A stretch of DNA of 58,038 nt, from NCBI GenBank assembly GCA_903863905.1, contig CAIPDT010000152.1, positions 1 through 58,038 of the forward strand. The letters are read 5' to 3'. This document shows, piece after piece, positions 1-58,038 of the stretch. Both the position numbers and the translations under genes were made by a program. A model generated the notes under the pieces. It was not told the origin of the DNA, did no database searches, and saw only the letters and a program-made list of their open reading frames with translations. Positions within the stretch are counted from its first letter, which is position 1. Each line of letters starts with the position of its first letter. The stretch comes from an uncultured Methylococcaceae bacterium. GTDB lineage: Bacteria > Pseudomonadota > Gammaproteobacteria > Methylococcales > Methylomonadaceae.

Positions 1-558
1 AGGATCGGCCACGATTTCATCTGCTTGCGGTGCTAACAGTTGCACCATCAATTTAATGATATGACGCGGGGTACGGAACTGTCCGTTAATACCGGCAGTA
101 GACAATTTGCTGAGTAGGTATTCGTATAAATCACCTTTGGTGTCTCCAGCATCCAGTGGCAATTCGTCGATCATTCCGATGGCTTTGACCAACAGACTCG
201 GTTTATCAATCGCTAAACGTGCATCCTTCATATAATCGCCAAAATGACTGTCACTGGCGTGTAACCGAAAATGTTTAAACACCTCATCACGCACCACGTT
301 CATTAAGCGCTCGGCATCTTCGATATGGCTAAACTGGCTCCAGCGCAAATGTTGTTCATGTGCTTTAAAGCGTGGACTATAACTAAAGTCAGCGGTGCGA
401 GAAGCACGTTTTTCATCACGACTTTCGTTAATATCCAACAACCGGGCAAACATCAAGAAGGTGATTTGTTCTATCACGGTTAAAGGGTTGGCAATACCGC
501 CCTGCCAGAATTCTAGCCAGAGTTTATCTATTTTATTTTTTAAGTCGCCGGTGATCAT
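1..558 (-). CDS. hsdM: Type I restriction-modification, methyltransferase subunit HsdM (N-terminal part, cut by window edge)
   Basis: The frame is open from an ATG at 558 down to base 1, giving 186 residues with no stop, so the 3' part lies outside the window. The N-terminus ([20 protein letters not shown], then a segment ending in [18 protein letters not shown]) is the alpha-helical HsdM N-terminal domain followed by the start of the N6-adenine methyltransferase fold. The sequence ends just before the expected SAM-binding loop and the NPPF-type motif, so catalytic residues cannot be checked. HsdM pairs with HsdS to methylate the target and joins HsdR for cleavage. It starts 25 bases after the hsdR stop on the same strand, so the two are probably co-transcribed. 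A specificity gene hsdS would be expected beyond the window edge. Confidence 0.93.
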
Positions 559-583
559 TAGTAAGTAGTTATTTCCTTAGATT

Positions 584-3500
584 TTAGTATTGGGCTGCCA
601 TTATCGGTTGTTTACCGAAACTTTGCACAAGGGTGAGTAAATCATCAATTTGTTGTTCGTTACTAAACAAACTGTCCAACTCGCCTAGCGCGGCAAAGGG
701 CATCTTATAAAGATGGTTAATTTCAATCGCGCCGCTTTGGGCTATCTGCCGTTTTAACAAACTTAAAAACTGTACTTGTCTTGCATTAAGACTGGGATAA
801 CGTTGAATAAAGTCGGCAAAGTGTTGATTAACAGTGTCGGCATTCATGCCCACGATAGAGCGCAGAATCTGTTCCAGTGGCGCGGCGGTATCATAAAAAC
901 TTTTCAAGATATTCAAGTCAATATCGGGATGTTGAATATGAATCAAAGCATTTAGGTTATCCAGTTCTTCTAGGCTAACAGCGGTGCCATTACGAATTTT
1001 TTGCAGAATCGGGTCTTGCTCAAACAAGTCTTTTAAAGCCTGCTCGACTTTAAGGCGATAACTCACCATATCGACGGCCTTTAAATAGGTACCTTGATGT
1101 TCTTTTATTTCAGCACTGTCGGTGACATCAATAATGGGAACCTCAGGACGTGGGTCGGTGCTTTTCTCAGAAAACTGCATGATACTGCGTAACTCAATGC
1201 GCACCTGTTCCAAGTCATCCAAGGAGGCAGTCTGCCACCAAGCCTGTTCACGGCATTGTTTAATAAGGCTGACCTTAGCTTTAACTTGATTCAGGTTCAT
1301 TTGTAAGCGCCAAAGTTTATTAATCGCCTCGCCCGTCAGATCCTCGGCGTTGGACTTGAGTAGTTTTTGTTGCTGAATTTGACTGATTAATAAATCCCAC
1401 TGATACGCATCACTGTGACCGCGAATATCCAGCCATTGCATCAACGGGGCTATCTCGGTTTCCTGTAAGATGACGGTATTGGCATTAAACTGACGAATGG
1501 TTTCTAAATCGCCCATCTGCCGTTTAACTTTCCACTTATCGCGCACCGCCAAGGTTTGATCATCAAGACTGTTAATGGTTTTGTGCAACCATTGTGCGAC
1601 ATCCTCAAAGAATTCCGGTTCAGCATGATGTAACGCTGTTTTAGCCAGCAGCAAACGAGCTTCAAATAACCGTTGCATCATGGCTTTAGGTTGGCTGATG
1701 GTCACTTCCCGCTGTTTCATACCGTGATATTCAACCACACCCCAATGATCGAATACCTGAAAATGGGTTTTGTGTTTACCGATACCCAGCAAGTTAAGGC
1801 ATAAACGCGTGCCTCGCCCGATCATCTGCCAAAACTTAACCGGCGATTTTACCGGACGCGCGAACACCAGATTGACAATTTCAGGGACATCAATGCCCGT
1901 ATCCAGCATGTCTACCGAAATGGCGATTGTCAATTGGTCGTTGCTACCCAAGCCCTTAAAATCATCTATTAAAGCTTCTGCACGCGGATCGTAATTATCA
2001 ATGACATGACAGAATTTACCCCCATATTGCGGATACAGCTCATCAAAGAGGCTTTCAAGAAGCTTGGCATGTTTATGATTGCGTGCAAACACAATGGTTT
2101 TACCTAAGGTCTGCCCATCCGCCTGACGAATGCCATTCTCCATCAGGTTTTGTAGAATTTTTCGATTCGTGTCTTTATTGTAAACGGCGCGGTCAATCTC
2201 TTGAGCGTCAAAATCAAGACTGTTCGGGTCAATGCCTTTGTCTTCAAGTTCGGCAATTTCTTCGGCGGTTAAGGCATGGCCTTTTATACCCTCACGCAGA
2301 AATTTGGTGGTGTGTTTTACCACCTGATACGGCACCAGATAACCTTCTTCAATAGCGGTTTCCAGTGTGTAATTACAGGTAGGTTCTTTAAAGTCACAGC
2401 CAAATAACTGACAGGTAGAACGACTAACCATTTCAACCGGCGTAGCGGTCAAGCCTACTTGCAGTGCATCAAAATAACGGAACAAATCGCCATAGATGTT
2501 ATAAACGCTACGGTGTGATTCATCGGCAATGATTAAATCAAAAAAGCCGGGATCAAACTTTTCAAATAATCGTATCATCGCGGGATAGGTAGCGATAAAA
2601 ATACGGTTATGTGAATCCTGTACGCTTTTACTGGTTAGAATAGTAATAGGCGCCGACAAAAATTCACTGTAAGCATTTTTAGCTTGTTTGCGTAACTCCC
2701 GACGATCGCAGACAAACAACACCCGCTTGACCCAGCCGGCTTGCATACACACATCAGTCAAGGCAATTGATAAGCGCGTTTTGCCCGTACCGGTGGCTTG
2801 CACGGCGAGAGCTTTGCGTTGTTTGGTTTCAAAGCGTTCGCAGATTCGTTTTAACGCTTCATGTTGATATAAGCGATCGCCCAAAATTTCAGTTTTAACA
2901 GAAACACTATTCAGCGGTTTACGTTCTGTGCGCTGACGGACTTGATATTGCAAACTGGACTTGGAATAAAAGCCATAAAGTTTACGCGGGGGATAATTTT
3001 GCTCTTGATGATCATCCCAAATCCAGATGTCATGACCATTGGTATAAAAAATAACCGGCCGCTGTCCATGAATTTTTTCTAAACCATCGGCATAGAACTT
3101 CGCTTGGTGTCGGCCTTTTTCGGCATCAACGGCAGTCTTTTTTGCTTCAACCACGGCCAGTGGTTTACCGTTATCATCCCATAATACATAGTCAGCATAA
3201 CCCTCTCCAGTTGGCGTGGGTTGATAGAGTACTTTTTCTTCTAGCGTGACTTGATGAGTGTTGTCTATTTCCCAACCAGCTTGTGCCAGTTGCAGGTCAA
3301 TCAACTGCTTACGGGTAGTCGCTTCATCAAAATGCAGATCATTAACTACTTGCTGGCCTTTAAAAGCGGCCTTTTGCTTAAGTTGAGTTAATTCTGCTTC
3401 GGTGTGTTCTCGTTGAGTCGCCTTTTCGCGCTCGGCAGTCAGTTCGGCTAGTAAAGCCTGCATCTGCGCTTCCTGTTTGGCATATTGCTCCAACAGGGCT

Positions 3501-3973
3501 TTACGTTCATTTTTATAATCGGCTTTAGCGGATGGGGGTGGCTTCGGTTGTTCAAAAGCTTTAATTGTGTTGATATCACCGTTGTTATAGGTAATAAACA
3601 GCCAACGGCCAAGATCAAAGGCTTCTTTTAACAACCATTGCGCACTTTGTTCCGTGACGGGGTCTCCATGAGCGGCTTTATTTCCATGAATACGAATCGC
3701 ATGAAGTTTATCGATCACTACTTTGGGGGTAACGGCTGCAAAAGCATCGTTACTCAGCAGTTCTATAAATTTAGACAGCGGCGTCCGAGGTAAACTCAAT
3801 TCACTATAAACGATATCCACACAACGCTCGGCAAAATTACGCAATTTAGTGTGTGCACTTTGCGGATCAGCTTGAACATACCGCTCTGCAAAACCCGCTA
3901 AACTAGCAAGTTCTGGCCAAGTGCCTCTAAGAAATTCAAAGTTTTGTGATTGCATAATATCTATTCTGTTCAT
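584..3973 (-). CDS. hsdR: Type I restriction enzyme, endonuclease/translocase subunit HsdR (EcoEI-like)
   Basis: The 1129-residue protein has an N-terminal DUF4145-like helical domain (about 1-140), a charged coiled-coil linker (150-205), the PD-(D/E)xK nuclease (D261, then E276-A-K278), and a superfamily 2 helicase motor. The motor shows Walker A ATGTGKT at 393-399, a DESH box, GLTATP, and an arginine-finger motif QMIGRGTRL. The C-terminal region resembles the EcoEI-type HsdR C-terminal domain. It cleaves unmethylated DNA after ATP-driven translocation, in complex with HsdM/HsdS. All core motifs look intact. The ATG at 3973 has a moderate AGAAGA ribosome site. A second in-frame ATG at 3955 (MQSQNFEFLRG) is also plausible, because a sigma-54-type promoter at 3986-4001 would start transcription only a few bases upstream of 3973. 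The upstream neighbour is a sigma-54 activator gene. Confidence 0.95.
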   Translation of the reverse strand: MNRIDIMQSQNFEFLRGTWPELASLAGFAERYVQADPQSAHTKLRNFAERCVDIVYSELSLPRTPLSKFIELLSNDAFAAVTPKVVIDKLHAIRIHGNKAAHGDPVTEQSAQWLLKEAFDLGRWLFITYNNGDINTIKAFEQPKPPPSAKADYKNERKALLEQYAKQEAQMQALLAELTAEREKATQREHTEAELTQLKQKAAFKGQQVVNDLHFDEATTRKQLIDLQLAQAGWEIDNTHQVTLEEKVLYQPTPTGEGYADYVLWDDNGKPLAVVEAKKTAVDAEKGRHQAKFYADGLEKIHGQRPVIFYTNGHDIWIWDDHQEQNYPPRKLYGFYSKSSLQYQVRQRTERKPLNSVSVKTEILGDRLYQHEALKRICERFETKQRKALAVQATGTGKTRLSIALTDVCMQAGWVKRVLFVCDRRELRKQAKNAYSEFLSAPITILTSKSVQDSHNRIFIATYPAMIRLFEKFDPGFFDLIIADESHRSVYNIYGDLFRYFDALQVGLTATPVEMVSRSTCQLFGCDFKEPTCNYTLETAIEEGYLVPYQVVKHTTKFLREGIKGHALTAEEIAELEDKGIDPNSLDFDAQEIDRAVYNKDTNRKILQNLMENGIRQADGQTLGKTIVFARNHKHAKLLESLFDELYPQYGGKFCHVIDNYDPRAEALIDDFKGLGSNDQLTIAISVDMLDTGIDVPEIVNLVFARPVKSPVKFWQMIGRGTRLCLNLLGIGKHKTHFQVFDHWGVVEYHGMKQREVTISQPKAMMQRLFEARLLLAKTALHHAEPEFFEDVAQWLHKTINSLDDQTLAVRDKWKVKRQMGDLETIRQFNANTVILQETEIAPLMQWLDIRGHSDAYQWDLLISQIQQQKLLKSNAEDLTGEAINKLWRLQMNLNQVKAKVSLIKQCREQAWWQTASLDDLEQVRIELRSIMQFSEKSTDPRPEVPIIDVTDSAEIKEHQGTYLKAVDMVSYRLKVEQALKDLFEQDPILQKIRNGTAVSLEELDNLNALIHIQHPDIDLNILKSFYDTAAPLEQILRSIVGMNADTVNQHFADFIQRYPSLNARQVQFLSLLKRQIAQSGAIEINHLYKMPFAALGELDSLFSNEQQIDDLLTLVQSFGKQPIMAAQY

Positions 3974-3985
3974 AGCATTCTTCTA

Positions 3986-4001
3986 AGCGAAGAACGTGCC
4001 A
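3986..4001 (-). promoter_or_regulatory. Candidate sigma-54 (-24/-12) promoter of hsdR
   Basis: On the minus strand this reads TGGCACGTTCTTCGCT, against the consensus TGGCACG-N4-TTGCW. The GG (4000-3999) and GC (3988-3987) are separated by the required 10 bases, and only one base of the -12 element deviates (TCGC for TTGC). It lies in the 32-base gap between the stop of the sigma-54 activator gene (4006) and the hsdR start (3973). Predicted transcription start is about 3975. Judged by eye, not scored. Confidence 0.6.
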
Positions 4002-4005
4002 ACTT

Positions 4006-5730
4006 TTATTGAACATCCAGTTTTTCTATCCAGTTTGATAAGGTCTGATAGTTAGGCAACCCCAAAAGCACGGTTGCTTCTTTCTTGTTTCCTGCCACTT
4101 TTTTAAGTGCCATGGTGATATATTTTCTTTTTATATCATCTAAAATTTGTTGTAGATCAATGCCATCACCGATTTCAGGCAATTCACTAGATATACTTTG
4201 TTTGGGCCGTTCGATCATCGCTTCTTTGATATCGATTTCGGTTATTTGTTCGGTATCGGCCCATATTGATGCCCTCAACAAAGTACCCTGCAATTCTCTG
4301 ATGTTACCCGGCCAAGAGTGACTCAATATAATATTTTTTGCTTTAACAGAAATTTTTTTATTAATGTAACCCGGCTGACTAGAAGCCTCTTGATTGATCT
4401 TTTCCATCAAATAATCGGCCAGCATGGCAATATCACCATTTCTTTCCCTTAAGGGTAGCAAAGTTATAATACCTATCGCTACCCGATAAAATAAATCTTC
4501 CCGAAAACGACCATTGACTACATCGGCAGCTAGGTTTCGATTAGTGGCAGCAATAATACGGACATCAACTTTTGTTGAACGACTATCACCCACTTTACTT
4601 ATTTCGCCTGATTGCAGTACCCGCAACAACCTGACTTGCGCATCCTCTGGTAACTCACCAAATTCATCAAGAAACAAAGTGCCGCCATCTGCTGCTTCAA
4701 AGTAACCGACTTTGTTATTGATTGCTCCTGTAAAAGCGCCCTTTACATGACCAAACAACTCGGAATCAATCAGTTCCTTAGGGATTGCGCCACAATTGAC
4801 CGTTACAAAAGGTTTGCCCTGACGCAAACTTGTATTGTGTATTGCCTTAGCAAAAAGCTCCTTTCCAGTCCCCGATTCCCCCATGATTAACGCTGGTACA
4901 TCGCGTACAGCAATTTTCTCGGCTTTTTGTATGGTTCGTATTGTTTCTGGATTCTGGGTGATAATATCAGAAAAAGCGGCGGATAAGGGGGCTTCTGAAT
5001 AAGATAGTTCTGTTAATTTTTTATCGGCTTTTTTGACTAATTGGGGGATAAATTCTGCGGAAATATCAAAGGGTATAGTGACAAATTCGCCACCTCGCTC
5101 CTTAGTGGACTGAACAAACCGAGTATTATATTTAGTCTTACCCAACAATATCGATACGGCTGTCATTGATGGCGTTCCGGGTGATAAATGAATACTGATA
5201 TCCACTAGCGGTTGCGTGGTGGTTAGTTTTTCGAGGTAACCATCCATAGCGCGGTGTATATCACCAAAATCAATAGGAGATCGTAACGTACATTTATTTA
5301 GAACTACTTTTATTTCTGACAATCCAGCAAGCCATCTTACATAAGCATCCGCTTTTGGTGCTTTACTATCTAAACCAGTTGTTTCTCTACCTAAACCACA
5401 TGCTTCACTAACCAAACCACCTGTTTCTCTACCTAAACCACATGCTTCACTAACCAAACTACCTGTTTCTTTACCTAAACCACCTATTTCTCTACCTAAA
5501 CCACGTGATTTACTAACCAAACCAGCTGTTTCTCTACTTAAACCACATGCTTTACTAACCAAACCAGCTGTTTCTCTACCTAAACCACATGCTTCACTAA
5601 CCAAACCAGCTGTTTCTCTACCTAAACCACATGCTTCACTAACCAAACCAGCTGTTTCTCTACCTAAACCACATGCTTCTCTAACCAAACCACATGCTTC
5701 ACTAACCAAACCACATGCTTCACTAACCAA
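4006..5730 (-). CDS. RtcR-like sigma-54-dependent activator with truncated CARF-like sensor and N-terminal heptad array
   Basis: The 574-residue frame opens at a TTG inside a tandem array. Residues 2-120 are seventeen 7-residue repeats alternating VSEACGL and GRETAGL types. Residues about 121-235 resemble the C-terminal part of a CARF (Rossmann-type) ligand-binding domain: the [10 protein letters not shown] segment at 181-190 is the typical CARF strand-loop motif, also present in RtcR-type regulators. The sigma-54 AAA+ domain is intact: Walker A GESGTGKE (284-291), GAFTGA sigma-54 contact loop (331-336), Walker [10 protein letters not shown] (351-359), FREDLFYR, and [10 protein letters not shown] Fis-type helix-turn-helix closes the protein (about 533-570). 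The first strand-helix-strand of the CARF fold seems to be missing and replaced by the array; this is inference from family memory. It lies directly upstream of hsdR on the same strand and is divergent from the gene at 5944. The real translation start is uncertain. Confidence 0.82.
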
Positions 5731-5757
5731 ACCAGCTATTTCTCTAGCTAAACCACC
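5371..5757 (-). repeat. Tandem 21-bp array (42-bp A/B period) inside the 5' end of the activator gene
   Basis: About 18 units of 21 bp, mostly alternating between two types. On the minus strand, type A encodes GLVSEAC and type B encodes GLGRETA, so the higher-order period is 42 bp. One degenerate unit (encoding LAREIAG) extends upstream of the TTG start. Since 21 is a multiple of three, any gain or loss of units keeps the reading frame. Third-position and second-type substitutions are scattered through the array, so it is not freshly expanded. Confidence 0.9.
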
Positions 5758-5777
5758 CGTAACACATAAATTAACAC

Positions 5778-5926
5778 AATAATCACCTAGACATCACTAA
5801 AACTCTAGCTTTAATCACAAAAGACTTCAACTATCCCGACATGATTCAGAGGTTAAATACAATAAAATCATAATAAGACTAGCTTTATTATTAAAAAAGA
5901 CTATAGTCAACTCTTAGGTGATTATT
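5778..5926. repeat. Intergenic region bounded by a perfect 12-bp inverted repeat
   Basis: AATAATCACCTA at 5778-5789 is exactly inverted as TAGGTGATTATT at 5915-5926, enclosing 125 bp of the divergent intergenic region between the activator gene and the 5944 gene. On the minus strand a possible sigma-70 promoter for the activator is TTGACT (5909-5904) followed 17 bases later by TAAAGC. No -24/-12 promoter was found here on either strand. Confidence 0.55.
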
Positions 5927-5943
5927 AATCTAAGGAGAATCGT

Positions 5944-6558
5944 ATGAAGCAAACTAAAGTACTACTTAGTTTTTTTAAGTTCCCCATCGCAACCAGAATT
6001 ATCTTTTATCGTAGCGTCATCAGTCAGTTAACGGGCAACCCTAACTTCTTAGTGCCTTCAGTTTCTTTAGATTTGGCAACCGCCACTGTAGATAAACTTG
6101 AGCAGTATAGTGTCGCGGCCAGAGGTGGCACACATCTTACCATTGCTAATCGGAATGATGCCGAAAAAGCAGCCAATGCAATCTTTCGGAGTTTAGCCAG
6201 TTATGTAGAATTTATTGCTTTAGGGGATGAAACGATTATTATCAGCAGTGGTTTTTCGCCCACTAAACAACCTGCACCGCATCATAGAAGCATCTTAACG
6301 GTTGTGCATGGCTCACATTCTGGCAGTCTTAAGTTTTCAACAGCAAGAAGCCTTAAAGCTAAAGCGTGTATGTGGCGCTTGCGTAAAGTATCTACGACAG
6401 GTATTGATAATCCATGGATTCCTATTGCAACGACAACACAAACCAAGTATGAGGCCACCGGTCTTGATCTTGGCGTGGCCTATGAAGTATCAGTTGCAGA
6501 TGTAACCTCAGAAGGTATCACTGATTATTGCCTACCTGTCAGCATTATCGTTATTTAA
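5944..6558 (+). CDS. Orphan protein with a C-terminal fibronectin type III-like segment
   Basis: A 204-residue frame with a strong ribosome site (AAGGAGA, 5932-5938) ahead of ATG 5944. There is no signal peptide or clear membrane segment. The N-terminal half (about 1-115) is not recognised. The C-terminal part (about 125-204) has a pattern that suggests a single fibronectin type III-like beta sandwich: KACMWRLRKVST, then W, then TTQTKYEATGLDLGVAYEVSVADV, ending in LPVSIIVI. That assignment rests on the W...YEATGL...Y.V..V spacing only. It is transcribed away from the sigma-54 activator gene and shares its upstream region, so the activator may control it, but no sigma-54 promoter was seen. No function is assigned. 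Confidence 0.7.
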   Translation: MKQTKVLLSFFKFPIATRIIFYRSVISQLTGNPNFLVPSVSLDLATATVDKLEQYSVAARGGTHLTIANRNDAEKAANAIFRSLASYVEFIALGDETIIISSGFSPTKQPAPHHRSILTVVHGSHSGSLKFSTARSLKAKACMWRLRKVSTTGIDNPWIPIATTTQTKYEATGLDLGVAYEVSVADVTSEGITDYCLPVSIIVI

Positions 6559-6660
6559 AATACCGATTTTATGCGCAATTTTTGCTTTAACGATGTCGGC
6601 TCAATGGCCAATTAAACTGAGCCAGTAATGGCCATTAACAGTCGGCTTATTAATCACAAA

Positions 6661-6694
6661 AAAGCCTTGTCACTCTCACAATGACAAGGCTTTT
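6661..6694 (-). terminator. Rho-independent terminator after katG
   Basis: AAAGCCTTGTCA (6661-6672) pairs with TGACAAGGCTTT (6682-6693) around a short loop. Read on the minus strand the stem is followed by a T run (complement of the A run at 6657-6663). The A/T runs on both sides would let it act in both directions, for the gene ending at 6558 as well. Confidence 0.85.
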
Positions 6695-6718
6695 GACAGT
6701 ATTTAAACCATTACAAAC

Positions 6719-8983
<2,265 letters not shown>

Positions 8984-9128
8984 CTAGGGGTGTCAGTTCG
9001 TCTGACCACTCTGTTTAGACTCAAAAGTTTTAATTTCTCCAGTTAGGAGAGTGTCATCAACCCAAACAACGTATCACTTGAAAAATTTTTGTCTAATCGA
9101 CATAACGAAATTGCAAGCTCTGTAGGCT

Positions 9129-12100
9129 TTATGGACGACTCTTACACAACGCATAAAGCGCCGGAATAACAATCAAGGTTAATAGCGTTGAGGACACCAT
9201 ACCGCCCACCATGGGTGCTGCAATTCGACGCATCACTTCTGAACCCGTCCCATTGCTCCATAAGATAGGTACCAAACCGGCCATGATCGCCGTCACGGTC
9301 ATAATCTTGGGTCTTAAACGCTCTGCCGCGCCAATCATTAAGGCTTTATATAAATCAAGCTCTTTAAAGTCTCGCTGTTCCTCAACACAATGACGTTTTT
9401 GTTCTTGATAGGCTTGATCTAAATAGATCAACATAACGACACCGGTTTCTGCGGCCACTCCCGCAAGGGCAATAAACCCGACGCCCACGGCCACGCTGAC
9501 ATTATAATCAAGCCACCAGACCAACCAAATGCCGCCCACCAAAGCAAACGGTACCGATAGCATCACAATCAAGGTTTCCGTCAAGCGCCCAAAATTAAGA
9601 TACAGCAACACAAAGATAAGACCGAGCGTTAACGGCACGACAAGTTGCAAGCGTTGTTTAGCCCGTTCCATATATTCAAACTGACCGCTCCACGCAATGT
9701 AATATCCGGGGGGAAACGTAACCGCCTGCTCAACAACTTGCTTCGCCTCTTGCACATAGCCTTGAATATCTCGACCCCGCATATCCACATAAATATACGC
9801 TGATAAAGCCGCATTTTCGGTACGGATAGACGGCGAACCTTTGGTCAAACTTAACTGGGCCAATTGTCCTAAAGGCACCATGGCACCGGTGGGTGTGGGG
9901 ACCAAAATATGTTCCGCCATGGCTTGCGCACTGTCCCGTAATTCTCTTGGATAACGCATAATCACCGCAAAGCGTTCGCGCCCATCCACCAGGGTGGTTA
10001 AGGTTTCACCACCGACGGCGGTGGCAATAATCTCTTGAATATCGCCCATTAACAACCCATAGCGCGATAAAGCTTCATAATCTGGCTTAATATTTAAATA
10101 AAAACCACCGGTTAAGCGTTCTGCATAGGCACTGGTAGTGCCAGGGACGGTTTTAACGGCCTGCTCAATTGCTTGCGCTAGATGCTCCATTTCTGTTAAG
10201 TCTTTACCAAATAATTTAATCCCAATCGGGGTACGAATCCCGGTGGCCAACATATCAATTCGATTTTTAATCGGCATCGTCCAGGCATTACTCACCCCGG
10301 GGATTTGTAAGGCGGTATCCATTTCAGCAATCAACGTGTCAACCGTCATGCCGGTGCGCCATGTCGCTTCGGGCTTTAAATTAATCAGCGTTTCGGACAT
10401 TTCTAAGGGCGCTGAATCGGTCGCGGTTAAGGCCCGACCGGCTTTACCAAACACCGATTCCACTTCAGGAAAGCTCTTAATAATACGATCTTGGGTTTGC
10501 AACAATTCGGCCGCTTTTGTGGCGGACAAACCCGGCAAGGTTTGCGGCATAAATAACAAAGTGCCCTCGTTTAAGGTCGGCATAAACTCGCCACCTAATT
10601 TTGAAGCCGGATACCAAGACGCCGCCATGATCAATAGGGCAAACACCAACGTTAATTTCTTATACTGTAAGGCCGCCGCAATGACGGGACGGTAAAGCCA
10701 TAATAAAAACTGATTAATGGGGTTACGTTGCTCGGGCAAAATCTTGCCGCGCACAAAGATCGACATTAACACCGGCACCAAGGTCACTGACAATAAAGCC
10801 GCCCCGGCCATCGCAAAGGTTTTGGTAAAGGCCAAAGGATGAAACAACCGTCCCTCTTGCGCTTCTAGGGCAAATACAGGTAAAAAGGACACCGTAATAA
10901 TCAATAAACTAAAAAACAGTGGCGGCCCCACTTCGGAACAGGCCTTTAATAAAATTTCGGCCCTCGGTAAGCGCCCAGAATCGCGTTCAAGATGTTTATG
11001 AACATTCTCAATCATCACAATGGCCGCGTCCACCATCGCCCCAATGGCAATGGCAATGCCGCCTAAACTCATAATATTGGAATTCATCCCCAAGGCTTGC
11101 ATGACTATAAACGCGATTAATACGCCCACCGGTAACATTAAGATAGCCACCAACGCACTGCGAAGATGCAATAAGAACAACACACACACCGTGGCCACGA
11201 CCGCGTTTTCTTCTAATAATGTTGAGGTCAGATTTTTAATAGCCCGATGAATCAGTTCAGAACGGTCATACACGGTTTGCACTTCAACCCCAGGGGGCAA
11301 GCCGGTAGTAATTTCTTGGAGACGTTGTTTGACATGACTAATCACATCAAGGGCATTTTGACCAAACCGCGCCAACGCAATCCCAGAAACCGCTTCGCCT
11401 TCACCATTCCATTCAGTCACACCACGACGTTCATCCGGGACTAATTCCACTCTAGCCACATCACGGACCAAAACGGGCGTACCCCGTTCAACCTTTAACA
11501 CTAAACGTTCTAAATCGGCCTGACCTTTTAAATAGCCCTGCCCGCGTACCATATATTCAGTCTCGGCCAACTCGATTACCCGCCCACCCACGTCTCGATT
11601 ACCATTCCGAATCGCCGCACCTAAGGCATTTAAAGAAATCCCATAGGCTTGTAGTTTGTGCGGATCAACGGTCACTTGATATTGCTGGACAAAACCACCA
11701 ATACTGGCCACTTCGGCCACACCTTTGGCCTTGGTTAATTGATAACGCACGAACCAATCTTGTAAGGTACGCAGTTCTGCAAGGGAATAATCTTTTGCGA
11801 TTAAGGCATATTGATAGACCCAACCGACACCGGTGGCATCAGGCCCTAACTTAGGAACGACATTAGTGGGTAAGTTACCTTTTAAGGTGGTGAGATATTC
11901 TAAAACCCGAGACCGCGCCCAATAAATATCCGTGCCGTCTTCAAAGATGATGTAAACAAAAGAGGCACCAAAAAAAGAAAAGCCGCGTACCACTTTTGAA
12001 TTTGGCACGCTTAACATGGCAGAGGTTAACGGATAGGTGACTTGATCTTCTACCACTTGCGGCGCCTGCCCCGGATATTCGGTATACACAATCACTTGTG

Positions 12101-12233
12101 CATCGGACAAATCCGGCAAAGCATCTAAGGGCATCTTAGTTAAGGCAAACACGCCGCCAATCACTATTAGTACCGTGGTCAGTAGTACTAAAAATACGTT
12201 ACGTAAAGACCAGGCAATGACCTTGGTTAACAT
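9129..12233 (-). CDS. cusA: Cus-type heavy-metal RND efflux pump, inner-membrane component CusA
   Basis: The 1034-residue protein is a proton-driven RND transporter of the heavy-metal (HME) family. It opens with the first transmembrane helix (MLTKVIAWSLRNVFLVLLTT) and the family signature LPDLSDAQVIVYTEYPGQ. It keeps the charged TM4 segment GAMVDAAIVMIEN of HME pumps. The periplasmic segment NAWTMPIKNRIDML and GIRTPIGIK matches Cu(I)/Ag(I) exporters rather than Co/Zn/Cd ones. It works with a membrane fusion protein and an outer-membrane channel; both are encoded just upstream with a 2-base gap to cusB. No CusF chaperone or CusRS two-component genes are in the window. Confidence 0.95.
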   Translation of the reverse strand: MLTKVIAWSLRNVFLVLLTTVLIVIGGVFALTKMPLDALPDLSDAQVIVYTEYPGQAPQVVEDQVTYPLTSAMLSVPNSKVVRGFSFFGASFVYIIFEDGTDIYWARSRVLEYLTTLKGNLPTNVVPKLGPDATGVGWVYQYALIAKDYSLAELRTLQDWFVRYQLTKAKGVAEVASIGGFVQQYQVTVDPHKLQAYGISLNALGAAIRNGNRDVGGRVIELAETEYMVRGQGYLKGQADLERLVLKVERGTPVLVRDVARVELVPDERRGVTEWNGEGEAVSGIALARFGQNALDVISHVKQRLQEITTGLPPGVEVQTVYDRSELIHRAIKNLTSTLLEENAVVATVCVLFLLHLRSALVAILMLPVGVLIAFIVMQALGMNSNIMSLGGIAIAIGAMVDAAIVMIENVHKHLERDSGRLPRAEILLKACSEVGPPLFFSLLIITVSFLPVFALEAQEGRLFHPLAFTKTFAMAGAALLSVTLVPVLMSIFVRGKILPEQRNPINQFLLWLYRPVIAAALQYKKLTLVFALLIMAASWYPASKLGGEFMPTLNEGTLLFMPQTLPGLSATKAAELLQTQDRIIKSFPEVESVFGKAGRALTATDSAPLEMSETLINLKPEATWRTGMTVDTLIAEMDTALQIPGVSNAWTMPIKNRIDMLATGIRTPIGIKLFGKDLTEMEHLAQAIEQAVKTVPGTTSAYAERLTGGFYLNIKPDYEALSRYGLLMGDIQEIIATAVGGETLTTLVDGRERFAVIMRYPRELRDSAQAMAEHILVPTPTGAMVPLGQLAQLSLTKGSPSIRTENAALSAYIYVDMRGRDIQGYVQEAKQVVEQAVTFPPGYYIAWSGQFEYMERAKQRLQLVVPLTLGLIFVLLYLNFGRLTETLIVMLSVPFALVGGIWLVWWLDYNVSVAVGVGFIALAGVAAETGVVMLIYLDQAYQEQKRHCVEEQRDFKELDLYKALMIGAAERLRPKIMTVTAIMAGLVPILWSNGTGSEVMRRIAAPMVGGMVSSTLLTLIVIPALYALCKSRP

Positions 12234-12235
12234 GA

Positions 12236-13549
12236 TTATTCTACCGGTAACGGCGTCTTAGACGGGGCTGACTCATCAGGCTTGGGCGGTGCGGTCATGC
12301 TAGAGAGCGCCGCTTTAAGATTACTCTCGGCATCTAATAAGAAATTAGCTTGGGTGACCACTTCATCCCCCACTGCTAAGCCCTCTAAAACCGGATAATA
12401 ACCATCCGCTAATACGCCTAATTTAACTAAACGCGGTTCAAAGCGCCCGACTCCTAAACTTAATAAGACATGTTGATGAATGCCACCATCAATCACCGCC
12501 GAATCAGGCACTGCAAGCCCTTGTGCCTGCTGTGGATGGGTGTCTAAAATGACCGAACCATATAAGCCCGGCTTTAATAAACCACCGGCATTTGCTAAAG
12601 CCACCCTGATTTTAATGGTACGGGTTTCTGACGTTACCGTGGGATAAATAAAGTTCACTCGTCCGGTAAACGACTGCTCTGGATAAGCATTAATAGCAAC
12701 TTTTACGGATTGTCCAACTTTAACACCGGCCAGATCTAATTCAAACACCTCAGCGACTAACCACACCGTCCTTAAATCGGCTAATCGAAATAACGCGTCT
12801 CCGGGCATAAAGCGTTGCCCCTCTTGCGCCATTTTTTCTAACACCACACCATTCACCGGTGACAAGATCGGTAAGGTCTCTAAAGGCTTTTCAGCCGTTT
12901 CTAAGCGTTTAATTTGGGTCGGATCAATAGACCAATAACGTAAGCGTTGCAAGGCATTGTCCGTTAAATCCGTCGCGGTTTTTAAGGCTTGCGCACTGCC
13001 CTTACTTAAGGCTTTAACGCCCTTTCGTGCCACTAAATATTCTTGTTGAGAGATGAATAATTCAGGACTGTATACCTCAAATAACGCTTGCCCCATTTTA
13101 ACGGACTGCCCGGTAGTATTAACGGCTAACTTTTGAATCCATCCCTCAAATTTAAGCGCAACCGTATAAATCTTACTTTCATCCACTTGAATAGTGCCTA
13201 ATATCCGCAAGGTTCTTTGTAAAGAGCGCTCAGTTACCAGCGCTGTTTTAACACCTAACTTTTGAATCTTTTCCGGACTTAATTGCACTTGCCCTGCTGG
13301 AGGCTTTTGTTGTTCGGGTGCTGAGACTGTCTCAGCAAAGACAGCAATATAATCCATGCCCATTTCATCTTTAGCGGGCACCTCCGAGGTCACTTGTGGA
13401 TTCATCGGATGCCGATAAAACAAAGGCTTTTTAACGGGCGTAACCGACGCTGTATCCAGTGCCTTCTGCTCTGGGTGGTGTTGTCCAAACCAATAACCGG
13501 CACCCACGCCCATCATCACCAATAAAATAATACTGAATACTTTAATCAT
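12236..13549 (-). CDS. cusB: Cus-type periplasmic membrane fusion protein CusB
   Basis: The 437-residue adaptor links CusA to the outer-membrane channel. A single N-terminal membrane helix (about 4-21) is followed by a heavy-metal-binding domain with Y45-R-H47-P-M49 and D61-E-M63-G-M65, which offers His and Met ligands for Cu(I)/Ag(I). After that come the lipoyl/barrel-sandwich and helical hairpin regions (LSPEKIQKLGVKTALV onward) and beta-barrel segments. The gene overlaps the end of cusC by 8 bases (13542-13549) and precedes cusA by 2 bases, a tight operon arrangement that implies translational coupling. The C-terminus is a Pro/Ser-rich tail. Confidence 0.94.
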   Translation of the reverse strand: MIKVFSIILLVMMGVGAGYWFGQHHPEQKALDTASVTPVKKPLFYRHPMNPQVTSEVPAKDEMGMDYIAVFAETVSAPEQQKPPAGQVQLSPEKIQKLGVKTALVTERSLQRTLRILGTIQVDESKIYTVALKFEGWIQKLAVNTTGQSVKMGQALFEVYSPELFISQQEYLVARKGVKALSKGSAQALKTATDLTDNALQRLRYWSIDPTQIKRLETAEKPLETLPILSPVNGVVLEKMAQEGQRFMPGDALFRLADLRTVWLVAEVFELDLAGVKVGQSVKVAINAYPEQSFTGRVNFIYPTVTSETRTIKIRVALANAGGLLKPGLYGSVILDTHPQQAQGLAVPDSAVIDGGIHQHVLLSLGVGRFEPRLVKLGVLADGYYPVLEGLAVGDEVVTQANFLLDAESNLKAALSSMTAPPKPDESAPSKTPLPVE

Positions 13550-14843
13550 GACTCAATTCTTCTCCCACTTCGGCGGACAACTTGGCTAATATTTGCTGAC
13601 TGGTGGTTAACGTCTGCCAATATTGGGTTTGATATTGAAAGAAACTTAATTGCGCCCGCAATAATTCAGCAAAGCCAACTTGATTGACTTGATAACTGGC
13701 AAACAGCACATCGACCGCTTGTTGAGTTTGGGGAATAATTTCATGTTCCAAAAGCGTTAACTTGGCTTTGTTTTGCTGATATTCAGCAAGATTAACCGCG
13801 ATCTCGGCTTGTATTTTGTGATGCTCATCCAAAGCCGAGTACTTTTCTTGAAGAAATTCACTTTGACGTTGATCCACGGCTTTGGCTTGTTTATGATTGG
13901 CGTACAGTGGCACATTCATACTTAACTGCACACTGGCAAAATCACTTCGAGTTTGTCCCATCATGGTATTTTGACGAAACGCATAGCCCCCTGAGACGGT
14001 AAAGTCGGGGTAAAAATCTTTCTCCGCTAACTCAACTTTAGCTTTTGCGGCCGCCAACATCTTCTCGTGCTGAGCAAATAAAGGCCGAGAATGTAAGGAT
14101 TTATCTTGTAAAGCCGACAACTCTAAACTCGGTAAGGCGACAGCGGCATCCCCGGGCAAACGTAGCGGTTTATCAATGGCTTGATCTAATAAGGCATTAA
14201 ATTGAGCTGCTTCAGAGGCTTTAATCGCTAATAAATCTAATTGCTCACTTTTAAGTTTAGATAACTCCAGTTGCGCTAAGATCACATCTGACTGCGTGCC
14301 TTTACCGACTTTGTAGCGAACTTGTGCGGCATCAATCAAGGTTTGAAAGAAGGTGCCTGCTTCGGTTAATACATTTAAAGCTCGGTCTTGATAAAATAAT
14401 TGCCACCACCGTTGCTTAACCGCTTGCACTAAACGTAACTGCGCTTCTTCAACCGATTCGGCTGATGCCATGGCTTCATGTTCAGCAATTTTCTCTCGTA
14501 AGGATCGTTTACCCGGAAAAGGAAAGGTTTGACTCACACCCAGTTCGAGCATGGTCATATCTTCTTGCTGTAAATTAAAATTTTGAGTGGGCACATTCAG
14601 TAAGCCCACATTGACATTAGGATCGGGCAAGGCGCCCGCTTGTTCGGGGAGTGTGGCTAAGGCATTAGCTCTCGCCTTAATTTCTCCAAGCCCTGGGTTA
14701 CCCACTAAGGCTTGGTTGATCGCTGCTTTTAACGTTAAAATGACAGACTCTGAAGGGGTGACTGTTTCAGCAAATACCCCAGACGCTATAAAGCAGGGCA
14801 ACAAGAACACCCCAAGTATTACGATGGTTGTTCTTGTTATCAT
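13542..14843 (-). CDS. cusC: TolC-family outer-membrane efflux channel, CusC-type
   Basis: The 433-residue protein has a Sec signal peptide (about 1-25, ending GVFA) and the two repeated TolC-type helical/barrel halves. Recognisable segments include GLGEIKARANALATLPEQAG, GVSQTFPFPGKRSLREKIAE and ALPDPNVNVGLLN. It forms the trimeric exit duct of the copper/silver efflux complex. A good ribosome site (TAGGAGAT) precedes ATG 14843. It lies only 27 bases after the malic enzyme stop and has no obvious promoter of its own in that gap, so read-through from the malic enzyme gene is likely. Confidence 0.93.
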   Translation of the reverse strand: MITRTTIVILGVFLLPCFIASGVFAETVTPSESVILTLKAAINQALVGNPGLGEIKARANALATLPEQAGALPDPNVNVGLLNVPTQNFNLQQEDMTMLELGVSQTFPFPGKRSLREKIAEHEAMASAESVEEAQLRLVQAVKQRWWQLFYQDRALNVLTEAGTFFQTLIDAAQVRYKVGKGTQSDVILAQLELSKLKSEQLDLLAIKASEAAQFNALLDQAIDKPLRLPGDAAVALPSLELSALQDKSLHSRPLFAQHEKMLAAAKAKVELAEKDFYPDFTVSGGYAFRQNTMMGQTRSDFASVQLSMNVPLYANHKQAKAVDQRQSEFLQEKYSALDEHHKIQAEIAVNLAEYQQNKAKLTLLEHEIIPQTQQAVDVLFASYQVNQVGFAELLRAQLSFFQYQTQYWQTLTTSQQILAKLSAEVGEELSHD

Positions 14844-14870
14844 GGTATAGATCTCCTAGCCAATGACGCG

Positions 14871-16607
14871 TTAATGCGCGTCAGAGTCTCCCACATAACG
14901 ACAGGGTAAGTATTCAGCTTTCCAGAGATTAGCTTCCACTAATTTGACAAGGTCTTGGCCTTTAAAATCAGCACGCGTCGCAGAACCGTCTTCCAATGCT
15001 CTCATCAAGACTCGCGTGGCTACAAAGACACTAATCTTTTTTAAATCCTTAATAGGCGGATACATATAGCCTTCGCTTTCATGTTCTTGAATATAATCAG
15101 CCAAAGCATACGCAGATTCTAAGATCATGCCATCACTAATTTGTTGGCATTCACCAATCACCGCCGCCAACCCTAAGCCCGGAAAGATAAAGGCATTATT
15201 GCCTTGTCTAATCTGGTAGCGCTTATTGTCATATTCCACATCAGGAAAAGGACTGCCCGTTGCCACTAAAGCCCGACCTTTTGACCAACGAATAATATCC
15301 TCAGGTGTGGCTTCACAATTTGCATTAGGATTTGATAACGGAAAAATAACCGGCGTTTCATGATACGCCGACAGAGTCTCAACAATCGTTTGAGAAAATA
15401 TTCCGGTTGCACCGGACAAGCCAATCAGTACATTGGGTTTTAAGTTTTGCACCACTTCCAGCAAGGTCGGTGTGTCTGCGGCTAAGGACCACGTTTCATA
15501 AATAGTCTTAGGCTGTGCAAAAGGCAATTTATAATAATCTAAACCGTCTTCCTCAAGGATTAAGCCATTTACATCGACCACGAAGATGTGTTGCTTAACA
15601 GCTTGCTCCGTTAAACCCGCATTTAACATACCCGCTCTAATAATACTCGCAACGCCAATACCACCGGCTCCAGCCCCCACCACAACCACTACTTGATCCA
15701 GTAAGCTTTCAGACTTTTTATGACACGCGGATAATAAGCCGGCCAAAGCCATTGCGCCCGTCCCTTGAATATCATCATTAAAACACGGTACTTTATCGCG
15801 ATAACGGGTTAACACGTCAAAAGCCACATCTTTGGTAAAATCTTCCCATTGAATAATCGCTTTAGGCCAAGTTATCTTCACGGCATGAACAAATTTATCC
15901 ACTAGGTCAAAATAGGCTGCCTTTTCTAAACGCTTAGCTCTGACTCCTAAATAATGCGGATCATCTAATAATTCTTTTCGATTGGTACCCACATCTAAAT
16001 TAATGGGTAAACTTTGAAATGGACACAAGCCACCTCCGACCGTATACAAAGCCAATTTTCCAATACAAATTGATAAGCCACCCATGCCTTGATCACCAAT
16101 CCCTAAAATAGCAGAGGCATCGGTCACCACAATCATACGCACATCATAGAGCGGATACTTCTGCATGATCGTTTCGACCCGATCAATATTTTCGGGTGAT
16201 AAGGTCACACCTCTCGCTGTTCGGTATAACGAACTAAATTGTTGCACCGCTAAACCAATCGTGGGCGTATAAACGATCGGCACCATTTCTTCTAAATGCC
16301 GTTCTAATAACGCAAAAAACAACACCACAGAGCGTTCTTGAATGGCTCTTAAAAATTGATACTTAGCAATATCATTATGAAGTTTTTGATAACTTGAATA
16401 CAGACGCCCTACTTGCTGCTCAAGATCGGCAATAACGGGTGGCAATAAACCATCTAAATCTAAATCTATCCGTTCTTGCAAGGTAAAGGCCGTGCCTTTA
16501 TTAGCCCCCGGTATTCTGAGTAACGTCATTCCTTTAATGGAAACTTCCATATAACGAACGTTTTCGGAGTCAACTTGATAATCAAAGTAATCGCTTAGTT
16601 TTGTCAT
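14871..16607 (-). CDS. maeA: NAD-type malic enzyme
   Basis: It oxidatively decarboxylates malate to pyruvate. The chosen start at ATG 16607 gives 578 residues beginning MTKLSDYFDYQ. An in-frame TTG at 16664 would add 19 hydrophobic/aromatic residues that are not typical of the family. The malic N-terminal domain carries PIVYTPTIG, the divalent-metal and substrate region reads VPCFNDDIQGTGAMALAGLL, and the Rossmann nucleotide-binding motif is GAGAGGIGVASII. Length and motifs match the large malic enzyme form (about 550-600 residues). A candidate sigma-54 promoter lies about 140 bases upstream. The gene is followed after 27 bases by cusC, so central carbon metabolism and metal efflux appear to be co-transcribed, which is an unusual pairing. 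Confidence 0.93.
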   Translation of the reverse strand: MTKLSDYFDYQVDSENVRYMEVSIKGMTLLRIPGANKGTAFTLQERIDLDLDGLLPPVIADLEQQVGRLYSSYQKLHNDIAKYQFLRAIQERSVVLFFALLERHLEEMVPIVYTPTIGLAVQQFSSLYRTARGVTLSPENIDRVETIMQKYPLYDVRMIVVTDASAILGIGDQGMGGLSICIGKLALYTVGGGLCPFQSLPINLDVGTNRKELLDDPHYLGVRAKRLEKAAYFDLVDKFVHAVKITWPKAIIQWEDFTKDVAFDVLTRYRDKVPCFNDDIQGTGAMALAGLLSACHKKSESLLDQVVVVVGAGAGGIGVASIIRAGMLNAGLTEQAVKQHIFVVDVNGLILEEDGLDYYKLPFAQPKTIYETWSLAADTPTLLEVVQNLKPNVLIGLSGATGIFSQTIVETLSAYHETPVIFPLSNPNANCEATPEDIIRWSKGRALVATGSPFPDVEYDNKRYQIRQGNNAFIFPGLGLAAVIGECQQISDGMILESAYALADYIQEHESEGYMYPPIKDLKKISVFVATRVLMRALEDGSATRADFKGQDLVKLVEANLWKAEYLPCRYVGDSDAH

Positions 16608-16744
16608 TAAGGGGATACATATAAGCTTATAAAAATACCAACTTTTTATAAGTGGGTTAAACAAATTTCTCTAACAAGTGACAGCTCTACGACCAAAACT
16701 TGCCAGACTATACTGTTAAAAAAGCCATAACGATGCTTAGCAAA

Positions 16745-16760
16745 AGCAATAACGGTGCCA
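16745..16760 (-). promoter_or_regulatory. Candidate sigma-54 promoter facing the malic enzyme/cus genes
   Basis: On the minus strand this reads TGGCACCGTTATTGCT. GG (16759-16758) and GC (16747-16746) are 10 bases apart, and the TGGCAC and TTGC blocks are both exact. Predicted start is near 16735, leaving a leader of about 128 bases to ATG 16607. The surrounding 16665-17012 interval holds no gene; besides the two promoters I see only A/T-rich DNA and a short palindrome (AATCTATAGAT, 16787-16797). Confidence 0.55.
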
Positions 16761-16958
16761 TAATAAGTGAAGAACAAAAGTCTGTAAATCTATAGATGTA
16801 TTTCCTCAGCGACTATTATAAGCGAGACGAGGCTTATCCAGCCTGTAAAATTTTTCTTAGCACCAAGATATAGCATGACAAATTATTTACGCCTTGAAAT
16901 TGTGCATTTCTTAAATATCGTGAAAAACCTATTATAATAAAAACAAGTCATTAAAGAT

Positions 16959-16974
16959 TGGCATAGCGCTTGCT
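16959..16974 (+). promoter_or_regulatory. Candidate sigma-54 promoter of the HPPD-like gene
   Basis: It reads TGGCATAGCGCTTGCT, with GG (16960-16961) and GC (16972-16973) 10 bases apart and an exact TTGC -12 block. The predicted start at about 16985 lies some 28 bases before ATG 17013, a normal leader length. It is divergent from the candidate sigma-54 promoter at 16745-16760, with about 200 bp between them where an activator could bind. Confidence 0.65.
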
Positions 16975-17012
16975 TTTAACTCATTAAATTTTATTAAAAC
17001 ACGTAACACACC

Positions 17013-18251
17013 ATGACAATAAACTCTCTTACTCATCCTATCCAAGGCGACAAAACCAACTCAGCGTGGTTTAATGAATATCTATTTAAATTATTAGAGG
17101 AGCGCGATCGTATCGGCTTAACCGATATGATTCATCAAATTGATGCTCTCATTATTAATGTAGAATCTGGTTGCTCGGTCAGTTATGTCAGCGAACTGGC
17201 TTTAATGACGCCTTACCATTATTTAGTAACCTTAGAATCAGAATCTTATTGGACTCATGTCTTACGTATTGACATGAACTCTCCGGATATTTTAGTTCGG
17301 GAAGTTAGAAACCCAAATACCCATGGCATTTTTCGTAGCTTAAATGAGGTCTACCCCATTGGTGCTCATAAACCCAACTCGCGTTACATGGGTGAAATAT
17401 TTAGAGTCACCAATTTACATGAAGTAGTAGAAGTACAAAAGTCACGTGAAGTGCGTTTCTTTAACCAAGACCAAATTCGCAAGCTTGAATTACCAGGCAA
17501 CATGGCTATTGTTAAGCCCTCGCCTTATACCCATAATATTGTAGGCTATTGGGAAAGACCCGAACACCATATTCGAGTGTATGCGTTGGGTAACAGTATT
17601 ATTCTAAATGATGTTAATCAGGCCTATTTAAGCGCCAAAGCGATTCAAAAAAACTTACAATTGGATCGGTTAATTTTACCGATTGATCATTTAGCAACGC
17701 GTGTTTATAGTCAAAATAGAGAAGTGGCTATTCTTGAATATTTAACCGTGTCCAGTTATTACTACTGGGGTTCTTATGATATTGAAAGTCAAAACTCTTC
17801 AACGAATGTGACCAAGAGTATTCATTATTCTAATGAACAACTCAGCCCGGCTAAAGTATTTACTGCGGCTAATAACCCTTATTTTGTAAATCACTTGATC
17901 GGCTTACCCTCACCCACTGAAAACTTTGTGCGGAACTATGGGCCGCGTTTGCATCATATTGCATTGATTGTAGCTGACGGTGATACGAACGGCGTTTCAA
18001 ATATTGATTATGTCGTCGATGCGATTCGCTCCAATGGCAAAGACTTTTTGTTAGATGTGATTGGTTCAAAAGACGAAGGCTTAAAACAGATTTTTTCTAG
18101 CGCGTCTGAGCATTCTTCTTTAATTGTTGAATACGTACAGCGCTTTGGAGACTTTGATGGCTTCTTTACCAAAAAGAACGTGGCAGGTTTAACGGAAGCG
18201 GCAGGGGTTGAAGAGAGTTTAAAACTGTTACAAGCTGAAAGTAATGCTTAA
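17013..18251 (+). CDS. VOC-fold protein related to 4-hydroxyphenylpyruvate dioxygenase
   Basis: The 412-residue cytosolic-looking protein has no signal or membrane segment. Its second half resembles the catalytic part of the 4-hydroxyphenylpyruvate dioxygenase (HPPD) family. H226 (PIDHLATRVY), H315 (LHHIALIVAD) and E373 (LIVEYVQRF) fall in the order and contexts of the two-His/one-carboxylate Fe(II) triad of HPPD. The C-terminal region runs GLKQIF, then FGDFDGFFTKKNVAGLTEA, recalling the HPPD end. The first 210 residues are not recognisable to me. It may be an aromatic 2-oxoacid dioxygenase of unknown substrate. A sigma-54-type promoter lies 39 bases upstream of ATG. The ribosome site is weak. 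A divergent malic enzyme and a downstream convergent GGDEF/EAL gene give no pathway clue. Confidence 0.75.
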   Translation: MTINSLTHPIQGDKTNSAWFNEYLFKLLEERDRIGLTDMIHQIDALIINVESGCSVSYVSELALMTPYHYLVTLESESYWTHVLRIDMNSPDILVREVRNPNTHGIFRSLNEVYPIGAHKPNSRYMGEIFRVTNLHEVVEVQKSREVRFFNQDQIRKLELPGNMAIVKPSPYTHNIVGYWERPEHHIRVYALGNSIILNDVNQAYLSAKAIQKNLQLDRLILPIDHLATRVYSQNREVAILEYLTVSSYYYWGSYDIESQNSSTNVTKSIHYSNEQLSPAKVFTAANNPYFVNHLIGLPSPTENFVRNYGPRLHHIALIVADGDTNGVSNIDYVVDAIRSNGKDFLLDVIGSKDEGLKQIFSSASEHSSLIVEYVQRFGDFDGFFTKKNVAGLTEAAGVEESLKLLQAESNA

Positions 18252-18350
18252 GTGGTTTAAGTTGCTTAAGCAAACTGATGAAGCGTAACTTAAAACCAAT
18301 AGCCTCAGCCACCTAAGATAACACCTTAACAGTCAGTCCTTTTTTAAAGC

Positions 18351-18380
18351 TCAGTGACTTGTGTAACATCAAGTCACTGA
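18351..18380. terminator. Inverted repeat between convergent genes, probable terminator
   Basis: TCAGTGACTTG (18351-18361) pairs perfectly with CAAGTCACTGA (18370-18380) around an 8-base loop, followed on the plus strand by AATTTTAG. It sits between the convergent HPPD-like and GGDEF/EAL genes. The T run is short, so strength is uncertain. Confidence 0.55.
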
Positions 18381-18444
18381 ATTTTAGAAGCTGTTAACTT
18401 TAAAAGGTTAGTGATTTTAAATCAGTCTGATTAGATTAGTTTGG

Positions 18445-20205
18445 TTAAGCCACTTGATTTAATTGCCAAGGCGACTCTTTTACCCAATTTAAAAAGGTCG
18501 GTAAGGGTACCGGTGGACTAATGGCATATCCTTGTAAGAAGTCACAACCCAACTCTTCTAAGCCACTCCAGGTGGCCGCATTTTCAACCCCTTCGGCCAC
18601 GACTTTTAAGCCCATGTTATGGGCTAAATCAATGGTTGAATGCACGATCATATTATCATCACGATCTGTTTCCATATTCTTGATAAATGACCGATCAATC
18701 TTTAACTCAGACACAGGTAGTTTTTTTAAATACGCTAACGATGAATAACCGGTACCAAAATCATCAATAGACAACCTTAAGCCCATATCATAAATCTCAT
18801 TCAATATCCCTAACGCACTTTGTAAATCCGACATGATGGCGCTTTCGGTAATTTCTAAAACTAAATACTCCGCAGCGATATCATATTTCTCAAGTAATTC
18901 TGCAAATAAAGTAGGAAACTTAGGAATAAATAAATCTTGAGCAGAGATATTAATGGATACGATTAAAGCCACACCGGCGGCTTGCAATTCTTTTTGTTGA
19001 CGCAACGACCGCTCAATCACCCAAAGAGTGATGGTTCTTATAAAGCCGGTATTCTCAGCAAAAGGAATAAACTCCATCGGAGGTACTAACCCTCTTTCGG
19101 GATGTATCCAACGCACCAATGCTTCTGCGTGACTTATTTTACCCGTGGATAACTCTAATTTAGGCTGGTAATACAACACTAATTCATTATTAAGCACTGC
19201 TCTACGCAGTTCTGCTAATAAGGATAAATATTGTTGGTCTTGGGCGTTATGCACACTATCAAACAAAGCAAAACCGGTATGACTATTTTTGGCCGAATAC
19301 ATCGCTAATTCGGCATACTGTAATAACTCTTTAGGTTTAGCCGTATGTTCTGGAAAACATGAAATACCAATACTTGCCGTTACAATCACTTCTTGTCCCT
19401 GAAGTTCGATAGATTGATCAATCACACTTAATAATTTATTGGCCACAATTTTAGCACCTTCCATATTGGTCGCTAACAACAAAACAAACTCATCGCCCCC
19501 TAATCGCGCCACCGTATCATATTCTCGTAACACAATAGTTTGTAACCGCTTAGCCACTTCTTTTAATAAGAGATCGCCATAAGAATGCCCTAAAATATCA
19601 TTGACCTCCTTAAAACGGTTTAAGTCCATAATCATCACCGCCATAGGATAACCACCACGCTTGGCGACTTTTATCGCTTGATCTAAGCGATCCTGAAATA
19701 AATTACGATTAGGCAAACCTGTTAAAGCATCATAATTAACCAACTCATTTAACTTTGACTCTCTCTTAGCAATGCTGTCACTCATGGTTTGAAGCACGTC
19801 CCCCAATTGCCCCATCTCATCGCCTCGATTGAGGGTCAATTGCTTTGAATAATCACCGTATTGGATCGATTTAGCGTAATCAACAAGTACACGAATAGGC
19901 TGGGCAACTCCCTTTGCAATCCAAGCACTAACAAACAACGCGCAGGTAAAAGAAATACTTCCAAAAATTAAAACCAGATTATGCCAGTGACTTAATGACT
20001 TTAAAAATTCTTGAAAAGATTTATTAAGCCATTCGCCCCCTAGCGAACTCTCTACATTAAGGGGTAACACCTCATTACTATAAGACAAAACAGTGTCCAT
20101 AATAAGTAATGCAAGTAAGTGCACCATTAATAATAAAACAGCAAAAGAGAAGGTAATACGGGCTCTAACTGTTCGAAAATACCACGTCTTTTTAATTATA
20201 TCCAT
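18445..20205 (-). CDS. Membrane GGDEF/EAL protein (c-di-GMP synthesis and breakdown)
   Basis: The 586-residue inner-membrane protein has two transmembrane helices (about 14-37 and 74-94) flanking a short periplasmic loop. A HAMP linker (about 95-150) is followed by a GGDEF domain with an intact RLGGDEF active site and an EAL domain with intact AEALVRW, DDFGTGYSS and EGVE motifs. Both catalytic sites therefore look competent, so direction of c-di-GMP flux cannot be predicted from sequence. It is a single gene with its own upstream region, which contains a strong dyad at 20309-20336. Confidence 0.93.
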   Translation of the reverse strand: MDIIKKTWYFRTVRARITFSFAVLLLMVHLLALLIMDTVLSYSNEVLPLNVESSLGGEWLNKSFQEFLKSLSHWHNLVLIFGSISFTCALFVSAWIAKGVAQPIRVLVDYAKSIQYGDYSKQLTLNRGDEMGQLGDVLQTMSDSIAKRESKLNELVNYDALTGLPNRNLFQDRLDQAIKVAKRGGYPMAVMIMDLNRFKEVNDILGHSYGDLLLKEVAKRLQTIVLREYDTVARLGGDEFVLLLATNMEGAKIVANKLLSVIDQSIELQGQEVIVTASIGISCFPEHTAKPKELLQYAELAMYSAKNSHTGFALFDSVHNAQDQQYLSLLAELRRAVLNNELVLYYQPKLELSTGKISHAEALVRWIHPERGLVPPMEFIPFAENTGFIRTITLWVIERSLRQQKELQAAGVALIVSINISAQDLFIPKFPTLFAELLEKYDIAAEYLVLEITESAIMSDLQSALGILNEIYDMGLRLSIDDFGTGYSSLAYLKKLPVSELKIDRSFIKNMETDRDDNMIVHSTIDLAHNMGLKVVAEGVENAATWSGLEELGCDFLQGYAISPPVPLPTFLNWVKESPWQLNQVA

Positions 20206-20308
20206 GCGATTATCTAAGAGTGTTTATTAAATAGGAGGGGGTTAACTTGCAAAAATGGTCAATTGCTTTCCATTTCTGCAACTTTAAAATGTAACATTAC
20301 TTTAGTTT

Positions 20309-20336
20309 TTGCAAATATACACTGATATATTTGCAA
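20309..20336. promoter_or_regulatory. Perfect 11-bp inverted repeat upstream of the GGDEF/EAL gene
   Basis: TTGCAAATATA (20309-20319) is exactly inverted as TATATTTGCAA (20326-20336) with a 6-base centre. It lies about 105 bases upstream of the GGDEF/EAL start and 166 bases beyond the stop of the GlcG-like gene. It is A/T-rich and has no T run, so an operator is more likely than a terminator. The rest of 20206-20425 shows nothing I can name. Confidence 0.45.
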
Positions 20337-20425
20337 TATCCAAGTATTTATTTATTACACCCTCATTCATCCCTATTAAATAAGCACTTTTCGCTATTAA
20401 GGCTTTAAGGCTATTATTTAGACAT

Positions 20426-20459
20426 AAAAAAACCTTACTTAAGAAAGTAAGGCTTTTTT
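20426..20459 (-). terminator. Rho-independent terminator after the GlcG-like gene
   Basis: CCTTACTT (20433-20440) pairs with AAGTAAGG (20445-20452); on the minus strand the stem is followed by a run of seven T. The plus side also has six T. Confidence 0.85.
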
Positions 20460-20501
20460 AAAATACTCTAATTCACCGCGTAATTTAATGCGGTAAAAAT
20501 C

Positions 20502-21266
20502 TTATCTTGTTGCAGGTAAGGCTGCAGCTATAGCGGGTAGAGTTGCATCTCCCGTACAATCAGGATGTCCCCAACCACTCGCACTGACACCCGCCAACTG
20601 ACCAGGTTGCTCAGTAATATCATAAACAATACCATCTTTATGTGCAGGATCACCACTGACGCCACCAGGCACATAATCTAATGTAAGAGCATTTCGAGTA
20701 CGCCATGCAATATTATGATCTGCACAAGACGAATCACCACTGACACCAATAGCGCCCACTAACACATGATTACTATTGTATAAAGGTAAGCCACCGCCAA
20801 ATACATTGACACCACCAATTTTCTTACCGATTAAAGGATCATGATACAGTCCATAAGCAGATGAAGGCCCTTTATAGGCAGCTGCCGTGTCAACAGGATT
20901 ACTTTCTTGTAAGCCGAATAAACTGCCACCAGGTTGTACTGCTGAATATAAATTGGCGGTTGATAAAGCAAGGCCTGGTAAACTAAATGCATTAGCCGTG
21001 TTGGCTTTTTGAGCAGAGATTACTCGACTACCCGGCCATTGATCAGCTCGGGTAAGACCCGTAAAAACAATATGACAAACAATACCATCTCTATCGACAA
21101 CGGTCCCCCACATATCTAAATTAAAACCACCATTACTTGCTGTCCGCGCAGCAGTCAAAGCAGTTTTAAACTGTGCAAAGTTGGGTAGTGCGGCACAGTC
21201 AGCAAAGGCTACATTAGCACTCAGTGCTAAAGAACCTAATAACATAAGATTAATTATTTTTTTCAT
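20502..21266 (-). CDS. Exported GlcG/HbpS-family protein
   Basis: A 254-residue protein starting at ATG 21266 (MKKIINLML), chosen because it gives a classical signal peptide ending NVAFA; an ATG five codons upstream is also open. The mature part matches the GlcG/HbpS fold: the VVDRDGIVCHIV segment, SAQKANTANAFS, GGLPLYNSNHVLVGAIGVSGDSS and ADHNIAWRTRNAL. Members of this family bind haem or small ligands, or accompany two-component sensors in other bacteria; none of these roles can be shown here. The C-terminal extension includes two Cys (C in SSCADH and in HPDCTGD) that could form a disulphide. It is a single gene closed by a strong terminator. Confidence 0.82.
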   Translation of the reverse strand: MKKIINLMLLGSLALSANVAFADCAALPNFAQFKTALTAARTASNGGFNLDMWGTVVDRDGIVCHIVFTGLTRADQWPGSRVISAQKANTANAFSLPGLALSTANLYSAVQPGGSLFGLQESNPVDTAAAYKGPSSAYGLYHDPLIGKKIGGVNVFGGGLPLYNSNHVLVGAIGVSGDSSCADHNIAWRTRNALTLDYVPGGVSGDPAHKDGIVYDITEQPGQLAGVSASGWGHPDCTGDATLPAIAAALPATR

Positions 21267-21542
21267 ACAGATAAAGCCCATAACAAGTGAAAAGTGAAAA
21301 GTTTTTTGTTCGATTTAACCTGTTAAAGCACTTATCAACCCTAAATTTATATAGTATGATTTAATATTAAGCACCTTAACTAGGGCCTAGTTTATAGATG
21401 ATTATGTTAAAACACAAGAAAAGGCACTAATTTTAAAATGTTATTCATTATTTAAAAACCAGTTTAAATAGTTAAGTGATGAGATCCTTGACCATACCTG
21501 ATCCTGATTATTTAACGGGCAAGCCCTCAAATATAACCAGCT

Positions 21543-22178
21543 TTACCGTTGAATTGTCTTCTTTCCAGTTAACATGGCTTTTACTAAATTCTCTTTATGA
21601 ACTTTACTGGAAACCACAACCCCAACGAGATGTAATCCAATCAAAATTAACATAATATTAGTTGAGGATTCATGAAACTCTGTCCAATAATCTTCACCCA
21701 CCTCATCTCGTTCTGCGACCAATCTTTGCATTTCATCTTCTTTTGCATAAGCCGTTGAAATAGGACTTAATTGTTCAATTTTCATAGATAAGGGGCCTTC
21801 ACCTTCTTTGAGAGCATACACTTTAAGACCGCTAAAGGTCACTGCAAATAACATCATTAACAGAGCGATAACCATCCATCCACCAAGCGGATTATGTCCT
21901 AAATAATGTTTGGGCTTGTTACTAAATAGACTTTTTAAATAACCAAAAACCTTAGGGGAAGATGTCAAAAAATTCTCAAAAAGTGCATGTTTACTACCAA
22001 TAAACCCCCATATCACCCTAAAGATAATCAGGCCTAAGACCATATAACCCATAAAAATATGCAACTCATTCTTTTCTTCACCGGTTAAATAAGCCACTGT
22101 AAAACTAACCACTAAAGACCAATGAAAAATTCGAACTATCGGATCCCAGACCAACACACTTTTTTGATGACTGTTCAT
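21543..22178 (-). CDS. Cytochrome b561-type membrane protein
   Basis: A 211-residue protein from ATG 22178, which has a well-spaced ribosome site (AAGGGAG) that the upstream TTG lacks. It has four transmembrane helices and the bacterial b561/Ni-Fe hydrogenase cytochrome b pattern: FHWSLVVSF in helix 1, GYMVLGLIIFRVIWGF in helix 2, GHNPLGGWMVIALLMM in helix 3 and LIGLHLVGVVVSS in helix 4, with His residues positioned to ligate two haems. It would pass electrons between the quinone pool and a periplasmic partner, often a c-type cytochrome. No cytochrome c gene is next to it. A soluble loop of about 45 residues sits between helices 3 and 4. Confidence 0.88.
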   Translation of the reverse strand: MNSHQKSVLVWDPIVRIFHWSLVVSFTVAYLTGEEKNELHIFMGYMVLGLIIFRVIWGFIGSKHALFENFLTSSPKVFGYLKSLFSNKPKHYLGHNPLGGWMVIALLMMLFAVTFSGLKVYALKEGEGPLSMKIEQLSPISTAYAKEDEMQRLVAERDEVGEDYWTEFHESSTNIMLILIGLHLVGVVVSSKVHKENLVKAMLTGKKTIQR

Positions 22179-22365
22179 AATCAATCTCCCTTAACATAAA
22201 CTTAATGCCCCACCCTTTGTGGTTATAAAGTTATACAAGCATTTTCTATAAAAGCAATTGACGGGGTGCTAACCATTGGCTACAGAAAAATAATACAACC
22301 TCACAAACTAGCACACACACCTCGATAAAAATAAATTCGAGATCTGTGTTTATTGATGGCTTTGG

Positions 22366-23010
22366 ATGTATTACCATACAGAAAAATTTAATCCATCTAC
22401 GGTAATGTTAGCTAATATAAAAAAAATAGGTCTACCTCTTCTTTGCCTGTTACAGATGAGCGCTATTTTCTGGTGGACTTTACCACACAGCTTTGGAGGG
22501 ATGATTGCAGAAGAAAGTGATCAATCGACTATAGAAGCTCAGTTGTTTAAATGGCTCAGTTTTCCTGAAGAGAGTTGGGGCTCTCATTTACTAACACAGG
22601 TTATTGATGTCACTGGCTCACAACAATACTGGGATTTTTTTGCACCTCAAAGCCCCAAGTTTCATCAATATTTATCGGTATGTAATGAACTTAACCTTGA
22701 TAAGCTTCGATCTGGCGCAATCACCTGTAAAGGTCCTATTTTATTTAATAATCTGAAGAATAGTTTTAAATCATTTGCCGTTTTTAGCAATACGAGTCGA
22801 GACTATCGTTTAACGGAAACCTTAATCAACTTAAATGATCCTAATTTGTTACAAGCTTTTACCCAGTATTATCAATCGCACCCACTCAACGAACTGAATC
22901 CTATTGCGCCCGCAAAATTAGTGGTTCATCAATTTGAACTGTACCCTGATCTTAAAGACCTCCCCAAAGCCGGTTACCGTTCAGACAAAATTCTTTGGGA
23001 TACTCATTAA
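22366..23010 (+). CDS. Membrane-anchored protein paired with an HTTM protein, function unknown
   Basis: The 214-residue protein has one N-terminal hydrophobic helix (about 20-38) and a periplasmic domain with two conserved-looking Cys (SVCNEL, ITCKGP). I do not recognise a named fold. The stop codon TAA at 23008-23010 overlaps the ATG of the next gene (TAATG), so the two are translationally coupled. Proteins of this kind often precede HTTM genes, which points to a joint function. ATG 22366 is assumed; an in-frame ATG at 22405 would leave a shorter cytoplasmic tail and cannot be excluded. Confidence 0.75.
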   Translation: MYYHTEKFNPSTVMLANIKKIGLPLLCLLQMSAIFWWTLPHSFGGMIAEESDQSTIEAQLFKWLSFPEESWGSHLLTQVIDVTGSQQYWDFFAPQSPKFHQYLSVCNELNLDKLRSGAITCKGPILFNNLKNSFKSFAVFSNTSRDYRLTETLINLNDPNLLQAFTQYYQSHPLNELNPIAPAKLVVHQFELYPDLKDLPKAGYRSDKILWDTH

Positions 23011-23900
23011 TGCTAAAAGCATGGAATACACTCTGGTTTACATTAATTGATGCCAGACAATATGCAGTCTTAAGAATTTTATTCGGCGGCTTATCCTGTG
23101 GTTATTTCTTATCTCTTTTACCTTATGTAGAAAGCCAGTTTAGTCGTTTAGCTTGGCTTAAGGATATTCAACAAATTGCCAATCAAAATGGTGGGAGTTG
23201 GTCGGTTTTTTTTATCAATGCCCCATGGAACCAAAACACACTGGCGTATCTCTTTGTTGGCTTAGGCGTAATCACCGCCTTTTTAATGATGATAGGTTGG
23301 CAGAGTCGTTACAACACCTTGATCACTTGGCTGATATGGGTCTCTTTGTGGAATCGAAATCCGTTAATAATGGATGGGGATGATGCCATCCTTAAAATGA
23401 TGTGCTTTTATTTAATGCTCTCATCCTGTGGAAATTGCTGGTCAGTGGACGCCTATTTACAAAAAAAGCCAGAACGGGTGAGTGTTTGGCCTTTACGTTT
23501 GATACAGTTTCAAATTGCCCTTGTTTATTTTGTCTCAGGCTGGGTTAAGTTTCATAGCGAAGGCTGGGAGGATGGAACTGTTATGCAATATGTGTTAATT
23601 CACCCAGAATATTCACGCTGGAATGGCTGGCTTCTAATGGACCTTCCTTTAATAAAATCAGCATTGGCAGGGCTCACTTGGTTTATCAGAGACTGGGAAC
23701 TGTTATTTCCCTTATTACTGCTCAACCCACACACCCGTAGGTTGAGCCTTGTTATTGGCGTGTTATTTCATCTAGGATTATTAATGACGATGCATTTACG
23801 CTGGTTTCCAATCATTATGATTTCATTGTATCCCGCACTACTTTCAAATAGTGTTTTTATAAGGTTTGAAAACAAACTTCTTAATAGGACATTAAACTAA
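23010..23900 (+). CDS. HTTM-domain (vitamin K gamma-carboxylase-like) membrane protein
   Basis: A 296-residue polytopic protein from ATG 23010, overlapping the preceding stop codon. It has about six to eight hydrophobic segments and the HTTM family pattern: LRILFGGLSCGYF, WQSRYNTLITWLIWVSLWNRNPLIMDGDD, then LRLIQFQIALVYFVSGWVKFHSEGWEDGT, and a C-terminal HLGLLMTMHLRWFPIIMISL. The domain is related to the membrane part of vitamin K-dependent gamma-carboxylase, but bacterial members have mostly unknown substrates. The NP-x-MDGDD and W-K-F motifs fit the family. A possible TTG at 22995 would place it further inside the upstream gene and is less likely. Confidence 0.85.
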   Translation: MLKAWNTLWFTLIDARQYAVLRILFGGLSCGYFLSLLPYVESQFSRLAWLKDIQQIANQNGGSWSVFFINAPWNQNTLAYLFVGLGVITAFLMMIGWQSRYNTLITWLIWVSLWNRNPLIMDGDDAILKMMCFYLMLSSCGNCWSVDAYLQKKPERVSVWPLRLIQFQIALVYFVSGWVKFHSEGWEDGTVMQYVLIHPEYSRWNGWLLMDLPLIKSALAGLTWFIRDWELLFPLLLLNPHTRRLSLVIGVLFHLGLLMTMHLRWFPIIMISLYPALLSNSVFIRFENKLLNRTLN

Positions 23901-23971
23901 ACGACTGCTACGGATACATCATTTAATAATCGAACTCTTTAAGTCTTAATGACTATAAAAACTATAGAACC

Positions 23972-24364
23972 TTAAGGTGTTATTTTTAATAACCATCCGC
24001 CTGAACCTTTACAATTGCTTTGGGCATCAATAAGGATTTTGACATAGGTATCTTTAAATTCGGCTGGGATTGTACCGTGAACAGTAACAGCGGTACCAGC
24101 GGTATGAGGACCTACTTCAATCGTTGCAGGTACACCTTTGACCGTAACCTTAATGGTTTCTGGATGCGTATTTCCTGACGCTTTAAAAGAAAAACTAGAA
24201 CCAGGTGCTACTTCTGCCTTATCGGCGGGAACAAAATCTGTAAATCGCGGTTTGGAACAGGTATTAACACTCCCACTACGACTATTATCACCGACACCGT
24301 AAGCACCTGCTTGACTAGCAACCAGCATTAAAATAAATATCCCCAAACCATGATATCGTGTCAT
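23972..24364 (-). CDS. Small secreted beta-sandwich-like protein, unknown function
   Basis: A 130-residue protein from ATG 24364, which has a good ribosome site (GGAG, 7 bases upstream). The signal peptide ends around QAGA. The mature part has two Cys (NTCSKP, SNCKGS) likely to be disulphide-bonded and alternating hydrophobic strands (FTDFVPADKAEVAPGSSFSF, ETIKVTVKGVPATIEV, TYVKILIDAQS), which suggest an Ig-like or IPT/TIG-type sandwich. No family is named with confidence. It converges on the HTTM gene and is divergent from the LOG gene. Confidence 0.75.
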   Translation of the reverse strand: MTRYHGLGIFILMLVASQAGAYGVGDNSRSGSVNTCSKPRFTDFVPADKAEVAPGSSFSFKASGNTHPETIKVTVKGVPATIEVGPHTAGTAVTVHGTIPAEFKDTYVKILIDAQSNCKGSGGWLLKITP

Positions 24365-24500
24365 TATCAAACTCCATTGTATCGTTATTATTTATACAAA
24401 ATATCTGAATTAAATCGATTGTCAAATGGGATAAAAATAACTACCTCTTCCGGCAGGTATATCCGATAATTAAACGCTTTAATCACCCTTATTTAATACC

Positions 24501-25400
24501 GTGCCCAAAAAACCTTCGATGCCCAGAGAGAGTCGCTTCCCTTCTGCTGAGCAAGATGCTGTAACCAGCGTGTCTTACGATTATGGAACACCTCAAAGCC
24601 ATTCCCCATCTTATCGCTTAGCGTATGATGACTTTGATTTTATGATGCGTGACGAATTACGTTCGGTACGTTTACAACTTGAACTGTTAAAACCAGAACT
24701 GATTCAATTAGAACATAACATAAAATCAACGGTGGTTATCTTTGGCAGTGCTCGACTTTGTGATCAAGAAACAGCACGCCAAAAAGTTGAGCACGCTAAG
24801 AAAGCGTTTGATTTAGACCCTAACAATACCGATCTTGCTTCTAAGCTTAAAACGGTTGAACGCTTATTTAAAAAAAGTCATTATTACGATGAAGCGCGGC
24901 GATTAGGTCAACTCATTACTGAAAGCAAAGAATACCCCAAAAACACCTTAACGGTAGTCACAGGCGGTGGCCCAGGTATTATGGAAGCGGCTAATAGAGG
25001 GGCGGCCGATATGAAAGGTAAAAGTATCGGTTTAAATATCGTATTACCCGGTGAGCAAAAACCAAACCCCTATATCAGCCCTGAACTCTGTTTTCAATTT
25101 CATTACTTTGCCATTCGTAAGATGCACTTTTTAATGAGAGCGGTTGCTTTGGTTGCCTTTCCGGGTGGCTTTGGTACACTAGATGAACTATTTGAAGCCC
25201 TAACCTTAATTCAAACTGGAAAAATCAAACCTATCCCTATCATCCTATTAGGTGAAACCTATTGGAAGCGATTCATTAACTTTGAAATGCTAGTAGAAGA
25301 AGGTTGTATTAACGCCACTGACCTACAACTTATTCGCTATGCTGAAACGGCTCAACAAGCGTGGCAAATTATCTTAGAAAGTTATCCGGCTGATCGTTAG
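24501..25400 (+). CDS. LOG-family protein (Rossmann nucleotide phosphoribohydrolase-like)
   Basis: The 299-residue cytosolic protein carries the LOG/lysine decarboxylase-like signatures GGGPGIMEAANRGA and PGGFGTLDELFEALTLIQ, which form the nucleotide-monophosphate site of cytokinin-activating and PpnN-type phosphoribohydrolases. It has a longer N-terminal region (about 80 residues) than plain LOG proteins, including FGSARLCDQETARQK. Translation is taken from GTG 24501; the ribosome site is poor. No neighbouring purine gene suggests the substrate. Confidence 0.88.
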   Translation: MPKKPSMPRESRFPSAEQDAVTSVSYDYGTPQSHSPSYRLAYDDFDFMMRDELRSVRLQLELLKPELIQLEHNIKSTVVIFGSARLCDQETARQKVEHAKKAFDLDPNNTDLASKLKTVERLFKKSHYYDEARRLGQLITESKEYPKNTLTVVTGGGPGIMEAANRGAADMKGKSIGLNIVLPGEQKPNPYISPELCFQFHYFAIRKMHFLMRAVALVAFPGGFGTLDELFEALTLIQTGKIKPIPIILLGETYWKRFINFEMLVEEGCINATDLQLIRYAETAQQAWQIILESYPADR

Positions 25401-25530
25401 TGTTTAGTGATGCTTTACAAGACCGGACTGACGCAGAGCAGAGAATCCGCTCACGCTCTTTAAATTCAGCAAGTACATCATCAAGACAGATAGTGATGCG
25501 AGTTTTTCCGGTGGTAGATATAGCTAACAT
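25369..25530 (-). pseudogene. Probable decayed ribbon-helix-helix (BrnA-like) antitoxin
   Basis: From ATG 25530 the frame reads MLAISTTGKTRITICLDD, then VLAEFKERE, which is the N-terminal strand and first helix of BrnA/CopG-type antitoxins. After this the frame loses the pattern, but a +1 frame continues SGFSALRQSGLVKHH and stops, resembling the ALRQ end of the family. The expected middle (the GYQTLIN turn) is missing. I read this as a deletion with a frameshift. It sits 15-50 bases downstream of the antitoxin-like gene at 25582 and overlaps the end of the LOG gene on the opposite strand. Confidence 0.35.
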
Positions 25531-25581
25531 CTTATAATTTGATAGAATACAGCGACTATTTATCAAATGCCATAACTCGTG

Positions 25582-25821
25582 TTAAAATGAATCTCTAGGC
25601 GCATCTTCGCCGAGATCAGAGTCATCAATATGATCGGGGAAGTCGTCACCTAATGTGCCGGCGACAGCTAATACGCGCTCTTCCCAAGTTGTCACTTTAG
25701 CCGAAGACGCCACTAGAGGTAACACGATAATTTCGGCTTCTGTGCATCCAGCAAATTCGAGCGGTAGATCAAATTGCACGTGTAAATTACTAAGCTTCTG
25801 AATAGTTCGATGTGCATACAT
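25582..25821 (-). CDS. Small antitoxin-like protein, possibly orphan
   Basis: The 79-residue acidic protein begins MYAHRTIQKLSNLHVQFDLP and continues LEFAGCTEAEIIVLPL, a swapped-hairpin/DUF2281-like layout common among small antitoxins placed ahead of PIN-type toxins. The C-terminal half is acidic (DDFPDHIDDSDLGEDAP). An A-rich stretch lies upstream. No toxin gene follows: the next frame downstream is a damaged ribbon-helix-helix antitoxin. The assignment rests only on pattern and size. Confidence 0.5.
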   Translation of the reverse strand: MYAHRTIQKLSNLHVQFDLPLEFAGCTEAEIIVLPLVASSAKVTTWEERVLAVAGTLGDDFPDHIDDSDLGEDAPRDSF

Positions 25822-26333
25822 GATATATTCCTAAATTAAATTATTTATAAAAAAAGTAGTTAAAGAATCTTCTTGTCCTTCCTGCCGTAATAATAGCGTT
25901 TTATTGGATGTCCGTTAATCGGTTTATGTTATTTACAACATTCAAAGTTAATAACATATCTAGAATATGTATATAAAAAATCATATAACTAACAAAATGA
26001 TAAAAGATATCTACTGGTAAATATACAAGGTTGATTAACAGAAAATAATCGTTGACATAAGATAACCCGAAATCAAAAATAAAAACGAAAAAAATAAGGG
26101 GTAACACTCCAGCACCTTCCCAGACTCCACAGCACGGTGTCTGTAGAGTCGAAAAAGATGCCGAAGTATCTGAGATTGCCTTTTATTTTCTCCAGCCCCT
26201 CCCCAAAATCCGCAACGTTGCCCCAGAGACCATAGAAATCAAGGGCACAAGCGTTGCGGATAAAAATGACCATTTCGAAACACCGCGTCAAAGACGTTAA
26301 ATGACATTCAAAAGAAATTTCTAACAGACATAA
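25822..26333. other. Non-coding, decayed accessory DNA
   Basis: About 500 bp without a convincing gene. 25822-26100 is very A/T-rich with only low-complexity open frames. 26100-26290 is more G/C-rich and holds the two hairpins described separately. A 72-codon open frame (26073-26291, minus) runs across those hairpins but lacks a ribosome site and looks incidental. Confidence 0.5.
26123..26261. repeat. Structured element with two strong hairpins
   Basis: Hairpin 1: GACTCCACAG (26123-26132) with CTGTAGAGTC (26141-26150), one mismatch. Hairpin 2: ATCCGCAACG (26208-26217) with CGTTGCGGAT (26252-26261), perfect, continued inward by TGCCC (26219-26223) with GGGCA (26243-26247). Base composition is clearly higher in G/C than the flanks. 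Could be a dispersed REP/MITE-like element or a structured RNA. Confidence 0.5.
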
Positions 26334-26367
26334 AAAAAGCCCTACACATACATGTAAGGCTTTCTTT
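26334..26367 (-). terminator. Terminator after tRNA-Arg(UCG)
   Basis: AAGCCCTACA (26337-26346) pairs with TGTAAGGCTT (26353-26362) apart from one position; on the minus strand the stem is followed by seven T. Confidence 0.8.
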
Positions 26368-26373
26368 TAATAT

Positions 26374-26450
26374 TGGTGCGCCCGGAGGGATTCGAACCCC
26401 CGACCGATCGGTTCGAAGCCGATTACTCTATCCAGCTGAGCTACGAGCGC
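26374..26450 (-). tRNA. tRNA-Arg (anticodon UCG)
   Basis: A 77-base cloverleaf with encoded CCA (26374-26376). Acceptor GCGCTCG pairs with CGGGCGC; the anticodon loop CTTCGAA gives anticodon TCG, reading CGA. It differs from tRNA-Arg(ACG) at 26594 at only four positions, one of them the first anticodon base. Confidence 0.95.
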
Positions 26451-26460
26451 ATAAGGCATA

Positions 26461-26494
26461 AAAAAAGCCTTACACACAACATGCAAGGCTTCCT
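26461..26494 (-). terminator. Terminator-like hairpin between tRNA-Asn and tRNA-Arg(UCG)
   Basis: AAGCCTT (26465-26471) pairs with AAGGCTT (26485-26491); on the minus strand it is followed by a run of T. It is a near copy of the terminator at 26334-26367, as expected if tRNA plus terminator were duplicated together. Confidence 0.75.
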
Positions 26495-26500
26495 TTTATT

Positions 26501-26576
26501 TGGCTCCCCCGGACGGGCTCGAACCGCCGACCTAATGATTAACAGTCATCCGCTCTACCGACTGAGCTACAGGGGA
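26501..26576 (-). tRNA. tRNA-Asn (anticodon GUU)
   Basis: A 76-base cloverleaf with CCA encoded. Acceptor TCCCCTG pairs with CGGGGGA, the D-arm reads TAGCTCAGTCGGTAGAGC, and the anticodon loop is CTGTTAA. Confidence 0.96.
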
Positions 26577-26593
26577 ATAATCTTTAACTTCAA

Positions 26594-26670
26594 TGGTGCG
26601 CCCGGAGAGATTCGAACTCCCGACCGATCGGTTCGTAGCCGATTACTCTATCCAGCTGAGCTACGGGCGC
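26594..26670 (-). tRNA. tRNA-Arg (anticodon ACG)
   Basis: A 77-base cloverleaf with CCA encoded; acceptor GCGCCCG with CGGGCGC and anticodon loop CTACGAA (ACG, normally read as ICG after deamination). Confidence 0.97.
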
Positions 26671-26746
26671 CTTATTGAGCCGCTTATTATCTTTTCTTTG
26701 TACTGCTTTGTCAACTTTTATTTTACTAAAAACTAACTTTTTAAAA

Positions 26747-26838
26747 TGGCGGAGAGAGAGGGGTTCGAACCCTCGATGGGAGATAAAGCCCATACTCCCT
26801 TAGCAGGGGAGCGCCTTCAGCCTCTCGGCCATCCCTCC
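26747..26838 (-). tRNA. tRNA-Ser (anticodon GCU)
   Basis: A 92-base class II tRNA with a long variable arm (GGGAG TATGGGCTTTATCTCCC region) and CCA encoded. The anticodon loop CTGCTAA gives GCT. It starts 10 bases after csrA. Confidence 0.96.
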
Positions 26839-26848
26839 TGAAACTTTT

Positions 26849-27040
26849 TTACTCTTCAGAATCCGAAGAACCTGCTTGTTCTTTTTTGATTCTTTCGTAA
26901 ATTTCTTCCCTATGCACCGATACATCTTTGGGTGCATTAACACCTATACGCACTTGATTTCCTTTCACTCCAAGAACTGTGACAGTCACCTCGTCACCGA
27001 TCATTAAAGTTTCCCCGACTCGACGTGTCAATATAAGCAT
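26849..27040 (-). CDS. csrA: Carbon storage regulator CsrA (RsmA)
   Basis: The 63-residue RNA-binding dimer controls translation of many mRNAs by binding GGA motifs. The sequence [20 protein letters not shown], the [30 protein letters not shown] core and the exposed Arg in VHREE are fully typical. The ATG has a good ribosome site (AGGGAGA). The acidic tail (GSSDSEE) is variable in the family. It precedes tRNA-Ser and tRNA-Arg, the arrangement seen in many gammaproteobacteria. Upstream 27041-27299 is A/T-rich with no recognisable gene. Confidence 0.97.
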
Positions 27041-27299
27041 GGTTTCTCCCTAAATCTATATTATTAACCCGCTGCTCTACACAGCATCCAACTCAGATTG
27101 TCTATGATACCAGCTTTTATTTATAAATAAAACCCAAAAGTCATCTGGTCGTTAATTTTTACGATTCTTAAAACGTTTACACGGCTAGATTATTTACTGA
27201 TGTTACCATCACAATATTTTAAATCAATACGTTGCAATTTTTCATCTACTTTATAACCGCCACTAAATTTGATTCTTTTAAATGCCAACTTAATATAAA

Positions 27300-28652
27300 T
27301 TAATCCGCACTGCGTCTTGGATCAAAGGCATCTTGTACGGTATCAGCAAACAAATTGGCGGCCAATACGAGTGTAAACATAAAGACAAAGGCTGCTGACA
27401 AAGACCACCAAACAAGGGGTTCCCTTGCCATTTCAAGGCGTGCCCCATTAATCATATTTCCCCAACTGTAGGTGGTAGGATCAACACCAATGTTAATATA
27501 AGATAATACCGCCTCTGCCAACACTAAAGAACTAAAATCAAGCACCACTGAGATCAAAACCAAATGCATCACATTCGGTAATATATGCCGGATTAAAATC
27601 ATGCCCTGTTTGACACCTAAAGCCTGCGCCGCTTGCACATATTCCATTTCACGTAACTTAAGTGTCTCGGCTCTCAATAAACGACATAAACCGGTCCAAT
27701 TAGTAACACCCAAGATCAAACACAAAAATAACAAACGCATATCCGCTCGGACAATGACGCTACTAAAAGCCTGCTCATGATTGGTCATATACACTTGAAC
27801 CATTAGAATGGACGCAGCAATTAACAAGACACTAGGGATCGAATTTAACGTCGTATAAATATATTGAATGACATCATCTAACCAACCTCTAAAAAAGCCC
27901 GCTAGAATGCCAAAAACGATAGCTAAGGGCAACATAATCAGCGTTGTTAGCGTTCCTAATACTAATCCGGTCCGAATACTCTTAATCGCTTGATAAAAAA
28001 CATCCTCCCCCACCTTGTCCGTTCCTAAGACGTGATAAAAGCCAGATAAATGAATGAATGTATAACTCAACGAAACAATAGAAAATAGTACGACTAACAC
28101 CGCTTTAGTGCTGGTAGACAATGAAGACTGCCCTACTTTTGGACTGCGTATTTTATACCACCAACCTAAGTACAATAAGATGGGTAAGCCAATCAACGCC
28201 GAACCTCTTGCAAAACCATCGATCGTTTTTTTAATGACATCGGTTAGACGTCTCGCTTCTGGATAGCGTAAATGACTACCACCAAATACTAAACGCGGAT
28301 AATCCCATTGGGTCGCCCCACCCTCTAAAACAGTTATTTCTTTACTGTATAAGGTCACGGCTAACGGCGCTGAATACGTTTTTTCTCCATGCACCCTTAA
28401 AGGCGTCGCCCAGGCATCTAAACAACTAATGATTTCGGTGCTACTGCCATCAGTAGGCTTAAAATGTATAGAATCTAGCAAGCCGATCAACACAAAAAAA
28501 ACCAGCACTACTAAAGACCCCATACCCACGGAGCTTTGCGCTATTTTCCTTAACGGTCTTTGAATAGACTCTTGGCGACGCATATAAATTGCCAAAGCCC
28601 CCACGCCAAAGACCAACATAAAGATAAGCGCGTCCGTCCATAAAATAACCAT
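27300..28652 (-). CDS. Peptide-type ABC transporter permease (OppC/DppC family)
   Basis: The 450-residue membrane protein is longer than ordinary OppC (about 300) because two extra N-terminal membrane segments with a periplasmic loop (about 1-190) precede the core. The core has the binding-protein-dependent permease EAA loop (REMEYVQAAQALGVKQGMILIRHILPN) that contacts the ATPase. Its ATG overlaps the TAA of the preceding permease (TAATG). It is the last gene of the operon. No ATP-binding subunit follows; the next gene downstream is csrA. Confidence 0.88.
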   Translation of the reverse strand: MVILWTDALIFMLVFGVGALAIYMRRQESIQRPLRKIAQSSVGMGSLVVLVFFVLIGLLDSIHFKPTDGSSTEIISCLDAWATPLRVHGEKTYSAPLAVTLYSKEITVLEGGATQWDYPRLVFGGSHLRYPEARRLTDVIKKTIDGFARGSALIGLPILLYLGWWYKIRSPKVGQSSLSTSTKAVLVVLFSIVSLSYTFIHLSGFYHVLGTDKVGEDVFYQAIKSIRTGLVLGTLTTLIMLPLAIVFGILAGFFRGWLDDVIQYIYTTLNSIPSVLLIAASILMVQVYMTNHEQAFSSVIVRADMRLLFLCLILGVTNWTGLCRLLRAETLKLREMEYVQAAQALGVKQGMILIRHILPNVMHLVLISVVLDFSSLVLAEAVLSYINIGVDPTTYSWGNMINGARLEMAREPLVWWSLSAAFVFMFTLVLAANLFADTVQDAFDPRRSAD

Positions 28653-29629
28653 TAGGACAACCTCACTCGGGGATCTACTAAAGTATAAGAAATATCCGTC
28701 AACAATAAACCAAACACATATAACACCGAACCTAAAAACACCATGGCTCTTACAATTGCAAAATCTTGGCTATTAATCGCATCAATCGTATAACTACCCA
28801 AACCTGGAATACTAAAGAACGATTCCATAATTAAACTTCCCATAAATAACAACGGCAAAATAACAACAACACCTGTTAAAATCGGAATCATGGCATTTCG
28901 CAACACATGTCTAAATAATGTTTGAGTCTCCGTCAGGCCCTTAGCGCGAGCGGTTCTGACATAATCTTTTTCAACTTCTTCTAAAAATAAAGTTCTATAC
29001 CAACGCACTCCAGAACCTACCCCCGAGAATACCCCAATCAAAACCGGTAATATCAAAAACTTAAGCGCATAAAAGCCATCTTCATAGCCTGATATAGGCA
29101 CCAACTTTAACACCTTAGCGACCAAAAACTGTCCGCCTATAATATAAAACAAGGAGGAAATAGACATCAAGACTACACACAAAACCAAACCTAATTTTTC
29201 TAAATAGCCACCTCTAAAGAGCACCATCATCAAGGCAAAAGTCACATCAACGATCAATCCCACCACTAAAGTCGGCAAGGCTAAGGCTAAACTGGGCCAC
29301 ATTCTTTCTTGAATATCAGCACCGATATTTCTACCACTATCAGACACCCCAAAACGAAACATAAACAACCCTACCGATTTCTGATAAAAAATAGTTTGGG
29401 TGATTTTTTCTTCCCCAGCTACTTTGTCATTCCATAATAACGGCACATCATAACCATGTTGTTGCTTCCAATTGGCAATCGATTGCTCAGTGACATGTTT
29501 TTGCCCCAATTGCATCCGCGCCATATCATCGGGCGTGTTAACAATAAAAAACAACACAAAAGTCAAAATATTGACGCCCATTAATAAAGGGAAAGCATAC
29601 AAAAAACGCCGAATAATATAATGAATCAT
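28652..29629 (-). CDS. Peptide-type ABC transporter permease (OppB/DppB family)
   Basis: The 325-residue protein has six expected membrane helices. It starts with the family N-terminus MIHYIIRRFLYAFPLLMGVN and has the EAA loop EKDYVRTARAKGLTETQTLFRHVLRNAMIPIL. It forms the membrane channel with the OppC-like subunit. Its ATG overlaps the stop of the binding-protein gene by four bases (ATGA) and its stop overlaps the next ATG, so the three genes are translated together. Confidence 0.9.
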   Translation of the reverse strand: MIHYIIRRFLYAFPLLMGVNILTFVLFFIVNTPDDMARMQLGQKHVTEQSIANWKQQHGYDVPLLWNDKVAGEEKITQTIFYQKSVGLFMFRFGVSDSGRNIGADIQERMWPSLALALPTLVVGLIVDVTFALMMVLFRGGYLEKLGLVLCVVLMSISSLFYIIGGQFLVAKVLKLVPISGYEDGFYALKFLILPVLIGVFSGVGSGVRWYRTLFLEEVEKDYVRTARAKGLTETQTLFRHVLRNAMIPILTGVVVILPLLFMGSLIMESFFSIPGLGSYTIDAINSQDFAIVRAMVFLGSVLYVFGLLLTDISYTLVDPRVRLS

Positions 29630-31755
29630 TGTAAAATCTCCTTAGCACGACGGCGATAAGCCATAACAGCAGGGATTAATAAAACGACAAACAGCAATAA
29701 CGCAATTAATACCGGCATCCATTGTGGATGATTCCAGGCCTTAATCTTTTCAGTTCTTTCTGTTGCATTAATACGCATATATTTAAGTCGATTATTCGCC
29801 ATTAAATTAGGTTTTAGATTGGTATACCAACTGTGATACAGAGAAAAACTCTTGGGATGCAGACCAAAAATCCACGGCGCATCATGGCGCACCACTTCTT
29901 GTAATTGTTGAATAAGCTGATAACGTTGCTCATTATTATCCATATTACGCATCTGCTCAAACAGGCGATCAAAAGCTGGATTCTGATAATTAACCGCATT
30001 CTCTCCACCATATTTAACCTTAGCATTAGGGCCGTACAATAAGAAAAACAGATTTTCTGGATCAGGATAATCTGCATTCCAACCCCAAACAAAAATTTGC
30101 TCGTTACCTCCACGCATCTTTTCTTGAAAGCGATTGTAATCAGTACCTCGAATCACTAACTTAATACCTAGTTTTTCAAACTGCTTTCGATACCAATTCA
30201 TCAACGGTCGATCATCCACACTCACAGAAGCGGTATCAAAATACAAAATCAAGGACTCATGAGTATTGGGATCAACGCCATTCGGGTAACCCGCCTCAAC
30301 CATTAATTGTCGTGCGTCTTCAATCTTCTTACGTTGCGCGGCATCACCGACCCAATCATAGTTATACGGATTAATACCTGCCTTGCCTTCGGTATAACCA
30401 AAAATACCTGGCGGTACAACACCCTGTGCCACAACACCCCGGCCATTTCTAAAGATAGAAATAAATTCTTCGTAATCAACGGCAATAGCAATGGCTTGAC
30501 GTAACTTTCTGGCCCGCTCACTGTCGCCACCTACCGTAGGATCAAGCATATTAAAGCCCATATAAAAAACAGAAGCTTCAACTAAGGTCTGTAATTTAAT
30601 ACCTTTTTCTTGCATTGAATCCGTTAAGGCCACGCCACCACTACCGGTGAATTGTATAGCCTGATCAAAACTATCCGACGCAATACCCGAGGCATCATAA
30701 TAACCTTGTAAAAACTTAGTCCAATAAGGAATCGTTTCTTTTTCTAGCATAAACACGACTTTATCAATAAAGGGCAATTTTTTTCCTGCATCGACCCATA
30801 AACCTAATTCTTTATCGCCCACCTCGCCTTCTGACGGATACGTCTCGGAATGAAAGTTTGGGTTTTTAAGTAAGATCATGCGCCGATTTGGATTATTTTC
30901 TGCCAAGAGATAAGGTCCGGTTCCTAAAGGATACCAATCCAAGGTAATATTTTTATTCGCTAAACCCGCTTGCTCATAAAAGGCATCGGCCTCCCAAGGC
31001 ATCGCAGAAAAGAAGGGCATGGCCAACCAATAAATAAACTGCGGATATTTACCTTTAATACGAATACGATATTGATAACGACTCACCGCCTCTACACCAG
31101 CTATTGATTGATCTTTAATGGCTGTTTTTGACAAAGGCGCCATCTGCTTCGAAAACTCATCGAAACCAACAATATAGTTTTTCATCATCTCTGCAATCGG
31201 AGACTGTATTTTAGGATGCCCTAAGCGTTTTATTTGATAAACATAATCTTCCGCCGTTAACTCACGTGAGCCGGTATATTCAAAATCACTGAGAGTTTTA
31301 ACCGACTGTATTTGTGTGCCTGTCAGATGATGATAACGATAGTCACCTTGGTCATTTTTAGCTAAGGCAGGATGAGGCTGAAATTTAATGCCAGATTGCA
31401 GATCAATCACATAATCGGTGTAAGCAATCTGATTATCAGGAACATTTTGATCTAAGAGTTTACCTTGGCTATCTAAATAATTCACTTGCGGCATACGACT
31501 TGCCGTTAAAGGTGTTAATTGATAAGGTCTCTTTAAATAATGATACTGAAAAGGTGGCTCATAAATCTGCGCAATAAAAGCATATTCGTTTTCACTATAA
31601 GCCGTGGCTGGATCTAAGTGCTTTGGACGCTCTGAAAAAGATTGATATAAAACTGATTGCGTCCCTTCATTGTCTGTATAAGGATTATTTAATTGTGTTG
31701 CATCACAACCCATTAAAATCAACAGGACAATCAATTGCATAAAAAAATTAGACAT
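29626..31755 (-). CDS. Extracellular peptide-binding lipoprotein of an ABC transporter (SBP_bac_5), C-terminally membrane-anchored
   Basis: The 709-residue protein has a lipoprotein signal with lipobox LMGC (Cys17) and the cluster C substrate-binding fold: QSFSERPKHLDPATAYSENE, GTGPYLLAENNPNRRMILLKNP, and the typical NYQNPAFDRLFEQM region. It is longer than the usual 500-600 residues and ends with a hydrophobic helix (WMPVLIALLLFVVLLIPAVMAY) followed by RRRAK, so it is probably anchored at both ends. It probably feeds oligopeptides or similar ligands to the two permeases encoded downstream. Confidence 0.88.
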   Translation of the reverse strand: MSNFFMQLIVLLILMGCDATQLNNPYTDNEGTQSVLYQSFSERPKHLDPATAYSENEYAFIAQIYEPPFQYHYLKRPYQLTPLTASRMPQVNYLDSQGKLLDQNVPDNQIAYTDYVIDLQSGIKFQPHPALAKNDQGDYRYHHLTGTQIQSVKTLSDFEYTGSRELTAEDYVYQIKRLGHPKIQSPIAEMMKNYIVGFDEFSKQMAPLSKTAIKDQSIAGVEAVSRYQYRIRIKGKYPQFIYWLAMPFFSAMPWEADAFYEQAGLANKNITLDWYPLGTGPYLLAENNPNRRMILLKNPNFHSETYPSEGEVGDKELGLWVDAGKKLPFIDKVVFMLEKETIPYWTKFLQGYYDASGIASDSFDQAIQFTGSGGVALTDSMQEKGIKLQTLVEASVFYMGFNMLDPTVGGDSERARKLRQAIAIAVDYEEFISIFRNGRGVVAQGVVPPGIFGYTEGKAGINPYNYDWVGDAAQRKKIEDARQLMVEAGYPNGVDPNTHESLILYFDTASVSVDDRPLMNWYRKQFEKLGIKLVIRGTDYNRFQEKMRGGNEQIFVWGWNADYPDPENLFFLLYGPNAKVKYGGENAVNYQNPAFDRLFEQMRNMDNNEQRYQLIQQLQEVVRHDAPWIFGLHPKSFSLYHSWYTNLKPNLMANNRLKYMRINATERTEKIKAWNHPQWMPVLIALLLFVVLLIPAVMAYRRRAKEILQ

Positions 31756-31847
31756 AGATGATTAAGAGGTATTCGCTAGGTTGATACAAGAGTTTTAACT
31801 CGTCAGAATGCTTATTGTAACAACAAAAAAACAGAATTAATGGATAA

Positions 31848-31877
31848 AAAAAAGGGAGCTATCAGCTCCCTTTTTTA
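31848..31877 (-). terminator. Rho-independent terminator after ppiD
   Basis: GGGAGCT (31854-31860) pairs with AGCTCCC (31864-31870) around ATC; on the minus strand it is followed by a long T run, and the plus side also has six T. Confidence 0.88.
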
Positions 31878-31895
31878 TTTGTTATGGATTGAGTG

Positions 31896-33767
31896 TTATT
31901 GAGCTTGAGGCTTTCTAATCACTTCCACATCTGCTTCAGTTTGCAAACTATTTAATACTTGATTAAATTCAGTTTGACCTAGCGCATTTGCTATATTTTT
32001 CTTAGCTAAATCCATTTGCTTTTTATCTTCTTCACTCATAACACCGGGTACTACTTTTGATAAGCTAACGACCATTTGCTCACCAGAAGGTAAGCCTATG
32101 ACAAAGATATTAGCTTTATCGCCAACAGGTTTAGCCGCTTTAAAAATGGCCTCACTTAACGCTTCAGGTAATTTACTTTTACCTCGAACCAATGCTTTTT
32201 CAGTTTTAACCGCTAATTTATTTTCAGCCGCTACCGCATCAATGGCTTTACCCGCTTCTAAGCTGTCTTTAAGTTGTTTTGCTTTTTCAACCGCAAAACG
32301 CTGTGCTTTGTCTTTTAATATGACAGCAACGATTGCCGGCTTAACCTCAGCCAGTTCTTTTTTAGCGGCTGTTTTATGCTCTAAAAGCCTAACAACGACT
32401 AAACGCTCACCTGATTGTTCAATAGGCGCACTGTTATTACCTTGCAATACTTCTTCAGAAAACGCTGCATTACGAATCTTCTCATCAGCAGCAACGCCCT
32501 CACCTTTATCTTTAGTAAATAAAGCTGTTTTTTGAACTTTAAGGCCTAACGTTTCTGAGACCGTTTGTAGATTATCTGGATGCTCATAACTTAATTCAGT
32601 TAAACGCTCACCCGCTTCATAAAAAGCGTTTTCAGCTTGAGCTTTTTGATAGGCTTTATTAACATCGTCTTTAGCACTTTCAAATGATCTAATATTACCC
32701 GGTACTAATTCGGTTACTTTTATTAAATGATAACCAAAGGCTGATTTAACAGGATTAGAAACTTCACCTAATTTTAATGAACTCGCACTGTCCTCAAAGG
32801 CTTTTTCCATTGCACCTAGATTAAACAATCCTAGGTCACCACCTTTTTTAGCGGTTAACTTATCATCAGAGACTTCAGCCGCTACAGCAGAAAAATCCTT
32901 AGTTACTAAATCTTGCTTGGCTTTTAAAGCTTTTTCTAAGGCTGCTTTTTCAGTGGTTTTATCATTAATAGCGATCAAGATATGACTAATCTTTCTACGC
33001 TCTGGGGTCGTATACTGATCTTTTTGTTCGTCATAAAAAGCTTTTAGTTTTTCATCAGTGACCACCACTTTTTTGACTAAGTCTTCAAGCACCAATTCAA
33101 CATAATCGACTGACACTTGCTCAGGTGTTTGATACGCATCCTGATGTTGCTGGTAATAAGCTGAAACCTCTTCATCGGTTGGTTGTTCAACAACGGTTTG
33201 AACAGGAACTGTTATCATCTCAACATCACGTTGTTGATTTTGAATCTTAAAAAAGCCTTCAACATCATACGGAGTCGCAAAACTGCTATCAACCGTACTG
33301 TGTTGAAACTGCTCCATGGTTAACGCATTCTTGATGCGATTAATAAATTCTGTTGAGGATATTTTTTGGGACGCTAATAACGCTTTATATTGCTTGTCAC
33401 TAAACTTTCCCTCTACTTGAAAGTAAGGGAGTGCTTTAACGAAATCACGTGCTTCATTATCAGTTGAAACCAAGCCTTCTGCATGAACGTATTGTAATAA
33501 TACTTCATCTTTAATCAATTTTTGTAAGGCTTGAGCTTTTAAAGTTTGCTCATCAATCCCCATGCCTTGAAGATTTTGACTATATTGTTCGTAAGCCTTA
33601 TTAACATCTTTTTGATAAAAATCCTTATCACCTACAGATGCAACCGGTGCTTCACCGCCTGTATCCAAATAGTTATTAATGCCCCATAAAGCAAAAGGCA
33701 CACAAATTAATGTCAAGATTACCCATGCAAGGGTACCTTGAGATTTTTCTCTAATTTTGGTTAGCAT
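31896..33767 (-). CDS. ppiD: Periplasmic folding chaperone PpiD
   Basis: The 623-residue inner-membrane-anchored protein has one N-terminal membrane helix (about 12-30, LAWVILTLICVPFALWGI), a SurA-like chaperone domain (DKDFYQKDVNKAYEQYSQNL onward), and a PpiC-type parvulin domain (RRKISHILIAIN, then DLGLFNLGAMEKAFED and FGYHLIKVTEL). It helps newly exported proteins leave the Sec translocon. The position after hupB, separated by two tRNA genes, is the classical one. Length matches the E. coli protein. Confidence 0.95.
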   Translation of the reverse strand: MLTKIREKSQGTLAWVILTLICVPFALWGINNYLDTGGEAPVASVGDKDFYQKDVNKAYEQYSQNLQGMGIDEQTLKAQALQKLIKDEVLLQYVHAEGLVSTDNEARDFVKALPYFQVEGKFSDKQYKALLASQKISSTEFINRIKNALTMEQFQHSTVDSSFATPYDVEGFFKIQNQQRDVEMITVPVQTVVEQPTDEEVSAYYQQHQDAYQTPEQVSVDYVELVLEDLVKKVVVTDEKLKAFYDEQKDQYTTPERRKISHILIAINDKTTEKAALEKALKAKQDLVTKDFSAVAAEVSDDKLTAKKGGDLGLFNLGAMEKAFEDSASSLKLGEVSNPVKSAFGYHLIKVTELVPGNIRSFESAKDDVNKAYQKAQAENAFYEAGERLTELSYEHPDNLQTVSETLGLKVQKTALFTKDKGEGVAADEKIRNAAFSEEVLQGNNSAPIEQSGERLVVVRLLEHKTAAKKELAEVKPAIVAVILKDKAQRFAVEKAKQLKDSLEAGKAIDAVAAENKLAVKTEKALVRGKSKLPEALSEAIFKAAKPVGDKANIFVIGLPSGEQMVVSLSKVVPGVMSEEDKKQMDLAKKNIANALGQTEFNQVLNSLQTEADVEVIRKPQAQ

Positions 33768-33800
33768 AGCTCAGCCCTAATGAATCAATTTACGAAGCAA

Positions 33801-33836
33801 AAAAAAACCCCGAACCGTTTGGTTCGGGGCTTTTTA
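33801..33836 (-). terminator. Strong terminator after tRNA-Asp
   Basis: CCCCGAACC (33808-33816) pairs with GGTTCGGGG (33821-33829) with a four-base loop; on the minus strand it is followed by nine T. Confidence 0.92.
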
Positions 33837-33839
33837 ATT

Positions 33840-33916
33840 TGGCGGAGTGGACGGGGCTCGAACCCGCGACCACCGGCGTGACAGGCCGGTATTCTAACCA
33901 ACTGAACTACCACTCC
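33840..33916 (-). tRNA. tRNA-Asp (anticodon GUC)
   Basis: A 77-base cloverleaf with CCA encoded; acceptor GGAGTGG with CCACTCC, anticodon loop CTGTCAC. Confidence 0.97.
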
Positions 33917-33922
33917 AAAGTC

Positions 33923-33998
33923 TGGTGGGTGCTGAGGGGTTCGAACCCCCGACCCTCGCCTTGTAAGGGCGATGCTCTCCCAGCTGAGCTAAGCACCC
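33923..33998 (-). tRNA. tRNA-Val (anticodon UAC)
   Basis: A 76-base cloverleaf with CCA encoded; acceptor GGGTGCT with AGCACCC, anticodon loop CTTACAA. It is 6 bases from tRNA-Asp and probably processed from one transcript. Confidence 0.97.
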
Positions 33999-34096
33999 GA
34001 CTAAAAGATCATTATAAACAGTTCTAAATAAAAAGTAAAGCTAAAATGATCTTTTTTATTTTCTGAGTTGTCTTAAACAAGCTCATCAAAGAAAAG

Positions 34097-34369
34097 TTAG
34101 TTTACAGCATCTTTTAAAGATTTACCAGCTTTAAATGAAGGAATTTTTGCTGCTTTAATAGTAATTTCTTCGCCTGACTGAGGATTACGACCTTTACGCT
34201 CTGCCCGTTCTTTTACAGAATAAGTACCAAAGCCCACTAAGGCAACAGAATCCCCTTTACTTAAGGCGCCAGTTACTGCACCAAGAAAACCATCTAAAGC
34301 ACGCCCAGCATCTACTTTAGTCAAACCAGACGATTCTGCAATAGCGTCAATAAGTTCAGATTTATTCAT
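34097..34369 (-). CDS. hupB: DNA-binding protein HU-beta
   Basis: The 90-residue nucleoid protein starts [23 protein letters not shown] 34369 is chosen over ATG 34390 because of the family start and the ribosome site GGGGGAA. The DNA-contacting arm region [22 protein letters not shown] with the conserved NP tip is intact, as is the end [16 protein letters not shown]. It bends DNA and compacts the nucleoid. The gene follows lon, as in most gammaproteobacteria. Confidence 0.97.
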
Positions 34370-34562
34370 TGTTCCCCCTAAGGAAGTCATTTTTATTATG
34401 TGTATTATGTAAAACCCCTATGTACCTTATTATTTGCAATGCTTAACAACAAAGAAACACGTGTATTTATATCAATAGGTGTTACATAGTGTCAAGCTTT
34501 ATAAACCTCTAGGCCGCTATTTTTGCGGTATTGCGGCTAGAGACTCTTAAAGAACAAACTAT

Positions 34563-36995
34563 TTAATGAGCCATTCGTCCAGATTGTTTAGGCTTAGCGC
34601 TTTCGGCATCCGCTATCACTTGCTCACCCTCAACCATCTTTTCAAGAGGGATCGGCATATACTGCAATGCCACCGAAAGCACTTCATCAATCCAATGCAC
34701 CGGTCTAATATCTAAATTTTGTTTGATATTTTCAGGTATCTCTATCAAATCTTTTTCATTATCAGCCGGAATTAATACCGTTGTGATTCCACCTCGATGC
34801 GCAGCCAATAACTTTTCTTTTAAACCACCAATCGGCAATACTTCACCTCTTAAGGTAATTTCGCCGGTCATCGCCACATTAGCGCGAACCGGAATTTTAG
34901 TTAAGGCTGAAATAATGGCAGTACACATACCAATACCGGCACTTGGCCCATCCTTAGGGGTTGCCCCTTCAGGCACATGGATATGAATATCATTATTTTG
35001 AAAAACATCATTATCAATTCCCAACACCGCAGAGCGGCTTCTGACCACCGTCATCGCTGCCTCAATTGATTCCTTCATGACGTCACCCAACTTGCCCGTC
35101 GCTGAATGCTTACCTTTACCAGGAATAACGGCCGTTTCAATCGTCAACAACTCACCACCGACTTCCGTCCAGGCCAAACCGGTCACCTGACCAACTTGAT
35201 CTTGCTCTTCTGCGAGGCCGTAATTAAAACGTCTAACCCCCAAATAATCACCCAAGTTTTCAGGCGTTATGGTCGCACGCCCCTCCGTTGCTTTAAGCAA
35301 CAAGCTTTTTACGACTTTACGACAAATTTTTGAAACATCGCGCTCCAGATTACGCACACCCGCTTCTCTTGAGTAATACCGAATCATATCGCGTACCGCA
35401 ATTTCAGTAATTTCAATCTCATGCGCCTCAAGCCCATTATTTTTAATTTGCTTAGGTATTAAGTATCGAATTGCAATATTAATTTTTTCGTCTTCGGTAT
35501 AACCGGCTAAACGAATCACTTCCATTCTATCCAGCAATGCAGACGGAATATTCATAGTGTTGGCAGTCGCCACAAACATAACATCCGACAAATCAAAATC
35601 GACTTCTAAATAATGATCTGAAAAAGTATGATTTTGTTCAGGGTCCAACACTTCCAATAAAGCTGAAGCAGGATCACCCCTAAAATCGGCCGCCATCTTA
35701 TCAATCTCATCCAACAAAAACATCGGATTTCTAGTTTTAACTTTCGCTAAACTTTGTAAGATCTTACCCGGCATTGAACCAATATAGGTCCGTCTATGCC
35801 CCCGAATTTCAGCCTCATCCCTAACACCCCCTAAAGCCATTCGCACATAAGTACGATTAGTCGCTCTGGCAATCGACTCACCTAGAGAGGTTTTACCCAC
35901 CCCTGGAGGCCCTACCAGGCATAAGATAGGCCCTTTTAATTGTTTAACCCGTTGCTGTACTGCTAAATATTCAAGAATACGTTCTTTAACCTTATCTAAA
36001 CCGTAATGCTCTGCTTCTAATACTTGCTCTGCAATTTTAAGATCATGTCTTACCTTGGTTTTTTTCTTCCAAGGCACATTAATCATCCAATCGATATAAT
36101 TACGCACCACCGTTGCTTCAGCTGACATAGCCGGCATTAACTTAAGCTTATTTAACTCGGCATCGGCCTTAGTTTTGGCTTCTTTTGACATGCCTGCATT
36201 AGCAATTTTCTTTTCTAACTCTTCAATTTCATTGGGCGCCTCATCCAAATCACCCAACTCTTTTTGAATCGCCTTAATTTGTTCATTTAAATAATATTCC
36301 CTTTGATTCTTTTCCATCTGCTGTTTGACGCGAACTCGAATCTTTTTCTCCATTTCGAGTAAATCAACCTCACCTTCCATTAAGGCCATTAAATCTTCTA
36401 AACGTTTTTCAACATCCGCAGATTCCAGGATGATTTGCTTATCACTGACTTTTAAGGCCATATGAGCCGCCATGGTATCGGCTAAGCGACTAGGATCATC
36501 AATACCTGACAAGGCATTAAGCACTTCGGGCGGAATCTTACTGTTTAATTTAACGTATTGATCAAAGGAATTAATCACCGTTCGTTGTAAAACATCTAGA
36601 CTCTTAGGTGACAAATTAATTTCATCTTCAACCTTTTCAACAATCGCTGAAAAAAAAGTGCCCGTTTCTTGATAACCTAATACCCGACTGCGCTCACTCC
36701 CCTCCACCAGTACCTTGACGGTGCCATCAGGTAACTTTAATAATTGTAGAATATTGGCTAAAGTTCCGACTTCATATAAATCAGTAAATTCAGGCTCATC
36801 CACTTCCGCTTCTTTTTGAGCAATCAGCAAAACCTGCTTATTTTCTTTCATCGCCGCATCTAAAGCGTCAATTGAACGCCCCCTACCGACAAATAACGGA
36901 ATAACCATGTGTGGATACACCACCACATCCCTCAATGGTAACACGGGGATTAAATTATCTTTTTTTTGCGACTTTTTCATAGTGTGCGTTTCCAT
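34563..36995 (-). CDS. lon: ATP-dependent protease Lon
   Basis: The 810-residue homohexamer degrades misfolded and regulatory proteins. It has the LonN substrate domain ([20 protein letters not shown]), a coiled-coil section, an AAA+ module with Walker [10 protein letters not shown] and a Walker B region [10 protein letters not shown], and a C-terminal protease with the catalytic Ser in [11 protein letters not shown] and the Lys in [15 protein letters not shown] 36995 has a spaced AAAGG site; ATG 36980 is an alternative. Length is close to that of E. coli Lon (784). Confidence 0.97.
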
Positions 36996-37335
36996 AACGG
37001 AACCTTTAACATTTTTTTTGGATTAGTGGATTATGGGGGCGCTAATTAAAATAGCAAGCATCTGAGTTGTAATTTACCACTTATCAAAAAAAAACATAAT
37101 AGATAGTGCTCAAATAATACAAATATGTGAAATTTTTTAAGCTAGATTAACTAATTAAGAGGTGTTCAAAGCTTTGACGGTCTTTCAACCTAATGAAAGC
37201 GGGGGAATTATTAAACGTTTCACACAGTGCGCTTAGTTAGCGCTGATTATGATAATAAACAACACACCTTAAAAGCATAGCGTATAGAAATGGATCAATT
37301 CCGCCTATTAAAGACAGAATTGATCATGATCTTAC
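36996..37335. other. Intergenic region between clpX and lon
   Basis: 340 bp with no gene. It holds a perfect 12-bp palindrome TCAAAGCTTTGA (37159-37170) and beside it the short dyad CTTTCA/TGAAAG (37173-37190). On the minus strand GTTGAAA (near 37180) recalls a heat-shock sigma-32 -35 element, but I found no matching -10 element at the right distance. It presumably contains the lon promoter. Confidence 0.4.
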
Positions 37336-38613
37336 TTAAGAATCAGCCGCGAGCTTTTTCTTTTCGGTTTCATACACCAGAATAGGCTCTGATTGACCGA
37401 GTACAACACTCTCTTCAATCACTACTTTAGTAATGTTGTCTGCTGAAGGCAGTTCATACATGGTATTAAGCAATATATTTTCAACAATCGTTCTTAAGCC
37501 ACGCGCCCCGGTTTTTCTTTCCATGGCTTTACGCGCAATCGCGATTAAAGACTCAGGTCTAAATTCAAGCTCTGCACCTTCCATATCAAACAAATGTTTA
37601 TATTGCTTGGTCAGTGCATTTTTAGGCTCAGTCAATATTTGCACTAATGCCGCTTCATCTAACTCTTCAAGGGTTGCAATAATCGGCAAACGCCCTACAA
37701 ATTCAGGAATCAAACCATACTTAATTAAATCATCGGATTCAACTTCAGCAAATAATTGCCCAATATTTTTAGAATCATCTTTGGTTTTTACATCCGCAGA
37801 AAAGCCAATGCCACCTTTTTCAGAGCGGGCTTTAATTACCTTATCTAAACCCGCAAACGCGCCACCCACAATAAATAAAATATTTGCAGTATTAACCTGT
37901 AAAAATTCACCTTGTGGATGCTTGCGTCCACCTTGCGGCGGTACAGAAGCAATGGTGCCTTCAATCAACTTCAGCAAGGCTTGCTGAACGCCTTCACCTG
38001 ACACATCACGGGTAATCGATGGATTATCTGATTTTCTAGAAATCTTATCAATTTCGTCAATGTAAACAATGCCCGTCTCGGCTTTTTCAACGTCGTAATC
38101 ACATTTCTGTAATATTTTTTGAATGATATTTTCAACATCCTCGCCCACATAACCGGCTTCGGTTAAGGTAGTCGCATCTGCAATGGTGAAAGGCACATCC
38201 AATAAACGCGCTAAGGTTTCAGCCAGTAATGTTTTACCTGAACCCGTGGGTCCAATTAATAAAATATTACTTTTAGCTAATTCAACGGAGTCATTTTTAG
38301 ACTTACTGCGTAAGCGCTTATAATGGTTATAAACTGCAACCGCCAAGATCTTTTTAGCACGATCTTGTCCAATGACATAACCATCTAATTCTTCTTTAAT
38401 CTCTTTTGGCTTGGGTAATTTATCACCACTAAAAGACACTTCACTGTCGTCTTCTACTTCATCTTTGATAATATCATTACACAATTCAACGCATTCATCA
38501 CAGACATACACTGAAGGCCCAGCAATTAACTTTTTAACTTCATGCTGGCTTTTGCCGCAAAAGGAACAGTAAAGCAGTTTTTCACTGTCTTTACCGTGCT
38601 TATCATTACTCAT
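37336..38613 (-). CDS. clpX: ClpXP unfoldase ATPase ClpX
   Basis: The 425-residue AAA+ hexamer recognises and unfolds substrates for ClpP. It has an N-terminal C4 zinc-binding dimerisation domain ([14 protein letters not shown], then VCDECVELC), Walker A GPTGSGKT, Walker [11 protein letters not shown], pore loop GYVGEDVE and the ClpP-binding IGF-type loop (region GGIGFSAD). Start ATG 38613 has an excellent ribosome site (GGAGG). The gap to clpP is 29 bases. Confidence 0.97.
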
Positions 38614-38642
38614 ATATCAGCCTCCGCAAACTTTTCTACGCT

Positions 38643-39290
38643 TTATAGATCAGAACCTATTGCTCTTGACGTTAACACCTTGTCAATTAATCCATAACTG
38701 ACGGCATCCTCCGCACTTAAGAAATTGTCTCTATCGGTATCGAGTTGGACTTTTTCTAAAGGCTGACCGGTATGAAAAGAGAGCACTTTATTTAGTTTAT
38801 CTCTTATCAATAAGATTTCTCTAGCATGAATGTCAAAATCAGACGCCTGGCCCTGAAAACCACCTAAAGGCTGATGAATCATCATTCTTGAATGCGGCAA
38901 GCAATAACGCTTATCTTTAGCGCCACCGGTTAATAGCAAGGCTCCCATACTGGCCGCTTGACCAATACAAAGCGTACTTACGTCAGGTTTAATAAACTGC
39001 ATGGTGTCATAGATTGACATACCCGCCGTGACAGAACCACCGGGTGAATTAATATAGAGATGAATATCTTTATCTGGATTTTCTGATTCCAAAAAAAGCA
39101 ACTGCGCCACCACTAAATTAGCCATGTAATCTTCAACTTGACCCACTAAAAAAATAACCCGCTCTTTTAATAGTCTTGAATAGATATCAAAAGAACGCTC
39201 ACCTCTAGCAGTTTGTTCGATAACGATGGGTACTAAACCGCCGGCCGCTTCTAAAGCTCTTGCTTGATTCATTACATGCTGTTTATACAT
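38643..39290 (-). CDS. clpP: ATP-dependent Clp protease proteolytic subunit ClpP
   Basis: The 215-residue serine protease forms the two-ring chamber served by ClpX. The triad is visible: Ser in [11 protein letters not shown], His in [10 protein letters not shown] and Asp in LDTDRDNF. The N-terminus ([21 protein letters not shown]) includes a short propeptide. It starts 10 bases after tig, with an AAGG ribosome site, and belongs to the tig-clpP-clpX operon. Confidence 0.97.
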
Positions 39291-39300
39291 TTAAATTACC

Positions 39301-40602
39301 TTACCGTTGTTGCTTATCCATAACATCACCAAAAGCGACCGTTTCTTCAGATACTTTTGCTTTAGCAACTAACCATTCAACAACTTGATCTTCTAATACC
39401 ATTTGTTGAACATCATTCAAACGCGTTTCATCTGAATAATACCAAGCAATTACATCTTCAGGACGTTCATAACTCTTAGCCATGTCCTCGATCGTAGAGC
39501 GTACTTTATTCGCATCTAATTGAATAGTATTTTTTTGGATAATTTCACCTAAGATTAAACCTAAAGCCACACGACGCTTAGCTTGATCTTCAAAAGCATC
39601 TCTGGGTAGGTTTAAATCATCCGGCTTAATTTTTTGTCTTTTAGCGTTTTCAATGTAAGGCTTCATCATGGTTTCGACTTCAGAATCGACCAATGTATTG
39701 GGCACAACCAATTGAATCTTCTCGTATAAGGCATCCATTACTGAGTTTTTGAACCTTGCTTTTAAAGCCAGTTCTAACTCTCTTTCCATATTATTTCTAA
39801 CATCAGCACGGAAAGAATCAACACTACCATCTTCAACGCCGTAGGCTTTTACAAATTCTTCATCAATAACCGCTAACACAGGCTCTTCAACTTTAGCCAC
39901 TGTGACGATAAATTCTGCGGTTTTACCGGCTAATTGTTCGCTGCCGTAATCTTCAGGAAAATCTAAATTAAAGGTTTTTGATTCGCCCGCTGAAAGACCT
40001 AATAGATTATCTTCAAAGCCCGTAATCATTCTTTTAGCGCCTAGTACAACACTAAAGTCATCCACTTGACCGTCGGTGAAGTTTTCACCTTCTGAGGTAC
40101 CAGAGAAACTAATCACGACATTATCTTGGTCTTGAGCAGGACGCTCAGCGATTTGCCAGGTTTGTTTTTGAGTTCTTAATTTTTCAATCATGCTATCGAC
40201 ATCGGCGTCGCTAACCGTTGAAACAGGCTTAACCACGTCTAATTGATTAACACCGTCTAAAACAATCTCGGGATACACTTCAAATATAGCTGTATATTTA
40301 AAACCGTCAGTATCTTCTAATGATTCAATATGGGGAAAGCCAGCGGGTTTTAAATCTTGATCTTGTAAAGCATCGTAGTAGGTGTCTTTAATTAAATCAT
40401 TAGCGATTTCACCACGAACACGCTCACCATACATTTTTTTAACGACATGCTGAGGCACTTTACCTGGGCGAAAGCCATCGATTTTAACATCACGTGCTAA
40501 TGATTTTAAACGCTCAGCCATTTTTTCTTGGACAACCGTTTCAGGCACGATAACAGTCATTTTTCTGCTTAATTCTGATGTTTTTTCAACAGAAACTTGC
40601 AT
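39301..40602 (-). CDS. tig: Trigger factor, ribosome-associated chaperone and prolyl isomerase
   Basis: The 433-residue chaperone has the ribosome-binding N-terminal domain with the GFRPGKVP signature (residues about 44-51), an FKBP-type isomerase domain (QDNVVISFSGTSEGENF region to LDFPEDYGSEQLAGKTAEF), and a helical C-terminal domain. It binds nascent chains at the ribosome exit. It heads the tig-clpP-clpX cluster. tRNA-Leu lies just upstream on the same strand's downstream flank of the radical SAM gene, so the tig promoter is expected within 40603-40707. Confidence 0.97.
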   Translation of the reverse strand: MQVSVEKTSELSRKMTVIVPETVVQEKMAERLKSLARDVKIDGFRPGKVPQHVVKKMYGERVRGEIANDLIKDTYYDALQDQDLKPAGFPHIESLEDTDGFKYTAIFEVYPEIVLDGVNQLDVVKPVSTVSDADVDSMIEKLRTQKQTWQIAERPAQDQDNVVISFSGTSEGENFTDGQVDDFSVVLGAKRMITGFEDNLLGLSAGESKTFNLDFPEDYGSEQLAGKTAEFIVTVAKVEEPVLAVIDEEFVKAYGVEDGSVDSFRADVRNNMERELELALKARFKNSVMDALYEKIQLVVPNTLVDSEVETMMKPYIENAKRQKIKPDDLNLPRDAFEDQAKRRVALGLILGEIIQKNTIQLDANKVRSTIEDMAKSYERPEDVIAWYYSDETRLNDVQQMVLEDQVVEWLVAKAKVSEETVAFGDVMDKQQR

Positions 40603-40707
40603 TGCTTTACCTCACATAGATTTATAGAAGAATTGTATGAATACCGAATTTCGGACTAACTAGAACTGAAGATAGAACGAGATTTCGTTCTACTTTGTAG
40701 AATAGGG

Positions 40708-40792
<85 letters not shown>

Positions 40793-40866
40793 ATTTTAAT
40801 CAACAAGTAATTATACCTAGCCCACCTTTATTTAACAAGCTAAAAACACAAAAACATAATTAAGTC

Positions 40867-41724
40867 TTAACTATGCACTCTGACACTAAAGCCTACCGCT
40901 TGCATTTTACCCGCAAAATCTTCTAGCTTATCAAGGGCTAAAGGTTTTATATGACTGGCTTCTGGCTGTAATGAGGGCCGCGCTAAGGTGTACAACAAAA
41001 TATCTCTTACTGGACTGCCCGCCGCCTTAATTTTACTTAACACCGCCAAAAAGGCATCCTGCTCAGCTACCGATAAACCCTGATTATCATCATCCACTAA
41101 ACAGGTTTGAATTTTTGTCTGACAACATTGAGCCGATATTAATAAATTATTGATACTGGCCTCACACGATTGCGCGGTATGATTAATACGTGCCCTACCC
41201 GCTTCGGTCGCACTATCTAATTTAAACCACACTTCCCCCCCATAGGTAGCCATGCACCGCAAACCGGCCTGGACTCTCTGCTGGTGTATCAAACTGCCAT
41301 TGGTAATCAATACAAAGGGACACTTTGGAAACACACCCAATTCTGTGGCCACCCGCCCAATTAACGCCACCGCCGCAGGAAAGGCCTTTAAACTGGTGGG
41401 TTCACCATTGCCGGCTATCGCAATGTCCTTAATCTCCTGCTGAGTAGGATCAACCCCAAAACGCTTATAAAAACTACCATATAACACATCATTGAGAAAG
41501 TAGCGCAATTCAGCTTCCAATAAGACTAAATCAATCTCTGGCGCCGCTCCTAGCTTTAAATCAGGTACCTGACAATAAATACACCGCCAATTGCAGGCAT
41601 TATTAATATTAAAATTAATCCCTACCGATAAACCACCCATACGCCTAGAAATAACAGGATAGACATAGGTTAAGCCAGCCGCATCCACTTGATGTTGAGT
41701 TGTTGTTAATTTTGAAACTGCCAT
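40867..41724 (-). CDS. Radical SAM protein, substrate unknown
   Basis: The 285-residue protein has the radical SAM cluster motif CNWRCIYC (Cys x3 Cys x2 Cys, within NINNACNWRCIYCQVPD), a GNGEPTSLKAFP segment resembling the SAM-binding GGE motif, and ITNGSL. It lacks an extra C-terminal Cys cluster typical of SPASM enzymes. It resembles Fe-S oxidases of the wyosine/MoaA-like group, but the substrate cannot be inferred. It is a single gene divergent from mtgA. Confidence 0.85.
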   Translation of the reverse strand: MAVSKLTTTQHQVDAAGLTYVYPVISRRMGGLSVGINFNINNACNWRCIYCQVPDLKLGAAPEIDLVLLEAELRYFLNDVLYGSFYKRFGVDPTQQEIKDIAIAGNGEPTSLKAFPAAVALIGRVATELGVFPKCPFVLITNGSLIHQQRVQAGLRCMATYGGEVWFKLDSATEAGRARINHTAQSCEASINNLLISAQCCQTKIQTCLVDDDNQGLSVAEQDAFLAVLSKIKAAGSPVRDILLYTLARPSLQPEASHIKPLALDKLEDFAGKMQAVGFSVRVHS

Positions 41725-41845
41725 TAAACGCTTACACCTTAAAAATATTTAATATACCGCGACTCTTCTAGGCTTTATCATATACTAAAAGCCGACAGGC
41801 TTAACGGATTACCTCCAAACTTTTTACTTTTAGACAGACACTATT

Positions 41846-42562
41846 TTGAGCAAGACTTCCCGATACTCACCCAAAATCAGCCCTACCCGCCGGTCTATTC
41901 GTCAATTGTTTTATCGAGGCCTGTTCTTTTTCTTTTCCGCTTCAATTATAAGTGTACTGGCCTTAGGTTTACTACCCGCCCCCACCAGTAGTTTTATGCT
42001 GTATAGGCATTATGAAGATTTGGTCGATAAACACCGTTATCAAGCCATTGATTATCAGTGGGTCAGTGCTAATCGTATGGCAAAAACAGCCTCAGCGGCA
42101 GTGATTGCTTCAGAAGATCAACTCTTCTACCACCATTTAGGTTTTGACTTACACGCGATTAAACTTGCGCTTAATGCCTCTCTTAACGGCGGGCAAGCGC
42201 TTAGAGGCGCCAGCACCATTACCCAACAGGTAGCAAAAAATCTGTTTTTAATTCCCTCTAAAAGTTTTATCAGAAAAGGCCTAGAAGCCTGGTTTACGAT
42301 TTTGATTGAATTATTCTGGACTAAAGACCGCATATTAACGGTTTATCTTAATATAGCCGAATTTGGTGATCATTTATTTGGCATTGAAGCCGCCAGTCAA
42401 CGCTATTTTAACTGCTCAGCCAACCAACTCTCTCGGGCACAGGCGGCGCTGTTGGCCGCAACTTTACCTAACCCTCTTAAGTTAAAAGCCGACAAACCCA
42501 CCAGCTACGTGCTTAAACGCCAAAATTGGATACTGCGTCAAATGAGTAATCAAGCGCTTTAA
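41846..42562 (+). CDS. mtgA: Monofunctional peptidoglycan glycosyltransferase MtgA
   Basis: The 238-residue inner-membrane enzyme polymerises lipid II into glycan strands. One membrane helix (about 27-48) is followed by a GT51 domain: catalytic Glu in ASEDQLFYHHLGFD, then RGASTITQQVAKNLFL, RKGLEAWFTILIE and YLNIAEFGDHLFGIEAAS. It lacks a transpeptidase domain, as expected for MtgA. The only possible start in this frame after the upstream stop (41831) is TTG 41846, and the ribosome site is poor. Confidence 0.92.
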   Translation: MSKTSRYSPKISPTRRSIRQLFYRGLFFFFSASIISVLALGLLPAPTSSFMLYRHYEDLVDKHRYQAIDYQWVSANRMAKTASAAVIASEDQLFYHHLGFDLHAIKLALNASLNGGQALRGASTITQQVAKNLFLIPSKSFIRKGLEAWFTILIELFWTKDRILTVYLNIAEFGDHLFGIEAASQRYFNCSANQLSRAQAALLAATLPNPLKLKADKPTSYVLKRQNWILRQMSNQAL

Positions 42563-42639
42563 TTGCCGACACTATCCTTTAACCGTTTAATAACGAGCGC
42601 GTCTTGATTTATTTTAAGCGATTTAAAGGCGCGTAACAT

Positions 42640-43040
42640 TCAATTCTTGACGACTGTGATGGCATAAAGCACCTGTATGACCCCATTCGAGACGTCTCTG
42701 ATTGCATAAAGCACCTGTATGACTCCATTCGAGACGTCTCTGATTGCTTGATCTACGTCTAAAACCCCATTCGAGACCTCTCTGATTGCATAAAGCACCT
42801 ATATGACTCCATTCGAGACGTCTCTGATGGCTTGATCTACGTCTAAACCCCCATTCGTGGCGTCTCTGCTTACTTGATATACCAGTAAAGCCCAATCCGA
42901 GACGTCTCTGATGGCATAAAGCACGTATATGACTCCATTCGAGATTTCTCTGATTGCATAAAACACGTATTAAATCCATTGCGTGACCGCTCTGATTAAC
43001 TGAAGCACCGATCAGATTCATTCCGACACCACGCTCTTTT
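42640..43040 (-). repeat. Tandem array of about nine 42-bp units with alternating variable halves
   Basis: On the plus strand each unit has a conserved core of about 20 bp (ATTCGAGACGTCTCTGATT) and a variable half of about 23 bp that falls into two main types: one beginning GCATAAAGCACCTGTATGA (units 1, 2, 4, 7, 8) and one beginning GCTTGATCTACGTCTAAA (units 3, 5, and in part 6). Outer units are degenerate. Because 42 is divisible by three, an open minus frame of 132 codons (42623-43021) runs through it with a 14-residue period (LCNQRRLEWSHTGA type); no ribosome site or domain supports a real protein. Confidence 0.85.
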
Positions 43041-43069
43041 AATCCCTACAACCTATCAAACCAACGGGC

Positions 43070-43106
43070 ATAAAAAAAGCCAACACCCCAAAGGATGTTG
43101 GCTTAT
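43070..43106 (-). terminator. Rho-independent terminator of the multicopper oxidase operon
   Basis: AAGCCAACA (43077-43085) pairs with TGTTGGCTT (43096-43104); on the minus strand it is followed by seven T. Confidence 0.88.
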
Positions 43107-43160
43107 TTCATCATAAGTCGTTAGGTTGCAAACATACTGCAACCTAACTCAACACTTATC

Positions 43161-46100
43161 TTAATTTACCATTAAGATAGCTGTTGCTTGTGCTGTTGTA
43201 GTACCAACCGTGTATGAATAAACCACTGTATAAGTACCGCGTTTTAAGGCTTGACGCGTAGCACCACCAACACCCGTTCCTGTTAAGGTCCAGACCACCG
43301 CATTATTAGCAACTGAAGCCGTTGCCGTAGCACCGCCATTAGTAAAGCTACTTGACACGATAGCAACCGTACCGGTAGTTGGTATGTCATTCGTCCTAAC
43401 AGCGACCGTTACCGTTTGATTAGTAATTGTCGTTGCCGTGGCTGTCGCTAAGTCATTAGTAACCGCAAAAACACCTACCCCTTGTAATGCTACGGATTGC
43501 ACTGTATTCGCAATACCCCCAGCATTATCGGTCACAGTTAACGTACCAGTAGCAGCACCGACTGCGGTTGGCGTATAACCCACTGCTATATTACAAGTTG
43601 TACCTGCCGCCAACGTTGTACCACAACTGTTGGTTAAACCTGCAGTGACTCTAGTAAACGGCGCTGAAACTGTAATCCCGCCGATTGCTAAAGCACTTCC
43701 ACCTGTGTTGGTTAACACAACCGTTTGAGTCGCAGATGCAACACTCAACGCGGTAGATGGGAAGGTCAACGAAGTCGCCGATAAACTTGCCCCAGGTAAT
43801 GGCGTAGAACCGGTTAACGATACAGTTTGCGTAGTTGCTGTACCACCCGAATTATCAGCGATAACCAAATTACCTGATGCAACACCTGACACTACTGGAC
43901 TAAATCTAACACCAATATTACAAGTTGCGCCAGCCGCTAAGGTCGTACCACAGCTAGCTGTTATCGCATTATTCACTCTTACAAACGGTGCAGCGACTGT
44001 AATACCCGATATCGCTAAAGGTCCCGTACCGGTATTTGACACCGCCACTATTTGGGTCGCACTATTTCCTCCCACAACCGTTGAAGGGAACGTTAACGAC
44101 GTTGGAACCACATTGGCTATAGCGATCGGCGTAGTACCCGACAAAGTCACCGTTTGAGTCGATGGCACACCATTAGAGTTATCAGCAATCACTAAGGTAC
44201 CTGAAACAGCAGGGACCGAAGTAGGCGCAAATACCACACCAATATTACAACTTACACCTGCCGCAACCGTTGCACCACAAGGCCTCGCCACCCCGGTTCT
44301 AGTCGTTGCAAACGAAGCAGATGCCGTAGTGCCACTGATTGTTAAGGTACCTGGCCCTGTATTTGACACATTAACTAACTGTACAGGACTTGTTGTACCT
44401 ACAGTCGTGACCGGGAAGGTAATTGAACTCGGTGTTACCGACGCAATACCATTTAACTGAATACCCGTTCCAGTTAACAGAACGGTTTGGGTACTATTGG
44501 CCACATTTTGAGAGTTATCAGTAACCGTTAAGGTTGCCGTACCCACACTTGTTGCCGTAGGCTTAAACTGAACGACAATAGAACAACTTGCACCAGCCAC
44601 CAAGGTCGTACCACACGTTCCACCCGCAGCCTTTGTAAAGGCCCCAGTCGGCAAAGTAATACTCGAAATATTTAACAAACCAGTACCGGTATTACTTAAC
44701 GTTGCCGTAAATAATGGCGCCGTATTACCCACTAATGTATTTGGGAATGTATACGAACTAGGTGTTAATACTGCAAATGGTTGAAATAAACGCGATACTG
44801 TAGTCCAATTTGAATTGGCTGTTACGTTTGCGTAACCCGAATATCCTGGCGTTAACGATGCCAATTCTGTAGGCAAGTTACTACCATAAGTACCATCAAC
44901 TAATCTAGGCACATCTAATTGTCCATCACCACCACCGACTGTATTGTTCGATTCAATTCGGTAATAGACTGAAGCCAAGGCGCCTACCTTTGTATCAGTA
45001 AACGTTCTAGCACAACCAGTTTGGCTGGTACACTCAGGCGTTAATACATTATAGTTTGCATCTATGGTTGCAAACGTAGGTGATGTAGACCGTTGAATCT
45101 GAACCCAGTTAGCAATAATTGAGTTATCAGTCCAATTTAAAGTGACACCGGTTGGAACCGTGGTCGCCGTTAAGTTAATCGGCGCTTCAGGTGGTTTAGC
45201 AACGGCGATAACACGCATCATGTCATTTTCTTCATGACCTAAGATATGACAATGCCAGATATACTCCCAACCTAAATTGATTGATTGATTTAGATTAGAA
45301 ACCGCTAAGTTAGTCAGTGGATCAAAACTATAACCCATTGACGGCGCATTGAGTGGTTGCTGTGGATCTAACAATCGATGACTGTTGGGCACCTTAAACG
45401 GTAATTTTGTCATTTCCATGGGACGTAAAGCCACAATTGTGTCTGACAACGGATTCATACGCACCGTATCTTTCCATCCCAATTCATTAGCTTCAGGTGG
45501 ATAAACCGCTCCATCCCAACCTACACGGTTAACTAATTGTACGTGGAACAAATGGAAATGCACAGAATGTGAATCAACCCCGTTATGCGTGACCTTCCAC
45601 AACTGCGTACCATCCGGTGCAGTTCCTGAGATAGGCACCATATTGTCATTGGGCGTAATTTTAACCACTTCCGTTGGTGGATCAACATACGCCATTGGAA
45701 TTGAGGTCTGCGTCGATGCAGTGGTTCGGGGTATTTCTACACCTAATAAAGCATTCATACGACCCCAGTTTGTAGTCCAATCTTCAATAATGGATTTGGG
45801 TTCAAAATTTAAGGTAACAGGCGTTGGAACTAAAGAAAAATCACCTGTAGCCTTACCTGTTATTGGATCTAAAATAGCTGTTATCGGGTTATACGTTAAC
45901 CAGTTATCACTAATTCTTGATAAATCCGCCCCTAAAGCATCCAGAAAACCGATGCCATAAGTTTGACTATAAACACTTTGAGGTACGATAATTGGTTCTT
46001 GACTGGTTCTAAAGGCTGTCTGCACGGCCGTCGTTATCGTCGCCAAATGTGTTGCATCTACATCATCAACGGGACGAGAAGCATTAGGCGTACGATTCAA

Positions 46101-48557
46101 CGGTGCAACACCACACGTAGGAGTGGTACACGTGGCTGCTACTCGAATTTGCATCAAAGTACGCGTATTGGGACCATAACCTGGCACGACTGAAAATGCG
46201 CCACCCGTATCGGTTGTATCATACCCACCGGTCAAGTAATCTAAACGTAAATCCCAAGCCGGCATTGGAGCCGGTGCATCGTTAAACAAGATTAAGGTTG
46301 AGCCAGCAAAGCTACTAAAATCAACGACCACATCGGCACGTTCAGCAGGGCCAAGCAACAAAGCATGTTCTTTAACGTTACCAATCAGAATATTTTTAGG
46401 ATTATATTCGTAGTTAACAGGCTGATTTTTTATTTCTACAGGCGTAGAGATAAAACCACCATCCGTTCCAATTTGAACCATTTCAGGCCCGCGTGTCGCA
46501 GGATCAAATACACCGGCTGGACGACCATCAAAGGTAGTGCCGGCTTTTTGCTTCGTATACCACCAAGCAGGGAAATGCGTGATGGCATCTTGAATAGTAT
46601 TGAAGGGTACCATTTTTACTTCAGTACAATCGGCCGGATTAACCCCGGTCGTACCATCACATAATATAGTGTTATCTTGAGTACCGGCATTACCCGCTGC
46701 CGTAGTATCTACCGAATTTTTACTTGCCGCCACTAGCAATGACAAGTTTAACATCCGATCATCTGCCGCACTTAAAATACGTAAGCGATATTTCTTTGGA
46801 TCGACATTAATATAAGGATAAGCCGTGCCATTCACTAACGGCGTATCATTAAAGGCTTCTGGCGTACCGGTTGGAGACTCGGTAACTAAGCCAGTTTGAT
46901 TATCCATTACCCCGCCTGCAACACCGTTACTTAACACCGACTTTAAAGCGCCGTTAGGCACCCCTGGCATTTGAGACGGTTCACAATAATTTATAGTGGT
47001 ATCACATAAAGGATCATAATACGGGTTAGGCATCGCATTATTTGTCAAATTAGCAAATGGCGGCCAAAACCATGGACCATAATCCCAACGCCCTAAGTTA
47101 TTAGCACCTGTTACAGTACCCGGATTTTGGTTAGTCATAAAAACATGAGGTACCCAAAGATCGCCATTACCATTATAGGTAGACGCTGGACTGTTAGTGC
47201 CCCAACGCCACGTTGGATCCGACGAGTTTAACGCAGAAGCAAACGGACCATAAAAGTTCATCACTGGATATTTATTATCCGGTACGAATGTTTTTTCTTG
47301 AATAATTAACGGAATAGTATCCGCTAATGAAGGGATTGTGCCATTATTAACCAGCGCTTGCTCAGTAGGATCTTGCAAGATATACGGCGCAACGATACCA
47401 CTATATACATTGAGGCGAGTTGTGCCCTCACTGTGATCGTGATACCACATTAAACGAGCACTTTGTTCGTTGGTAAAGAAAAATGTAATGGAACCGTCGC
47501 CTGGATTATTACTTAAGCCATTAGCCGTTGGATTCGCTAAACGCGCATCTCCTGAAGCGACCACTTTACCTGCCGCGTCAAACCACATATCGGGCACGTA
47601 ACGAACTGATTCGCCTTTATTAGGTCCAACTTCACCTTTAGGTTTTACCCATTGACGGGGAGTACCATCACTAATCCACGGTGTATTACCACCGTGAAAG
47701 TGCATAGAATGTCGGTTATGGGTATCGGTAGGGCCATCTGAGCCCATATAAGTCGTATCAACTGGAATAGGTAAATTACCCGCCGCACCGGTGGGTAACT
47801 GATTAACCAATTTAACACGGACAGGACGATCTTTTTGCGCGATGATCATGGGGCCTAAATAGTTATTTTTAGACGCTGCCTTTGATCCCGCAACATTGAT
47901 CTGTCTATAACCACGTAAAGGTGTAGCCGGCAAATCAGTATTTAATTTTTGACTATAGGTTGTTAATGCAATTTCATAATAATCAGAACCTGGAAACGTA
48001 GTAGTATCAGGCACTGCTACTGGAATTTGCTCACCTAAGTTATTAGGTGTATTGATGGTTGATAAAGAATCAATAAATTTTCTAATACCAGAACCGGCAA
48101 TCGGTGTAGTAAACCCAGTACAAGTCCCTGCTGCAATAGTCACACCCGGAGTAGTTACACCGGTAATAGGGTCTATATTAGGCGCTATTTTACCACTAGG
48201 TGATAACACATTGTTAACCGTTACTGTACAACTGGTTGCACCACCGGTTAGCGTTAACGTGTCACCTACAACATAACCCGTTCCGCCTTGAACATCCATA
48301 ATGTTTTTTGTAGGGGCATCATTTGTATAATCATAGGTTGTAGCCGCTGCACCGGTACCCGTTCCACCTGAAACAAGCACGAGTATAGGCTGAGGACTAT
48401 TAGTATAGTTAGGCGTTATACCAAAGTAATCCGGGACTTGACCGGGGCCCGGCGGTGGATCTTGTACACCTACCGCTGCAAATACGCCCGCCGTAAAGGC
48501 GACCGCCGTACTGGCTAGCAGTACTTGTTGAATAGAGCGTCTTAGTTGTCGACTCAT
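43161..48557 (-). CDS. Giant exported multicopper oxidase (MofA/MnxG-type) with choice-of-anchor-D-like repeats
   Basis: The 1798-residue protein has a Sec signal peptide (about 1-28), a Gly/Thr-rich segment (about 55-155), and a multicopper oxidase core (about 200-1115). Copper-ligand motifs are HSMHFHGGNTPW (near 286), MWYHDHSEGTTR (near 371), HSVHFHLFHVQ (near 1000) and WHCHILGHEENDMM (near 1104), together giving type 1 and trinuclear sites. The segment VPGYGPNTRTLMQIRV recalls manganese-oxidase-type MCOs. A fibronectin-like domain (about 1120-1215) is followed by four repeats of about 110 residues (about 1262-1695), each with SxxxFPxTxVG, SNTGTG and a Cys pair, then a C-terminal Ig-like domain. 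Substrate (Mn(II), Fe(II) or other) is not decided by sequence. It overlaps a small upstream gene by four bases and ends at a strong terminator. Confidence 0.9.
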   Translation of the reverse strand: MSRQLRRSIQQVLLASTAVAFTAGVFAAVGVQDPPPGPGQVPDYFGITPNYTNSPQPILVLVSGGTGTGAAATTYDYTNDAPTKNIMDVQGGTGYVVGDTLTLTGGATSCTVTVNNVLSPSGKIAPNIDPITGVTTPGVTIAAGTCTGFTTPIAGSGIRKFIDSLSTINTPNNLGEQIPVAVPDTTTFPGSDYYEIALTTYSQKLNTDLPATPLRGYRQINVAGSKAASKNNYLGPMIIAQKDRPVRVKLVNQLPTGAAGNLPIPVDTTYMGSDGPTDTHNRHSMHFHGGNTPWISDGTPRQWVKPKGEVGPNKGESVRYVPDMWFDAAGKVVASGDARLANPTANGLSNNPGDGSITFFFTNEQSARLMWYHDHSEGTTRLNVYSGIVAPYILQDPTEQALVNNGTIPSLADTIPLIIQEKTFVPDNKYPVMNFYGPFASALNSSDPTWRWGTNSPASTYNGNGDLWVPHVFMTNQNPGTVTGANNLGRWDYGPWFWPPFANLTNNAMPNPYYDPLCDTTINYCEPSQMPGVPNGALKSVLSNGVAGGVMDNQTGLVTESPTGTPEAFNDTPLVNGTAYPYINVDPKKYRLRILSAADDRMLNLSLLVAASKNSVDTTAAGNAGTQDNTILCDGTTGVNPADCTEVKMVPFNTIQDAITHFPAWWYTKQKAGTTFDGRPAGVFDPATRGPEMVQIGTDGGFISTPVEIKNQPVNYEYNPKNILIGNVKEHALLLGPAERADVVVDFSSFAGSTLILFNDAPAPMPAWDLRLDYLTGGYDTTDTGGAFSVVPGYGPNTRTLMQIRVAATCTTPTCGVAPLNRTPNASRPVDDVDATHLATITTAVQTAFRTSQEPIIVPQSVYSQTYGIGFLDALGADLSRISDNWLTYNPITAILDPITGKATGDFSLVPTPVTLNFEPKSIIEDWTTNWGRMNALLGVEIPRTTASTQTSIPMAYVDPPTEVVKITPNDNMVPISGTAPDGTQLWKVTHNGVDSHSVHFHLFHVQLVNRVGWDGAVYPPEANELGWKDTVRMNPLSDTIVALRPMEMTKLPFKVPNSHRLLDPQQPLNAPSMGYSFDPLTNLAVSNLNQSINLGWEYIWHCHILGHEENDMMRVIAVAKPPEAPINLTATTVPTGVTLNWTDNSIIANWVQIQRSTSPTFATIDANYNVLTPECTSQTGCARTFTDTKVGALASVYYRIESNNTVGGGDGQLDVPRLVDGTYGSNLPTELASLTPGYSGYANVTANSNWTTVSRLFQPFAVLTPSSYTFPNTLVGNTAPLFTATLSNTGTGLLNISSITLPTGAFTKAAGGTCGTTLVAGASCSIVVQFKPTATSVGTATLTVTDNSQNVANSTQTVLLTGTGIQLNGIASVTPSSITFPVTTVGTTSPVQLVNVSNTGPGTLTISGTTASASFATTRTGVARPCGATVAAGVSCNIGVVFAPTSVPAVSGTLVIADNSNGVPSTQTVTLSGTTPIAIANVVPTSLTFPSTVVGGNSATQIVAVSNTGTGPLAISGITVAAPFVRVNNAITASCGTTLAAGATCNIGVRFSPVVSGVASGNLVIADNSGGTATTQTVSLTGSTPLPGASLSATSLTFPSTALSVASATQTVVLTNTGGSALAIGGITVSAPFTRVTAGLTNSCGTTLAAGTTCNIAVGYTPTAVGAATGTLTVTDNAGGIANTVQSVALQGVGVFAVTNDLATATATTITNQTVTVAVRTNDIPTTGTVAIVSSSFTNGGATATASVANNAVVWTLTGTGVGGATRQALKRGTYTVVYSYTVGTTTAQATAILMVN

Positions 48558-48835
48558 TTCTTACCCCCTAAATTATGTTTATGAGAACCCTGTGAACCAT
48601 TGGCGGCTTCCCAGTCGTCTGATTTCTTTTGAGCTTGTTTTAGATTGGTTAATTTTAAATGCTTTGCAGCCGCTTTTCTATCAGCATGCGCGGTTCTTTG
48701 GTTTTGATTAAGAGCGGGATTAACAACCGGAGAAATTACATCCGCCGCTATTGCACCACCTGTTGAAAATGCAACAAGACCTACCAAAGATAGTCTTATT
48801 AACAAATGATATCTGGCATGTTTACTTTTGTTCAT
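48554..48835 (-). CDS. Small exported basic protein coupled to the multicopper oxidase
   Basis: The 93-residue protein has a signal peptide (about 1-30, ending GGAIA) and a mature part of about 62 residues rich in Lys, Asn, Gln and His (HADRKAAAKHLKLTNLKQAQKK, ending GSQGSHKHNLGGKK, written here in separate parts). Its TGA overlaps the oxidase ATG (ATGA, 48554-48557), so the oxidase is probably translated by coupling from it. The ribosome site GAGGGG lies 9-14 bases upstream of ATG. I know no family for it. The His/Lys-rich tail could bind metal or an acidic polymer; this is inference. Confidence 0.75.
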   Translation of the reverse strand: MNKSKHARYHLLIRLSLVGLVAFSTGGAIAADVISPVVNPALNQNQRTAHADRKAAAKHLKLTNLKQAQKKSDDWEAANGSQGSHKHNLGGKK

Positions 48836-49362
48836 ATTGCTTTACCCCTCTAATACTAATTATTGAATAATGTTGTATTTATTAATTAATGCTTTGACAC
48901 AAACCTTATTTATTACAAGCTTTATTCACTTAAAGCTTTTACTTCAAATAAATTATACTGCTTTTTTTAGGAAACACAAAATAAATGTTAAATTACTTTG
49001 TCTCCTAACTTAAAGTATATATTAATTATATGACAAAACAAATTTATTATTCCTAATGTGTTTTCTCTAATCTAGATGTAACTTACTAAATAGACGCATT
49101 AAAACTGTTTATACCAAATACATCAAACGGATAGTCTCTTAATTATTGTCACACAAAGTATTTATATCTAAGGCGCAGCAGTTGCTTTTTACCTAAAATT
49201 TGAAATATTTTTAATAAAAAACGCCACTAACATCTAAAAATTAAATAACCTAACATTAGCGTACCAATATCTTCCAAGCACGCACCATTTTGTATCAAAA
49301 TTATGCGTATTGTCATTCAAGGCCCACTTTCATTATAATGGCCTATTTTTTGGGTGGAATTT
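48836..49362. other. A/T-rich divergent intergenic region with an 8-bp inverted repeat
   Basis: About 527 bp with no gene. AAGCTTTA (48916-48923) is inverted as TAAAGCTT (48930-48937) around TTCACT, about 80 bases upstream of the small exported gene; it is a candidate operator for the oxidase operon. No -24/-12 promoter was found. The ribosome site of the next gene is at 49352-49359. Confidence 0.45.
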
Positions 49363-50067
49363 ATGTGCTTTAGTGCGAATATGTCGCTGGGACTGGGTGT
49401 GATCGGCTTTGCCGCTTCAGGCATTACTCTATTAGATAAGACCGAACCGTTTTGGGTACGACTGGCTAGGGCTTATGCCATCTTCCATTTTTCACTCATG
49501 GAACTGATTCAATATTTTGCCTATCCGGTTGCAGATCAATGCGGTTATGGACTTAACGCCTATTTAAGTGAGCTTTCAACCTATCATATTGCTTTGCAAG
49601 CATTCGCCATTATGCCAGCGCTGGCCACTTACTCTTCTGATAAACTAGCTCTTAAAAAGGCCACTATTATCGGTACTGGCTTAAGCTTTTCATTCTTGAT
49701 TTGCAGTTTCTTACCCAAAGAGTGGCAACTGTTCGATTTAACCCCTAATTTTATCGGCAACATGGTGGCGTGTTTATTTATGGGTAAATACCATATTGGC
49801 TACCACATCTCTAGCGCCTTTGGGACTTTTGTAACGCATGGCTCTCTGTTTGCTCTAGCACTCAGCGGCTATCTCTGGAAAAACAATTGGAAGATTGCTA
49901 GTTATCACTGCCTCATGGCTTTATTTACTTTATTTATGCCGCAATGGATTTTTGGGGTTTCAACGGGGGAAGCGGCGGCTATCTATTGCTTTTACTCAAT
50001 ACCCACCACCATTAGCTTTATGCCTTATTTTAAAAAATATTTTATGGCACCTCAAGAAGCCCTATAA
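49363..50067 (+). CDS. Multi-pass membrane protein, DUF5765-like
   Basis: A 234-residue protein from ATG 49363 (MCFSANMSLGLGVIGFA), chosen because GGGTGGAA lies 4-11 bases upstream and the family begins with Met-Cys. It has about seven hydrophobic helices, short loops and no signal peptide. Conserved-looking features are MELIQYF in helix 2 and GKYHIGYHISSAFGTFVTHGSLF in the middle. Function unknown. It is separated from queG by a bidirectional hairpin. Confidence 0.72.
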   Translation: MCFSANMSLGLGVIGFAASGITLLDKTEPFWVRLARAYAIFHFSLMELIQYFAYPVADQCGYGLNAYLSELSTYHIALQAFAIMPALATYSSDKLALKKATIIGTGLSFSFLICSFLPKEWQLFDLTPNFIGNMVACLFMGKYHIGYHISSAFGTFVTHGSLFALALSGYLWKNNWKIASYHCLMALFTLFMPQWIFGVSTGEAAAIYCFYSIPTTISFMPYFKKYFMAPQEAL

Positions 50068-50098
50068 ATACTATTATATAGCGTGTATATGCACACAT

Positions 50099-50145
50099 AA
50101 CTTCTCTTAAAGCACGGTCTGACTGCTTTTTTGAGAAGTTTTTGT
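50099..50145 (+). terminator. Terminator between the membrane protein gene and queG
   Basis: AACTTCTC (50099-50106) pairs with GAGAAGTT (50133-50140), with an inner stem AAAGCA/TGCTTT (50109-50114/50124-50129), followed by TTTTTG on the plus strand. Confidence 0.75.
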
Positions 50146-50223
50146 TTTAAGGACTTTGGCGTTTATAAAACTTTCCTAAGTAATGCTTCTTTCACCTGTT
50201 CCTGACACCTGTTTATGCCAACT

Positions 50224-51312
50224 TCATAATTGATGCTGAGCTAATGCCCATTGCAGATGCTCTGTAACCAGTTCTGAGGCACCATTAAGGCGAGCACGTA
50301 AGGCGGTTATCAGTTCATCAGAGGTGGGCGCATTACCTAAGGCTACCGCAATATTTCTTAACCAGCGCTCATAACCAATTCGACGAATGGCTGAGCCTTC
50401 GGTTTTAACTAAAAAAGTCTCTTCATCCCAGGCAAACACGGCCAGTAATTGCGACGTATTGAGTTGTTGGCGCGGATTAAAATCTGCCTCTGCTGTCAAC
50501 TTAGCAAATCGATTCCATGGGCATATAATTTGACAATCATCACAACCATAAATACGATTCCCTATTAAGGGGCGAAACTCCACTGGGATAGTGCCCTGCA
50601 ACTCTATGGTTAAATAGGAAACACAGCGCCGGGCATCCACTTGATAAGGCGCTACGATAGCTTGAGTGGGGCAAATATCAATACAAGCCTCGCAAGCACC
50701 GCAATGATTTGTTGCTACCTCATCAATGGGCAAAGGCAACGCTATATAAAGCTCCCCTAAGAAAAACCATGATCCCGCTTTACGATTAATGACATTAGAA
50801 TGTTTACCGATCCAACCTAAGCCGGCTTTTTCTGCTAAGGCTTTTTCTAAAACAGGCGCACTATCCACAAAACCTCGCATCCTTAAATCAAAATCATCAT
50901 TTGGCATTAACTGGCTTAGTGCGCGTTCAATTTTATCGGCTAATTTTTGTAAGCGATTCCGCATCATCTTATGATAATCCCGCCCTAAGGCATACCGAGA
51001 GATATAAGCAGAGGTTTGATCCTGTAACACCTTTGTCATCATAGCAGCCGATTCCGTTTGATAATCCATTCTTACCGAAATAACCCGCACAACCCCCTCA
51101 TGCAAGAGTTCTGGACGACTTCGCTTAAGACCATGCTTTGACATATAAGACATTTCACCCTGAAAGCCTTTAGCAAGCCATTGCTGTAAATGGTCTTCGG
51201 CACTGGATAACTCCGTATCCGTAATACCGACTTGCTGAAAACCCAAGTCATACCCCCACTGCTTAATAAGTAAGGTAAGTTCATTTAAAGTTTGCTGACT
51301 GAGTGACTGCAT
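50224..51312 (-). CDS. queG: Epoxyqueuosine reductase QueG
   Basis: The 362-residue enzyme makes the last step of queuosine tRNA modification, reducing epoxyqueuosine with a cobalamin cofactor. Two ferredoxin-type [4Fe-4S] motifs are intact: CGACEACIDICPT and CDDCQIICPWNRF. The reductase core (MDYQTESA, YALGRDYHKMMRNRLQ, DSAPVLEKALAEKAGLGWIGKH) and the C-terminal HEAT-like helices fit the family. It is a single gene. tsaE and nnr, which often neighbour it, are absent. Confidence 0.95.
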   Translation of the reverse strand: MQSLSQQTLNELTLLIKQWGYDLGFQQVGITDTELSSAEDHLQQWLAKGFQGEMSYMSKHGLKRSRPELLHEGVVRVISVRMDYQTESAAMMTKVLQDQTSAYISRYALGRDYHKMMRNRLQKLADKIERALSQLMPNDDFDLRMRGFVDSAPVLEKALAEKAGLGWIGKHSNVINRKAGSWFFLGELYIALPLPIDEVATNHCGACEACIDICPTQAIVAPYQVDARRCVSYLTIELQGTIPVEFRPLIGNRIYGCDDCQIICPWNRFAKLTAEADFNPRQQLNTSQLLAVFAWDEETFLVKTEGSAIRRIGYERWLRNIAVALGNAPTSDELITALRARLNGASELVTEHLQWALAQHQL

Positions 51313-51652
51313 AGATAGGGGTGCGTAAAAGGGTAGTCTATTGATTTAATGCTTAAAATTATAATAGCAAAAAAGCCGGCTTTACATTGAAGTCTCTCGA
51401 TCATAATCATTAAAACTAAGGTTAAAAATGTTTTTTATTGACTTGTGTTTGTGTTTGTATTTTAATGTCATCGAAACTATAGACTAGAAATTAACAGCCA
51501 CGTATAGTTGACTTCTATTCGGCAACACCTACAAATGCAAAGCACCTTACTTAACAGACCGATCATTCAGTGAGAATTGATGATTTTATGTTCGAGATGT
51601 ACAACTGAATTTTTACTGATCATTAACTCTAACTCAAGCGAGAACTTTAATC
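51313..51652. other. Divergent intergenic region between queG and the Ala-rich protein gene
   Basis: 340 bp with no gene. The perfect palindrome AAAGCCGGCTTT (51372-51383) lies about 60 bases upstream of queG. The rest is A/T-rich and presumably carries the promoters of both genes. I see no -24/-12 promoter. Confidence 0.4.
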
Positions 51653-52438
51653 ATGAATACAACCAGAAATTTATTAAAAGCAGGTATTCTGCTGACGTCT
51701 TTAAGCTCACCGTTTGCAGTCTACGCAAGCACTGCTTCTGATACTAATGCGGCTATTATTGTTGCACCTGCTAATGCGTCAAGCTTAATTACAACGGCTG
51801 TGACAACTTACCCTAACGATTTAATTGCGATTGTAACGACTAGTATTATTGGAAACCCTGCTTTAGCAAGCACAATTACTAGTGCCGCTGTTTTAGCCGC
51901 ACCTAATGCAGCCGTTGCCATTACAACCGCAGCAATTACTGCCGCACCTGATGCAGCTGCAGCTATCACCGCGGCAGCAATCGCAGCGGCACCTGCACAA
52001 TCCGCTGCTATTACTTCAGCAGCTATTGCGGCTGCACCTACCGCAGCACAAGCTATTTCAGCCGCAGCGGTTTCACAAAACCCTTCAAAGACATTTGCAA
52101 TTTCAGTTGCCGCGCTTAATGCCGCCCTCACTCCGCCTACTTCGTCAGTAGCAACAGCTACAGAAGCTGCGGTAGCTGCCGCCGCCGCTTTACCTCAGGT
52201 GACTGGCAACACAACGACCTCTACTGGTGCAATTGACGCCAACGTATTTAAAGCTGGTTTGCTTCAAACACTTACTGATCAACAAGCTGCTTGTGGAACA
52301 GATCTTGGATGCCAAAAAAACGTACTTGATAACTTACTTGCAGTTGCAACTGTCGGCGCAAGTAAAGACGCCACAATAGCAACAACACTCGCAGATGTCA
52401 CCAAAGCTTTAACAGATTTAAGCCCAGTTAGTCCCTAA
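51653..52438 (+). CDS. Exported Ala-rich protein with eight 15-residue repeats
   Basis: The 261-residue protein has a signal peptide (about 1-25). Residues 41-160 form eight consecutive 15-residue units with the pattern xxxAITxAAIxAAPx, Pro at position 14 and Ile/Val at positions 5 and 9 or 10. The C-terminal part (about 195-261) is not repetitive and has two Cys (CGTDLGC). Low complexity makes homology assignment unsafe. It directly precedes the exopolysaccharide export genes, which suggests a cell-surface or matrix role. The ribosome site is AGCGAGAA. Confidence 0.75.
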   Translation: MNTTRNLLKAGILLTSLSSPFAVYASTASDTNAAIIVAPANASSLITTAVTTYPNDLIAIVTTSIIGNPALASTITSAAVLAAPNAAVAITTAAITAAPDAAAAITAAAIAAAPAQSAAITSAAIAAAPTAAQAISAAAVSQNPSKTFAISVAALNAALTPPTSSVATATEAAVAAAAALPQVTGNTTTSTGAIDANVFKAGLLQTLTDQQAACGTDLGCQKNVLDNLLAVATVGASKDATIATTLADVTKALTDLSPVSP

Positions 52439-52451
52439 TATATTATAGTCA

Positions 52452-52480
52452 TTCACACTAGAGCAGTGCTCTAGTGTGAA
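52452..52480. terminator. Perfect 14-bp inverted repeat after the Ala-rich gene
   Basis: TTCACACTAGAGCA (52452-52465) and TGCTCTAGTGTGAA (52467-52480) are exact inverses around a single G. It begins 14 bases after the stop codon. No T run follows, so it may be a terminator-like or mRNA-stabilising hairpin, or a protein site upstream of the polysaccharide operon. Confidence 0.5.
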
Positions 52481-52667
52481 CATTTAAACAGTGTTATTTG
52501 TTTTATTAAATTCTATACACCCAGTTTTTCAAACACCACACTCAGCCATAATAATTAAATCATCGTTTAATTCTCGTTAATCACTTTTAATTTTTAGTGG
52601 CCATAAAAAGTTTTACACTATTCCTGTAAACTACCCAAATTATCTTTATTTTTATAGGATCTTCTGC

Positions 52668-53966
52668 TTGTACAAAAAGAAAATTTTAATAGCATTGGCC
52701 CTGACCTTGCCCTCAATAGATTCAGCTATTGCCATTGACAAAGGTAATTACGACCGCCAGACCTCGCAATATTTACCACAAGGCTCTCATTTAGGAAGCT
52801 TTACCTTACTTCCTAGTTTTGTGTTTCAAAATGCGTATAACTCTAATATTTTTTATCGCGACAAAATAACAGCTAGCGGTAAAGCACAATCAACACCTTC
52901 GAGTTATGTTGCCCATTTTAAACCCGGTGTAGCGATTAACTCTAACTGGAATAGGCACGCACTTGGCTTTAAACTCGATACTGACTTAGCCCAATACGTT
53001 ACATTGCCTGATCAAAACAACTATAACGATGTGCACACCTCAATGAACGGCCTGTTAGACGTGGTTAGAGACAGTTCCTTTACAGGCAACATCGGCTATA
53101 ACTATCTCCATGAAAGCCGTGGCTCTCCAGACCAAGTAAACGGCATTGGCCCTACTTTTTACAATACCGTCTCATTTGATGGTTTGTACAAGCACAAAAT
53201 AAATCGTGTAACCGTGCTACCTACGTTTAATTTTATTAATTATGCGTATCAGGATGTAAAAACAGCGACGGGCTCAACTTTATTAATGAGCACACGTAGC
53301 CATCAAGAGTTTATGCCTTCGTTACGGGTCTCTTATGAAATACAACCGTCTTATGAAGCTTTTTTAAAGATTGTGTATAAAGAAGCCAAGTATGATCAAC
53401 TTGTTTACACTAATGGTAGCGCTGATCCTATGAACGCATATAACCGTAACTCAACCGGCTATAATTTCTTAACCGGCTTGGCATTTGATGTCAGTGATTT
53501 AGTGACCGCGGATGTTTCGATTGGTTATTTAACCCGTAATTATGTGGACGCCAAATTAAAACCGATTTCAGGTATGAACGGTTTTATTGATTTGAAATGG
53601 CAAATCACTAAATTAACCACGCTTGACGGTAAAGTGAGTCGTGACATTAATGAAACCACTCAAGCTGGCGTTTCAGGCTTACTTGCAACAGGCATCAGCC
53701 TAGGTGTCGACCATGAATTACGTCGTAACATACATTTAATGCTAGGCGGCTCCTATACCAAAAATGATTACAATGGCGTTGCGCCTGGATCTACCCAGGG
53801 CGTTCGTAGTGACAGCTTATATAGTGGCAATGTTGGCGTAAAATACCTTTTAAATAGATACCTTTCGACTGACCTATCCTACAGCATGCAAAACCGTACC
53901 ACCAATTACATCGGCAATGGATATGATCAAAGCCTAGTCATGCTTAATGTACGCACTCAATATTAA
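52668..53966 (+). CDS. Outer-membrane beta-barrel protein of an exopolysaccharide cluster (EpsL/BBP2-like)
   Basis: The 432-residue protein has a signal peptide (about 1-22) and a mature part made of alternating aromatic beta-strands (GSFTLLPSFVFQNAYNSNIFY, then SYSMQNRTTNYIG and a final LVMLNVRTQY), a barrel pattern with terminal aromatic residue. Such proteins occur in exopolysaccharide and PEP-CTERM-type clusters. It starts at TTG 52668 with AGGA about ten bases upstream. It precedes the Wza-like and Wzc-like genes. Confidence 0.78.
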   Translation: MYKKKILIALALTLPSIDSAIAIDKGNYDRQTSQYLPQGSHLGSFTLLPSFVFQNAYNSNIFYRDKITASGKAQSTPSSYVAHFKPGVAINSNWNRHALGFKLDTDLAQYVTLPDQNNYNDVHTSMNGLLDVVRDSSFTGNIGYNYLHESRGSPDQVNGIGPTFYNTVSFDGLYKHKINRVTVLPTFNFINYAYQDVKTATGSTLLMSTRSHQEFMPSLRVSYEIQPSYEAFLKIVYKEAKYDQLVYTNGSADPMNAYNRNSTGYNFLTGLAFDVSDLVTADVSIGYLTRNYVDAKLKPISGMNGFIDLKWQITKLTTLDGKVSRDINETTQAGVSGLLATGISLGVDHELRRNIHLMLGGSYTKNDYNGVAPGSTQGVRSDSLYSGNVGVKYLLNRYLSTDLSYSMQNRTTNYIGNGYDQSLVMLNVRTQY

Positions 53967-53990
53967 AATCTTTGTAACTAAAGCCACTTA

Positions 53991-54038
53991 TAAACGAACA
54001 GCAGATAACTCAAATAAACGAACAGTAGATAACCCAAA
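53991..54038 (+). repeat. Two tandem 24-bp direct repeats
   Basis: Units 53991-54014 and 54015-54038 begin TAAACGAACAG and differ at two positions; the following CGAATAATG may be a partial third unit. They lie about 225 bases upstream of the Wza-like ATG, in a stretch (53967-54262) that otherwise shows no gene I can support. Confidence 0.7.
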
Positions 54039-54262
54039 CGAATAATGTTTTAACAATTATCTAACATATCATTCGCTAAAAGACTAACTTTTGTAACTTA
54101 AGTTTGCTAGAATACAAATCAACAATTAAGACGCTTATTAATATAAGACCATTAATGCGCAATGCCCACTATAAAACAAGGCTGAAAAATTCGTTCATAG
54201 ATTACCAATTTAGTGTGGACCTTAACTCTTTAATTAAATCATCGATTACTCTGCGAGAAAAA

Positions 54263-54853
54263 ATGAGTCAACATAGCAACAAAATTATTTTAGCTCTATT
54301 CCTTTCAGCCGCCATTTTTAATACTGAAGTACACGCTGAAGAAAGTAAAGATAAGGTTGAAACCAATAAATCACCTATCAATTCACCTATCAATGAAGAG
54401 TACCAACTTGGCTCGGGTGATTTAATAAAAATTACCGTATTTAACCAAGAAGAATTGTCAGGAGAATACACCATTAATGGCGCGGGTCAAATTGCCCTTG
54501 CCTTAATTGGAGATATAAACGCTAAAGACCTCACTGTTAAGCAAGTTGAACAAAGTATTGCTAACAAATTAAAACCCGATTATTTATTAAATCCTCGGGT
54601 CAGCGTACAAGTTTTAAACTATAGACCTTTTTATATATTAGGTGAAGTTAAAGAACCCCAGTCATACCCTTACGTTGATGGCATGACTTATCTTAATGCG
54701 GTTGCGATAGCGGGTGGATTTACTTACCGAGCCAAAGAAGATCATGTTATGGTCGTTAGGATGAAAGATCCAAAGAAACAAGAATTACGCCTTAATATGG
54801 ATGAAAAAGTAATGCCAGGAGATGTTATTCACGTTGAAGAACGCTTTTTCTAA
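54263..54853 (+). CDS. Polysaccharide export protein (Wza/OPX-like)
   Basis: A 196-residue protein from ATG 54263 (MSQHSNKIILALFLSAAIF), which starts a proper signal peptide; the frame is open further upstream but without a signal. A poly-export domain (EYQLGSGDLIKITVFNQEELS) and an SLBB-type segment (FYILGEVKEPQSYPYVDGMT, AVAIAGGFTYRA) are present. It lacks a lipobox Cys and is shorter than Wza (379), as in the small OPX class. It works with the next gene product to export exopolysaccharide. Confidence 0.9.
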   Translation: MSQHSNKIILALFLSAAIFNTEVHAEESKDKVETNKSPINSPINEEYQLGSGDLIKITVFNQEELSGEYTINGAGQIALALIGDINAKDLTVKQVEQSIANKLKPDYLLNPRVSVQVLNYRPFYILGEVKEPQSYPYVDGMTYLNAVAIAGGFTYRAKEDHVMVVRMKDPKKQELRLNMDEKVMPGDVIHVEERFF

Positions 54854-54936
54854 GCACAACTCACCCAATTACTCTACTGATAACTTATTGCTAACTGATA
54901 TTTAGCCCCCTATTCATTTAAAACAACGAGAAAACC

Positions 54937-57186
54937 GTGTACGAATCTAAAGAAAACTCTCAACTCGCAGACGAGTCTCAGCAAGTAGATAATACTGAAA
55001 TTTCATTAAGCAGTATTATCAACACGTTATGGTTAAGAAAACGCTTATTAGTCAGCGTTACTTTTTTAATTACAGTGTTAGCTGTTTTAACTATTTATCA
55101 ATTAGTCCCTCGATATACCGCGACTACACAGCTTTTAATTGGTATTAATTCAGCTAAAGTAGTTGATATCGAAGAAGTCATGTCGGGAAATTTAAAAGGT
55201 GATACCGCCGTCATCGGTGAAATGGAAGTGATTAAATCTCGAGAATTGGCTAAGAAAATTATCGAACACCTCCATTTAGATCAATACGAAGAGTTTAATC
55301 CTAAACTTAAAAAGCCTGGCTTCCTTTCCCAATTTAGTCCTTCTAATTTAATTCCTCAAAGCTGGAAAGAAAGCATCGGCAGCACTAAAATTGATAACCG
55401 TAGCGAAGAAGAAAAGGCTGAAACGCACCTAACCAATTTAACCAATGCCTTTTTAAGTAAAGTCACCGTTTCTCAAGTTAAGCGCTCACAAGTTATTAAC
55501 ATTAGCATAGAAGCAGAAGATCCAAAATTAGCCGCTAAAATAGGTAATGAAGTTGCTGATCAATATATTGTTGGTCAAATGCAAGCAAAATTTGATGCTA
55601 CTAAAAAAGCTACTGATTGGCTAAATGATCAGCTTGGCGATTTAAAACAAAAATTAGAATCTTCTGAGCGTGCAGTAGAAAGCTATAAAAAATCCCATGA
55701 CTTATTAGAAGTCAGCAAAGGTACCGGCTTAAGCCAGCAACAACTCTCGGAAGTTAATAGCCAATTAATTATTGCCAGAGCTCAACGTGCTGAAGCAGAA
55801 GCTAAATATCAACAAGTAGAATCTATTACGCGTAATGGACAAGATATTGATAGCGTCTCTGATGTTTTAAACTCTGGTTTAATTTCATCTCTACGCAGTC
55901 AAGAAGCTGAAGTTCAACGTAAATATTCTGAAATGTTAGTTGAATACGGTGCTAGACATCCTCGAATGATTCAAATGCAAGCTGAATTAGGCGACATAAA
56001 AGCTAAAATCAGCTTAGAAGTTAAAAAAATTGCGGCGGGGTTACATCATAGTTTAGATGTTGCAAAGGCTCGTGAAAGCTCTTTGGCAGATAGCTTACAA
56101 CAAATGGCCTCTAAATCAACAGGTAACAGCCAAGCAGAAGTAGAATTACATGCACTAGAACGTGAAGCAACTGCAAACAAAGCCTTATTTGAAACTTTCT
56201 TAGGGCGATTTAAAGAAACTGCGTCCACTCAAGGAATAGAACAAGCCGATGCTCGGGTTATTTCTTATGCTGAGGTACCTTTGGGAGCATCCTTCCCTAA
56301 GAAAAACTTAATGATTACCGTCAGTATATTAGGGGCGATATTTTTTGCCGTATTCTTAGTCTTTGTTTTAGAAATGCTTAACCCTGGCGTGCGCTCTCCA
56401 GAACAAATTGAAGCGCTTTTTCATCTATCCACCTTAGGTATTGTGCCTAAAGTCATGGAAATGAAAATACCTGTACATCAATATTTACTTGAGAAGCCCC
56501 AATCTGCGTTAGCTGAGGCCTTAAATACCTTGCGAATATCGCTCTCATTACTCAATCCAGATTCCGCTGTTAAATCTGTATTAATCACCTCTTCTGTACC
56601 CGGCGAAGGTAAATCAACGTTAGCCAGCCTAATTTCACGCCATTCTGCATCGGCTGGAAAAAAAGTAGTTTTAGTCGACAGTGATTTACGACGCCCTACC
56701 ATTGGAAAGATATTCGACATTGATAAAACACAATTAGGTTTAACCGACCTACTAATGAACCATGAATTAAAAATAAGTGATGTCTTGGTGACTGATGATC
56801 AAACAGGGATGAAAATTTTAACCCGTGGCCATTCTACCTACATCAATCCAAGTGATTTATTCGCCTCACAGCGAATGAAAACAATCATTGATCAATTACG
56901 AGAAGAATTTGATCTTGTTATCCTTGATTCGGCTCCGATTATGGCCGTTTCAGATACGCGCATATTAAGTCGCTTAGTCGATAAAACATTATTCGTTTTA
57001 AGCTGGGATTCAACACCAAAACGCGTAGTCAGCAGTGCAATCCATACCTTATCTAAAGATGGGCATAACAACATCGCTGGAATTGTGTTACAAAAAGTGA
57101 ATCTAGAGCAATATGGCCGGTATGGTTATGGTGATTCAGGTTACTATTATTCCTATGGTCGCTATAAACAATATTACACCAGTTAA
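54937..57186 (+). CDS. Polysaccharide chain-length determinant fused to a BY-type tyrosine kinase (Wzc/GumC-like)
   Basis: The 749-residue inner-membrane protein has two transmembrane helices (about 35-55 and 450-472) flanking a periplasmic coiled-coil domain. A cytoplasmic BY-kinase follows, with Walker A PGEGKSTLASL (about 552-562), Walker A' VVLVDSDLRRPTIG and Walker B LVILDSAPIMAV. The C-terminus (724-748) is a Tyr cluster, the usual autophosphorylation site. GTG 54937 is the start. It controls polymer length and export together with the Wza-like protein. Confidence 0.93.
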   Translation: MYESKENSQLADESQQVDNTEISLSSIINTLWLRKRLLVSVTFLITVLAVLTIYQLVPRYTATTQLLIGINSAKVVDIEEVMSGNLKGDTAVIGEMEVIKSRELAKKIIEHLHLDQYEEFNPKLKKPGFLSQFSPSNLIPQSWKESIGSTKIDNRSEEEKAETHLTNLTNAFLSKVTVSQVKRSQVINISIEAEDPKLAAKIGNEVADQYIVGQMQAKFDATKKATDWLNDQLGDLKQKLESSERAVESYKKSHDLLEVSKGTGLSQQQLSEVNSQLIIARAQRAEAEAKYQQVESITRNGQDIDSVSDVLNSGLISSLRSQEAEVQRKYSEMLVEYGARHPRMIQMQAELGDIKAKISLEVKKIAAGLHHSLDVAKARESSLADSLQQMASKSTGNSQAEVELHALEREATANKALFETFLGRFKETASTQGIEQADARVISYAEVPLGASFPKKNLMITVSILGAIFFAVFLVFVLEMLNPGVRSPEQIEALFHLSTLGIVPKVMEMKIPVHQYLLEKPQSALAEALNTLRISLSLLNPDSAVKSVLITSSVPGEGKSTLASLISRHSASAGKKVVLVDSDLRRPTIGKIFDIDKTQLGLTDLLMNHELKISDVLVTDDQTGMKILTRGHSTYINPSDLFASQRMKTIIDQLREEFDLVILDSAPIMAVSDTRILSRLVDKTLFVLSWDSTPKRVVSSAIHTLSKDGHNNIAGIVLQKVNLEQYGRYGYGDSGYYYSYGRYKQYYTS

Positions 57187-57191
57187 TCCTA

Positions 57192-57932
57192 ATGAAAAAC
57201 AGTGCAGCGCTTGATAATCAACGCATGATTGCCGGAATTGGCTTACTATTCTGTGGCGCCACCTTACTGCTTGCCATACCTCGTATGGCAAGCAGTTTGT
57301 ATGCACTGTATCCAGAGACCGCCTATAAACAAACGCAACACAACATTACTACAGAAGTCTATCAAAATAGTATCTCTCATCTAGATCACGCATTATCATG
57401 GCAAAACAATCCGGTTTACTGGCAGAATAAAGCTTTTTTTCATTTAAAATATCTCAATACCAGTACAAAGCAAACACCCACCCAAAAAACCAATTTGCTT
57501 GAGCAAAGTCGAAATAATTTAATCAATAGTTTGTCGTTATCGCCAGTTGATCCCTTTAATTGGCTACAACTAGCAGTAGTGTCTAACGAACTTAAAATCC
57601 CAAAACAACAGATTATAGAATCCATCAACTCATCTTTGTATGCAGGGCGAATAGAACCCACCTTAATCATACCTCGCCTCGCTTTTAGCTATAATTTCTA
57701 CAACGATTTTACTGAAGACTTAAAGAATCAATGGCAAAAACAATTACTCATCGCCTGGACCATAAACCCAAATGAAGTGATTAAATTCATAGCATTACAC
57801 CCAGACTCCAAGCAAATAGCATTGATTGCCTTTGAAAACACTCCAGAAGATAGCCAAAAACTCTTATTAGAATTAAACAATTTTCTTAACAAAGTAAATA
57901 TCATACTTAACAGATACTCTAAAAAACAATAG
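57192..57932 (+). CDS. Membrane-anchored TPR-like protein of the exopolysaccharide operon
   Basis: The 246-residue protein has one N-terminal membrane helix (about 12-35) and a helical periplasmic part with loose TPR-like features (LDHALSWQNNPVYWQNKAFF, SRNNLINSLSLSPVDPFNWL). It begins 5 bases after the kinase stop and is clearly in the same operon. No specific function is known to me. The operon is likely to continue beyond the window. Confidence 0.78.
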   Translation: MKNSAALDNQRMIAGIGLLFCGATLLLAIPRMASSLYALYPETAYKQTQHNITTEVYQNSISHLDHALSWQNNPVYWQNKAFFHLKYLNTSTKQTPTQKTNLLEQSRNNLINSLSLSPVDPFNWLQLAVVSNELKIPKQQIIESINSSLYAGRIEPTLIIPRLAFSYNFYNDFTEDLKNQWQKQLLIAWTINPNEVIKFIALHPDSKQIALIAFENTPEDSQKLLLELNNFLNKVNIILNRYSKKQ

Positions 57933-58038
57933 CCATTAATTCTAATCACTTAGCGCAATACAACAGAGACTACAATACGCATAAATTAAATTAAATTAAA
58001 ATAAATTGCTATATCAATCTAAATTTAATACAATTCAT

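Follow-up and report, generated by a model that had tools for sequence, protein, structure and literature searches.

Can type I restriction be switched on by an alarm signal? Such systems are usually regarded as permanently present and as held in check at a stage that follows translation. In the window analyzed here, a 58,038-nt stretch of contig CAIPDT010000152.1 from an uncultured Methylococcaceae bacterium, a gene for an RtcR-like sigma-54 activator lies directly in front of hsdR and hsdM. A first, sequence-only reading of this DNA proposed that a promoter between the two could allow restriction to be induced on demand by an RNA- or nucleotide-derived signal. Comparison with related loci indicates that, in methane-eating bacteria and related organisms, a conserved, putatively alarm-sensing activator and a sigma-54 promoter precede a defense operon. 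Ligand-induced restriction has good support as a property of the lineage, but not of the window copy, whose sensor is truncated. We put the probability at roughly three in four that intact members of the family form a regulated-defense module and that ligand-gated control has probably been lost in the window copy.

The window locus and its -24/-12 site

The activator open reading frame (ORF) contains the GAFTGA motif and matches the Pfam Sigma54_activat family (E = 4.6e-67) together with the AAA lid (Table 1). It matches the PADLOC profile PDLC01995 (RtcR_PspF2, CARF_AAA_HTH) at E = 5.6e-178, over profile positions 42 to 480 of 481 only, and scores 319 bits against the NCBIfam RtcR equivalog, for which the cut-off is 650 bits. 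HsdR and HsdM match type I restriction-modification (R-M) family models in Pfam, NCBIfam, and PADLOC; hsdM is partial, and no close match to its remainder was found elsewhere in the assembly. An rpoN gene was found in the window's genome. Neither rtcA nor rtcB adjoins the activator, whose neighbors are hsdR and hsdM, and the genome's RtcB match lies on another contig. The defense locus is also adjoined by an ORF at 6719-8962, which we take to be catalase-peroxidase-like.

Table 1. Features of the activator-hsdR-hsdM locus (window positions)
Feature	Position	Strand	Remarks
hsdM, first 186 aa	1..558	minus	ended by contig edge
hsdR	584..3973	minus	1129 aa, ORF without interruption
Predicted transcription start	3975	minus	predicted with C of GC as -12
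-24/-12 sigma-54 promoter element TGGCACG-TTCT-TCGCT (predicted)	3986..4001	minus	one mismatch to consensus, conserved in relatives
Activator ORF, RtcR_PspF2-like	4006..5730	minus	574 aa from TTG; AAA+ and HTH present, CARF truncated
Fis-type HTH	4054..4143	minus	HTH_8 E 0.0035, 17.5 of 22 bits, under Pfam cut-off
Sigma-54 interacting AAA+ domain with lid	4195..4965	minus	Pfam
Residual CARF, alpha2 to beta6, with LSPGTPSM loop	5041..5355	minus	alignment mapped on L035 predicted secondary structure
21/42-nt tandem repeat array, 18.6 x 21 nt	5366..5756	minus	in frame with activator, replaces CARF residues 1-55
Upstream neighbor, 204 aa, no assigned function	5944..6558	plus	marks same locus in genomes G017 and G033

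Both elements named by the sequence-only reading are in place: the GAFTGA-bearing activator ends at 4006, and after a gap of 4 nt the minus strand carries a near-consensus -24/-12 site, TGGCACGTTCTTCGCT (4001-3986), which differs from TGGCACGNNNNTTGCW by one mismatch and faces hsdR-hsdM. Across the 58-kb window, matches with at most three mismatches numbered 67 against 74.9 expected from shuffles, and three of them had a single mismatch. The total is as chance predicts, and a match of this quality is by itself nothing unusual in the window. For the short stretch behind the window activator, none of 300 shuffles reached an equally good core site, and the comparison with relatives described below indicates that the window site is more than a chance match. 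A dyad search for an enhancer near the hsdR promoter or in the 3'-terminal part of the activator gene returned nothing convincing; the pentamer dyads common to most loci were AT rich and restricted to Marinomonas.

Conservation of the site across activator and hsdR loci

Scanning genome contigs with the CARF part as the query yielded 20 loci. The activator is followed on the same strand by hsdR and hsdM in 12 of them (hsdM being partial in L041 and L048) and by TerY-P-type genes plus an SF1 helicase gene in three (L038, L049, and L050). Three loci (L040, L042, and L053) have no co-directional gene next, and in the other two (L046 and L047) the activator is cut or broken and hsdR gave no match. 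A class-wide search found a strong family match (E <= 1e-128) in 7 of 369 genomes and thereby added 5 to the set. In these five, three activators precede hsdR and two precede vWA and PP2C genes, with two other ORFs intervening in L105. Pfam confirmed vWA and PP2C in all five loci of this kind, and a kinase in the three that were tested. Of the 26 loci with co-directional cargo, 21 carry type I R-M genes and 5 carry vWA-PP2C genes (TerY-P type). Methylotuvimicrobium buryatense 5G has an intact locus (L034).

A GG-N10-GC core site with at most two mismatches was present in 26/26 loci with co-directional cargo and in 0/3 without, among 29 activator loci scored (L046 and L047 left out; the L070 value taken from the hsdR-homologue comparison, and the other 25 scored together). 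The 26 include the window and other damaged activators (L041 and L100), and they include close kin (L044, L051, and L052; L045 and L048), so they do not represent 26 independent events. Shuffled sequence equaled the real site in 5 to 8 of 300 trials for L049, L104, and L106 and in 0 to 2 of 300 for the other 22 scored. The gene pair and its site are conserved in relatives, where the sequence-only reading had suggested looking for them, which favors that reading at the level of the family.

The hsdR homologues supplied a natural control. A homologue at E <= 1e-150 was found in 30 of 200 relatives, two of the loci (L066 and L072) being without the hsdR 5' end. All 11 hsdR genes with at least 42% identity (that of the window included) carry the core site, with at most three mismatches, 24 to 28 nt before the start. 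Seven have an activator upstream (in two pieces in L068), two retain a C-terminal activator stub alone (L062, and L067, where the stub was spotted by eye), and two (L061 and L065) have no activator in the flank. By the same threshold, the core site was found in 0/17 distant hsdR genes (33 to 39% identity) and an activator match in 0/17 of their flanks, six of which are shorter than 1 kb, that of L082 being only ~90 nt. Within the close clade, sites without an activator have 2, 2, 2, and 3 mismatches, and of the seven with one, six have a single mismatch and the other has two; permuting the labels gave an equally extreme split in 4 of 330 cases. Because 15 of the 25 sites in the activator-locus scoring also have two mismatches, and L041 holds a two-mismatch site behind a broken activator, promoter decay following activator loss is a hint only.

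The position of the site relative to hsdR is also conserved. In sigma-54 promoters, the C of the GC element is counted as -12. From the start predicted on this basis, the first ATG of the window hsdR (3973) lies at +3 and the second in-frame ATG (3955) at +21. In 18 of 18 scorable sequences (25 given), the first ATG falls at +2 to +4 from the predicted start. The next in-frame ATG comes at +20 to +22, and any Shine-Dalgarno match before it is 3 nt long. These positions come from a script that ignores ATGs ahead of the predicted +1 and whose pattern leaves L070, L071, L100 to L103, and L106 outside. By eye, the first ATG is at +2 or +3 in L071, L100, L101, and L103, and the second is closer, at +17 or +18, in the last three of these. 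The first ATG thus stays at +2/+3 while the second shifts, which argues that the first is the position held in place. Longer leaders occur in L102 and L106, which have another hsdR type, and in the TerY-P loci. For the close hsdR clade, the transcript is predicted to begin 1 to 3 nt before the first ATG and would therefore be near-leaderless.

Similar activators precede different cargo. Marinomonas piezotolerans has two that are 85% alike, one preceding hsdR (L048) and the other TerY-P-type genes and a helicase gene (L049), and the L038 activator is 73% identical to that of L035 yet precedes TerY-P-type genes. In genome G101 (L068 and L100), the main piece of the activator shares 78% identity with the L035 activator, and hsdR is 45% identical to that of the window. 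Judged from such pairs, activator and promoter look like a cassette whose cargo can be exchanged. An AT-rich dyad ~100 nt ahead of the activator start was seen in 4 of 10 relatives whose upstream region was examined (L035, L036, L037, and L100; 0 to 3 mismatches to the L037 copy); L039 has only four-mismatch versions, and none was seen in the other relatives examined or in the window. As a lead only, this dyad is a candidate operator of the activator gene.

The CARF sensor and its truncation in the window copy

The N-terminal 160 residues of the activator from an intact relative, L035, gave a predicted structure with a pLDDT of 90, and its 40 PDB matches at E <= 0.001 are CRISPR CARF proteins, e.g., Csm6, Card1, Can2, and ring nucleases. 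In this model, the sensor of L035 folds as a Rossmann-like CARF domain. The case from sequence alone is weaker than that from structure: the Pfam Csm6 CARF model matched 16/16 members at E <= 1 (best, 0.00087) and the Pfam RtcR CARF model 12/16 (best, 0.00034), the latter under its cut-off in L035 and with no match in the window's genome, and a search among solved structures by sequence, with an alignment of the CARF region as the query, gave only weak hits (phosducin-like, 0.08; Csm6, 0.52). A full-length structure model, with a pTM of 0.47, served for secondary structure alone.

The description of the activator as CARF type is borne out by its intact relative, but the sequence-only reading missed that the window copy is without the first ~55 CARF residues. 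Alignment with relatives places the loss at residues 1 to 55 (beta1-alpha1-beta2) together with the native start; the G044 activator carries the missing residues. Strands 1 and 4 are where CARF domains are conserved (Makarova et al. 2014, PMC4012209). With beta1-alpha1-beta2 and the native start gone, the window protein is unlikely to sense an RNA or nucleotide alarm. The dN/dS of the activator body on the window branch is low, 0.03 to 0.07, with dS saturated and several pairs without an estimate. This ratio indicates that the body was under selection for much of the branch, but given the saturation it gives no date for the fusion, and it is compatible with present function without showing that the fused protein works.

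The missing residues are replaced by the repeat array, which encodes the first ~122 aa of the activator ORF and holds its only in-frame starts, all TTG; the fusion falls in a repeat within a draft assembly. Upstream of the array, three overlapping sigma-70-like matches lie on the minus strand at 5948-5867, where the two strands together have 5 such matches and 1.2 would be expected, so transcription of the fused ORF is quite possible. Related arrays lie elsewhere in the genome (G000:C31:6722-7002 and G000:C29:172-262) and in L057 and L058, and the array occurs in 3 of 35 genomes of the genus, the window's own included. In G017 and G033, it adjoins the same upstream gene as in the window, and its copies contain stops. 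At this locus, only the end of the activator remains ahead of the site and hsdR in G017, and in G033 the loss takes in the activator and part of hsdR. In the window, a deletion beside the array would account for the loss of the start and of beta1-alpha1-beta2.

The array is dispersed in the genus, and two genomes have deletions of unequal extent reaching into the same defense locus beside it. A second tandem array in the window (42649-42998; periods of 42, 84, and 126 nt) overlaps a 132-aa ORF. L041, on a Comamonadaceae MAG contig, has an hsdR 90% identical to that of the window in a bin of another order, as would result from misbinning or from recent transfer; the activator there is broken, and its match starts near CARF residue 60.

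Control of restriction and relation to known systems

In intact members, the CARF domain would repress the AAA+ domain until a ligand binds. By analogy with RtcR, whose CARF domain binds 5' tRNA halves with a cyclic phosphate end (PMC7790460), this ligand is probably a damaged-RNA or nucleotide product. The released activator would then remodel sigma-54 polymerase at the -24/-12 site and turn on hsdR-hsdM from a near-leaderless transcript. Gene order, the promoter, the CARF fold, and the presence of rpoN all speak for restriction that is inducible by alarm in the family; for the window copy, the truncated CARF domain speaks against it. There, a deletion beside the array would have joined the repeats in frame to what remains of the activator. 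As our first choice, the fused activator would hardly be made and would be uninducible; if made, it might be active constitutively, as RtcR is when its CARF domain is absent.

The latter outcome, in which loss of half of the repressing domain leaves restriction always on, is possible but in our judgment unlikely. RtcR lacking CARF is indeed constitutively active (PMC9650030), and the window protein has its AAA+ and HTH parts present and in frame, an activator body with low dN/dS, promoter-like sites upstream of the array, and an intact sigma-54 site to act on. However, it has only TTG starts, all within the array, half a CARF domain may misfold, and G017 and G033 have lost the activator at the same locus. 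It is very improbable that the window protein still senses its ligand, with the array serving as its new N terminus and what is left of the CARF pocket (SPGTP loop) being enough: the LSPGTPSM loop is retained, but strand 1, one of the two strands at which CARF conservation sits (PMC4012209), is gone, and the array belongs to a dispersed repeat whose copies in G017 and G033 contain stops. That the -24/-12 match is a chance one and hsdR is read from another promoter is extremely unlikely and was dropped on comparison of loci, since, although the window has three one-mismatch matches and a total as chance predicts (a count insufficient by itself to drop the idea), the position and core are kept across hsdR genes down to ~40% identity and the site is absent where the activator lacks co-directional cargo and from distant hsdR genes without an activator.

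The preferred reading, a regulated module in intact members with ligand gating lost in the window copy, could be extended to a scheme in which RNA or ribosome damage gates restriction twice in this lineage: once through the CARF activator, as a sensor of damaged RNA, and the sigma-54 promoter and again through a (near-)leaderless hsdR mRNA translatable during attack by damaged or 70S ribosomes, with sensor loss beside arrays in some Methylobacter fixing the otherwise inducible operon on or off. We consider this extension speculative and improbable.

The family shares with RtcR, the activator of rtcBA, its domain order, sigma-54 AAA+ domain, CARF fold, and a neighboring sigma-54 target operon. 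It differs in that RtcR targets RNA repair, whereas the targets here are restriction or TerY-P genes, and in that the window copy is without half of the CARF domain. All 17 aligned members match RtcR_PspF2 (PDLC01995), but all 17 match sister RtcR models too, and the ranking among these models is known for L035 and the window only. RtcR-like CARF-AAA-HTH proteins were reported to lie often beside R-M genes, with sigma-54 activation of downstream genes predicted (Makarova et al. 2014, PMC4012209); the association is the same as here, and the available text of that paper gives no promoter site or hsdR start geometry. RtcR homologues also lie upstream of defense genes with type I R-M in CoCoNuT superoperons, where TerY-P is among the cargo as well; the available text mentions promoters once and leaderless transcripts never (PMC11090510). 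Our loci resemble those superoperons in the UPF1-like SF1 helicase match after the TerY-P triad in L038, L049, and L050 and differ in that most consist of activator-hsdR-hsdM. Family matches of HsdR and HsdM are shared with ordinary type I R-M systems (EcoAI/EcoEI-like hsdR), but here an activator and a sigma-54 promoter stand in front, and the 17 distant hsdR genes have neither.

The claim that no described type I system has this arrangement was therefore too strong, given the R-M association in PMC4012209 and the superoperons in PMC11090510. A partial literature search found no description of the -24/-12 promoter or of a near-leaderless hsdR, and in one paper on RpoN hsdR appears solely in strain genotypes. 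In the literature covered, then, the R-M association dates from 2014, and no published account was found of the promoter's conservation, of its geometry, or of a natural truncation of the sensor.

Because the sigma-54 promoter is conserved, yet missing from loci whose activator lacks co-directional cargo, the idea of restriction on demand can be tested directly. The comparisons point to a sensor-plus-promoter cassette common to type I R-M and TerY-P-type operons, and the window copy, as a natural CARF truncation, would be useful for asking what role the sensor plays.
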